NCBI GenBank assembly: GCA_030737835.1
Contig: CM060852.1
Location: 9,840,507 to 9,904,506, forward strand
Origin: Acorus gramineus
Taxonomy: Eukaryota; Streptophyta; Magnoliopsida; Acorales; Acoraceae
Direction: 5' to 3'
Length of the DNA stretch: 64,000 nt
The notes under the pieces are model-generated. The model was not told where the DNA came from, did no database searches, and saw only the letters and a list, made by a program, of their open reading frames with translations. The position numbers and the translations under genes are program-made. How positions within the stretch are numbered: the first letter of the stretch is position 1; each line of letters begins with the position of its first letter. This document shows positions 1 to 64,000 of the stretch, one piece after another.

Positions 1-124
1 GACACTTCAAAGGTGGCTGGTCGGGTGGCGGTGGCGGCGGGCGGAGAGAGGCTGAAGGGGGCGGAGGGATGACCTTCCGGGTCGGAGCTCCGGTGGGCTT
101 GGCGGCGGCGTCTGGGTTCATCAT
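1..124 (-). CDS. Proline-rich protein, N-terminal fragment (unknown)
   Basis: On the minus strand two adjacent in-frame ATGs (at 124 and 121) open a GC-rich frame that stays open to the window edge. It gives about 41 residues beginning MMNPDAAAKPTGAPTRKVI, followed by proline stretches. The abrupt shift from AT-rich flank to GC-rich, GCC/CCG-codon sequence is what suggests coding. No domain is visible in this piece and I do not recognise the family. The gene would run leftwards out of the window. The plus strand also has an open glycine-rich frame here, so the strand is likely but not certain. Confidence 0.35.
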   Translation of the reverse strand, partial: MMNPDAAAKPTGAPTRKVIPPPPSASLRPPPPPPDQPPLKC

Positions 125-2820
125 GGCCGAGTTGAGGTTTGAATGGGTATGTGTTTTTTTTAGTTGCCTTTGGTGGAGGCAAAGGAGGTCATCAATTGAA
201 TAGGTTCATGCATGGGGTTTTTATAGAGAGAGAAGATGGTGATGGTGGAGGCTTTGTTAGCTTGTGAAACTCATCAAAGATGAGAACTTTGAAGAGAGAG
301 AGAGAGGGGGGGGGGGGGGATAAGTGAAGACAAACAAAGCAGCCGATCTGTTCTTCAAATCTGACACACCAAAAACCAACTATACATATATAACACACTC
401 AACCATTTGGTTAGCCATGGTCATGACTTGTGGATGGTTGTTGGGAAATGTCGATTATGACCCTGTCAACTTGTTCTAACCCTAAATGGGGTATCTGGTG
501 TGATGAGGTGTTTGTGCCATGCATGGCATGCCAAGGATGGATAGATTTGTCTGACATGTGCAGATGGGAGAGAAGAAGAAACAAGAGGTGTGCAGAAGGG
601 TCTGCAACTGAAAACAGCAGGGGTTGTCCCTTGCCTTCCCATGTTAAGTCCCTTTAACAAAACACCCAAATCTTACACAAATCCCCACGCGTGCTTATGT
701 CACCACAAACACTTCATTGGATACCTTAAACATGGTTAGAATGATAATCACAGAGTTCGTAGTATTGAATATTCAACAAGAATTCTGTTCTAAGTGAAAA
801 ATGATAATTAAACATTTTTTGCTTTATAGTATGAAAAATGTTACGTAACTTTCATTTTTTTTGTGTGCAAATAGTAGTGATATTAAGGCTATATATGATG
901 TAATAGCAATAAACTTAATTTGATTGAATTGGTGAACCAAACTGTTATATAGACCATTCAGAAAAAAATAAAACAGTCTTATATTTAAAATAAAATAACC
1001 AATAATAAAAAAAAAAAATCAATCACAAAAACTTTCATTTTTTGTGTGAAAAAGTTATATTTGATATAATAGTAATAAGATGACATGTACTTTTGTAATT
1101 TATATAGGTAGGCAATAATTTTTTTTGTCACTTTAATGAAAATTAATATGATAAAATAGATACCTAGCTAGATTTTTGAAGATTCTAGATGTGCACACGA
1201 ATGTTTGTTAGTTGATAAATACGGGAAGTATACAATTGCTGAAATTTTTTAGATCATATATAAAAATTCAAAGTACCTTATGACTACATTTCTTATTAGG
1301 GTTTTTTTATGCTAAGGGTGTTTGTTGGTTTTAAGATTGGTTTTTTAGTGTGTACGAGCAGATATTTATAACTTCACCAGGAGTCTACAGCGAGCAGCTA
1401 TGCATGAACAGTACACAGTAGGGCTAATGCACCACCACATACACACACAGTCCAACGCATGACACGCATTAGGGTTTGTTTTTATTTGAAATTAAGAGAG
1501 GAAGAGCTTGTATTGGTGTAAGAGAGTCAGAGATGGCACAGAGTGAAAGTACATATCAAGAGTGGTAGAGGAGAGAGGGGGACCTAAGTTGTGAAAAGAA
1601 AGCACAAGGAGAGATGCTGCTTTGCCTCCCTTTTGTTCCAAAAACTGGGAATTTCAAACAGTCAGTGCTTCTTCTGGTATTCCATCCCCCACTTTTAACC
1701 ATTTGCATGGCATTTTGCACTGTTTTTAATTTATTATTTTTTAAATTTTGAAAGAGAGGGAGCTGGTTAGTGACTGATGGATTAAAGGTTGATTTTTCAA
1801 GTATGTGCCTTTTTAAGTGGTGACCATTTTCTTATGACTGGGAACTCCGAACATCATTGATGTACATAATCACTCATAAATCAACCCTTCGGATGACGTG
1901 AAATATAAGACAAAAATAATAAAAAATAATTAAAAATAGCTCAAAAAAGTTGTTTGTTTTAATAGAATAAATCTTAATAGTTATGTCTGGATAAGCTAAG
2001 ATAAAGTCTGATAACTATTCTAAGAAAATGTTGAAGTTGTTTATCAAAGCATATATATGTCAATAGATAAAAATACCATTCTCTGTCATTTTAAAAAATT
2101 TATCTCACCGAACAGTCTCACACAGATTTAAAAAACAGTCACATCTGTCAAATCATTCATACATCTCTCACACTATTCCCAAGAGGTATAGTTGTCATTT
2201 AAAAAATCATAAACTTTTGTTAATCCCTTATCAACCATTTATCATCACTTTATCTAAGGTGAATAAAAGAATGAAAAAGTCATTTTTACGTTTCCCGATA
2301 AAAATAACAGAAAAGACAACAAAATAAAAAAAAATTTATTCAGTCTGAATTGTTATCTATCCCAGTATAGCTATTAAAAACGAATAACCCAATGTCACAC
2401 CTCATAAATGGAGGGGGGCAAGTGTATATGTACCATTTTATGGATGACAAAAAGATTTTGGAACGAAAATTTATTGGATGAGCGTAAGCTATACATAATG
2501 TCAAAAGCGTGGTGTTTCTCATTTCATGTTTTCGAGTCAAGAATGAATGCATTGAAAAACATCCACCATCCAACCAACATCATGCCTCATTAATTTAAGG
2601 ACAAGTTTATAATTAACAAGGGCCACGATCATTTTCTCAGTGAATTGTTTTTAAGTTATGGCATGAGCAACCCCCCTTTTAAAAATTCTCAAAAAAGAAA
2701 ATAAAGTCCAGTGGCCAATATAGGCCATGTAGTCCCTTTTTCCAGTCACGTTGGGTTGAAAACAACAGTGCCAATCACTCATAAAAGCTTCCCTCAACAA
2801 ACAAAAAATTCACCACCGCT

Positions 2821-2847
2821 AGAGAGAGAGAGAAGAGAGAGAGAGAG
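2821..2847. repeat. GA microsatellite
   Basis: An almost uninterrupted run of GA dinucleotides. A complementary CT run lies about 280 bp downstream at 3126-3149, so the two could pair in a transcript crossing both. Confidence 0.9.
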
Positions 2848-3125
2848 GTGGAGAAACCCAAGCAAAAAATTTCACCCTTGGAAGGAGTAAACTCAAGATG
2901 TATGGGAAACAACATGGAGCGGCGGAGGAAGTTTCATAATAATTAGAATCCTAAAAATACACCACACAAATGGGATTTCAAATAAATAAAACAAAAATAT
3001 ATACAGCCAAGTTACAGAGAGGGAGAGGAGTGTTTTGAGTGAGTGAGGAGCTTTAGCTCGTGAGAAGGGGTGGTTGGATTCTCGTGAGGATCCAACAAAC
3101 CTAAAACAACTGCTCTCATAACACA

Positions 3126-3149
3126 CTCTCTCTCTCTCTCTCTCTCTCT
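3126..3149. repeat. CT microsatellite
   Basis: An uninterrupted CT run, the complement of the GA run at 2821-2847. Confidence 0.9.
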
Positions 3150-3253
3150 TCCATCTCACGTGCTTCTCCACATAACTCATCCATCCCATGCACATATTAC
3201 ATGTTCCTCAACTTCTCCCCTTCTCTTTATCATAATTGTCACCCTAAAAACAA

Positions 3254-3367
3254 GGGCAATTAACAAAAATAACATTATTTAAATCAGTATTAACAAAAAT
3301 AGTACCGAATGAGGAATATTTACAAAAACTGACACTGGTCAGCGCTGACTATTTTTGCTAATTGCCC
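3254..3367. mobile_element. Short foldback MITE, Mutator-type (9-bp target duplication)
   Basis: The element starts GGGCAATTAACAAAAATA and ends with the near-inverse TATTTTTGCTAATTGCCC. It is flanked on both sides by the same 9 bases, TAAAAACAA (3245-3253 and 3368-3376). Nine-base target duplications are the hallmark of Mutator-like elements. It is non-coding and 114 bp long. The same terminal sequence is used by the 505-bp element at 21281-21785. Confidence 0.8.
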
Positions 3368-4964
3368 TAAAAACAACACTTTAATTACCTTTCATTTTCT
3401 ACTAACAATCCATTCATCACATAGTTACACACATAGGAGCATTTGATTAGTACTATATCATCAAAATGTTACAGGGAGTGCATGATCATTTTCGCTGTTC
3501 CACCTGCTTTGATTATTGAATTCTGTGTAATTTAGGTAACGTAACATGTACAGGGTTATACTTTGGGTACAGAAAAAAAAAATTCACATGATTTGAACAA
3601 AGCATTGGCAAAAAAGGATTGCGTCTAACAACACCATGTTAGTATTGATGGCTAGTATTGATCATGTGTTACTAACAATGAAAATTGACTTTGAGATCAT
3701 GTTGTGCATAAGGTGACGGAAGTGATAGATGGCAAGGTCACATGAATATTGGAGGGCATTGTTAGGAGAAGCCTGTGAAAGTCATAATAAGGTGACCAAA
3801 CACTTGCGAGAGAAGGCGTCGGGAAGCCGTGAAGCTGTCCGGTGTTGATCTTATGAAACGATAACGATTGTTGGTTTGTCTCTTAAGAGCTTCATGGAAG
3901 TCTCGTATAGTACAGCGACATAGGGAGACTTGGGGAAGCCTCGCAATACAGCGCGACAGCGACCTTGGCTTCCATGAGAGAAAGGAAACCGTGATCTTGT
4001 CTAATATGTCGTTGTTAGGTTCAAAATCGACACATTTTCATGATCGATGGAAGCCACTAGAAATTGTTGAGTTTGATTAATTTCAACCTTTTCACACTAA
4101 TAATGAGAACATGAAGAACTTGTAGAACATCTATCAGTGGGAGATGAAAGATTCACTGAATTTGGTCAATCTCAATTTAAATTGGAGTGTACAAGAACGT
4201 TTTCTTTTAGAATTTATAACAATTGTTTACTTTAATTTATATATAATCAATAACAATTAATTTCAATGAACATCCCATTAAAGTTATACAAATAAATAGC
4301 AGTCCATCTCTATCCGGTTCATGATGTCAATGTTCAATGCCTAATCACCATAACCACACATTTAAAACAACTCATTGGCTCATGTGAAATAAGGGATTCA
4401 TTGATGGTCATTCCAATACTTGGGTATAATCCATGACAATTTATTATGCATTTATAGATTGGCTAGTAAATTTGAATGAGAACCACAGATTAATGGAAAT
4501 CATAAACATTAGGGTTGGAAAGTTTCAAGCATTTCCAAATGTCTTTTCTATTCTTTTTTTATTAATTTTCCCCTTGCCCTTAGATTCATTGGAAATTAAA
4601 AATGTGGTTAGAAGGAACAAAAATGCTAAACAAATGAACATATTTTTAAATGTTACAATTGTGAATTTGATCAATTATTCTATTAGTATAGTAATTTATT
4701 ATTAAAATAGTCATTAATCTTAAAATAACTTATATATGTCATCATCCAAACGACATTTTCAAAATTGTAGAAGATGTAAATACACATTTTATATAAAAAA
4801 TGTGAACATACAATTCTAAAATTAATCATTTATAAGATGATAATATGAAAGTATCATTTTACTTTTATAATTAATATTATATTCTAACTAAATGAAAGAA
4901 AAACAAAATTAATGTTAGAATCTTTGACTTTGCCGACAAAATTCAAGTTCAAATAAATTTCTAT

Positions 4965-5143
4965 GTACAAAATAATAATAATCTTAAAATTCCCACACAA
5001 GCCTTGTTTGTTTGTTTTTTTTTTTTTTAATTGTACAAAATAATAATAATCTTAAAATTCCCACACAAGCCTTGTTTGTTTGTTTTTTTTTTTTTTAATT
5101 GTACAAAATAATAATAATCTTAAAATTCCCACACAAGCCTTGT
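4965..5143. repeat. Tandem repeat, 68-bp unit, about 2.6 copies
   Basis: Units begin at 4965, 5033 and 5101 with GTACAAAATAATAATAATC and end in a run of about 15 T. The copies are almost identical, so the array is young. The third copy is cut off before the T run. Confidence 0.9.
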
Positions 5144-5635
5144 TTGAATAAGGCTATCCATCATCCCAAAACAAGATAACAATCACCATCACAAAACGAC
5201 AAAAATGTATCATCACTGTATCTCCACCGTCTGATGTTACGAACAGAGAGATCTGAGGTTCACAATAATTGCGTTTGATTGCTGGGGGGAAGGGACGGTC
5301 ATCAGTGCGTCTCATCTTAAGCTCGGCTCCCGAGAAACAACGTACGGCTCTCTGCGCTTACGCTGTAACCCCCACCCAAACCCAGACACCTGACCCCACC
5401 CAGTACGGATGACCGGGTGTGAGGAGGGGTTATTTCCGTCATTTCAACCGCCCCCGCCGACGGGTCGCTCTCACTATCGACGTGGTTATCGAGGACATTC
5501 GCGCTTCCCGTTTTTTATATTTTTATATTTTTCAACTTTAACCGGTCTGAGGGAGTGTTGTAGTCCACGAGTCGCTCGGCCCGTTATGGTCCGTGGGTTG
5601 GGCCCCTATGTTTTTTGGGACCCGTGCATTTACAC

Positions 5636-6080
5636 TCGTCTTATAATTTTGGATAGAGTGCTGTACACACAATTTTTTTTTTTGAATTTTAGTTTTAAGT
5701 CCCCACAAACCATCATATTTAGTGATCGATCCCTCTCTTTTTCGTATTTAGGTTTTATTATCTAGATTTAAATGATAGCTCATTTTTAGTCCCTGAGAGG
5801 GACCTATCCATAAATTATTTAATTTACTTTTTAGTCCCTGTGAGGGACCTATCCATGAATTATCCTTTAAATCGGGGACTAAAACCTAAATACGAAGAAG
5901 GGAGGGATCGATCACTAAATATGATGGTTTGTGGGGACTTAAAACTAAAAATCCCTTTTTTTTTTTATCAATAATGATTTTTAGATCCCAATAGACCTCG
6001 TCTTATAATTTTGGATAGAGTGCTGTACCCACAAATTTTTTTTTATCAATAATGATTTTTAGGTCCTAATTGATAAACCT
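5636..6080. repeat. Local tandem duplication; copy 1 carries a MITE, copy 2 is empty
   Basis: The stretch CTCGTCTTATAATTTTGGAT plus the following GAGTGCTGTAC occurs at 5636 and again at 5998. In copy 1 the poly-T after it is interrupted by the 272-bp MITE, after which ATCAATAATGATTTTTAG resumes at about 5966. In copy 2 the poly-T runs straight into the same ATCAATAATGATTTTTAG. Confidence 0.75.
5684..5955. mobile_element. MITE with 'TTTTAGTTTTAAGTCCCC' termini, copy 1
   Basis: Left end GAATTTTAGTTTTAAGTCCC and right end GGGACTTAAAACTAAAAATCCC form long imperfect inverted repeats, with internal repeated 'TTAGTCCCTGAGAGGGACCTATCCAT'-like segments. It is about 90% similar to the element at 28904-29178. 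It sits in a poly-T stretch, so the target duplication is obscured, but a neighbouring tandem copy of the flanks (from about 5998) lacks it and acts as an empty site. Confidence 0.75.
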
Positions 6081-6399
6081 TATCTCAAGTCTTACGAAGT
6101 GATAAGATTAAATTATCCACTTTACCCTTCCTATCTAAATAGAAAAGTTTTTTTCATAACCGATTCCTTAAATCTCTGAAGTAGTTATGATTTAGGTTAT
6201 TCTTTCTCTTTTCAAAGCAATCAATTCAATTAAATACTAAAAAAATAAGATTTACATTTTTTTATTCAGATTGATATGTGAAAAAAATATCGAATTCAGT
6301 TTTGGTGATGATTGGAGGAGAAGATTACAATTACTCTAGTAATTTTTTTTTATTTGCGATCTTATTGTGATGCAAATAATGACGATCCATTCAGGTTAA

Positions 6400-7420
6400 G
6401 CTTTTCGATCTGAATAAAACATATTGTTCTGATTTTACATTCATCTTTGAATCATTAATACATTTTTTAGATCGAATTTAATTTAAATTCAAATACATTG
6501 TTACTGTATCTGAATTTTTAGCCTTGCATAATATTATTCAGTACGATTTTTGAGATCTGAATAAGTACGATTTGTATAATCGTTTTTGTTGTTGTGTATG
6601 TGTATAAGTATGCATATTGAGTCGTTCAGTATATTTTTAACCTTGCATGATCATTATTTAACTCATTCGGATTCAAGATACATTGTTATCTAATGTAAAG
6701 TTGTTAATTTAGATTCCAGATACATGTGTATCTTAATTATTTATCCAACCCAATTTGTTGTTTATTATTTTTCTTTTGGTGGATTTGATTAATGTGTATC
6801 TGAATAATATTTAATTATTTTTTGACATCTATATTTAAAAACTTTTATTAATCATCTATGCAATGTCTCGTTAGCATATAAACCATAATTGTTTCATTTT
6901 TAAACTCATTCAGATTCCAGATACACTTGTATCTAATGTAAAATTGTTATTTCAGATTTCAGATACACGTGTATCTGAATTATTTACCTAGCTCAATTTG
7001 TTGTTTGTTATTTTTCTTTTTAATGGATTTGATTAATGTGTATCTGAATAATATTTAATTGTTTTGTCATGTATATTTAAATATTTTTATTAATCATCTA
7101 AGCAATGCTTCAGGTAGAATATAATTGTTTCATATGAATATACTCATCTGTATATGAAATTCTAATATATTCATTTGTAGCTGTATCTAAAAAAAATGGA
7201 GGTAGAGGTTGGAGGAGATGGAGGTCGGAGGAGTGCTTGAAAGGTAGCCGATCCACCTCTCATATGATAAAGGGCGACGAGAGCAATCCAAATGTAATAA
7301 TGCCGATCACCGGAGATGAGAAGGCCGGCCGGAATGAATTTTTGAAGTAGTGGATACCTTATGAGGGTAAAAAAGAAATTTTTTTAAAGAAGGAGTGTTA
7401 GAGGCGGATTCAATCCCAAT
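6400..7420. repeat. Dispersed repeat with internal short palindromes
   Basis: The stretch contains several copies of AGATACAYRTGTATCTGAAT-like palindromes (about 6670-6735, 6915-6980) separated by similar AT-rich spacers. Its right part (about 7240-7345) is similar, in inverted orientation, to 37590-37690: both contain CTCATATGAT, then GAGAG.AATCCAA, then GGCCGGAATGA-type blocks. This suggests two copies of one non-coding dispersed element. Ends are not defined. Confidence 0.5.
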
Positions 7421-8268
7421 TAATGAGGGATTGTTTTTTTATAATGAAAAATTCAAATATAAAGGGAAGGGTAGTATTGTCTCTGCACTTTTTACCTTTA
7501 AAAAAAGTCAAACAAGGAACTAATAAATTAATGACACCTATTGGGGCTTCTCAATGGGGCTCAAATTTTAGGGTCCATGTAGCAAGACCCTTTTTTTATT
7601 TCAGCCATAGTTCCGGTTTTCTAAAAATATACTCACTTTAGCGATATATGTGTTTTGATAAAAAATTTCACATTTTTTTATAAATGTGTTCATACAATTT
7701 ATTGGAGTATATGTTTTATTTTTTTATAAAAACATATACCTCACTAGATGAGATATATTATTTTTAAAAAATTTAAAACACTTGTGAACTGGATTTAAGG
7801 CTGGTTGAAAAATGGAGTGGATGGATAATGCTACGTATAATTCTTTTCTTGGCACCAATTCAGTTTACATGTATTTTGATTTTTTTTTAAATGGTATATC
7901 TTATTTAATGAGTTACATATTTTATAAGAAGTGAAATATATACTCCAATGAATTCTATAAAAGCATTTACAAAAAATGTAAAAAAATTCTATCAAATCAT
8001 ATATCTCGTTAATGTGAGTATATGCTTCAGTGATTGTGTAACATCACCATTATTTTTACACTCCCGTATAATTTGTTAACGTCATACACACACTATCGAA
8101 TCATATGGCATGTTAGTAATTTTTTATATTTTTTTATTAAATGATATATATTATTATATGAGATATACTATTTTTAGAAAAATAAAAATATGTATAGATT
8201 AGAATTGGGGCTAGAAAAGGGATTATATGTAATTTTTTCCTTTATATAATAAAACTCTATGAGTATCT

Positions 8269-8294
8269 TAATATATATATATATATATATATAT
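8269..8294. repeat. TA microsatellite
   Basis: An uninterrupted TA run in an AT-rich, gene-free stretch. Confidence 0.9.
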
Positions 8295-9082
8295 CATCTG
8301 ATATTTTAAAAAACTCATGACATCCTATGATTCATTTGTATATATTTTGGTTTTATAAAAATATATATACACTTCATCTATTATTTAAAAAAAATCAAAA
8401 TGTGTGTGTGTTCCTGAAAAAAGTCAAAACGTGTGTTGTAAACATGTTGTGTCAAACAATTGTTTTACATAAAAATAAATAAAAGCATTAACAACAAAGT
8501 TAAGTGCACTGGAGCACATGAAGTTGTGTGCACCTAATATTTTTGACAATTTTTTTTGGGCACCCAAATACTTTCCATATTCAATTTGACCATATTTCAG
8601 TTTGAGAAAATGTTACAGTACTGTTTACAGCACTCTCTATAGTTTTAATTTTTTTTAAATAGTATTCCTTATCTAGTGAGATATTGTTTTCTAGACGTAT
8701 CATGATCTTCAGTATGAAAAATAAATGTAAAAACTACTATATGTCAAGGTGACAATTAAAATTAAAATTAATTTTTGCAATCATGAAAAATGTGATAAAT
8801 CAATGATATTAGTTTGACGAACAAATGTATGATGGATGTTCAAAAAAGTTCAAAATACTTCATGACAATATTCTATACAGACGACACAGTCACACAGATG
8901 CTGTATAAATTTATGAGAATCATGTAGTTTGTTCAATCTGTTAGCCAACACATTGAATTAGATACAATCATGTAATGGATACAATCAGTGAGTAGTACTA
9001 GATTGATCATCAGCAATAAACCATTTTACATGAACATTAGAACAACATGCATGTATATATATCAAGTCTAGCAACCAGAGAA

Positions 9083-12000
9083 CTACCTTGACCAACCTCT
9101 ACTAGTCCTGCTGTCTCTATCTTTCACTCCTCCAACCTCTTGTTTCTGTAGCCTGTTATGCGGGACTGCTTTCTTAGCAACAGAAACACTTGACATCCTC
9201 TTGAACCTGCTGTTGTACACCTTCTCAATTTCAATCTTCTTATGAGTTCTCAACTCATTCGAGTACGTGGATTTCTCGATAAACGAAGAAGTTGGTGCGG
9301 CAAAATTGTTCTCCGACTCGCCTCTGTGAGGTCTTTTCCTCCTTGTCTCAATGGGAGGGTCCACCCCTCCTTTTAGTAGACCTGGCATGTTGTGAGTTGG
9401 TGGTCTGTTGATGGAGTTTGAACTCCTTAGTATATGAGGATCACATTCATTCATGGACTCTTCCTCATTTTTGCATGAACTTGCATGTTGTGGTGTGGCG
9501 ACTCTAAGTGGGTCGATGGAGTGTGATAGTGCCATGGTTTCTAACTGTGCTTCTCTCTCTCTCAGCTTGTTTTCAAGCTCCCTGACCTGCATTGTTGTAA
9601 CACATATATGAACAACATGTATTCAGAAGCCAATAGGACATGTATGGATGGTAAAGCGACAATGCAAGTAAAATATAATCTTTGTTGTTCTTTTCTAGAT
9701 TTTTCTACTGGTTTTTCTGTGCTCTTTCACTTAAATAGATATGATTCTGTTTATAATTCAGCTGAGATTTTCTATGATAAACATAAATATGAGAATGGGA
9801 GTGGGAGAGAGAATCTAAGAATGGATGAAGATAGTAGAGAAGATTTTATGAATTTTGAACAACCACTTGAATTTGGGATTAGTTATTTGATCTTCTAAAT
9901 AGTAGACCTGTCTAAAATTGACACCAACAGAGAGGACTTCATGTTGGAAATTGTGGAATTATATGTTGTTATAGATTGATTTCAACTGAGATTTTCTATG
10001 ATAAACATAAATATGAAAGTGGGAGTGGGAGAGATAATCTAAGGATGGATGAAGATAGTATGAAGATTTTAAGAATTTTCAACAACCATTTGAATTTGGA
10101 ATTAGTTATTTGATCTTCTAAATAGTAGACCTGTCTAAAATTGACACCAACAGAGAGACCTTCATGATTTTGGAAATTGTGGAAACATCCTTTCAATTTA
10201 TATGTAGTTATAGATTGATACAGGATAGGAGAGCAGCTTGATGAGTTTGAGATCATACCTTCTGTTCACCAACCAACTCTATTCGTTGTTGTTCTATTAG
10301 TTTCATCTCTAACTCCCTAACCTGTGAGTAAAACTTAAATGTTGTTAGTTCTCATACTTCATTCTCTCCTTTATTAATAGTAAAAATAAGTGTTACCAAC
10401 AACCTTCTGTTGAAGAGATAAGAACTCAGAATTTTGTTGCTCTTTGAATCTGTTTTCCAGATCCTTCACCTGCATAGGAAAGATACAGGCCCCCAGTTCA
10501 CAAAAAGTTTTAAATACAAGTGCAAATAAGATGTGAATGAATAATGCTTTTAAAAAAATGACCTTTTGATGAAGAACCATGCACATCTCTTCTTTCCCTT
10601 TTAGTTTCTCAGTTAGTTGCCAGTGTTGCTTCTCAGAATGACTTTGTTGCTCCATCTTTGACCCGAGCTGGCCCTCAAGTTCTTTGACCTTCAAAAAGAA
10701 CTCAATTGTTTTAACTAATGATAAACTTATCATGATCAGTGCAACAGTCCTTCTCATAAATATATATAATATATAAATATATAAACTACCTTGTCTTGTA
10801 GATTTCTACAAAGCTCATCTTTTCCCCTGACTTTACTTTCAAGGTTTTGATAGTTCTCCTCTAACTTTTTGAGAGACTCGTCTTTGGATCTACATTCCTG
10901 CCTTGCTTTGTCAACCTTCAAACAGTAAGAAAATATAATAAATTCTTAGGAACAAAGGATTTGGTAAAAAATAAAAATAAATAATAGTAAGAGAATGAAT
11001 GGATGAAGCCAACACCAAAACTTACCATTGTTTTCATCTTTTGGAGCTCCCCCATATCCATCTGTTTCTTTGCAGGGCCCAACTCTATACCCCGAACTCG
11101 AGTGGCAAAATTTAAAGAACTTAAAGTTTCACTCAAATCATTATTCGATGGGCTTATTTGCACAAACATAAGGGCTTTCGAGTCTCCTCCTACATTAAAT
11201 AAAATTAGTGTTCACTACTAATAAGTCATCACTAAAATCTACAAGTTACACACAATCTTATGCATACTCATCAGTGAAAAATATAAATTGGAAGTCAACA
11301 CCAGGAACAAATCTTTTAGCATCATACACGAAGGATGCAACTTTTTGTCTTTGTAATCAATTTCTGTTATGGGACAATTTCTGGCCAGGCAAGATGAATG
11401 CAATCAAAACTAGTATCGAAAAAAATACCTAATGAATCTTGAAGTAGATGTGTCAACTTGGAGTTTCTGCAAAATAAAAACTTCAAAAGTTAAATAAAAA
11501 ACAATAAAAGATTGGACTTTTCAAATGGATGCAAATTAGTCTCAAACCTATAAGGAATATGACTGCTTTTGGTCGCCAAAGCAGATATGACATCTCCAAG
11601 AGCCGAAAGAGATTTGTTGATGTTTTGAGCTTCCTTCAGTCTTTCCCCTTGCGCATCTGTCTTTGCAAGCCTTTCGCTTCCGGCCAAATCCACAAGCCAG
11701 AGCTTACTCTTGGTGCACTCTCCACTCATCAGATTCTTAGCTCTCACATTTATGCAAAGCAAGCTTGAATGGATGAACAGAAGTACCATCAACAAATAAC
11801 CAAATATACAAATTCGAAATGAACGAAAGGACAGATGTGAAATAATACCAGTGTGATCTACTACTATGCTCGTTGACATTATTAGATCCAACAGCCCTGG
11901 AATTACTTCCAGCCTGAAGTACATCCCATACTTCTTTTATGTCCCTTACATCAGCCTCTACAATTCCTGGTACATGGTGAACACCTTCAGCTGCCTGCCT

Positions 12001-15000
12001 CACCTCTAGCCTAAATACACATAAAATATGAATGTGAATTAGTTGTCTATTTTAATTCAAACTAAAGTTTAAGCAAATATAAGGAAAAGACATGAACTTC
12101 ACTTTTTGGTTGCTGGAGATGCATTGAGCAAATCCCTGATCTGTTCGTTGTATACTTCAAGCACACTAACCGATATGTTGTAGGAATTGGTTTCCCTCCT
12201 CTCTTCTGCAACCGTGAATAACTCCTTGAGGGTCCTATAATTGACACCTCTGTTCTTCTCAGTTCCCTCCATTGTGAATGTTTTCCCAGTTCCTGTCTGG
12301 CCATAAGCAAATATGCAAACATTGTAGCCATCTAGGACTGACATAACCAATGGAGAAGCATTGGCAAACACATCAGCTGTTAATGGCGAAAAGGAAATGT
12401 GTTAACTTCATCGATGAAAAATAAATTTGTATGGCGTCCTAATCATAGTGAACCTCAGTGTACCATCATGAATACATGTGCATGCTAGTTTAACAGACTA
12501 TAAATCAGGAAACACATAGAAGATTGGCATACCTTGATCATCCCTTGGGGTAAAGACTCGATCAAATTTAAAGGTCTTCTTTGTAGACCCACCAGTCAAC
12601 AATCCTAGTTCTCCATCCTTAGCAGCATCAAAGTCAACTGTGGTTACACAACCAGATGAGACTTCTTCCTTACTCAAAGGGCGGCATCTGCAAAACACCC
12701 TGATATTGCCTGAACATGACAAAAAAAGAGAGATTGTAAGCTTTGTCTTGTGGTTCAATAATCAGAACATCCAAAGAAAAAAAAAGACAGCATGCCTTTT
12801 GTTTCCTGAATTTCGTTATAGAGCTTCTTTCTCTTTGCCTGCTCCTCATTGTACAATAGTTTGAAATGTTCAGATTGAACAACTGCAAGCGACAAGAGGT
12901 GAGCTATTTTAATAGTCATTTCAAATGATGATTTTAGCATTAAATTTTAGTGCAGCTGCAACAACCCACCCAAGGCCTCTACTGCAGATATCATTTTGTT
13001 CAAGTCAGGAATTGAACCAGCACATCTTTTGGCATCTTGCGAAAGTTGGAAATGTTCTTGTTTCATTATCTGCATGAAAAACCAAATAGATATATAACAC
13101 AAAATGACAACCATCCGCAAAGGGCACTGACCATCCTGTTAATAGTAGGAAGAATCCCCTAACAACATTTAAGCTTCAGAGTAAATTAATGGTTTTGAGT
13201 TTTGACACTGGTAGTTAATGTTCTTCATTACCATCTCATGACCCACTACATAATTCAATGAACTTGTTATTTCAACCATCAAATCAAATGAGCCTATCTT
13301 TATCATCTCATGTTGAAATATTATTTACTTGGAATATAATTAACTTTTTTATAAACCTTCCAATGAAGTGTCCAAGTAAAATCCAGATTTCCTTGCAAAA
13401 TCTAAGCATGCTAATTATCTAAGAACAAGATTGGAAACTCCACTATTCATTATCCAGAAAAGTAATATAATTAGTTTTTTAATCCACCATTCTGATTAAA
13501 TATACATCATAAAAATTATAGTTTGTGTTACCTAGTATAAGGGAACAATCTTCCTTATACCCCATTGTTCAATACATGATAATCCATGATGTCTCCAGAG
13601 ATTTAGCACTTTGTAATCCTCAGTACCAAAAATAAATGTAATTAAATTATCCATCTTGTGGTAACCAGGTATGAAACTCTAATACAAATTTACCCTGTTT
13701 AATCAATATTTTAAAGTGAATTTGAAGAAAATTTAAGAACCTATGATCCTTGTAGAAATTTTTTTGACCCGTGTACAGTAGTCTTCCACTTACTAAGTAG
13801 TGCTAATGTGATCATTCAATTCAAATAAAATTTTCCTTGAGAAGTAATGTTCACGTTAAATTAAGTAATTTATCAAAATTGTTAAACTAATTAGGAATTA
13901 TTATCACTCATCAACATGTGCATGGGAACAATAACAAAGGTTGACACAACTTTAAATATTTAAAGAGTTCAAAATCCAAGAATTGGAATCCAGAAAGCCA
14001 TAAACCACGATATCATCAATTAAGATTTAGTCCTTGATGATGTCTCAAAATATCAAAGCAATTGACTAAATTACTCAAAAGCATGATCATAACAAGCATT
14101 TCTAATAATGCATAAATCAAACTTCTTACCTTTACTTTTTCCTCCAAATCACTGATAGACTTAGCCCATAACTTTTTGTCACATTCATAACTATAGCAGA
14201 CATTCTTCAGCTTCATTGTCTGTTGATCCATGGCTTGGACTATATGAAGGAAACAAATGATCAGGTACACCAAATCCTATGATATGCCATATTTCACATC
14301 TAAATGTTGATATGTTACCTAAAGATTCACTTTTAAAGAGTTTGTGATCAAGCTCCATCCTTAACTTCTCAAGCTGCTCATTAGCAGCTGTTAATGACAT
14401 CCATGCTTCATAACATTCATCTGTTTTAAGCTGGCACTGGCTCTGCAACTCCTGGATTTTCTTCTCATACTTTGCGTTAGGCTTCATTGTTCGAGTCGTT
14501 CTCTATAACCAAAAAACAGTGCCTAGAGTAAACCAAACACAATTTCTAATAATGAATTTCAAAAACTATTCATTTGCATAGTTAAGACTACGAGTCCAAA
14601 CCTGACTTGGAGAAAACTCAATTTTAGTGGAACAGTTGTTGCAGACTGGACACTCAAGATTTGGCTTTGGAGCTGAATTCCAGTGATCAAGATATATGTT
14701 AGTGAGCTTTTGATGAATCTGCCATTCTGCCTATCTATGATATTGATTTATACTATAAAAAAAACCTGGTAATGTTGATGCTCTTCTAATACAAATTCCA
14801 CATATGGAGGGGCTTCCACGAATCTCTTCAAACCGTACAACTAAAATGCCATCTTCTTCAACATGAATCCTCGCATCAACCATTTGCAAAGGTTTATTAG
14901 CACCAACCACCGCATAAATATCTAGTTCAGATAACACCTGCATAATTTTTCATAGATAAATGGGCTTTTAAAAACTAACATACAATGGTACTATTCAAAA

Positions 15001-16024
15001 CTTAATAAAAAAATCACAATTATGTCTAATTCTTGCCTTTTCTTCTTGCACAAAGACATCAAAGACCCTCATCCCCTTGGGCCCGTTTGTGTTGACAATC
15101 TCCGCAAAGTGCAAATCGATATAGTAATCCCCGGAAGACAGGCCCTTAAACCTGTAAGAGAAGTTTCCGAACCTTGCAGATTGATAAAGAGATGCATAGT
15201 CACCACCGTCGATGATACATTCTTCGGTTCTCAGTACATCCCCTCCCTGAAAATATGAATCACTTTCGATGTTCACTTGGGTGGTGTGTCCTTTCAAAGC
15301 CCCTCCTCCAGAATTCACGAATATCACACAATCATCTGCATTAACAATACATAATTAAAAACTCAAAAGATCATAAGATTAAAAGATTGAGGCCCAACCA
15401 ATTATTAAACTAATTTTGCTAGTTCTGATGAAAAAAAAAAAAAAAACACTTTTTGAGAGTAGTTTCTCTGAAAAATCTGGTTGAGAACAGCTTATATGAA
15501 AAAAAAACCTTTTTTGTAATATTGGTTCCAAAGGGTGCTTAAGGATTAAAGAACCCAAATGCCAATTATCATTTCCCAATTCTAATCAAATCTGAAAGTG
15601 CCAAACAAATCAATTCTAATATGAAAAAGTGAAAAAAAAAAAATCAAACCCAGATTCCGAAAAACCCTGATTCAAAACAACTCAGACCAAGAAAACCCAT
15701 TTTCAAAAGAATTAAAGAAACCCAAATCGTGATTAAACCCAGTCCAAAAACAAAGAAAAGAAACCTAAAACATAGAAGAAAAACACGGATGATGGATCCA
15801 ATCAAGAAAGAAGGGTCTCCCCCTCCCCCCAAGGACTTACCTTTGCAGGTGATCTCCTTGAACCCCGCCGAAACGAGCTTCGAACCCGGAACGCAGAGGA
15901 CCGAATCGTCCCCACCAAAATCGTCCCCATTGGAGGATGAAAAGCAGATCTTCGGGGAATTCATGCTGAATTCGGAAGCAGATGTTGGAAAACAAAAACT
16001 GCCGTTTGAAGGGTTCCAATCCAT
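9083..16024 (-). CDS. Kinesin-14 motor protein with N-terminal malectin domain (19 exons, 1,040 aa)
   Basis: A microtubule motor of the plant kinesin-14 group that carries a malectin domain, known from Arabidopsis At1g72250/At2g22610-type proteins. Exons (minus strand): 16024-15841, 15335-15037, 14937-14766, 14672-14602, 14502-14319, 14239-14130, 13069-12970, 12882-12796, 12709-12533, 12376-12103, 12010-11849, 11763-11548, 11466-11429, 11189-11026, 10915-10790, 10688-10563, 10469-10404, 10321-10259, 9586-9083; every phase closes. Malectin spans about residues 62-218 ([19 protein letters not shown]); a CPVC..C pair lies near 225-235. The motor begins near 403 ([12 protein letters not shown]), with P-loop GQTGTGKT 487-494, switch I NEHSSRSH 599-606 and switch II DLAGSE 632-637. 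Coiled coil lies before and after the motor; the tail is basic. Introns 2 and 8 use GC donors. The motor follows an internal coiled coil, as in minus-end-directed kinesin-14s; direction is inferred from family. Function beyond that is not shown. Confidence 0.93.
9762..10220. repeat. Tandem duplication (about 224 bp unit) inside the last kinesin intron
   Basis: Unit 1 (9762-9980) and unit 2 (9986-10220) share CTGAGATTTTCTATGATAAA, then TTGATCTTCTAAATAGTAGA, then CTAAAATTGACACCAACAGA at a constant offset near 224. They differ by scattered substitutions and a small insertion near the right end. Both lie between exon 18 (ending 10259) and exon 19 (starting 9586). The open frame at 9608-9898 (+) is only part of this repeat. 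Confidence 0.88.
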
Positions 16025-16090
16025 GTCGATGGAGTCTCTTTGGGAAGCCGGGGGAGTTCAGAATCTGCCGTTGAAGGAGCTTTTGATGTG

Positions 16091-16118
16091 AGAGAGAGAG
16101 AGAAAGAGAGAGAGTGGG
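16091..16118. repeat. GA-rich leader of the kinesin gene
   Basis: Imperfect GA repeat directly upstream of the kinesin ATG (CT-rich on the coding strand), a common plant 5' UTR composition. Confidence 0.7.
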
Positions 16119-17759
16119 GACTAAAGGGGAATATATTTTTTTTGTTGGGGTGTTTATGATGTTTCAAAATTCAAATTTTTTGACCGTTGCAATTAATGCC
16201 CGTTTGGGATTTCTGCACATGGGGTAAGAAGTGATGACGAGCCTTCCGTGAGAATCTAAGCCGTTTGATTGGTGTGGTTGGGGTGCAGCAAACAGACGGC
16301 TGAGATTATCTCAAATTGGAGTAGAAAGATTGGTTCCGTGAGGTTGCATATATTTGCACCTCTTGGTGGCACCCTCTATTTTGCATGTCTCTTCTATTTA
16401 AATGAATATATTTTGTACACTAGTCTCAATTTACACACTTCCATCTGTGAAACACAACTTATTATCATGGATCACCTCCTTCTTGTTGATCTGTCGCTCT
16501 TCCTTCTCATTAGTATGTGAAAGTGGGAGAAAGTGCAAATAAATGTAGATTTTGTGAAGATTTCTTTTTTGGTTTATAAAGAAAATGTGAGATTGTAAAA
16601 TAAAGAGTGTGCAAATCAAACAAATTTAAATGGATCTTGAATTTTCATATCCATGAGTCTAATATCTCACATACATATACTTATTTTTATATACAAAAGT
16701 CGTAAAGGGTTACAATACATATGATGGATATATCACTACTAATACTAGGAAAGCTTAGGTAAAAATAGGTTTAGACCAGACTGTGAAATATAAACCCAAG
16801 AGAACTAGCTCATAGGCCCATAAGCACTTTTTTCAATCCTGTTGTGTGCAATACTTTTTTCTTTTTTTTTTGAAAAAGATATATCTTGCTATCATCACTT
16901 TCATTTATAAAAGCATGTTACAAGTTCGAATTAGAGATAAGAAGATACAAAAAAAATAATATAAAAAACTAAAGAAAGACGACGTGGCACAGAGGTGAAG
17001 GTGCTAGGGGAGAGTCGAGCCATCAATAGACGGATTTCTACCAATTACTCCGAGCATCCCCCCATGCATGCTACTCTATGCCACTACAAGATGATTTTTA
17101 ATAGACCTCTGTCGATTGAAATCCCCCCATTATGCCCCGGCCCCACTCAATGATCGAGAACGATACCATTTTCACATATTTTTCACGTTGTGTGCAATGC
17201 TTGAACTAGAGTTCTTGAAAGGGAGATGTCTCCTTTTGAACCACTAAGTCATTGACCAAAGGGACATATGCATACTTGTTACATTCCATGTGTTCATTTA
17301 CCAGTTTGCTTGTATCACAGCTGATTCTTGCTAGCATCTCTGGCATTAACGGGTTTTTTTTTTTTTTTCTAATGTGCTTTGGTGTTGTTAAAGGTTTTAC
17401 TTGATTTAAACCAATTTCTTTGTCACTCTCCTTGGTTACAGCAATGTAAAGAAAATAATAAGAATCAATAGAAAACCAAAAAATAAGTGATTGTTTGGTT
17501 CGTATCATTTTAGGGTGGAATAAGATTACTTAAAAATTGTTAAAATCTACCGTTTAGTTACTGATTATTTTTAAATAAAATATATGTCCTACATGATTCA
17601 AAATTCATGTGGGAATGAAAATAGGATGGAATCTCAATCTGAAAATTAAGATAGATTATGTATTTGATTTTTTAATGACCATTATACCCCTAACAAATTA
17701 ATATCTTAATAAAAGAAAATGATACGTTCAGCCTCCATTGTTGCTCCAGTTATAGTTTA

Positions 17760-18002
17760 CACCAATTTTAATTTTTTTTAAATTATGCACCCTCCAAATG
17801 AAGTATATATTGTTATATAAAATGAAGTATATATTGAGATACATTAGTGTATTTTTTTAAGTTAAAAAAAATAATTTTTTTTAATATCATATACCATAAT
17901 AGAACCCAGACACTATGATAATGCAGTATATACCACGTTATCATAAAATATGAGCTGTAAGACGGGCTGCACTCTCTTAATAAAGTATATACCACGCTAC
18001 CA
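17760..18002. repeat. Dispersed AT-rich repeat, copy 1
   Basis: Contains GAGATACATTAGTGTATTTTT followed by AATATCATATACCATAATAG and repeated 'GCAGTATATACCACGTTATCAT' blocks. The reverse complement of the same order is found at about 63055-63240, so this is a dispersed non-coding element rather than unique sequence. Ends not resolved. Confidence 0.5.
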
Positions 18003-18523
18003 TTCACTTCTCTCTCTTTCCTTTAGCCAGGACCCACGTTGTAGAGGGAGTAAGTTGTCAAGGAATGATGCCGTAGTGTGGGCTTGCGGGCCCATGGCCA
18101 ACCCTAAGCTGATCCATGTGGAAAACCATAGATTTATTTCTTAGGTCTCTGACTCTCAATCTCTCAAATTGTGTGCAAATGAGTCATTTGACCCACACAT
18201 TATCTAATGTTATCCTAGGTCAACTGGGGATTCTTTTATTATACATGTTTCTTTTGCATAATTTAGGTTTAGATGGAATGTCAAAAAGATTAATACAAAC
18301 AGTATCAATTAAGCTGTTCTTTGGCCTCTCATGGGGTTCCATTAATTGTCCCAAAAAGTGCCAAACACATGAAAAGGTGGAGACCCAAAAGAATGTGAGC
18401 CTGTTGTGTGTGATGTGGACCCACTCCTCCATTTACCTACTTTCCTCTTCCTCTAATTTCCCCCACAAAAACAACAAAGTTGAAAAAAAAAAAAGAAAAA
18501 CAGAGAAACAGTGTGTGAGAGAG

Positions 18524-21500
18524 ATGGAATTGAGAGAGGAAGTACTGATCATAACGGATTCAATGTCTGTAAACGCTTCTGTGGTTGTGTGGGCCCTCCA
18601 GAATTTCTCCATCGGATCAAAGGATCTCAGGATCCTCACCCAAGCTTCTCTTCTGGGTTTGCCTCCCTTTTCCCTCCTTTAACATCAATAAAGATCTAGT
18701 CTTTTGTCAATTTGGAGACTTGGGTTTTGCTTTTCTGTTTTAGATTTTTAATTGGGTGTCTGTTGATTCCCTCTTTATTGGGTTTCTTAAGTGGAAAGGA
18801 TTGAAGCAAAGGTTTCTGTGTTTTTGGGCCTCTTTTTTGGCTTTGTATCTAGTTGTGCTGATTATATTGGTATTAGCTAACGTGGTTGTTGTTGGTATTG
18901 TTCTCATATAGATTTTTTTGTTTAGAAGACACTATTAACACGGTCACTTAATGGTACTTAAAGAAAATTGTATGTTTTTCTTGTCTAATATGTTGATGTG
19001 TGAAGTGATAAGTTTTCCTCTTTTACTTGTGCACTGGAGATTGATTTCTCTGAGCCCGAACCACAAAATTGTGAATTGTGATGTTTGTTGGGTACAATAA
19101 GTGTGTGGTTCTATAGCCTAAATTATGAAGTGAAGTTTGAATCATGTTTAGAACAGGAGCTTGGTTTACCCAGTCTTGATGACTATGTTACAAAAGCGGA
19201 AATTAATTTCATGAGTATACATTGGAAAAAATTATGAATTTATTTTGTGAAGAAGAACCTTTGAAGGTGAATCTCAAACTAATGTCACAGATGCTGTATA
19301 CATATTTAAGTTTTATTGTGCTACTGCTATGTTGTCATGGCTTGTATTACTGCTCGTTTTCTCCAGGTGACACTTGGGACATACATTTTATTGACTTTAT
19401 TTATCTATTCTTGCAATTATACTACTATTTCATGGTGGGTGAGATATAGAGCATAAAAAAGATGGTATTGCTATAGTAAGGATGACAGAACTGAAGGCGA
19501 GGAGAAGAGAAACAGAAGATAAAAGATTAGTTTCTTGTCAGAGAGAGGCGGTAAGAGAGAAATTGTTTGGTGTTGGGGAGGGCAAAGTTATTGGGGTTTT
19601 AGCTGGAGGGTTTAAGGCTAGATGAAACTTGAAGTAATAGCTTGACCTCGAATCTTCTTATGTTATTTATTACATTGAGCAAGTTTGCATAATAATTTCC
19701 AAAGAACTAACTCAATTTTAATTTTTTTGGTCAACTTTTAAAGGTTTAGTCATTTGGTTAACTCATGAAATCAGATTAAGAAAAATTTGACCATGAACCA
19801 TTATGAAAATAATGGTGAGTGGTGTGGGAAACCAATTTGTAAATTGGTAAGTGACTACAAATTTTCAGATTCTTGCGCCTGATTCATCGTCTCTGCTTCA
19901 TATCATTCTTATCTGAAACATTGATTCCCTCCAACAAATTAATTTTCTCATCCAAGTCCCCCTCCCCGCGTATGACTCCCTAAAATCCCATATATTTCAT
20001 ATTTTTCCAAAGGAATGATTCTTTGGTAATTCAGAGGTTCATGTGAGATGTTCAATAGGGAAAAGAGTGGATGCTTATTCCTCGGCTGTGCATTACTGTT
20101 GACCTATGGCAGCATGCAAGGTGAAAAAGTCTCTTCTAAAATTTGTACTTCTTAATGTGGGCCAGAGTGAATGCACAGCATAGCTGAAGCAGGCTTCCGA
20201 GGTTCTTGATCGCTTAAATGTAGTCTATCATACCAGTACTAAATGGTTATGCACTCCTAGTTGTAGCTCATCAAATGCACAATATAGTATCGTTGACATC
20301 AGCACTTGCTGCAGTACCAATAGCAACAATAGTAATTAATATCAGTGGCACTGGCAGTTTGTTATTTGGTGGTTGAATGCCTCAGTCAATTGTTCTTTCT
20401 TGTATCTTTTCTGGCATCATCACAAAAAGTCTCATATAGATAGTAAAAATGTAAACTAACAATTGTTAATTTAGTAGTAGTTGTTGTGGAAGTCAATTTT
20501 TGTCTTAGGTCTAATTGCCCAACACTGATCCTTGTTTGCATAACTTATTTGTATCCTTCTAGACTATGGTTCAGAACAGTGTAACTAATCTCTTCTTGCT
20601 TGTTGTGCCACTAAAATAAGATCATGTCATGAAGGAATGTCTATTTATCTGGTTCTAATTTTTGTTCATAATGAATTCTCCAAAGATGCACTATTAATTT
20701 GCATTATTTCTGTGATAATAAGAAATATAGTGTGTACTTTTTCCAGTTTCTTAAGTAGTTCGCTCATATAAATAAATAAACCGATTTGGTCTACTGCAGA
20801 AGGGAATTTATATTTCCAATCTTCATCATTGTCCGCAATTGTTTCAATCTCAGAGAAGCCCGGCTTTCACTCACAGCTATGGCTGTTAGCACTGGCAAAG
20901 GCACTTCAACCAGGTGCTTCAGTATTTGTACAAGAACCTTCCGTCTTTGATGACAACAAAATTGTACGTAGTATAATAGAAATCTGAAGGGAAAAAAAAA
21001 AATTTGGTTTCCAAAATTTTTTGCCACAATATATTTGCATGACAATATGACTCAAATTAGATGGTTAGGGAATCAAGGGCGTGTTTGGAGCGCAACCTTC
21101 TATTTGCAGGTTTTTCTTCATTGGAGGGCTCAGAATGTCTTGACCACTCTGCGGAGATTAGTCTGTCAACTCAAAAATTTGAGCTCATTGCGGTAATTCC
21201 ATAATCGTATGCCCATTTTATGGTCTGGGTGTTTCTTATTTTATGAATTTGTTAAGCATGAAATATGAATTTATTAAATAGGGCAATTTGCAAAAATAGC
21301 CCCTTGAAATAGAATATTAGCAAAATTAGCCCCAAAGAGTGAACATTAGCAAAAACTAGCACCGGACCCTGCCCAACGCTATTTTTTAACGGAAGGCGCC
21401 ATATATATGACACCTCTTTTTTTTTTTACCAAAATAAAGGGAGACGCCATAGATATATATAGCGCCTCCCTATATGTCCCAGGGAGAAAGAACTCTTTTT

Positions 21501-23325
21501 ACAAAAAAAGAAAAAAATAATTGAATCTCCACCCTTGAAATTAAAATAATAATAATAATACTATCTCAACCATTAAGTAAAGCATTTTTTTTGTGAAAGA
21601 GAGTTCCTTCTGCCCGGGACATAAAGGGAGGCGTTGTGTATATACGGCGTCTCTTTTTATTTTGGTAAAAAAGGAGGCAACAAAATAGCATTGACCGGGT
21701 CCAGTGCTAGTTTTTGCTAATATTCACTCTTTGAGGCTAGTTTTGCTAATATTCAATTTCAAGGGGCTATTTTGGCAAATTGCCCTATTAAATATTTGTT
21801 TTCATAAGTTTTATGCCTCCTAATAATTGGTGCAGATGAGAGCTAAGAAATCGTGTGACCAAAGTGCATCATCTCCACTTCAAAACAAACCGACCACAAA
21901 AGCTGAGAATCCTCCGGTTGCACATGTTGACTCTTCCACTCAAAGAAAAGCATTGCCGAAAGGAGAGAATTCTTCAGTTGGTCTCAGTGACACATCTCAA
22001 CAACAGACTGATCGTTTTGATGGTTCAATTGTTGAAGACATTTCATGTAAGGCAGATGACTCAAAGGGGCATGAACTCCCGCCAGGTTTGCTCTCAACTT
22101 ATTCAAGTGACTGACACTTCTAATATTTATTTCTTGCGAAATAATATATAATGAATAAAACCTAGAAGCTAGGAAGTTGCATGTGGCAAATTTTGTGATT
22201 TCTACTGAAGGGATGAATTAGTATACTGTATAACTAAATGTAGTTAAGAAAAGAAAGGGTGCCACTAAAACTTTAATTGAAAATGATGGAAATCGAAAAC
22301 ATTGGCCTTTTAAACAATCTTTGCTGATAATATTTTTAACCAGTCTTGAACTTAATTGCCTATTTGATGATGTAAATGTGGAAATTATTTACATAGTAGT
22401 TTGAAAAGTATTACCATATTTAAAACTTAAATCAATAGAGGATCATGATATAATATTGCATGATAACTACTATTAGTGTAACCAGGGTCAACCCTGAATA
22501 TGGATGGGCTAGATGGAGCCTAAATGAACTCCTAAAATAGGGCTCTGATACATATTCACACAATTTTGTACTTGCACTTCTTTTTCAGATTTGAGGGCCC
22601 TCTTGGGTGGAGGGTTCTAGATGCCCGCCTAGCCCGCCCAGGGTCAAAGTTGTCCCTGAGTATAAACCCAACCTGATAGTTCCATGGTTTGGCTCTACAT
22701 CAGTTTAAAGATACTTATATGTGAGCACAATTTTTAAAGCCGTGTGTTCGTGAAGGGGCTACGCAGACAGTATCTTCTTGTGTAAGCATGGGGCATTACA
22801 ACTTACAACTAAACTGAACCAAGACAATGAACAATTGAAGTACCACTCATGCATTCGGCATAAATGTGATTCATGATTTTGCACTGTAGTTTTATATGAT
22901 TGCTGACAAATCCTTTTAAAAAAAATGAAATAAAATGATAAGAATATCATTGCTTTGTTTTTTTACTTGTCTGAACAGTTAATTTTGCACATGATATCAT
23001 TCAATTAGAATCCTGATACTCTTCCATTTTGTTTTATTCCATATTAGACAACAGCCATTCATTAAGGGAACGCATACGGGAAAGGAATCGCCTGTACCAA
23101 CGCAGGCGCCGAGCACGGATGACAGAAGAACAAAAAAGACGAGAGAAAGAACGAAGACGTCAGTACATGCAGAGCCGAAGAGTGTTGCCTCAACCTATGC
23201 CGATTAGTTACGCAGCGCCTATCGAGAGCGATCAAAGTGCTCACTGTGGTCAACAGGTTCGAGAGACCGAAGGTGTCGAAGTGGGGAAAAGCCTGGTTAC
23301 AGGAGAGGCTGGTGAAGCTTCATAA
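18524..23325 (+). CDS. Anamorsin/DRE2-like N-terminal domain fused to arginine-rich STPR-like repeat (5 exons, 318 aa)
   Basis: Exons: 18524-18656, 20800-20963, 21061-21192, 21836-22085, 23048-23325; all phases close with GT-AG introns. Residues 1-143 resemble the methyltransferase-like N-terminal half of anamorsin (DRE2/CIAPIN1): EEVLIITDSM, then RILTQASLL (a near match to the family's IITQAS), SSSLSAIVSIS, ALQPGASVFVQEP, and CLERNLLFAGF...ECLD, matching the LERKLLLAGF region of the family. Residues 144-226 are polar and low complexity. Residues about 233-271 are strongly basic (RERNRLYQRRRRARMTEEQK), repeating with a 23-residue period, like the STPR (score-and-three) DNA-binding repeat; they would also serve as a nuclear signal. 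The CX2C-type Fe-S motifs that end true anamorsin are absent, so an electron-transfer role in Fe-S assembly is unlikely. Real function unknown. Introns 3 and 4 hold MITEs. Confidence 0.72.
21281..21785. mobile_element. Foldback MITE, Mutator-type, 505 bp, within intron 3 of the DRE2-like gene
   Basis: Inverted repeats of roughly 100 bp: left end GGGCAATTTGCAAAAATAGC, right end GCTATTTTGGCAAATTGCCC. It is flanked by identical 9-bp target copies TATTAAATA (21272-21280 and 21786-21794). Inside lies a second inverted pair around 'GGCGCCATATATATGACACC' and 'GGCGTTGTGTATATACGGCG'. No coding capacity. Shares termini with the element at 3254-3367. Confidence 0.9.
22483..22658. mobile_element. Possible hAT-type MITE in intron 4 of the DRE2-like gene
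   Basis: Left end CAGGGTCAACCCTGAATATG and right end CCAGGGTCAAAGTTGTCCCTG are inverted and share the GGGCTAG block a little inside. The 8-bp flanks AGTGTAAC and AGTATAAA match at 6 of 8 positions, consistent with an old hAT insertion. Non-coding, 176 bp. Confidence 0.5.
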
Positions 23326-24007
23326 AATGCTAATTAACAATAGAAGGCATCCATGTGTTGTTCTTGAGCAATTGTAAATTTGAGTGCGTTATATAAGAAC
23401 ATGTATAGTTTATCAAATCTATAGAAAGTGGGGTGTATGTATGTGAGATAACTAAGACACTGATTAATGATGATGAAATACTAATGAAGCATGATGTTTA
23501 TGATTGCAGCAATGTGTGATTATGTTAAATGCTTGTGTGATGGTTGAAAATTGATGATTTTTTATGGACAATTGTGAACATCTCAACAACTCAAGACCTG
23601 TTATAATCTTGTCATGGATCATCTGGATGTTATTCCAATATCATTTGTTCTTGGCCGAAAAACATCATTTCCCACGGTGAGGTGTGGTATGTTTATATTG
23701 AAAATCAAGCTATGTAGACCAGGTAATCATAGCATAAAATGCGAGTGCTCAATGTGCTGTTAAGTATACAATTCGTCTGCAGATATAGAATTGCAATTCG
23801 AATTGCAACCAATTCATTGAAACATTGACAAGTATATGTTGTGATCTTTTTTCAGATGAGAAACCAAAAATCCAATCATCACATTGTGACCCCATTTGTG
23901 TAGTACCTTGCATGTCAAATAATGTTCACTGACGTACGTTTGCTAACCCAAATAATTGCTTGCTTTGTCAGAAGGTACTAACTTCCACCTATGTCGATGG
24001 TTCTAAA

Positions 24008-24690
24008 ATATGAGAGAAACATACATAGAACCCCTCAAATATTACGAATATAATCCCTTGATTTTTAATTGAATTACCCCTGGCATTAACGCTCTGAAAC
24101 CGTGGTGTAGTTAAGATAACCCTATAAAGTTAAATTACCATATTATCTCATTCTCTCTTTTCATAACATCATATTTTATTTTCTAAAACACAATCCATGA
24201 AAGCTTCCTCCATTGCCTCTCCTCCACCCATCTACACCCCAAACACCACCTCATACAACACCCTCTCATGTGCCGACTCTTCGTGCATGTGTTGACCACG
24301 GGGATCAGCACGGTATTTAATTCGAACATGGACCGGAGATTCCCCGAATTGGGATTGAAAACGGAAGGAGTTCTCACGACGAATAAAAAATAGGACCGTT
24401 GGGAGAAAGAAAAATTCGTTCAGTGGTTTTGGGGGGGGGGGGGGGGTTAGAGATATTTTGGTCATTTTCAAGGAACTTTTTGAATTTCTATCAAATATAT
24501 AGGGTTATATGAATATATATTTTCGGGTTTAAGTCACAGAATATTCTTCAAAAAAAAGATGACAAATTAACTTAGAGGGTTATATGTTTAACCTGAATAA
24601 AAATTAAGGGGTTATGTGGATTTTCAAAAAAATAAAAGGTCTATCTAAATATCGACGAACTTTGAGGGGGCTTTATGTATTTTTTCCTTA
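24008..24690. mobile_element. Decayed inverted-repeat element
   Basis: The left end reads GAGAAACATACATAGAACCC followed by CTCAAA; the right end read backwards gives AAAAAATACATAAAGCCCCC followed by TCAAA. This is a plausible terminal inverted repeat of about 30 bp. I could not find a convincing target duplication. A piece of its right part (24611-24638) recurs at 25081-25110 at the start of the G-rich minisatellite. Confidence 0.45.
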
Positions 24691-25066
24691 AATGTTCATC
24701 ATGACATTTTTTCATATAAGATCCTATCTCATCTAACAAGCGTTTCTGAGTAAAACATTTCCTTACAAAAAAAAAAAAAAAAACATTCCTCGTGTGTCTA
24801 AAACATGTCACTTATATATCACATCTTTCAGACATTTTTAAACACAAACAATTGATATAATGATAAAATTATCATTTAAAAATTATAAACCCTTACCGAT
24901 ATTCTATATTCAATTTATCTAAGCTAAATCAAAGAATATAAGGAAGATTAATTTATAATTTTTCAATAAGAATAATTGAAAAAAAGATAATTAAACAAAA
25001 ATATGTTATTATGTATAGATTATTATTATACACACACTGATATATATGTTAAGATAGATCATTAAA

Positions 25067-25245
25067 AGGCCGAGTGGGGGGTTATGTGGATTTTCAGAAA
25101 AATAAAAGGCCGAGTGGGGGGTCACAGGGGGGGCTCCGAGTGGGGGTCACAGGGGGGGCTCCGAGTGGGGGTCACAAGGGGGCCGAGTGGGGGGCGGTGG
25201 AGCCGGCACAAGGGGGCCGAGTGGGGGTCGCAGGGGGGCTTCGAG
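25067..25245. repeat. G-rich minisatellite with GGCCGAGTGGGGG core
   Basis: At least seven imperfect units of about 20-32 bp, each containing C/T-CGAGTGGGGG followed by TCACAGGGGGGG or TCACAAGGGG. The G strand has many runs of four or more G, so it could fold as G-quadruplex. The 5' unit also contains TTATGTGGATTTTCAGAAAA, which is shared with 24611-24638. Confidence 0.85.
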
Positions 25246-25271
25246 GGTTTCTTCAAATGAAATGTGTAATA

Positions 25272-25351
25272 GGTGAGAGAGAGGGATAGGCGAGAGAAAT
25301 TATCAGGTGAGAGAGAGGGATAGGCGAGAGAAATTATCAGGTGAGAGAGAT
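25272..25351. repeat. Tandem 34-bp repeat (GA-rich)
   Basis: The unit GGTGAGAGAGAGGGATAGGC plus GAGAGAAATTATCA begins at 25272, 25306 and (partial) 25340. The first two copies are identical. Confidence 0.9.
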
Positions 25352-28162
25352 TACCTGTTTAGTCAGTTTCACAAAAACCATCGAATTTAATTTTCCACCG
25401 TTCGATTTTCCTCGACCACATCAGACGACTAAAACTGAGTCTACAACTACCGTTCAGCCTTACCCAATCGAGCCTCATATATATATATATATAACAAATA
25501 AATCCAAAGATAATGTTGATCATTACACCATAAGTACTAGTGTATGAGAGACAATTATCCAAGTAGGTTGGTTTGGCGTACATTCTTATATATTCATTCT
25601 GGAACACCTAAAAAATAATGTTTGCAATCATTCTTTCTTGCATTCTTTCTTGTATTCATTTTTTAACATTTCTGACAATTTTTTCATTTAACGAAATTCA
25701 TCGTATCCAATTTTTTTTTTTTTTTTTTTTGAAGAATGATATTCATCCGTATTTGATCCATTAACTTCTTTCATAAATGTGTGAGGTGTTTGCTGACATA
25801 ATCAAAGCTTTGTTGGCCAAATTCGGATTACTTAAAATAAAGAATTTAATTATCCTCCCAAGTCTGGTTTATCAAACTGTCCCTACATATGGCTCCACAA
25901 ACATGCCCATGTGTTGAAATATTGCATTAATGTATCAGGTCTGATACACTTTATCTTTGTACCTTTTGCAGGATCTAAATTTGCCATCCTTTTCATATCC
26001 CATGCCCCATGTGAAATCATTCACGTGGGGGACTACCAATGTATATATATAGATTATTTGATCTAACTCAATTTGATCTTATATGTATGCCTTCACACCA
26101 AAAAAAATTTGATCTTATATGTACGTCAATTCGAGTCTCAATATTAGGATGTTTGTTTGCGGAAGGGGTTTTGGTGGTTTCTGAATAAGAAACCAATATG
26201 TAACAGAATGGAAAATCTAGTAAGAAATGAAACAAAATCAAATAAAAAAAAGAGAGTTGTGAAGCATTTCAGAAAACATTTCCTGAAAGTCATATAAACC
26301 TTCCCATCGTGTTTCTCACAAAATTTGAGACAGAGAAATGGAAAGAAAACAAAAAATGCACATTCACATGAGAATACACATGCACAAAAAAATCATTCGA
26401 CACTTCGTTTTATAATGACAAACAATATATTAATCATGAGAATAACTTTTTTAGTGTAGTTCTTTATTAAAATTCAAAAATAAAAATGCAAGATATAAAC
26501 ACAACCTAACCCATCCTATAAATTTTCACTACTTTCTTTCTTGCCGGTTATCAAACGTAAAAAATATTATATGATATGCATATATTTTTATATTTCAAGG
26601 ATGTTTATCCACTCATATTGTATTGTTAATTCTTTATTCCATAACCTTTTTTAATTATCTTACGAATAATATTTGTGTTTCAACTAGGATTGAAAATAAA
26701 GTTTCAACCCAATAAAGAAGAGTGACATCACTTTCTAAAAGTGAAATTTTAGAAATATAAACTGAGATAAAAAGATAATATTGTGGGCGTATAAAATTTA
26801 CTTCAATTAGGTATTGTCATCTGAATAAAATATTTTTAATTATTTTTTATAAATTTCACTAGAGCCGTTGTTACATTTGCCTAAACAAAGCAAGCTGTTA
26901 CATCAAAAAAAACCTCCTGTTTTTGTTTCATGTTCCAGTCTAAAAAAAAAAGGCACAATAAAAACTTCTCCATGTGAATTTCATGTCGAACACGCCATGA
27001 ACAACTATTCATCCTTTTCATTTTTATATTGGGTGTCGTTTAAATTAAGACACTTTCATCTAAATTTAGTAGTTTTTTTTTTACATTCATGCTTGAGAAG
27101 CATTGTCTACTACTCAACGTAAATTAGTTGTATCCATTGTATTGTGTTCATTTTCATGGTCCATTAATTCATGCAATCATGAACATGTTACATTAGTGAC
27201 ATACGAGTCATGTCCACTATCATTATATCTTCTAAAAAAAACAATTCTATATTAGATATTAATTTTACTGAATTAATTGGTGTGTATTTTGAATTAGAAA
27301 GCGTGGTCCACGGGACAATAGTTCTAGCATGAGATCAATGTGATATATGAACAATATGAAATTGAACATAATTATTCAAGTATGCTTTTGGTGGAAATCA
27401 AAAGTCAATTGTCAGCTAACTTTGATGATTCAAATCAAAAGTTGTAGAAACAAATGAACCAGTACTCATAAAAAAAAAAATTGTTCAACAAGTACTTGTA
27501 CTGTGAGGATGACAAGTATATTATATATATATAAATATAATAGAGAGATCCCTGTCACGTTAATTGCAAAAGGTTTTAATTACTCATGTTTCCCATGGTA
27601 CAAATTGTACATTAATTCTCTGTATATTTTTTGAATCTATGTTTTGTAATTCTTTGATATTGAAATTGAATAGATGACATATAAGACAAGATGCTTCACA
27701 TGTCACGCGCATTGGCACATAAGACACACATTGAGACAAACTGCTGAGGTGTCACACAAGCTTATTAAAATGTGTTTGCTCTCCTCATGCATTTCTTTAT
27801 ATTTTGTTATTATGACAAAAATGATTTTGAATGTGCAGGTTGCAATTATTACATTTAAATAACATAACTTTCGTATTACCGTTTACACAAATTGCTACAT
27901 AAATCCATACCTCAGCGGCTCAGCCAGATAAATGAATTTGCTCTCAGTAGATTTCATACATAGCTAGGGCTAGTTTTTTATTCGGGTTAAGATAGATAAT
28001 TCCTCATTTCTAATAATTCAATTTTGATAAATTTAATTTATATGTGAAGTTTTTTTTATCTAAAATGCCCGTGAATGAACAAAAGAATGAATGAGGAAGA
28101 ACACTAAAATGACAATGAGAATGAATATTAAATTAATCCAAAATCTATTGGATTCACTTGAT

Positions 28163-29941
28163 CAGGGGCAGAGCCAAGAGGGGGGGGTGCCCCCCCCCCC
28201 CCCCGCCCCCCCAATGCCGAAACCATGGATGAAAGTGACTAAAAGAAAAATATGATATTTAGCAGTGAAATATTTCCTTGGTAGATAATATAAATTCGTT
28301 GGTAAATAGTATTTTTTTTTTTTAAGTAAAATTGGTAAATATTATGTGAGTATTAGGGTTGAAAATTGTTATATTCAACCTAGTTTGTAATCCCATTTGC
28401 ATCTCATACAATTTTTTTAATATACGCTTAACTAATTAAGTACTTTCCCTCATAAAAATTAAATACATACTTATATAAATTAATTGAATGCATCATGTTA
28501 ATTATATTTTGTGTATAAAAGATATACCTAGATAGTGTAATATATATTGGGTTATATGATTTTATATAATGCGTTAGTTACATTACTACAAATGGGTTGC
28601 ATTTTTTTTAAATTGGCAAGAAAAACTTGATTTAAGGGACGGTGGTTGAAAAACCACAACTATTTATTTGTTAATGACGGAGTCATCGAAGTAATGGATA
28701 ATTTAGATAAAAGTTATTTTTTACTACTTTTTTCACATTTAGAAAATCTGAAAATTTTATTTGAAATTTTTTTAAAAAAACTTGCAATCTCATTATTTAC
28801 ATTCACACAAAATTTTAAAAAATAATATAAGCTTGAAAAAATTTAAAATGAAAAAACAATTGATCACAACACTAGGATACCCTTAAAGCATATACTTAAA
28901 AAAGGAATTTTTAGTTTTAAGTCCCCACAAACCATCATATTTAGTGATTGATCTCTCCCTTCTTCGTATTTAGGTTTTAGTCCCCAGATTTAAATGATAG
29001 TTCCTTTTTAGTCCCTGAGAGGGATCTATCCATAAATTATTTAATTTACTTTTTAGTCCTTGTGAGGGACCTATCCATGAATTATCCTTTAAATCGGGGG
29101 ACTAAAACCTAAATACGAAGAAGGGAGGGATCGATCACTAAATATGATGGTTTGTGGAGACTTAAAACTAAAAATCCCTTTAAAAAATTAACTTCCAAAA
29201 AAGCCTGAGATATTCAAATCAGCGTAAATAAATAAAATCATTAACAAATAAATAGTTGTGGTTTTTCAACCACCGTCCGTTAAACCAAGTTTTTCTTACC
29301 AATTTCAAAAAAATGCAACCTATTTGTAGTCATGTAACTAACGCATTATATAAAATCATATAACGCAATATATATTACACTATCTCGGTATATCTTTTAT
29401 ACACAAAATATAATTAAAATGATGCATTCAATTAATTTATATAAGTATGTATTTAATTTTTATGAGGGAAGGTACTTAATTAGTTACGCATATATTAAAA
29501 AAATTGTATGAGATACAAATGGGATTACGAACTAGGTTGAATATAACAATTTTCAACCCTAATACTCACATAATATTTTAATTCATTTCATTACACAACC
29601 CCCCCCCCCCCCCCCACACCCTAAAAAAAAATAATAATAATTCAATTTTCAAAATTGTCTTTCCCTAGGAAAACTTTTCCTTGAGAATATTTACTTACAT
29701 TGCATAATTAATATGAAACTTTTATCTAAGAAAATATTTTACCAAGGAATATATTTTCGTAGGGGAATTATTTGCCGAGAAATGTTTTCCTTGGTAATAC
29801 TATTTATCAACGAATTTATATCATCTACCAAGGAAGTATTTCACCGTTAAATATCATATTTTTCTTGTTGTCACTTTCATCCATGGTTTCGGCCTTGGGA
29901 GGGCCCGGGCCCCAGCCCGCCCCCCCTTGGCTCCGCCCCTG
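28163..29941. mobile_element. Large foldback transposon (about 1.8 kb) with hAT-like CAGGGGC termini
   Basis: Begins CAGGGGCAGAGCCAAG and ends CTTGGCTCCGCCCCTG. The arms (left about 28163-28691, right about 29235-29941) are inverted copies that can be followed almost continuously, for example CCATGGATGAAAGTGAC against GTCACTTTCATCCATGG and CAACCCTAATACTCACATAA against TTATGTGAGTATTAGGGTTG. The right arm has about 200 bp extra (29590-29770). G and C homopolymers sit in matching places (28188-28210, 29599-29619). The loop contains a separate MITE. CAGGGGC termini are typical of plant hAT elements, but I see no clean 8-bp target duplication, so superfamily is tentative. Confidence 0.85.
28904..29178. 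mobile_element. Nested MITE with 'TTTTTAGTTTTAAGTCCCC' termini, copy 2
   Basis: Left end GGAATTTTTAGTTTTAAGTC and right end GACTTAAAACTAAAAATCCC. Flanks CTTAAAAAA (28895-28903) and TTTAAAAAA (29179-29187) match at 8 of 9 positions, fitting a Mutator-type target duplication. Nearly the same sequence as 5684-5955. It lies in the loop of the larger foldback, so it may have inserted after that element formed. Confidence 0.82.
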
Positions 29942-31452
29942 GTCCATATTATTATAAGCAATTCTTTTAAAACAAAAACAATGTTTGATAACTGGAGTTC
30001 TATTATATATATTTTATATTTTTTAAACAAAAAATGTATTATTGTATTTCAGGCTTCAGCATGTACTTATTTTTCATGTAATAGTTCTTTTTACAACTCA
30101 AAATACACCTTATCTCATGGCAATGAAAATCGTTTTGATAGTATTTCTATAATTTTATTTATTTATTTACAAATAATAGTTTGCTTACATTGTTATAGGT
30201 CCTCATTATTAAATTCCGGATACATATAATTAATCACAGATCTTGTACACACAAGGTAATATCAGGAATTTGAATTTGAAAAAAGGTCATTTTTTAATCT
30301 AATACATTTTAAACTAATCAAAATGAGACAAGTTGTCCTATCACTTCTGAGTGAGGTTTGGAATGATAATTTGTTACTTTTATATGAGCTTAGATCAGCT
30401 TTTTAGTTGTGTTAATCATCTCTTTAAGCATAAATAATAAAGGGAACTTTCACCATATTTTTTAAAATTTACATGGATTTTTTAGGTATATGTTTTTTAT
30501 TGAAAAATGTTAGACTCAGTCATTTTACCAATCAAAACTCAGATCATATATATTTTTATTTTTTTAAAATAGTAAACATCATCTAAGGAGGTAAATATTT
30601 TAATAAAAAATGTATATCGCTCTATTTTAAGTTAAAAAAAATTATTTTTAATAAGTGTAAGAAAATATTTAATAAGGCATATATCATCTAATTGTTATAT
30701 GTTTAATTAGATTTCTAATAAAATTTATAATACTATATTTGGGACTGTAAAAAGAAAACTGAGTGCAACTACGTTCTTTTTTATTTAAAGATATATCTTA
30801 TATGCAAAACGGAGAAAAAAAATCTGATATAGTATATAATTTGAAAAACTTTGCTAAATTTGACAAGAGCCAACACATCCGCGTGATCAAATCAAACAAC
30901 TCCTTGTCATTTCATTAAAAAATAAATAAATTATTTTCATTGGCATCTATCTACAAATAATAAATTGTTTCTAAACTTTTAGAAATTTTAATTAAATACG
31001 TGTGGCACTTGTTTATTTATGTCTGATTTTGCCTGCAATATATTCCAAATATACCCCTCAAATTATTTTCATCACATGCTGTATAGTTGAAATCTATGTT
31101 TGATGTTGATACGCCATGTCTGTTTTGCAGTGATTTCTACTGTCCCCACAATAAAGTAGGTTGTTAATCAATTTAAACTTTTCTTTGTTTTAAATTTTAT
31201 GTGTTAAAAACAGGTATTATAAAATAATTGATTGAAATAATTGTTTGTAAAAAAAAAACAATACTATTTGTAAATATTGATTTCCTACAGACTTTCGATA
31301 ACAGTCATTGCTTCTTTCCACCGTCGTCCTCCGCTCACCGTCCCCACCCTCTTTCTTTCTCTTTCAATTTCTCTCTCCCATTCATACTCTCTCTCTCTCC
31401 CCCTCTGTTCCTCTATCACAGAGTTTTGAATAAAGTGATGATTCCTTTTTTA

Positions 31453-33201
31453 GGGTTTTATTAACTAGTGTAATTAAAACACTTGTTAATCCATATTTGT
31501 TGTTAACTTTTAAATAAGACAACAAATTTAATTATGATATGAATTAATAAATTGAAAGATTTTTTAAAATATTAATAATACCTCTAATAAATTCACTACT
31601 ATTTTTTTTCCTCCCATATCCAATTTTTCTCACATACCCAAAAAATTTTCTCCTACAAAAGTTTCATCCCAAAATGTAAAAATATACATCTCCTTTCATT
31701 TTTCATATGATTGTGATACTTGTTTTTAGTGTTGTTTATATAAAGATACTTGTTTTTAGTGTTATTTTAAGGTGATTTATTTTTATTTTTGTTTGATTTA
31801 ATATTTTATTTTAAATATTTTATGTGTCCCTATTCTTTATTGATTTTTTATCATTTGAATTTATTTTAATATATTATGAATAAATTGTCTTGTATACTTC
31901 CGGCTCTAGCGGGTGCTGCACATCAAATCGGAGTAAACGGATTTGTAAAAAATGAAAAAAAAAGTGCTTCATAGTTTTGTTTATAAAGCAGATACTGAAA
32001 TTTAACTTTTATGTCTTTCGTTATAGTGGGTCGGTATTGTAAATTGTTCATTGAAAAATGTATTAATAAAAATAAAATTATAAGAAACATGTAAAAAAAA
32101 TGTTGATTTAATTAAGGGAAAAATTGATCTAGCTCCCTGAAAACTTATGAAAATCAGAAAAAGTCCATGTAAAATTGGTAAATCACATCACGTCTCTATC
32201 TTATTATGTAATATTTATTTTAGTCTCTATAACTAATTAGATGCGTGGTTAACCCTAACCATGCATGGTAAATTACTGTTATACCATTTTAAAATTTATT
32301 TTCTTTGTTAGAAAAAATCGATACAACTCCCTGAAAACTTATGAAAATCGAAAAAAGTCCCTGTGAAATTTAAAAATCGTCTTAACTCCCTCAAATCTTT
32401 TAAAAATCATAAAAATCAATGTGATTATTTAAAAATATATACTGATTTATTTAAATTTTATTAAACAAATTATAGTTTTATAATTAAGGTGTTATGCTTT
32501 TTATTGCTAGTAATTTTTAGTTAAAAATGTATTATAGAATTTTGATTTGATTTTTAAATTGTTTTCTCTACTGATTTTGTAATTGAGTTAATGAAACTGT
32601 AATTTTTTTTTGTTTAGTCTCTGTAATGAGATTGAGGAGGGAAAAATGTTGAAAAATGACTCAATTTTGTAGATCAATTGAAGTTCGACGGATATATATA
32701 TATATATATATATATTACATATGAGGATGACATTTCAGGACATGAGGATGTTGAAAAATGACGGGGGTATTTTTGTCTTCTAGAAGAACTAAATCTAATT
32801 TTATAAAGTTTATAGGGACTAAATCCAATTTTAGTAAGTTTCTGAGAACTTATTTCAATATACTCTTGACCGGGGAACTAAATTCGTTAACTATATACAA
32901 TTTATCGGGATCTAGGATGATTTTTTTATTTTAGAGGGACTTTTTGTGATTTCAAAAAGATTTCACAGAGTTAAAAAGATTTTTCCCTTTAATTAAGAAC
33001 ATTTGGGTATGAGAGGAAAAATTGGGTATGGGAGGGAAGAAGAAGAAAAAAATGTGGTGAATTTATTAGGGGTATTGTTAGCATTTTAAAAAATATTTCA
33101 ATTTATTTATTCATATCATAATTAAATTTGTTAGGTTGTCTAAAAAGTTAACAATAAATGTTAGTTAACAAATGCCATAAAATCACTTGTTAACATAACC
33201 C
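31453..33201. mobile_element. Foldback transposon (1.75 kb), Mutator-type
   Basis: Left end GGGTTTTATTAACTAGTG and right end CACTTGTTAACATAACCC. Inverted homology of about 200 bp continues inward, for example ACAAATTTAATTATGATATG against CATATCATAATTAAATTTGT. Flanks TTCCTTTTTTA (31442-31452) and TTACTTTTTTA (33202-33212) match at 10 of 11 positions. The interior is non-coding and interrupted by a second MITE at 32116-32987. Confidence 0.82.
32116..32987. mobile_element. MITE (872 bp) nested in the 1.75-kb foldback, 9-bp target duplication
   Basis: Starts GGGAAAAATTGATCTAGCTC and ends AGTTAAAAAGATTTTTCCC. It is flanked by identical TTTAATTAA copies (32107-32115 and 32988-32996). The interior repeats 'ACTCCCTGAAAACTTATGAA' near the left end twice (about 32141 and 32328), and an AT microsatellite is at 32692-32715. 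No coding capacity. Confidence 0.88.
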
Positions 33202-33358
33202 TTACTTTTTTATATAAAAAAATATTTTTTGGAAATCCAATAAATCATGCTTCTTAAAAAAAACATTTTCAAAATCTGTGTCAAATAAAAAAAAATCTGT
33301 TTCAAACTCCTTTCCATGCTCTGCTCAGATATATCATAGATGTAGTATGCTAAGATAG

Positions 33359-33598
33359 TGTTTGACACTGCGTTTCATCAGCGGTGGAGTTGGTGGGCAT
33401 TGGTGCACGCTAGCAAACGAAACCCCAAACACAAACGAGGTTTTCACATCTGCGTCGATAACCTTGCAAATCCTTGTCGTTTATGGTTTTCCATCAGATT
33501 TTCCAGTGTTTCAAAACTCTGAAAAAAATGATTTTCTCAACACCAAACTCCCCCCTGGGTTCTCGGTGGACACCCAAAACGCACACACAAACAGAGCC
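33359..33598. mobile_element. Short hAT-like MITE (240 bp)
   Basis: Flanked by TAAGATAG (33351-33358) and TAAGATGG (33599-33606), an 8-bp target duplication with one mismatch. Termini TGTTTGACACTGCGTTT and, inverted, CTGTTTGTGTGTGCGTTT are similar. The 79-residue open frame within it has no domain and is not considered a gene. Confidence 0.65.
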
Positions 33599-34098
33599 TA
33601 AGATGGCATGTTTAAAATTTTGTTTCCTCTTCTAGTTGGAAGTTGGAACAACAATCTCGACCCGTTTCCTAATACCCTCAACCCTCATTGGGTAAGCGAC
33701 ATAATGTATTCCAAGATAAATAATTATTCCAACGTAGATAGGGAATAAATCATTTTTTGTTTGAGTTTTTAGTTATTTTCATTAGAAAACGTTATAATGA
33801 GATTTTTGTTGTTTAATTCACTATGAGTAGGTTGTGAATAAAAAATGAATAAAATGTAGATAAAAATATATAAAATGTAAAAAATTAATTTGACATGTGG
33901 GCCCATTGATTTATAAAAGGTAATGACACGTGATTCAATATGTGGACCCCTTTTATACAATTAAAATAAAGTGGATGGAATAACACAATTTTATGAAGGA
34001 GTTGAAATACCAATACTAGTTTATTCCTATCGATTTTGACATAGCTATACCCACTCATTCCTTGCAAAAAAAAATTAAAAAAAAAAAATACTACTAAG

Positions 34099-34543
34099 CA
34101 GTGTTTTAAAACCCGACTCAACCAAGCCGATTGAACCTGTTAAATTTTCATTGGTTTTGAATTTTGGTTCAATTTACACTCGTAACCCCAATCGTATAAT
34201 TTTTTTTTAGAAAATCCCAATTAACCCATCAATTGGGCCGTGGTTTTTTAGAATCAACTACGAAATGATTAAACTGACCAGTTCTTTATTAATGAAAAGT
34301 ATGATTAATTATTTGTTAAAATATTAAATCTAATAAAAAAATATATTATATTTTACATAATAAAATCATGCATGTTATGTTATTTAAGTAAAATCTTAAA
34401 AAACATTAAAATTAAGATTTGATAATTGCACAAAAATTATTTAAAATATTTCATATTTTACAAATTTATTTATTTAATAATAATAATAAATAATATTTAG
34501 TACAAATCCAATTGATCCAAGCAGTTCAATTTTTAAAACACTG
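34099..34543. mobile_element. MITE with CAGTGTTTTAAAA termini
   Basis: Left end CAGTGTTTTAAAACCCGACT and right end AATTTTTAAAACACTG are inverted; just inside are also matching blocks (GATTGAACCTG against CAGTTCAATTT). Flanking octamers CTACTAAG and CTTTAAAG match at only 5 of 8, so the target duplication is weak. It lies about 200 bp upstream of the peptidase gene start. Confidence 0.6.
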
Positions 34544-34688
34544 CTTTAAAGTTACGTGAAGACCCTCCTCATCCACACACACGCACGCGTACACAAATAA
34601 AAAATTAAAAAGCACCCCCTCCGACTTTTAAAATTAAAATTCCACATCAACCAATACCTGCCTTGCTAAAACCATAAATCCCCCATTC

Positions 34689-34696
34689 TATAAAAA
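34689..34696 (+). promoter_or_regulatory. TATA box of the gamma-glutamyl peptidase gene
   Basis: TATAAAAA lies 66 bp upstream of the ATG at 34755, followed by a C-rich leader. Confidence 0.7.
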
Positions 34697-34754
34697 CCAG
34701 TCCCCCCCCCCAAATCACAAACAAATCTTCCATCCAACCCAACCCAATCCATCA

Positions 34755-37027
34755 ATGGAGGAGAAGAGGAGGTTTGCGGTGCTTTTGTGCGCGGAGGACT
34801 CGGAGTACGTGAAGGAGACCTACGGCGGCTACTTTGGGGTCTTCTTGGACCTCCTCGCCGAGGAAGGCGAGTTGTGGGACCTCTACAGGGTGGCCGACGG
34901 CGACTTCCCCGCCGACGGACGCCTCTCTCTCTACGATGGGTTCGTCGTCACCGGCAGCTGCAACGACGCCCACGGCGACGACGACTGGATCCGGCGTTTG
35001 ATGGGTCTGTTGAGGGTGCTTGACTCCATGCGCAAGAGGGTTCTTGGGGTCTGTTTTGGTCACCAGGCATGTTTACATTTTTTTTTTTTTTTAATTTTAT
35101 TTGGTTTTGAATAAATTTGGGTTCGAGAAAATTAGATTTTAAATCCATTGAAATGTGTGATTTCGTATAAAATGGTTTAATAAAACTCACTTTTTTATTT
35201 TTTTTCAAAAAGCATATAAAATAAATATTTTTAATTAAACGTGTTTTTTTAGAACAGTTTGAAAACATATTTAGTTTTTTTATTTAAGTAAAAGTAAAAA
35301 CCAGGACAACTGTGATTCCTAATGGGAGAGGAGGGATGACAGACGAGAATATTTGCGTGGACCAATAAAATCGAGATTTAAAATAGTTTTTAATGAAATT
35401 AAAAAAATTCAAAAATCATTTATATTTATCTTAAATAATTTTATGTTATTTATTTTATGCACTATCAATCTTTATAAAGATTTTCCGTAGGCTTTCAACA
35501 CAAATGATTTTATTTTGAAATACCGAAATTTGGAGATTTACCCAACAAAATAATATTTTATGAGCATATTCTTCCTAAAATAGACTTGGTTTATTAGGCA
35601 GGGCAATGTTGGAGAATTGAGTGTTTTGATTTTTGTAAGAGATTGAATGATCAGTTCCTGGACAATTACGCAAAAAAGTCATATTTTTTTATTAAAGTTT
35701 GGCTGATTGGATTAATAATATATTTGATGGTTGATATAATGCTATTCATAAGCCATAATCTGTTGGAGAAATAGCCACAAACACCAGTGGTAGACAAAGA
35801 ATGCTATGTTTTTTTATTATTATCTTGTCTTCTTATGCATGCTGTTATTTATTTGTTTATCTGTTAATACAAATATAAAATGCAGTTATCTTGTTGTTTT
35901 TAACTCTTTTTTATATAGACAAAGGTGCCAGAAACTTTGAGCTCCATCAGACACAAGCCTATGAGCTGGCTGTGGTCCCCCTCTAAGAGGATGTCTTTTG
36001 AAAATAATTAATAATCATGTGACAGTAACAACAAACCATATGGACTTATGTGACCAAAGTAACCTTTTTTGTTTATGTATATAGAAGGGTCATTTTCAAT
36101 CAGAAACAATGTCCCACTGTTTTTGTATATTTGCTAAGAATCAAACCATTGTTTTTTCAAAAAAAAAAAAAACCTAATTAAATCCATTTAATTTATAATC
36201 CACAGGTATTAAGCCGCGCATTAGGCGGAAAAACAGGGCGGGCAATCCGGGGATGGGACATCGGCGTGACGCCGATCAATCTCTCACAACAATCCAATCC
36301 GCTCGCCCTCCGCATCCCTTCTCTCTCTGTGATTGAATGTCATCGTGACGAGGTTCATATGTGTTTTATTCTCATTCTCCTTCTCATAAAACCCCCCAAT
36401 TAAATCTCTCATTCCGCTATCAATCTTGACAAAAAAAAAAAAAAGAAGAAGCTAACTATGACCTCTTTTATGAAGGTGATAGAGCTGCCACCGAAAGCGG
36501 AGGTACTTGGATGGTCAGAGAAGACGGGGATCGAGATGTTCCGCTATGGAGAGCACATGATGGGCATACAAGGCCACCCTGAGTACACCAAGGACATTCT
36601 ACTGCACCTCATCGACCGTCTCATCGATCGCAACCTCATTTCGGTATATACGATATTAAGCTCTATTTAGTAATTCTAATCTTAGTGTCACTTTATCATT
36701 CATTTATATTCTCCTTATGTTAAAACACACAAAACAATTTCATATGGAATCCTCCCGTTTATGTGTTAATACCTGACAAACAAAATTTATTCTTCCACAA
36801 ATCTATCAGAATTGGATTCCTGGGAAGACGGAATTCTTTTTCTAAATTAGAGTTATCAAAGTGTCCCTTAATCTATCACATAAATTATTAGTTAAATTAG
36901 TGTAATTTGAATGCAGAGCTCACACGCGGAGGCGGCGAAAGCGAGCTTGGAGAAGCAGGAACCAGACAGGGAAGCATGGAAGGTGGTGTGCAGGAGCTTC
37001 CTTAAAGGTGGAGCTTCCAAGTTGTAG
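34755..37027 (+). CDS. GGP: Class I glutamine-amidotransferase-like gamma-glutamyl peptidase (4 exons, 245 aa)
   Basis: Exons 34755-35066, 36206-36352, 36476-36643, 36917-37027; all junctions are in phase 0. The protein matches the plant gamma-glutamyl peptidase family (Arabidopsis GGP1-type), cytosolic enzymes that remove gamma-glutamyl groups from glutathione conjugates in glucosinolate and camalexin formation and in glutathione turnover. Features: ETYGGYFGVF near residue 21, GFVVTGSCNDAHGDDDWI, nucleophile Cys100 in VLGVCFGHQ, His187 and Glu189 in IQGHPEYT, completing the Cys-His-Glu triad. Length is normal for the family (about 245-250 aa). The first intron has a GC donor (CAG|GCATGT); no GT donor nearby keeps the frame. 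Exon 1 is GC-rich compared with its flanks. The natural substrate cannot be told from sequence. Confidence 0.93.
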
Positions 37028-39932
37028 GGTGGGATACTGATTGATGCTGGTGGGAGATTGTCAAAAATATTTGGATTCATTATTCACGGTATACTTTCAG
37101 AGATGATATAATCATCAGTGAGAGGAAACATTGTTTGCTATAAAAACAAAAAAACAAAAAAAGACATTGACAATAATTTGTTCATGTTAGCAGATACACC
37201 ATGCTCCATGAATCTGAGAGTTGGCTCAGTGGTACATCAACACTCGTTGATGTCTTGTATCAGAATTTTATTATTTGGGTTGCATTCCAATTTCATTTTC
37301 AGATTACCTCGGATGTGTAATAACGCTACATCTAGTAAGGATTATTACTGGAATTAATTATAGATCCCAACGAAAATCCAAATAGATTCCAATTTTTTTT
37401 ATTACATAGGTCCTATTATTTAGACTCTAATCACAAGCCCTATTAGTTGTCAATATACTATTGGTTTACTGGTAGACTTTTACAAAAAAAATAAAAAAAA
37501 AAAATACAAAACTATCCCTATTTAAATATATTGGTACATCAAAATCCTCTACACATTCCAAAATTTTTCTAACCGTCTTTTTTATACATATCCAACACTT
37601 AAAAAAAATCATTCCGGCCGACCTGCTCATCTTTGGTGAACGGCGTCATCACCCTTGGATTCCTCTCGCTACCCTATATCATATGAGCGATGGTTCAATT
37701 ATCTTTCCAGTCTTTCCCTGGACTCAATTTTTTTTTACATTCACATCCACTTTTTGATGAATGTAACTGTTTTGATGAATCAATAAGATTAGATAAACAG
37801 TCTTAATGTAACTTAACTTCAAAATATATTGCACAAACAGTTTCAACACTGTAACTGACCTATAAAATATAATGCATAAAAGTTCATATTAGTCTGAAAT
37901 GTTACACAATCACATGTCAATACAACATTAAAACTCTATAAAATCATCCAAAAAAAATATTTAACATCAAACACCAGATTCAAAGAAAAAATTATAAAAA
38001 AAATGTGAGATCAAATACTGTCATATTTAATATCAAACTCCAAATTCAAGAAAAATTTATAACAAATGCAAAAACAAACAATAACAAAGGTCACACCTGA
38101 ATTGATAAACATTGAAAACGATAGCCAAATTGATCAATCGCACAAAAACGATTAGTTACATTTGTGAATGTAACTGAATTTACCTATATAATATTTATAT
38201 TGTTCCAAAGTTAGTTACATCTGTGAATGTAACTTGAATTAAATACAAATCCATATAATAAGTTAGTTACATTGACAAATCGATGAGACTAGTTACAAAA
38301 TCACTACAAAAAATCCATATAATAAGTTAGTTACATACTCTATCACTTGGGTATGCATATGTAACTGACATCAAATGTCAAAAAAACTAATATGCTGTAT
38401 TGAAAACCACATCTGACATCAGAAACAATCAAAATTAACATAAAAAATAAAATGAAACAATTAAAAACATATAATAAAACAAAAACCACACTTGAATCGG
38501 TAGACATTTCAATGGTATCCAAATTGTTTAATTTTTTTTTTTCGATCAAATTAGACGCTAAAAAAAAGTTATGTAGATATCAAATCCAATTGTTGAACAG
38601 TCTCTACAAAGTTTTTTTGAAAATTTATCACGAAAATTAAGCGGTTGATTTAATTATAAATGTACGATTCAAAAGTGATAAAGTAAAAAAAGGGAGAAAA
38701 AAAAACACACACACACACACAATTGATGCATGCTAGCTTGTTTTTTCTTGTAGCATAGCGTCCAATCAGAATCATCTGATGCGACTAACCCACCTCCTTC
38801 AGTGCTAATCGATTCCACACAAGAAATGGGACCCAACGGAGGACGCTTTGTTTCAATCTCAGTCACCAGTTTCACCATTGACAATTTCAATGGATCCAAA
38901 GCTACATTTTGACGCAGAAGTACATACGTTGGGACTAATATGAAACTTTATTACTTGTTTTTGGATTCTTACTTATTTTTCAATACTTGTATCTTATTTG
39001 ATTTTTATTGTAAGACTGCCACATTATTATAATTAAAATCAAACGGTTATAAATATATCAAATCATGAATGGATAAATAGATCAATTTTATATGATAAAT
39101 TTATGACTGTCTGATTGATTAAAACATAAAACAAGTATAAAAAAAATAAACAAATGATCATTTTCCTTTTTTTTTTAATTAACCATTGTATACCGCTCAA
39201 AAAGTAAATATATAAAGAAAATAATAATAATAATTTCACTCCATACCTCTCATAGAACAATTTAAATAATTTAGATTCCAATAGATGCATAAATTGATAT
39301 TAAGTTTTATTATCATTTATTGACTTACTTAAAGTGAATACTCTCATTTTATTTTTATGTATAGTTTGTCAGTAGATATTTGATACTCTCATTTGTTGAT
39401 TGAAATTCTTAGTATAACACCCAAAAGAACATAAAGAAATGATTGTGAAGATGGGTCTTACAATCATATTTTTCCACCATTTCAGTGGAACATCTTGATT
39501 TTTTAAAAATAATAACCGATGAGATATATAGTTTTATGAAAAATGCATACAACTTATAATCTATTACATGCAACTATTACATTGAAATAATGATGAGATA
39601 TATACCTCATGTTGGTAGGTATATTCCTTATATTCCTCGGTAGATATCTGACACTAAAAAATAAAAAGGCATTTCCATGTCATACCAACATGAACTAGAA
39701 CCACATGAAACAGAGGTTCAATTCGATGGCATATAAATATATATTATAAAGATGAATGGAAGTTCATAAGCAGTTCCAAATTCCAGGTAAGAGTTTCTTT
39801 TGAAATATTTATTCTCTGGAAACGATTATGCCGTCTCTGAAGAGCAGCATGCACAAATACATCCAAAATGTCCAGGTACTACAAACCCTTCTGGTTTACC
39901 AAAAGCCTTAAATAGGTGGGCACCAATTTCAG
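37028..39932. other. Intergenic region, AT-rich repeats
   Basis: About 37590-37690 is an inverted relative of 7240-7345. About 38140-38365 holds repeated AGTTACATNTGTGAATGTAACT-like palindromes. A CA microsatellite is near 38703-38721. An open frame at 38669-38899 (-) reads PPLGPISCVESISTEGGG and looks less random than its surroundings, but has no recognised domain or splice partners. Nothing else is readable. Confidence 0.5.
38140..38365. repeat. Cluster of GTTACATNTGTGAATGTAAC palindromes
   Basis: Short inverted repeats (TTAGTTACATTTGTGAATGT...AACTG at 38151-38175, TTAGTTACATCTGTGAATGT...AACTT at 38211-38235, and weaker copies up to 38365) recur at roughly 60-70 bp spacing with similar AT-rich spacers. 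Possibly the subterminal region of a dispersed non-autonomous element. Confidence 0.6.
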
Positions 39933-42900
39933 TTAAGCATTAAGCATGGAACCAGACCCTCTGCGGCATTCGTTAAGCATGTCCAAGTAGAACTGGCACT
40001 TGCTGATGTCGCTCCCATAATTGTTGATGCACTGTAGCACCCAAAAAAACGAACAATATAAGCAAGGTGAACAGACAACAATTCCATATATGTTTTTTTG
40101 GTCAATAAGAATTTCAACAAGTCAGTAACAAAAAATATTTAATTCCATATATGTTGATATCATTAATGGCAGAGAATGCAGAATAAATCCTACAGACTAA
40201 TATATCTACATGGCATTTCACAAGAGAGGAAAGACAGGCAACTTTCAGTAGAGTTGAACTTCTTTCTTATCAGAGTTCAATTCATAGTTGCCGGCAGAGA
40301 ACGCAGAAGGGATCCTACAGACTAATATATCTACATGGCATATCACAAAAGAAAGAAAGGCAACTTTCAGTAGAGTTGGACATCTTTCTTATCCGAGTTC
40401 AATTCTTAGTTGCCAATCATGGAAATGGTTTGTTTCACAATAGCTTCTAAAATGAGTATGCCCTGATAAGAGTTTGGTACAGACAAAAACAGTGTGTGTT
40501 TTGCTTGCATGCTAAAAGATACATTGCGGTTTCCACATTGATACATGATCAACCATGTTAAGCCTTGGTAGGTGTTGGTGATCCATAGTCATTCTGTTTA
40601 CACAAAATACCTATTAAATTTGATTTCATAAAACATTTTAGTTAAAATAAGACCTAAATGTACAAACGTTGATAATTTATGGAAACCATGAAATGAGAAA
40701 ACTATGAAATGCATATTCAAAAAACATGATAAACTAACCATCTTGACAATCAATTAGAGTAAAAGACGGTTGGATTTTAATCATCTAAACTATTCAACAG
40801 ATGTGGACCTATTACAGGTATTAAAATACCCGGTGTATCACTTAAGACTGGCTGATCAGTAAAATGTGGTAACTACATTAATAGTGTTAAGTGGCTGTAG
40901 GTGTGGTTTATTTACCATGACTCATTACGTCAACATAGCATGGGTGAGAAGCATTACCAAATGAAAGGACAAGAAATAACCTGTGACGTTCGCCATCATG
41001 ATTCTCTTTGAATTAAAATATATATTTTTTTAATTGCATCTTACAATCCCCATAACTGTTTTAACGACTTCCATAATTCAGAAACACAAGTGAAACCTAT
41101 GGCTGGCAATAGATGGGCATCAGTGGTGAGCAACCACCTTTACTAAAAACAAAACTGACCAGAGAACTCAGAAAAAAACCTATGAAAACAAAAGCAAGTG
41201 CACAACTACATAAGCACATACAAAGCTGAACAATACAAATTTCTAATAATCAATCTCTACAAAGGATATGTTCTATGAAGCGGCCACAGAACATAAGCAC
41301 ATGGTGAACATCACAGGGTATTTCATAAGCGCATTTCAGGAAACTATATGTGCTTATGTAGGAAAATAAGACCCAAATACACAACTACATAAACACATAC
41401 AATGGCCATGCGCGTAGCCGCCTAGGCTTCCTTAGGCAACGCTTGATTACACATGTTTTTTCTAAGATAGTAATTTTATGATTGTTAAATACTCTCTAAC
41501 AATCACGCTTTATTTTATTTTTTTCTACAAGTGAATTGAGATGGAAAATGTTGTAGTTGTAAATGAAAGAGTTAAAGTTGGACTACAATCCAGAGGGTTG
41601 GAGAGGGGGTTAAACCTACTTCTATACGATATTGCTTCATCTATTTGTCGTTGCTTGTTGGACACCTAAAAATGTGAAAATCAATACCATGATGGTCATG
41701 ATCCATACTACTATTAAAATTATTTGATCAAGGTATTTTGAAAGGGCATTTTAACTTTCTTTGCCATGTCAATGAATGATGCACTAAAAAAATTAGGTTT
41801 TTAGTTAAACCAGTTTTTTAATCAGAACAATTAGGTTAGGTATTTATATTTTATTGCTAATCCTAACTGTTCATTTATTTCAAATTCAACCGTTAATAAT
41901 ATATGGGTCCAGCGATGCCTAGGCGGGTATATAGACCAAGGGACTCACCTAATGAACAAGTTACTTAGGTGGTTGATCGCCTAAGCCCGCATGGGTTGCC
42001 TAGCCAACCAGGCGTCGCCCAAACAACTATGGAGATCACCAACTATAAGTTTATTTTAAAAAAAAAAAAGATGGGCAAATTCCTAAACGAGCACATAAAA
42101 GCGTTACTTTAAAAGAAAAAAAGAGACGAGGCATCTCTAAACAGAACAAAACCTCCACCAGGGGACTGCTAACACCAAATACTCAAACCCACCCCTTTTT
42201 CTTCCTCAAAAAAACAGAAAAGAAAAAGAAAAAAAAGACAGAAAAATTCTGCGGCCCTCCCTTCAGTCGCCTCAGTTTCCGTCTAGCCCTAAACCGTCAC
42301 ACTCGAAACAAAAATTCTTTAATTCTGACAATTGCATTCACCAATCAATCTCTTCCCAGCACACTAGAGATTAGAAATCCCTATTTTTGTCCATACAATG
42401 TGAGTTTTTACCCTTTCTTTGCTCGATAGAGGAGAAACTTGATCATCTGAGACTGGCTCTTCTTAAGCAACTGGAAATGTATTTTCTGAATCTGGGATGG
42501 CAGGCACGGTAGCGTTCGTGATAGTGCTTTGCTCATCTCATTTAGTTCTGACTGTAGCTACTCCTAACAACCTGGAATACTTTGTTAGGCGAGCTTGCGA
42601 AGTTGTTCTGTGGTTATATTGGAATTTGTACCTATTTATATCTATTTAGTGATGAGTACGCTACTTTCTTTGATCCTAATTGGAGCTTAATTCGTTTCCG
42701 AAACCCTGAGTTTTCAGTAAGTTTTGATCCATCATAATTCATAACAATCTGACCTACTGATAATTAAATGGACCTAAAATTAAATAGACCATAACATCCT
42801 AAAATATAGGTTAGAATACAAACTTACATCTTGGAAGGCTTTAGAGTGAATGTTGCATGAATCAGCCCCACCAGCAGCCATTGAAGGAGCAGCAGAAGCT

Positions 42901-45161
42901 GGAGCTTCAGCCGGAACAGTTTCATGCTGAATGGTACGTGGACCCATAACAGCATCTACCGCCCTGTGTGCCATGGCACTTCCAGTGCCAAAAGCCATAC
43001 CTGTATAAAGGAATAAAATGTAAATTTTTGGAACCTCAGTCATGTCTCAGAGTAAATGCTTGTTCACATGACGTGCACAGCCATTACAAAGAGACGACCT
43101 ACCTTGAGCAATGGTGGAACCAATCCCTCCAAGAAGAGACTCGCTACGCTGGGCTGGTGCAGGAGGTGGAGCATGATGTGCTGGAGCAGGAGGTGGAGCT
43201 GTTTCAGAAATTCAAGAAATTATAAGAGAAAGCACACAAAAACATCTCAACTAACACATATACATCATAACTTCAAGATAATCCATGAAACAACAGGGAA
43301 AAAACTCTCAACCTGCAGCACTGTATCAAACCTGGCTAGATTGCAAAAGAAGAATAAATGTAACTACGTCATGATGAATTTATCATATGAATTCGAGTCC
43401 CATATACTGAATGGGTAAAAATATGATGAATGGAGGTAGAACATGAAGGCTTTACATATAATTACAATTGCATACATGCAATATCATTAGCAAATGAGTT
43501 TGGGGCACTTACAAGAAGAGAAGCATGTACCCTGACTGTCAGAGAAAGGATGTTATCAGCAAATCACTAAATCAGTAGATGACTAATTATACAATTTCAA
43601 ATGAAATACATGTGAATGACAAGTGAGACTTGTTATATTGAAGAGTTATTTAATAACACTTTTTGAAGGGGGAGCTTTCCATTCAATAAACAGACAAACA
43701 CGGCATATGAGGATGGGACATAATGTCTGATTTCCAAACCAAAGGAGATAAGGAGTCTTCATAATAAACCAAAAAAAGTAATCAGAAATACCATTGAGGT
43801 TAAGAAACTAATGAGCACTCCAAAGAACAGCAAGGCCAATAATAAGTGGAAACTGTATTTCCCTTATCACCACAACCAACATGGTTGAAAAATAATTTGA
43901 CGAAGTCAAACCAGTATGATGTATGATGTATCACTGTATGACACACAACAAGATGTGACATATTTGATGGTTTAGATCTTGTTGAAGATTAGCCCAAAAA
44001 AAACTTGCTAATGCAGAAGAAATCAAATGGAAGGACTCTGAGGATAACAAGAAAACTACCAAATTAACAGATAAAGGGTCAACTGATGACTCCTAATGGT
44101 TGATTGGCTTGTGCAATGCATTGCCTAGGACATCAATTGCAAAAAATTTGCCACCACTGCACACGTGTCATGGATTGGGACTACAATGAAAAACTACTCT
44201 ATGTTAAAATGGTGTTGTGTTTCACATAAAGCATCCTTGATCTATAACAATTAGAAAGATATTTTACTTGAAATCTTATGATATGTTATAAGACGATGCT
44301 AATGGATGGATTATTCTATTTTGTGTATTGGTTATGACGATGGGACAGATATCCAATCCTCCAACTCAAGAGTGTAAATGTGGAAAGTCAAGTTATATCG
44401 TGAATCACGACAACAAATCAGACCGCTAATCCATAGCAAGTGACAAATACATCTGGTTGAGAAACCATTTGACACAATGCATGAATGGATGAAAAAACAA
44501 ATACGGCTTGTAGATTAATGGGCAAACTGAAGGATACATATCAAATATGCATGATATAAAATTCATCAAAAAACTGTCCAATACAAGAATTCTTGCAAGT
44601 GCACCATCCAAACAGACAATAAATAACATCGATTGCAAAGGGAGTGCAAATGATATTGCTTATATCAGCAAAATGTAATTATGTAAATAGTCAACAATGC
44701 ATTATAGACAGTTACAAACATCAAAATCTAAACAACCTCAAGAAAACGCACCTGAAGCGCGAGGCCGGGGAGCCGAACGCCCAGCAGACCTACCTGAAAA
44801 TTAAACACCAAACCAACATAAAGCTTAAAGAAAAGAACATCTAACCATAGCAGCAAAACTCAATTAAAATCACAAGGACCGGCGTTTCAAATCACATGTT
44901 CACAAGTGTTTCTCATCTAAAAAACTCCATTTCAAATCACATATCGCAGAAACTCTTATTGAAGTATTTCGATCTATTAATTAGGGTTTTCCACCAACTA
45001 GAGACCTCACCTTCTCTGCATTTCGTTGCAGAAAAGATTTTTTATTGTAAAAAGTAAAAGAGGGCACCCCAGAAAATAAGCTAAGATGAATAACAAACAA
45101 CACATAGAGGGAAACAGAGAGAGAAAGAGAGAGAGTTACCTCCAGAACTTCGGCGAGCCAT
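39933..45161 (-). CDS. CHCH-domain (twin CX9C) mitochondrial protein, CHCHD2/MIX17-like (5 exons, 143 aa)
   Basis: Exons on the minus strand: 45161-45140, 44793-44752, 43198-43103, 43000-42828, 40031-39933; phases close. The product starts MARRSSGGRSAGRSAPRPRAS, a basic, arginine-rich leader typical of mitochondrial import. A proline/alanine stretch with APPPAPA repeated twice follows, then a glycine/alanine-rich hydrophobic segment (SLLGGIGSTIAQGMAFGTGS). The C-terminal CHCH motif has Cys102, Cys112, Cys123 and Cys133 with CX9C-X10-CX9C spacing, substrates of the Mia40/Erv1 intermembrane-space oxidation pathway. This layout is that of CHCHD2/CHCHD10 in animals, Mix17 in yeast and the At5g64400/At5g09570 pair in Arabidopsis. 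The role in respiration or stress response is inferred from the family. Intron 4 is 2.8 kb. A TATA box lies 93 bp upstream. Confidence 0.92.
40168..40414. repeat. Tandem duplication (125 bp unit) in intron 4 of the CHCH gene
   Basis: Unit 1 (40168-40292) and unit 2 (40293-40414) both run from GGCAGAGAAYGCAG through ACAGACTAATATATCTACAT to GAGTTCAATTCWTAGTTGCC, with a few substitutions and small indels. Confidence 0.88.
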
Positions 45162-46498
45162 GATTTTGTGAGTTTTTCGAGAGATCGAGAGAGGACCAGA
45201 AGACACAATGGAAACCCTAGAAAATGAAACGGAGACGATGAAATGAAAGACTGTTTTTATAGACCGATTGAGAGGAGATGATTTTCCCATTTTGACCTCC
45301 TCCCTTACTTGCGGGGGTCATATTCTAGAAGCATCTTCCCTTTGGTTGACTACGCGCTTGTGATCTGTCCGATCTTCATCGAACGGTTGAAAGAGTCTGA
45401 AATGGCTCTTAATGATCTTTCTTATGAAAAAATTCCAGTTGGACGGGCTCAAACGTAACTTCATCTGACCGTTGATTTGATATCGGACGTGGGTTGTTGT
45501 CTGCCATTGAAACTTGATGAAGAAGTTTTTTTATATTTTTTGGGTAAAAATGTTGAAACTCGAGGACATGAACGTGAGATTTTTTTTTTAACTAAAGGCA
45601 CGTGTAAACCGTTTCGAGGGTCGTCATACAACTTGTGGCACTAAAAAGATATGGGTCAAGATGGGCCAGAACATACCATGGGACTGAAATCACGATGGAT
45701 CCTCTCTCCGGTTGGATCCAGAGTCCAGACCTACCCGGCCTAAACCTTACCTAATGGCAGTGGATACACGTTTTTTTTTTTTTTTTTCTTAACTCAAGTA
45801 TCACATAAAAAATTATCAGAACATATATTTATATTAATTAGGTATATGTTTCGATAAAATAATTTTATATTTTCTATAAATACATCTATGTAATTCATTA
45901 AAATATATGTTTCATTTTTTATAAAAACACATATCTCATTGGATTATGTACTATATTTTAAAAATTCAAAACACGTGTAAATTAGAATTAAGGTTGGAAA
46001 ATGCATTATATGTAACAGTATCCAATTTGAAATCTTATTAGAGCATCTTCAATCTTATAATTAAATTTAAATAAAAATCGCATAAAAATCTCTTTAACCA
46101 TTTACTCGTACCTATATCAAATAAAAATTTTACTCAAATAACCATATCAAATAAAAATTTTACTTAAATTTTTAGTAAAAGTAAGGTCTAAGTTTGAATA
46201 AAAACTAGAGATAGCTTATATTCCACGTGTTTGTAAACACTTAATAATATTGGATACATATAGTACATAATCTCTTTGATAAATATATAAAAAAAAAAAT
46301 CAATTCACCAGTGTCTATGATATCCAAGTCAAGTTAAAAAGATTGAAGTTATTTAATACATCTCCAAAACAATGTGAATATCTAATTAATACCAGAAAAC
46401 ATTTGGGACAAACATAATTTTTTTTCTACACAACCAATAATTAATAAAGCAACCAAATGAAACATGTAACATGATAAAAACCTCAAAGATTCACACAT
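45162..46498. other. Intergenic region
   Basis: The first 150 bp is the CHCH promoter. About 45820-46015 is a dispersed AT-rich repeat related to 7630-7815: both contain GTATATGTTT.., TTTTATAAAAACA.ATA, CTCA(T/C)..G and AAAACAC.TGT-type blocks in the same order. The rest is AT-rich with no readable gene. Confidence 0.5.
45254..45261 (-). promoter_or_regulatory. TATA box of the CHCH gene
   Basis: TATAAAAA on the minus strand, 93 bp upstream of the ATG, followed by a GA/CT-rich leader (about 45115-45135 lies just inside intron 1). Confidence 0.6.
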
Positions 46499-47470
46499 TC
46501 ATCTCTGAATCACACGCGCGTTAAGCCCTTGGTCGGCCATGATCGGGAACCCAACGAGCACGCGCCAGAAATGCAGACCCTCCGTGATCAAGCTCCACCC
46601 GCAGTGCGTCAAGAACCCTCCAACCGCGTCGTGAGCGAGAATTCTGAGCTGCGGCACCCATCCCTTGGAGACTAGTCCTCTGTTCTTTGTCTGATCCTTG
46701 AACCCCTCCGGCAACCACATTCGAGCCCCTCGAATAGGATCCGCAGTCTCCAAGCAAATGGTAGCCCGGATGACTCCAGCCCGAGAGCCAGTTCGCGCAA
46801 TTGTACTGTGTCAAGCTCGCCTTCGCTGCCGAATGCAACATACACCACGGATGCCCGTTCATGCCTGTCAAGCCAATCAAGAATTGCTTCGTCTCCGCCT
46901 TCTTCAATGGTCTCTTGACCTGAAGGAGGGAGCAATCCAATGGGGATAACGGGTTTGTCGAGGAACGTTTGGAGGACATTCAACCAATCCGTCTCGAACT
47001 CGAAGCAGCTCCGGTGGACGAACAGTTGGCAGCCTTTATGGTGGACAGGACCCGCTCCCAATCCGACACACCCGATGAATCATACGCGGCGGACTCTGCA
47101 ATGCAGACCACCTCATGCGCGTGGTACGCCATTGTGGTCTTGAACGGCGCCCACTTGGGTGGTGCAGTGAGCCGCTCTAGTGATGCCTCGAACTCCGATG
47201 GTTGACCGAAGAACGCATGGGAAGCGGTGTTGGAGAGGCTGAAGTGCGCGCAAGGAACCGAAAAGTGCAACACCACGCGAGGGACCCAGTACTGCGCGAA
47301 GTCGAATATGATTCAATCGGGGCGGAGTGAGGATTCTTCAATGAAGCTCGCAAAGGGTCCCTCTAGACCATCGAAGGCTTTCTTCAGACACTGGGCTTTG
47401 TTAACTGGAAAGTCGGCGGTGTACTCGCCGGTCTCTGGTATGCCATGGACGCGCGGTAACTCCAGTGAGA
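46499..47470 (-). pseudogene. UDP-glycosyltransferase pseudogene, UGT91-like
   Basis: On the minus strand pieces of a family 1 glycosyltransferase are readable in order but in different frames: VSLELPRVHGIPETG and NKAQCLKKAFDGLEGPFASF (from 47470), a TGA where the family has Trp (near 47320), YWVPRVVLHFSVPCAHFSLS, then a frameshift near 47040, DKPVIPIGLLPP and ASVVYVAFGSE, another frameshift near 46750, and the PSPG sugar-donor box GWVPQLRILAHDAVGGFLTH...CGWSLITEGL (46550-46670). The DQ that ends the PSPG box is present (ADQGLNAR). The first 70 or so residues and the last 60-70 are missing. Such enzymes transfer sugars to flavonoids or triterpenes, but this copy cannot make a working enzyme. 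The several reading frames in the other strand are shadows. Confidence 0.9.
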
Positions 47471-47638
47471 CATGCATTAACAATTCAAGCAAATTTCAAA
47501 TAAAAATACATGTCACGCTTCAAAATGTTATGTTAGCCTCCCTACAAAATCTTGTTAAGTAATTTGTTTCAATCATGAAACTACTAATCTGAAGCGAATT
47601 CTTTTACAAAGCCATAAAAAGTTACTATTTAGATTTCA

Positions 47639-48862
47639 CTATGGGACATAAGATTTGGTCACATTGAACGTCTTTGTATTTGTCTTGATCTCCCCTGAAT
47701 ACACATATGTTTTAGTACTCCTTGCCCCTTCTCCTCCCATACTTTTTATCATGGTTGATGAAACAACTTTTTGCGTGTAACCTTTCGAGTCGAACGACAA
47801 TGTTTTAGAATTGGACTGAGAACTGGACTTCCCTGGCAAGGCACCGGTGAGCGACAAAATTTGATGCGAAGTGGCCTCTGCTGCGGTCGCAGATGGCCTA
47901 GGCACGACATATCTTGGCGAAGGCATTTCCAAAGCGAGTTTCGGCAACGCAACTTCCAGAAATTCAAGAACTCCGACAGCTTGCCCCATCGAAGGCCTCT
48001 CCGTGTGATCCGGGTTTGCGCACCACAGTCCCAAAACCATCAACCTCTCCATTACTCGCCTATCAAACTCCCCCGCCAATCTCGCATCAGCCGCCTCGAG
48101 AATCCTCCCAGCCCCATAGAGCCCCCAAACCCACCTAACCAAGTCCATCGTCATCCGACCGCACGCGATTTCAAGAACTACAACCCCAAAGCTATAGACG
48201 TCGGACCCCTTGCTGAACTTGCCGGTGCTTTGATACTCAGGCGCCACGTACCCCACCGTGCCCCACACGTCGGTCTCCTGCAAGTCCCCGCCGTGATCGC
48301 CCACCATGGCCAGGCCGAAATCCGTGAGCTTCACCTCAAAATTCTCGTCCAACAACACGTTCGCGGACTTGACGTCCCTATGCACGACGTACCGCGCCGC
48401 GCACTCCTCGTGGAGATAACGCAGCGCGCGCGCCAACCCAAGCGCGATCTTCTGTCTCTGCGCCAACGACAGCGGTGGCTTCTTTGAGTCGAAGAGATGT
48501 GAACTGAGGGTTCCACGGGGAGCGAACTCGTACACGAGCAACGGCCGGTCTTTGTGGTGGGAGTAACCGATGAGCCGAATCACGTTGCGGTGTCTCAGTC
48601 GGCTCGTGACCTTGACCTCTGTTTCGTACTGCGTCTTACCGTCACTTGGGAGATCAGAGAACCTCTTTATGGCCTTTATGGCCACTACCATGGATAGGTC
48701 GATCAGGAAACCTTTGTAGACCACGCCGAAGCCGCCCTCACCGACCTTTTGAGCCTCCATGAAGTTATTTGTCGCTGTCACTAATTTGATGTAGGGGAAC
48801 TTCTGGGGCCATCTCTCAAGCAGCAAGTCGACATCTTTTTTTATTCTTCTTCCAGTTCGCAT
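47639..48862 (-). CDS. Kinase-only relative of L-type lectin receptor kinases (intronless, 407 aa)
   Basis: A single open frame encodes a Ser/Thr kinase closest in style to plant lectin receptor kinases of clade IX: KFPYIKLVTATNNF, glycine loop GEGGFGVV 41-48, Lys63, HRDVKSANVLL with catalytic Asp163, DFG 181-183, APE 207-209, then SKGSDVYSFGVVVLEIACGR. The extracellular lectin domain, signal peptide and membrane segment of a full receptor are absent. The frame stays open upstream to about 49044 (stop at 49064-49066) without an ATG, so the first ATG (48862) is used. About ten residues normally found between GR and LVEWVW are missing (CGRMTMDLVRWVW). It may be a functional cytoplasmic kinase or a 5'-truncated copy; all catalytic residues are intact, so I do not call it a pseudogene. 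The long tail after residue 340 is Ser/Thr/Lys-rich. Confidence 0.72.
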   Translation of the reverse strand: MRTGRRIKKDVDLLLERWPQKFPYIKLVTATNNFMEAQKVGEGGFGVVYKGFLIDLSMVVAIKAIKRFSDLPSDGKTQYETEVKVTSRLRHRNVIRLIGYSHHKDRPLLVYEFAPRGTLSSHLFDSKKPPLSLAQRQKIALGLARALRYLHEECAARYVVHRDVKSANVLLDENFEVKLTDFGLAMVGDHGGDLQETDVWGTVGYVAPEYQSTGKFSKGSDVYSFGVVVLEIACGRMTMDLVRWVWGLYGAGRILEAADARLAGEFDRRVMERLMVLGLWCANPDHTERPSMGQAVGVLEFLEVALPKLALEMPSPRYVVPRPSATAAEATSHQILSLTGALPGKSSSQSNSKTLSFDSKGYTQKVVSSTMIKSMGGEGARSTKTYVYSGEIKTNTKTFNVTKSYVP

Positions 48863-50140
48863 CGCTGACTTGTACTTGAGAAGTGGTTTTGGAATTGGGA
48901 CTGATTGTGGAGAACAAGTAGAACTCAGGAGAGGGAATGGTGTTTGCAAAGGAGATGAGATGGAAGAAGATGATTTATTAATCAGGAAAGGTTGGCCGGT
49001 GTCGAATATAAATGCGGGTGTTTTTCTGGGAAGTTTCCCTTTTATTGTTGACTTGACTTGAAACTAATGAACTACGAGCCATATTTGAGCTGAGCGTCTC
49101 CATTGTACCCGAACATTTATTTAAATTTAAATTTGAATAAATATTACCTGAAACTCTCTTCAACCACAATCATTTACTTATATCTATACCAAATTAAATT
49201 TTTACTCAAATCTTTATCCAAATCAAGAGTGACCCAAATCTTTATCCAAATTTCAACATCTTTTTTTTTTCTTTATCTCCACATTTTTTTCCAATATAAC
49301 TTTTTTTTCTCTTCAACCCCACCTTTAGTTTAATTATATTAGATTTTTTTTCACCCCCCAAAATTTTCACCATCTCTTGAAAAAAAAAAATAACTTTTAC
49401 CTTTTTAAAAAAAAATTGGATGATAATAATTTTTAAATTAAATATCTTAAAGGAAAGAAAAATTGAGTAGTGAAAATGTTTAAGGAAAAGACTTTGAAAA
49501 TGTTAATAGGAAATAATTAGAAGAAAATGTAAAATTTTAAAAAGATTTGAGTAAAACACAAAGTGATGGTTGGAGACACATCATATCAAATCAACCTTTT
49601 ACTCAAATTTTAAGTGAAATTTAGGTATAGGTTTAAGTAAAGGCTGGAGATGGCCTTACACACGGTTTTTAGCCTCTCATTTACCATTTATTTATTTATT
49701 ATTATTATATTCGAGAGACTATATAACCGATCAAACTGGAAAAGCTACTTCTATCTATTTGTCACGATCCTACGAAAAATTCTTTCAATTATATAATCGC
49801 AAACAAACAGGTGGGTAAGAGCGCAAAAACTTGAACTCAAGATCTACCATTAATACAAGTAAACCCCGAACCGTTGTATTATGATCATTGGAGACCCTCA
49901 TTTACATCGTTGATCACGTATATTCATATTAACAAATCATGCCTCACTAAAAATTTTATATATTTTTAATAAATGAGTCCATACAATTTATTAGACTGTA
50001 TATTTCATCTTTAAAAAATTATATATATTGTATTATTTTTTTAATAAAATGAATATGGAAGGAGACTAAAAACGACATTAAAAAGAAAAAAAAGTCTCCA
50101 TAATATTATTCATGAAAAACACAATTACATACTTACAAAT

Positions 50141-50712
50141 AGGCATGTCAACTGGTCGAGTCTGGGTCAGGTCGGGGTGGACCCGGACCTGACTCGTTTG
50201 ATTGTCAGGTTCTGTGGGTCAGATCCATATCGGGTCTCGAATCATGTCGGGTCGGGTCGGCCCATTAACAAGTTCAAGCCAGACAAAGAGAAGTTCAGAA
50301 ACTTTTCAATGGCTTATTGCTTCATTTTTTTTCTTTTTTTTAGTAGAGTCTAATGTAGCATAAATAGTCATTCACTATTTTGATTTTTAAATGTTTTATT
50401 AGGAACATTTGGAATACAATTTAGATTATTATGCTTTTACGTGAAAGGTTGTAAAAATATTTTAAATATTTAAAATTTTAAATGATTATGCAATATTTAA
50501 TTATAAAATATTTGATTGAATCATGAGTATTAGGTTGGATCATAAATAAAAAAAAATTACATAATATTTGAGTCGGGTCTAACGGGTTCATAGGATTGGG
50601 TCGAGGTGGACCCTGACCCGACCCGTTTTGATTGTCGGGTCCTTCAAGTCAGGTATTTAGACCTTTTATCGGATCAAAATCCAATCGACCCGCAACCCGT
50701 TGACAGACGTAC
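50141..50712. mobile_element. hAT-like non-autonomous element with GGGTCGGGT motifs
   Basis: Left end ATAGGCATGTCAACTGGTCG and right end CCCGTTGACAGACGT share the (A/T)GTCAAC core in inverted orientation. Both ends carry several GGGTC/GACCC blocks, as seen in many plant hAT MITEs. Flanks ACTTACAA and ACTTATCAA are nearly the same, consistent with an old 8-bp target duplication. Confidence 0.6.
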
Positions 50713-51140
50713 TTATCAATAGTTTAGAATAATCTCATAAACATTCTATGTCTTCGTAACCGTCCTGTAAGATATATAACGATTTTTTAAAATATCTTTT
50801 ATAATTAGAAAAAGTTTTTTTTTTATTTTCATCAAAATTAAATATTCCATGTCTTCATAATTGTCAGGTGGGATATATATAATGAAGGCAGTGTTTTATA
50901 GCAGGATTATAAAATTGATTATGTAATAAATTATTCTTAATTTTTAAAAATCGTAATTTTTTAAAATTACTATAATGAAATTGTTTGATTTTATGATTAT
51001 ATAATATTTTTTTATAAAAGCAAAATCTCAAACACGTTTGGAGGGCCCCATTAATAATAGAAGCACTCCACTAAACATGTCAGTACTAACATGTCAATTG
51101 GGCAATCCTCTTCCGTTCTTCATCTATCCGATCTTGTTTT

Positions 51141-51162
51141 GAGAGAGAGAGAGAGAGAGAGA
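51141..51162. repeat. GA microsatellite in the costars gene leader
   Basis: Uninterrupted GA run ending 5 bp before the first ATG. Confidence 0.9.
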
Positions 51163-51166
51163 GGTG

Positions 51167-53395
51167 ATGATGAATGTGGAAGAAGAAGTGGGTCGTCTGA
51201 GAGAGGAGATCAAACGATTGGGTCAGCTCCAGTCCGATGGTTCTTACAAAGTAACCCCTCTTTTCCTTCTTTCAAAATCTAATTTTTACCCTTCTTAGGA
51301 TTCAATATCAATGTATTGAAAAGATTTGTTATCCATATAAAATTGACCCCTTTGAATCTTTATTTCATATGAACTGCATGAAATCTGGAATTGAAATGCT
51401 TATTTTTCCCTTAATTTTGATGACCCATTTTGATATCTCAAACCAATTTAGAGATTTTTGATTGAGTCAAATCAGAGAATGAAAGTGCATTCTAGACGTT
51501 GCGCGAGTCAGATCCCATGAAGAAGGGCATATAAATCCAAATGTGCTGAATTCTTAGATACCGTATAGATAAGCTCATCAAGATCTTTGCGGAGTCTTCG
51601 ACATGATTTGGCATCTGGCATCTAGATTGCGCCTTCCACCCATTTTAGTTTCCTTTTCATTTTTTTGGAAGTGTATGATTATGTTGAGGGAAAATGATTC
51701 CTTCAAATGGTCAGGAGTCGAATGATTGCGAACAATCTTCGATTTTCTATTGGTGTTGGATTTCTTCAATGCATACATTTTAAGTAACAGGAATAGTAAA
51801 AGCAAGTAGGTCAGGTGGTGACATCCACATTGGTGATGGAGTATGTCATGCATGGAGTTGATGGGAAAGTATCATCAAGTGTGGAAATCAACCTAAAAAT
51901 AACCATGCATTCCCACACACAGCGTGTCTGGTTATGCAAACTCTGTTCAACCGAGTTATGACGACTGAGTAGATTTTATGTTGTGCAATTACAATTTGTG
52001 TGTGTTATGAGCATCTATATTGATTAAATATATTTGAATCTTGCCAAGTACTTGCTTGAGCTCCCAATGAAAAATGGATCTTTGAAGTTCATGTTGTATT
52101 CTTTATGTTACCTATAGTAAATCTGTAATCATAGTACAGAATTGCAGGATCACATATAAAAAATTTCTCACCGTCTCCCTAAGACTCTCCATAACAGTAC
52201 TTATATTCTCGAGAATATAATTGACTACATATTAGCAAAATATATTTGGAAATGGTCATTGACATTACATTTGGATAGCACTGAAGGCTTTACCCCAAAA
52301 CTAAATGGCCAGTTCTTGAACCCTGTTTTATCATAAATTTGATAACAAGTCAAGTCATCTACTCATCTCTCAGTCCATAAGACCTCACATCCTTCTCCCC
52401 TTATTGAAACAAATGTCTAGGTGAAACTGTCAGTGCAAAGTGACTGTTCTTGTTCTTCTATTTTGATAGTTAAAATTGTTTCGGAATCTTTGAATACTTG
52501 GTTGCAGATTCTTTAGTCTACTGAGCTATGGGTGTGAACTTTTATTCTGACCTTTTGTTTAAAATTTCTTGTAAAGAGGCCAAAAGAATATTCCTGATCA
52601 TTTTTCAGAAACATCAACCATTCTTTCAGTCTAAACTTGAATAATCAACCCTTATTGAACCTAAGTTTTTCTTGCCATAGTCTACCATCATAGTGTTTTC
52701 CAACTAAATTTTCTCAGACTGATGAGTCGCTAGATTATTAAACATAGATTTTGAAGTATGGATTGCTTTCCAGGAAAAGATTGCCAAGGATCATGGATAT
52801 ATTTCAAGAAGTTTAGATCCAGTGATATCTGTTCATAAACAATGCATTGGTTAGTTAGGTTGAGCCAGCGCATTCCCCTGTAAAAGCTGCATCCATGAGA
52901 TGCAATGATTTTTATCCCTTCAGAGAGATTTGTAATAGATTTCATATAAGCTCTCTCCAATTGGGGCGCCACATATAAAGATCCAGACACCTGGAATGTA
53001 CATGGCATTCACTAAATTCACACTAACACAGGCTATTCAAAGCTTTTCTTTACTTTGAGTTATAGTAATGCTTATATTTATAATTAGTCATCTTTTGATG
53101 CCTGCCTACATGACAATCTGCATGCAAGACATGACATTACATACTGGAGAATCTTGGTATTACTTTTGATACACGCCATTGATATATCAATTGCTTGATA
53201 TTGCAGGTCACATTCGGCGTCCTGTTCAACGATGACAGGTGCGCAAACATATTCGAAGCGCTGGTAGGGACACTGAGGGCTGCTAAGAAGAGGAAAATTG
53301 TTGCATATGATGGTGAACTGCTTCTGCAAGGTGTGCATGACAATGTGGTTATAACCCTCATGCCTCCTCCAGCCCCTTCCACTGCGACTGAATAA
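51167..53395 (+). CDS. Costars family protein (ABRACL-like), 2 exons, 90 aa
   Basis: Exon 1 51167-51250 and exon 2 53207-53395, joined in phase 0 by a GT-AG intron of about 2 kb. The protein reads MMNVEEEVGRLREEIKRLG, then DGSYKVTFGVLFNDDRCANI, then FEALVGTLRAAKKRKIVAYD and ELLLQGVHDNVVITL, the signature of the costars/ABRACL family (Arabidopsis At4g33640). Length of about 80-90 aa is normal. Two ATGs are in frame at 51167 and 51170; most relatives begin MNVEEE, so the second may be the one used. In Dictyostelium costars influences actin organisation; in plants the role is unsettled. Nothing odd is seen apart from the long intron. Confidence 0.95.
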
Positions 53396-54542
53396 GAACT
53401 GTCTATAGCTTGTCTTATTCATGGCTTCACAAACTCCTGTAATGGAGAACTTGTTGACAATGAAATAATAACTATTATCAATTTCATGAATATTTTCAAT
53501 ATATTTGAAACCTTGACTGCACCGTGTTGATTGTTTTGAATGTGGTCCCTTGTGCCCTTTCTTTTGCCAATTTTAACTCCACCCCCAATCCTCTCGTGGC
53601 GGCAACAAGGGCGCGATGACGACAATTACAAAAGAGGGCGGGAGGGGGGAGACAAAGAAAGAGAGGATTGGGGGATGGGTGAATGAGGGCACCGGAGACT
53701 CTTGGGTGGCAGGCGGAGGAGGCTGTTAGACAATAAAGTTGGGCACAAGGAGGGAGATGGAGGGAGAGAGGGAAATAGTGGTGGTGGTAGTGTGATGTGG
53801 TGGCTGTTGTGATGGCTATGGTGGTCGTATGGTGGTAGTTGTGGTGGTGGTGTGGGAGTAGTGGCATGACAAGAGCGTGATTGGTGGTGGGCATGGAGGG
53901 AAGGCGGGTAGGGGAGAGAGAGAGAGAGAGAGAGAGTGGGGATGGTACAGATGAAATGAGATGGGAGTAGAAGGTGAAATTTAGGGTTCAGATCCTGTCA
54001 AGCCTGGGTATCACCGTACCATCAGCATCGAACTACACACTCTATAAATCGAACTGCATAATCAATTTTTGAATTTAGTGTCACTCTATGTACAGTTCGA
54101 TTCATAACTGTTTAATTTGATTTATAGACTGTGTAGTTTGATATTAATGATACTAGACCTAACTGGATCTAGACCGTGAAATTTTATGTGTGCTACATTA
54201 GGGATTAAGGGGGATGAGATTTCAGAAGTTCTAAAAAAAAAACACACTAGGGTGGGATGAATAACGGGGTGGAAATATAATAAAACGGGACACGACGAGT
54301 ATCGGCGCCCCTAAAAAAACCACAACTACGTCAGTCGAGAATGGACAGCCGCCATTACAACTCCAACAGTATCCTCAAGTGGCACTCCCCGTAAATTAAC
54401 GCCAAATTCAGGGATTCATATAAAAGCCCTCCCTTCCCCAAATCAATTCCAATTCGATCCCGATTTTATATATTCATCGATCGACTGTTCTCGAAATAAT
54501 TCTCCCCTCTCTGTTAGGGTTAGGGTTTCAGTTTGGTTGGGG
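53396..54542. other. Intergenic region, low-complexity GTGGTG block and ZML promoter
   Basis: 53620-53940 is G-rich on the plus strand with many GTGGTGGT and GGGAGA stretches ending in a GA run (53915-53936); frames through it on either strand are low complexity and not considered genes. The last 130 bp is the promoter and leader of the GATA gene, with TATAAAAG at 54419-54426. Confidence 0.6.
54419..54426 (+). promoter_or_regulatory. TATA box of the first GATA gene
   Basis: TATAAAAG about 117 bp upstream of the ATG at 54543. Confidence 0.65.
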
Positions 54543-57500
54543 ATGTCTGCCGGAAACTTGAACCGCCACGATGACTGGGACCATATGATCGACGCCGGAG
54601 GCGGCGATGGGAGTGGGTCCGACGACCAGGGCCACCTCGTCTACGACGGGGACGGCGCCGACCAGATGGACGGCGTGGACGGATCGGAGGGGGGAGGGTC
54701 CATCGTGGCTGCGGGCCCCGTCGTCGCCGGGGCTGATTCGATGCAGCTGCGCGGGCAGGGCGTGAACCAGCTCACCCTGTCCTTCCACGGCGAGGTCTAC
54801 GTGTTCGATTCGGTCACGCCCGAGAAGGTTCGGCGGTCTCTTCCTCTTTTTGTGGAATCACAAATCCTGTTTTGGTTTAGATTCTTGTTGAGATGAAAGA
54901 GCTTTATGTTGTTTTGCTTTATGGCTGGAGAATGTATGAAGATTGTACTGATTTTGATGGGTTTTTTTTTTTTTTTTGGTTTTACTCTGAATTGTATTGT
55001 TGTTCTTATTGCATTATTTCTTTGATTGGTTCTAAAAATTCTACAATAAGTCGATGATATCACTCTCAATTTTTTTGATCAGTTGGAAATTTTGTCTTGT
55101 TTGCATGTTTTTGTGGTTTTGATTGTGATGCCCTTTGTGAAGGGTTTGGATGTTCCGAAGATGATGCTATCTACTCTCAATTGTGGAGGTTCTAGACTTG
55201 GTGAATTTTATTTTAATTTTTTTTATTTATAATTTCTTGTTCTGAAAATGATATCTGTTAAATTTGATTTTTGAAAATCATAGAGTTAAGATTATTGTGG
55301 TGTGTTGTTAGGACAGTGCAATCTAGATATACAGATACAGAATTGGAACGATGTTAATCCTTTTGACAGTGGAGTTTGCATACTTTGTCTAATGCACTGC
55401 TGTAGCATGTAACACTACCATCGTTTTAACAGTTATCACAATCATTATAATCTTTGGGATATCTGATTTAGTACCTAAAAATTCCCAAACGTGCGTGACT
55501 ATGGTCCTGTGCATCTTCTCAGTTGTGTTTTTGGATTTCATGGTTTTGTTGTTTTACATTTGTGGAGTGCTTATTCTGTGTTTATTTGCATGGAATGTTT
55601 ATTTCAATTTATTTTATTTCTTTTGCATGTAAATTTTACAAAATATGACTTTGAAACTGTCTGATAATGCGTCATTCTTATCTGATAGTCATGGTTGTTG
55701 GTTGACACTTGCTGCATCTGATTAGAACAATGAAAAATTGAAGATACATTTTTAAACCTTATGCAAAATTCTATATTGTACATGCATGAAACTTAGTGGG
55801 ATGTGTACATTTACATGTTAAATAGGTACACATATTCAATATTTGTTCTTAGCGAAATCTCCATTTATTACCAAGCTAGGTGCTACGCTGAAGACTCAAT
55901 TTTAGTTTGTACGTTTGTATTCAGGTGCAAGCAGTGTTGTTGCTATTGGGTGGACAAGAATTACCGTCTGGTGTCCCTGGCATGCCTCCACATACCAGTC
56001 ATAGGGTAGCCCCAAAACTATTCAGATTCATTTTTTTTTGTTAAAACAAAATATATTCAGATTCATTTGTTAGTTTGCTTATTATCTGCTGTTATTGCTA
56101 ATTACTACTCTCTTTGTTACTTTCTAATTTTTTTAAGGCTGGTGATTCTCCAAGATGCCTAAACCGTTCACAGAGAATTGCCTCGATACTGAGGTTCCGG
56201 GAGAAGAAAAAAGGACGAAGTTATGAGAAGAAAATCCGGTATGCTGTTCGCAAAGAAGTTGCCCTCAGGTATGTTAAACAGATTGCCTTTGGGGCTCAGG
56301 ATCCATTATGAATGGGAAATATATAATTGAGCATGTTAATGGACATTGGTTATGTTTGATGGATTGCTTTGGCAGATGATTCCACTATGATTGGCATATT
56401 TAAAATTATGTTAGCAGGCATTGTCGAATGCTTGGTGTAGGATCTTCTTTAAGAAATTGATAAATTATTGTTGCAATCTGTACAAAAGACCTGTCCGAAG
56501 AAATCAGTAGATTTATAGATAACAATATATGAGGGGCATCCATACAAGACTAATGCAGATTTTAATTACACAGATGCATTTTTTAATTCATTTAAGTAAA
56601 AAAAAACTCAATGTTCCAGGATGCAACGTAAAGGGGGCCAATTTACTTCAGCTAAGGCTACTGCTGAGGAGGCAGCATCGACTCCGCCAAGTTGGGACCC
56701 ATCACACCAAGAAGATAATCAAAAGGAAACAGTGTAAGTTTGAAGCTATCATTTCTGCATGCTATCAAATTCATCTTGAAGAGAACACCATGCCACATAA
56801 ATACTTTACATAATATTTTACAAGTAAAATGATCCCCCCAAAGTGTCATCCTTTTCAATGAAGTGATTCATACTTTTTTTTGCAAAATTATGTTCTCTCC
56901 CTCTTTCTTTCTTTTTCAGATCAATAGCTTAGCTCTCATTCCAATCTTTTGCAAGTTGCAGCTGTCAACATTGTGGCAGAAGTGAAAAATCTACTCCAAT
57001 GATGCGTCGTGGACCTGGTGGACCAAGGTCTTTGTGCAATGCATGTGGGTTGATGTGGGCAAATAAGGTACGTGATATTGTAGAAGATAGCTGGCTAACA
57101 GATTATTTGGGTTTGTGTATTTTGTCTCTGATTGTTCTCGAAACTACCATGCTTTCTTTTCTTTTTCTTTTCTTGGAGAAAGGTGGACACTTTACCACCC
57201 TCAATTTTATTAGAATTAATATTGGGTACAGTTCCAAATATAAAGCTAAAGCAAAGTAAAATGACAGAGGACAAAGAAGGGAAAAAGGGGGTGGGGGTGT
57301 TAGTTTACTATGTCTCTGATTGTTCACTAAAAGTACTATTCTGTTTTGACTTAAATGAATGCCTGTCTAACTTGCAGGTAGTAATGGCCAAGACTTTACT
57401 TGAGGAATTTTGCTTTTTATTTTTATTTTTATTGAGGGTGAAATGATCATCAATTATATAAAATAGAGTATCAGTTCCCATTAACTTAGGGAACTTCCTA

Positions 57501-58558
57501 CTCTACAAATGAAAAAGAACTTGTGATCTGACTTATGATTTGGCTGAAGACATGATGTATGGTAAATACATTGAACAATCTATAAAGCCAAGATAGAAAG
57601 CTGAATTTAGACCACGATGCATTCCACCGCATATTTGTCAAGATGCTTCCACAGGATTCTCAAAGTCTAGCCTGCAGATAAGACCTCAAATTGTGCTTTC
57701 TCTTCCTGAAATAGTCTGCAACCCAATTGCTTAATGCCTCCACTAAGTCCTTCCAACACCTCTTTAGCTGTCATTATTTTCCCCTGTAAATCGATTTTCT
57801 TTTCCTTATTAAATACAACACTTGTCCTCTTATTTGATGTGAGGGCTTCTGCTGCATCCCAATCATGAAAGGAACTTTGTGTTAACTGCGGTGAGAAATA
57901 AGGAAAGTGTTTTTCATGTTTTTCTACCGAGTACCTAACTTAACATATGCGCTCTAGGATCAGCAGGATAAAAAGTAGGGTTATTTAGTTTCCACTTAAA
58001 AAACCCCTCCAAAACACAATATTATTATAAACCCCCTTATGAGATGGGGAGGGTAAAATAGTCAATATACATATTTTGAGATGGAATATTCTCCTGATAT
58101 TCTTAGTTTGTTAACTGTTGGGTTTTTTACAAAGCTAGGTAACATTTTAAGGGGGTTTATAATAATATTGTGTTTTAGAGGGGATTTTTAATCATTTGCC
58201 TTGTTTTAGGAGGGGTGGAAACTAAATAACACTAAAAAGTAATGTTGTTTCCATTCTGTTCCATGTCTGATCCAAATTCGTTTTGCAGGGAACTTTGAGA
58301 GATCTTCCCAGGGCTCAAAGTTCTGTTACCCAAAATTCATCTCTCGGTGCAGATGAGCTGGGACACCTCAATGGACGGGTTTGGTTTCTTGGCCACAACA
58401 TATTTGAAAAGCTTTGCTTTACATTCTTTCTGTTTTGATTTTTTTCAAGTCTTATGTTCTCTCTTTTCTTTGCACAGACTAGTGCCTGCAATACAGACAT
58501 GGGGAGTGTTGGCCAGAATGCTGCTATGAATGGCAATATCATCATGCCTGAGATGTAA
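54543..58558 (+). CDS. TIFY-CCT-GATA transcription factor, ZML type (7 exons, 295 aa)
   Basis: Exons 54543-54827, 55925-56005, 56138-56268, 56620-56733, 56962-57067, 58289-58378, 58478-58558; phases close throughout. Domain order: an acidic Asp/Gly-rich leader (1-73); a TIFY domain (about 75-110) with [13 protein letters not shown]; a CCT domain (about 131-173) with [20 protein letters not shown] and [15 protein letters not shown]; and a class C GATA zinc finger CX2C-X20-CX2C (Cys205, 208, 229, 232) with [20 protein letters not shown]. This is the ZIM/ZML subfamily (Arabidopsis GATA24/25/28), nuclear factors binding GATA sites, linked to cryptochrome-dependent light protection and elongation. 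The X20 loop, rather than X18, is typical of the subfamily. Intron 5 contains a MITE. A paralogue faces it at 61959-64000. Confidence 0.95.
57978..58232. mobile_element. MITE (255 bp) in intron 5 of the GATA gene, 9-bp target duplication
   Basis: Left end GGGTTATTTAGTTTCCACTT and right end GTGGAAACTAAATAACAC are inverted, with a second inverted block further in (AACACAATATTATTATAAAC against GTTTATAATAATATTGTGTT). Identical flanks TAAAAAGTA lie at 57969-57977 and 58233-58241. Confidence 0.9.
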
Positions 58559-59136
58559 ATGTAAGTTGAGTTGCTTTCTTTAACAGCAAAGAGAGAGATT
58601 CAATTAATTTGGGGCTAAAGAATGTGTTTTGTGTGTGCATAGCCCTTTATTCAAGTGATGAGAACTTTTTTTTAAAATCATATTATTACTTGGCTGTAAA
58701 GATATTTGTGATACCTTGATCATTAATATGAAATCAGTGAGGGCCGGGTTTTCATTGTGGCTACACCTGAAGTGTATCTTTATCTTATGCCAAGTTCGGC
58801 CTGTGCCTGTGTAGCAGAGAACGGACAAATCCCATTATTTGTTACATCTATTTAGGCGGTTGATTAAAGTTGTGCTCGACGTCTCTGCACAATCTGTTCT
58901 TTTAATATGGTGGTTGATACTGAAGAGCCCTCACTTTTTTGGCGAAAAGGTTTGTCTATCAGAGAAGAAACACCTCGACCATTTGCATTTCTTTGATACC
59001 ATCAGAATCCAGAACTCAACATGCACCGGTCATTGTTACAGTTCATGAGCCCACTGTTTCAATTTGGAACAGATACTAATCAGTTTGTCAGAGTGGCATT
59101 AGACGTGTACAGGAAAGGGGGCAGTTACTTCCACTG

Positions 59137-59610
59137 GGAACCCCACCCCGTTATAAAAATTATTTTTTGGGTGGAGAGATTAAAGGAAAAAAGAGGAAGA
59201 ACAGTTGGAGGGAGGTGGTGGTGGACGATGGTGGTGGTTGGTGGAGGAAGTGGCAGTCAGCTGAAGGTGGTGGGAGGAGGAAGAGAGAGAGGCCATGGAG
59301 GGGAAAGGCGGTGATGGGCATTGGGGGAGGATGGAGATGGGGTAGGTAGGGGAAGAGATAAACAGAGAGAGAGAGAGTGGAAGGTGGAGGGCGATGGACG
59401 GCCCTTGCCTCACGTCTACTGTCACCCTCCCTCTCTCCGGCTTCTCTTTTCAACTCCCCTTCCTCCGCCCACCAGCGCCCGCTCGCCCGTCTGCCTGTCA
59501 CTCCCCTCCAAACTCTTCTCGTCAAACTTCATTTCTTCCTTTTTCATATTTTTCTTCCAGTTGGTCATTCCACCCTGAAATAATTTTTTTGAGTGGGGTG
59601 ACCAAAAAAC
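59137..59610. mobile_element. Possible inverted-repeat element with GGTGGT interior
   Basis: Left end GGGAACCCCACCCC...AAAAATTATTTTTTGGGTGG; the right end reversed gives GGTCACCCCACTC AAAAAAATTATTTCAGGGTGG-like order. No clear target duplication. Frames on both strands are open only because of the repeated composition. Confidence 0.4.
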
Positions 59611-59755
59611 GCATTGTACAGAAAATGGGAGTACATCAGAATGGGGAAATAGGCTTTCGATGCATTAGCAGCACTGGAATTGAACTCTTCGATTGAATTT
59701 GGATTTGCACAATTAAGCTCCTTGATTTTATGCATCATTTGGTATTTAGTAAGGC

Positions 59756-60240
59756 TATAACTTGGGTCGGGTTGAACCCGAACTCGACGGGTTGAATTCG
59801 ATTTTTACATGGGTTGGGTTAATCAAATCGGGTTCGGGTTAGTCAATTCAAGTTGATTCACAAATCGGGTTGGGTTAGGGTTGACCTCACTTACAACCCG
59901 ATCCAACTGGAACCCGTAAATTAATAGTTAAAAAAAAGAAGATCATGTCCGTTCATTTGGTAGCTTCTAATCTAAATAGTTCAAATTTTAGATAAACCTA
60001 GCTAATCTTACGGGTTGGGTTGGGTTGATTTATCTAATTTGTAAATCATATTACAAATTCGGGTTGGGTCGGGTTGGTTCAATTCGGGTTGATCCAATTC
60101 AGGTTGGGTCGCGTTGGTTTATTTAATTACGGTTGGGTTCGGGTTACTCCAATTCAGGTTAAAAATTGGGTTGGATCGGGGTATGATTGAGTGGTTTGAA
60201 ATTCGAATTGAATTCAGATGGGATCAACTCGAACTCAACC
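59756..60240. repeat. GGGTTGGGTCGGGTT-rich dispersed repeat
   Basis: Many GGGTTGGGTTGGGT, TCGGGTTCGGGT and AACCCG blocks spread over about 480 bp, compositionally similar to the hAT-like element at 50141-50712. No clear ends or target duplication. Confidence 0.55.
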
Positions 60241-61958
60241 TGCTGGAGTTGCTGGCTTAGTATTTACAACTAAAACAAGGTGACATATACAAAAGTAGTC
60301 GGAATCTTTCAAACCCTCCTCGAAAATTCCAACAATGGTCCATTGATGAAACACCACGCGTGCAATGTCGATCTCCTTAGATGTGCATTGACTAGTCAAT
60401 GTCAAATATGATCTTTGAGTTTGAGAAAGACAATGATGGGGAAATTGATATTTTGCTGCCATTTTGAGCATCATTGGGATGAAAATATAAGATGGGTGAT
60501 GATACATATCAAATTAGCTTCTCTTTCTTTCTTCACCAAAGGATTATCAAATTTACTTGGGTGGAAGGTTTTTAATTCTTTTTTTGCGATTGAAAGGATG
60601 ATAAGCTCAACTTTGATGTTGGCTATAATATAATGATTCATAGTTTATTTGTGTTAAAAATAGATCTTAAATTCGAGTCTTAACATTGACTTATCCACAT
60701 GTTGACGATTATTTTACTTCTCAACTTGACTGTAAGAACAGTCACTAGGGAGAGGGGGGTGTCCCTCCAATATCATTAAAAAAAAATTGATGTACAGACT
60801 ATTCTTTCAAAAAAAAAACAAACAAAGAAAGAATGAAAAAGAAAAAGAAAATATACTATTCAGGACCCGAATATAGAAGTAGAAAATAAAAAACACAAGA
60901 ACAGAATCTCTTCTTTTATTTTGATTGTATAAACCTATTCCAATGCTTTGAGGTTGGAGGATGAGCAGTAGATTTGTATACCTGTTTTATTCAAAGTGGA
61001 ATATGATGAGTGGGGTTTATTCCACTTCCTGTGAAAGTCAAAAGAAAGAAAACTATCTGAAACCTCTATTCCCCGGTTCACACATGGAAAAAAAAGGCTC
61101 AAGTAAACTGTGAACTGGGGTAACAAATCCTGACATCCAGGTTTAATTCTTGGCATTGGAAGACCACCAAATAATCTAAATGTTATTTCTAGACCATCTG
61201 AAAGGTGCAATCAATTTCTACATTATAGATCACAAAATCATAGAACCTGAGAGCATATAGAATACAGGGAAAACCAAAGGTAAAGTGCTCATCTCCCATG
61301 CATTACCTTGGAAGGCAAAGGAATGGTTATCAAAAGATCATCTGAAAATAGAAATTGATTCAATTATATTATTGCCATGCTACAGATCAAAAATCAAATT
61401 AATTCATCAGAAAATATAACACGCAAAAAAAAAAAAAAAAAAAAAAAATCACGTGAGCCACATTTTATAGACCAAACACATGACCTTGAAAGTGAAAAAA
61501 GCTGAACATACATCTATTCCAAAACAACATTAAAATGATGAGTTCAGAAATCTCGAGTTATGAATAACATGCACGCTTGAAGGTCGGAAAAATCACGCAT
61601 ACAACATTAGAATCGGTGTTGGTAAGCAACATGATTGGCTCACATACACCACAGCTTGTCTTGCAGACGTGTGTCCGATCTGCATTCATGCATGCATAAT
61701 CTGTCTTCCCTACTTCTCGGAGTGAAGAGAAGCAATTCCCAGAAAGTCGAATAGTTCAAATAGGAGAGGAAAAAAACCTTTTGTGAGTTTCTTGAGCAGT
61801 TGTTAACTCACATCCCCATCTTCATGTTTTGTCCTCTCCTTATCCCATTCATTGCAGCCAACACTACTGCCTCCTCCATTGCTGCTCCAAACAGATCGGA
61901 GACTTGGTCAGTCAAAGCCAACTAAATTTCATTTTCTTCATGGAAATGCAACCGTCAC

Positions 61959-64000
61959 TCACATTTCAGCTGTCATAATAGAGTCAGGATTGTTCAAAGG
62001 GACATGGTCAGTTGAAGTGAGAACAAGTGCCTTGCTGTCGGAGTCATTGACCTCATTCTGTCCGTTAAAAAAATTAATATCATGAATTTGAGAAAAAAAT
62101 ATTTTCATTAGAAATCAGATTCTAATTTGATTGAAACGTTAGGTAGTACTTGTTTCCAAGGGAGGGTTTACCTGCTCACTTAGAACAGGAGGTGGAAGAG
62201 CGCTCATTTTGGAAGCCTTCATAGGACTTCTTAAAGTACCCTGGGAATGGTCAACAAATCAGGTCAAATAATCACAATGAACAGAATAATCTAGCCAATT
62301 ATCACATTGCACATCAAGTATCTAATATGTTAATCAACACTATGATAATAACCATATTAATAAATGATCAATGATTGGGGCTACTGGTGTACGTCTGCCA
62401 AACAAGAACCAATATGGTCTGACCTTATAAAATAAACCACAACAAAGAAAGACAGACCACAGTTATAGCAATAAACAATTGTAGTAGTTTAGAGCCTTAG
62501 TTTGCATTCAGGAAGGGACATAGAAAAGGTAAAACTAATAGTAAGGACATGATTATTCAAGCATCTATAACTTTTCCCAGACACCACTTCGACTCCTAGT
62601 AACTAGGAGGTGCATTTTTATGTAATTGGAAAGCTGCTAACAACAGGGCAGTTATACTAAATATACATACTCTAACAAGGTTCCATAAAATATTCAATTT
62701 ATTTTAGTACTTACAGTTCCTTTTTCTGTATCAGCAATATCAATTGTCAATAAAATCACTAATTACATTATGAAGTTATAAAATCATAAATAGGACTTTT
62801 CCATCTTCAAAGTTCAGATGAGATGTGTGTGTTCCGTAGTACCTTTTTACTCAAGGATTTTAAAAAGATAAACATCAAAAAAGAGTTGCATTATGCATAA
62901 ACTGTTCACACAAGTATGTAACAAATATAATATATGTTTATTTAAAAAATGAATGATTATTTTCCTCTAAACAAGAAAAAGAAAAAAATTAAATTCATTA
63001 TCAAACAGTATGCAACCATAACCAATTAACAAAGAGCGCTGAATCTGATGCATTCAGTCCGTTTTGCAATTCTATACACTATGATAGCGTAATATATACT
63101 ATGCTATCATAGTGCATGGGATTCTATTATAGTGTATGATAGTGCAAAAAAATGTCATATTTTTCAATGTGAAAAAAAAATACACTAATGTATCTCATTA
63201 CATACTTCAATTCATATAATTGCATGTACTTCTATGAGAGAGTACGATTTTTTTAAAAAAGAAAATTGGTGTGAACTGCAATTGGGCTGCACAAGGGGCT
63301 GGACACATCATTTTCCATTAACAAACCTTGTTGGCCCACATAAGCCCGCATGCATTGCATAGAGACCTTGGACCATTTGGCCCACGACGCATAGCTGGCG
63401 TGGACTTCTCCCCAACACCACAATTTTGGCACCTGCAGAATTGACATGGAAGATGAACATACACAATACTACTGAACATAGTCCCTCAACATATTTTGAT
63501 GATCACAATGACAAACATTTTCATGATTGAAAGATCCCTATATATAGGTGGTCAATAAAACTACAGCAGACCGAAGTACCCCTTAGTGATTTGTTGTGAC
63601 CCTAAATGATTCAGATAATCAGCACCTCACCCATGAAATCAGGAAAGAAATACTCTTCAACTAAACTTTTAAAAAATCAATTGACATCTTCAATTTAATC
63701 CAGTATCAAATTTATTAAAAAATTAAGATACAAATGATAAGACCATGAGAACAGGATTGCCAAAAACTAGCAAATAAAAGGAAATCTTAAAAATCACGTG
63801 CCACACAAGTATGTACTGCACACAGCAATTATTTCACAGGTTCATTAACATTTTTATCAACGTTATGCAATAAGTATATCACCATTTTGAACATCAATGA
63901 AGGTTGGCATAAGTGATGTCATTCCAACAAGATTAAAACAAAAACTAACTTGATTTCTTGGGCAGCATCTTCTTGGATGGAACCTTGAGTGGGATCACTA
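61959..64000 (-). CDS. Second ZML-type GATA transcription factor, 3' part (window-truncated)
   Basis: Minus-strand exons 64000-63950 (partial), 63432-63327, 62240-62172 and 62057-61959; all phases close. The readable protein is [17 protein letters not shown], then the GATA finger [20 protein letters not shown] through [12 protein letters not shown] (CX2C-X20-CX2C), then [20 protein letters not shown] and the end DSIMTAEM. The finger exon has exactly the same length (106 nt) and phase as the finger exon of the gene at 54543-58558, and both proteins end in an exon finishing ...EM, so they are paralogues. The TIFY and CCT exons would lie beyond the right edge. Role expected as for the first copy: DNA binding at GATA motifs. 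Confidence 0.92.
63055..63240. repeat. Dispersed AT-rich repeat, copy 2 (in an intron of the second GATA gene)
   Basis: Contains TACACTAATGTATCTCATTA and CTATCATAGTGCATGGGATT; the reverse complement follows the order seen at 17760-18002. Non-coding. Confidence 0.5.

What the first reader, a model, noticed from the sequence alone, without database searches (positions are those of the whole stretch)
18524..23325. DRE2/anamorsin-like N-terminal domain fused to an arginine-rich 23-residue repeat
Seen: five exons with closing phases give a 318-residue protein. Its first ~143 residues follow the anamorsin N-terminal half block by block (ILTQAS, SSSLSAIVSIS, ALQPGASVFVQEP, CLERNLLFAGF). In place of the family's Fe-S cysteine motifs, it ends in a basic segment with 23-residue periodicity (RERNRLYQRRRR then KERRRQYMQSRR, with MTEEQ between). 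Known: anamorsin's C-terminal cysteine motifs carry its Fe-S clusters, and STPR repeats bind DNA. Inference: a methyltransferase-like scaffold may have been re-used in a nuclear, nucleic-acid-binding protein. I do not know of a described protein with this architecture.
Basis: partly seen in the sequence, partly recalled or inferred. Interest (0 to 1): 0.72.

Follow-up and report, generated by a model that had tools for sequence, protein, structure and literature searches.

The report
DRE2 duplicate with swapped basic tail
A plant gene that descends from a copy of the iron-sulfur assembly gene DRE2 has kept the front half but ends in an arginine-rich tail where the metal-binding end should be, so it probably works as a nucleic-acid-binding or docking protein and not as an iron-sulfur carrier.

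Summary
Five GT-AG exons (18524-23325, +) splice in frame to 318 residues. The same genome has two other DRE2/anamorsin genes with the Fe-S cysteine motifs, and the window gene is their diverged paralog: 29-33% identity over exons 1-4, intron phases 1,0,0,1 like DRE2 introns 1-4 at aligned positions. Both ends of exon 4 fit the ends of DRE2's linker exon, so exons 1-4 are one gene. No CIAPIN1 relic was seen in 18000-30000. In its place, in the same phase, stands one exon with a basic block (19 K/R, 6 D/E in 42 residues), without a start of its own. The search found no second copy of the gene and no credible sibling of exon 5. The STPR label is weak: 23 is the best lag, but not beyond chance once all lags are allowed. 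Most likely it is a cluster-less, neofunctionalised DRE2 paralog whose tail leads it to the nucleus or to nucleic acid. Transcripts, orthologs and structure could not be tested.

The parts
18524..18656 (+). exon 1, start of the anamorsin N-terminal-like domain (residues 1-44 and first base of codon 45), donor phase 1
   Evidence: aligned to the DRE2 exon ending in the same phase; 0 of 2000 shuffles reach its score against the C10 DRE2
20800..20963 (+). exon 2, domain core (EGNLYFQSSSLSAIVSIS..LQPGASVFVQEP), phase 1 to 0
   Evidence: 0 of 2000 shuffles reach its score against the C10 DRE2
21061..21192 (+). exon 3, end of the domain (CLERNLLFAGF), phase 0 to 0
   Evidence: 9 of 2000 shuffles reach its score against the C10 DRE2
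21836..22085 (+). exon 4, the DRE2 linker exon with diverged middle, phase 0 to 1; both ends fit the ends of DRE2 exon 4
   Evidence: start 7 and 13, end 20 and 2, both together 0, of 20,000 shuffles against the C4 and C10 DRE2 genes; whole-exon local score not significant
23048..23325 (+). exon 5, in the place of the CIAPIN1 exons; basic segment at residues 233-274, then a further tail and stop
   Evidence: in-frame coding score reached by 0 of 208 non-coding stretches; no start of its own
23050..23190 (+). arginine-rich block with a weak 23-residue repeat (residues 228-274)
21272..21794 (+). foldback (MITE-like) element within intron 3, not part of the coding gene
   Evidence: 98-nt arms, 93% complementary; matches its own reverse complement over its length at 73%

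Best explanation
A DRE2 gene was duplicated. The copy kept the first four coding exons (methyltransferase-like N-terminal domain and linker, strongly diverged) and lost the exons of the Fe-S-binding CIAPIN1 domain, in whose place it has a phase-1 exon with an arginine-rich tail. Shown by sequence: paralogy, shared intron positions, absence of CIAPIN1 nearby, an in-frame basic exon, no second copy found. Inferred: the protein cannot hold the DRE2 clusters; its basic tail acts as nuclear localisation and DNA- or RNA-contacting segment; its N-domain still serves as a docking face for a DRE2 partner, of which the monothiol glutaredoxin GRXS17 is the best candidate. It would thus be a nuclear adaptor or a competitor of DRE2, not an Fe-S electron carrier.
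For: Two other DRE2 genes in the same genome; alignment scores far beyond shuffles; HMM match; four of four intron phases equal, positions exact or, for intron 2, within one alignment column; both exon-4 ends conserved; no CIAPIN1 relic (best E 0.39, a 7-residue chance match at the exon 1 border); exon 5 has coding character and no start of its own. The profile of the window domain with this genome's DRE2s ranks the three human anamorsin N-domain structures first in the PDB (E 0.0011-0.0015). Literature passages: in human anamorsin the N-domain docks the Trx domain of GLRX3, linker lysines strengthen this, and CIAPIN1 receives the clusters (PMC6006191); Arabidopsis DRE2 is partly nuclear and associates with euchromatin and auxin-responsive genes (PMC6508740, abstract and passages); STPR and a basic region act together as nuclear localisation signal in FMBP-1 (PMC4821344).
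Against: No transcript or protein evidence. Only one genome: no orthologs could be examined, so purifying selection is untested and a decaying duplicate that happens to stay open is not excluded. In Arabidopsis, deletions that begin at Ile139, the start of the linker, abolish GRXS17 binding while TAH18 binding stays (PMC6508740); the linker of the window protein is strongly diverged, which speaks against retained GRXS17 docking. The window protein alone hits no anamorsin structure in the PDB (the recalled Arabidopsis DRE2 fragment does not either), and the profile hit leans on the two DRE2 rows. The Anamorsin_N score is below the curated cut-off. As a whole exon 4 is not significantly similar to DRE2 exon 4 (599, 103 and 72 of 2000 shuffles against C4, C10 and recalled Arabidopsis; its first 32 residues 32, 133 and 1 of 2000); only its anchored ends are. 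The coding-score null included the introns that also served as its background, which favours the exons, and another frame of exon 5 scores higher than the true one. The 23-residue repeat is not significant over all lags.
Confidence: 0.5

Rival explanations
1. A truncated, decaying DRE2 duplicate: exons 1-4 are a relic, and the basic exon is a chance open frame or a non-functional terminal exon.
For: High divergence from DRE2 (29-33%); a long branch, second only to human, in an unresolved tree; a foldback element in intron 3; no relatives found to show constraint.
Against: No stop, frameshift or broken splice border in the 957-nt model, which was of course chosen to be open; exons 4 and 5 open by chance at about 0.003 and 0.0016 at the local stop frequency; in-frame coding scores of exons 1-5 reached by 3 of 223, 10 of 218, 6 of 223, 3 of 209 and 0 of 208 non-coding stretches; GC of exons 4 and 5 0.44 and 0.51 against 0.27-0.35 in the four introns.
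Confidence: 0.2
2. Exon 5 belongs to another gene or is a transposon-derived exon; the real transcript ends in intron 4, giving a protein of N-domain plus linker.
For: Read-through of exon 4 reaches a stop after nine further codons; STPR-like basic segments are, from recall, common in plant transposon proteins.
Against: Exon 5 has no ATG before the basic block and its frame is closed at 23014; its acceptor phase fits exon 4 and is that of the DRE2 junction it replaces; no credible sibling copy was found in the genome, as a recent transposon would have (two weak matches, E 0.015 and 0.84, with stops; for 200 kb of flanks).
Confidence: 0.2
3. A true functional DRE2 of this plant whose CIAPIN1 exons lie further away or were missed.
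For: Exons 1-4 are collinear with DRE2.
Against: No CIAPIN1 match in window 18000-30000, and the two CIAPIN1 loci that the genome search found both lie in other DRE2 genes on other contigs (four candidates scored).
Confidence: 0.02

Closest known systems
DRE2 / anamorsin (CIAPIN1), cytosolic Fe-S cluster assembly
   Same: N-terminal methyltransferase-like domain, linker exon, first four introns and their phases
   Different: no CIAPIN1 cysteine motifs; basic tail in their place; 29-33% identity to the DRE2 proteins of the same genome
STPR domain proteins (FMBP-1, ZNF821)
   Same: basic segment in which 23 is the best-scoring repeat lag
   Different: fewer than two full repeats against four in FMBP-1; repeat not significant over all lags; the E4-R9 pair described for FMBP-1 can be placed in only one of the two repeats in either register (read by eye); no Pfam or NCBIfam match
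SAM-dependent methyltransferases (class I)
   Same: fold expected through DRE2
   Different: no Gly-rich SAM motif in the sequence; yeast Dre2 lacks it too (PMC3440578, passages)

Membership tests
DRE2/anamorsin | N-terminal anamorsin domain | tested here: met
   (below the curated cut-off)
DRE2/anamorsin | gene structure: introns 1-4 with phases 1,0,0,1 at aligned positions | tested here: met
   intron 2 is one alignment column off beside a gap
DRE2/anamorsin | linker exon | tested here: met
   both ends anchored; whole-exon score not significant
DRE2/anamorsin | C-terminal CIAPIN1 domain with two cysteine motifs | tested here: not met
   five scattered cysteines only. So it is a DRE2 paralog, not a DRE2
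DRE2/anamorsin | binding of TAH18, GRXS17, NBP35 | not testable with these tools
   needs binding assays
STPR domain | tandem 23-residue repeats | tested here: inconclusive
STPR domain | DNA binding | not testable with these tools
   needs EMSA or ChIP
SAM-dependent methyltransferase | Rossmann-like fold | not testable with these tools
   structure prediction was off; expected by homology
SAM-dependent methyltransferase | glycine-rich SAM motif (E/D-x-G-x-G-x-G) | tested here: not met
   absent from the translated sequence, read directly

The most novel reading that the evidence does not exclude
A conserved plant nuclear adaptor: a DRE2 N-domain freed from Fe-S chemistry and carried on a basic nucleic-acid-binding tail, which brings glutaredoxin GRXS17 (or another DRE2 partner) to chromatin, splitting off the non-canonical nuclear function reported for Arabidopsis DRE2 into a separate gene.
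Probability: 0.15. Interest if true: 0.75.

Novelty: new variant of a known kind. Interest (0 to 1): 0.5.

Why it matters
Arabidopsis DRE2 has been reported in the nucleus and on auxin-responsive genes besides its role in Fe-S assembly (PMC6508740, abstract and passages). A paralog that keeps the N-domain and lacks the Fe-S part would be a natural separation-of-function tool, and it would give the Dre2 N-terminal domain, which yeast can live without (PMC3440578, passage), a role of its own.

Tried and rejected
Relatives in bacterial and archaeal genome contigs and in viral contigs: none (33 and 11 pattern matches, none confirmed). NCBIfam: none. PHROGs and PADLOC were not searched. Window protein alone against the PDB: two hits, E 0.11 and 0.9, taken as chance. 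Pfam with the C-terminal part alone: two matches with E above 2. Similarity of exon 5 to the CIAPIN1 part of the C10 DRE2: none (670 of 2000 shuffles reach it). A five-sequence tree was unresolved (support 63 and 69), so the age of the duplication is open. The weak whole-genome hits of exon 5 (C3:20666228, E 0.115 with the whole protein and 0.015 with exon 5; C4:25188162, E 0.84) are basic low-complexity stretches with stops, judged by eye, and are rejected. Copies of the gene or of exon 5 in 100 kb on each side: none. Literature: ten searches (one search was badly worded; 15 of 37 papers listed and 12 of 18,817). None of the listings, nor the passages I opened in six papers, describes this architecture. 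The one 'Anamorsin-like' citrus gene (PMC11039969, one passage) is a name only. The library lacks most subscription papers.
Full report
The finding is real as a gene model. The neighbourhood is a plant nuclear genome: pieces of a kinesin motor and a malectin domain, a kinase and a tify domain lie in the same window (that tify is plant-specific is recalled). The window is C6:9840507-9904506 of a 398.6 Mb assembly.

What the N-terminal half is. Pfam's Anamorsin_N matches residues 30-138, below the curated cut-off. A CIAPIN1 search of the genome found two loci, on C4 and C10 (four candidates scored). I fetched both and modelled their exons. The C4 gene runs from an in-frame DALTMKGG.. through seven exons to a terminal DDI; of the C10 gene I modelled six exons and not the last. 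The upstream start exon of neither was resolved. Both carry the CIAPIN1 cysteine motifs and match CIAPIN1 and Anamorsin_N in Pfam, the C4 protein also below the Anamorsin_N cut-off (25.5 against 27.1 bits; C10 29.0). The window protein is 29% and 33% identical to them over 184 and 185 aligned columns (54 and 61 identities); local alignment scores of 105 and 139 stand against a maximum of 54 in 1000 shuffles each. An HMM without the window protein scores it 51.5 bits, one of the two DRE2s of this genome alone 36.5 bits, that is, a model built from both of them and nothing else.

Gene structure. The window gene's introns have phases 1,0,0,1; so do the first four introns between the modelled DRE2 exons. 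Introns 1 and 3 coincide exactly in the alignment, and intron 2 is a column off beside a gap. Intron 4 was at the forced end of that alignment, but the free full-length alignment puts it in the same place. Exon 4 as a whole is too diverged to score over its length (599, 103 and 72 of 2000 shuffles reach its score against C4, C10 and recalled Arabidopsis; its first 32 residues 32, 133 and 1 of 2000). Anchored at the exon ends it does: its first residues (MRAKK..KPTT against VKAKK..KPSS) are matched by 7 and 13 of 20,000 shuffles, its last (EDISCKADDSKGHELPP against EDSLLTEEDLKKPQLPP) by 20 and 2, both together by none. In Arabidopsis the linker likewise begins at an intron-exon junction, and the deletions studied start at Ile139 (PMC6508740, passages). 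So exons 1-4 are one DRE2-derived gene.

What stands in the place of the Fe-S part. No piece of CIAPIN1 is found in window 18000-30000 (best E 0.39, seven residues at the exon 1 border). The best continuation is exon 5 at 23048, in phase 1, the phase of the DRE2 exon it replaces; the alternative is read-through into intron 4, which stops after nine codons. Exon 5's frame is closed at 23014, its first ATG (23119) lies inside the basic block, its coding score is reached by 0 of 208 non-coding stretches (the introns used as background are among them, and another frame of the same exon scores higher), and its GC is 0.51 against 0.34 in intron 4. The protein has five scattered cysteines. Residues 233-274 hold 19 K/R and 6 D/E.

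STPR or not. 23 is the best-scoring lag of 10-31. At that lag alone 22 of 5000 shuffles do as well; over all lags 1468 of 5000 do. By identities the figures are 234 of 10,000 and 2649 of 10,000. FMBP-1 has four repeats with an E4-R9 salt bridge in each (PMC4821344, passages); here there are fewer than two full repeats, and by eye an E/R pair at that spacing fits only one of them in either register. 'Basic, possibly STPR-like' is as far as the evidence goes.

Copy number. A whole-genome search with the protein returns its own five exons and one weak match. A search with 70 of the 92 residues of exon 5 returns itself and two weak matches (E 0.015 and 0.84), which are basic low-complexity stretches with stops. 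So no second copy was found, and the tail is not visibly a member of a recent repeat family. The whole-protein search did not list even the DRE2 genes, so distant relatives may have been missed; the PF20922 search of the genome did not complete.

How it may work. In human cells the anamorsin N-domain docks the Trx domain of GLRX3, linker lysines strengthen the complex, the linker holds NDOR1, and CIAPIN1 takes the clusters (PMC6006191, passages). Arabidopsis DRE2 shuttles to the nucleus and associates with euchromatin and some auxin-responsive genes (PMC6508740, abstract and passages). A protein with the N-domain and a lysine-bearing linker start but without CIAPIN1 could still dock a glutaredoxin, could not take clusters from it, and would be drawn to nucleic acid by its tail. 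Against the docking step stands that in Arabidopsis linker deletions from Ile139 on abolish GRXS17 binding, while TAH18 binding stays (same paper); the window protein's linker is strongly diverged. The whole is inference by homology at about 30% identity. The main rivals are a decaying duplicate and a transcript that ends in intron 4.

Limits. One genome, no transcripts, no orthologs, no structure prediction. The tree of five N-domains is unresolved, so whether the duplication is old or the copy evolves fast is open.

Noticed in passing
window 21272-21794: A 523-bp foldback (MITE-like) element whose two halves are reverse complements fills most of intron 3; no second copy in 200 kb of flanks.
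   Followed up: partly
window 11490-15327, minus strand: Open frames with a kinesin motor piece and a malectin domain, by recall like plant malectin-containing kinesins; a gene upstream of the finding.
   Followed up: no
window 46521-47061, minus strand: Two overlapping open frames read like one glycosyltransferase broken by a frameshift; Pfam gave no match for either, so this is a reading by eye.
   Followed up: no
window 25060-25260: Short G-rich direct repeats and, near 24436, a run of G, seen by eye.
   Followed up: no
L003 and L004: This genome carries two DRE2 genes, 81% identical over the first four coding exons (155 of 192), whereas the Arabidopsis passages seen name one locus, AT5G18400 (PMC5324674).
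   Followed up: partly
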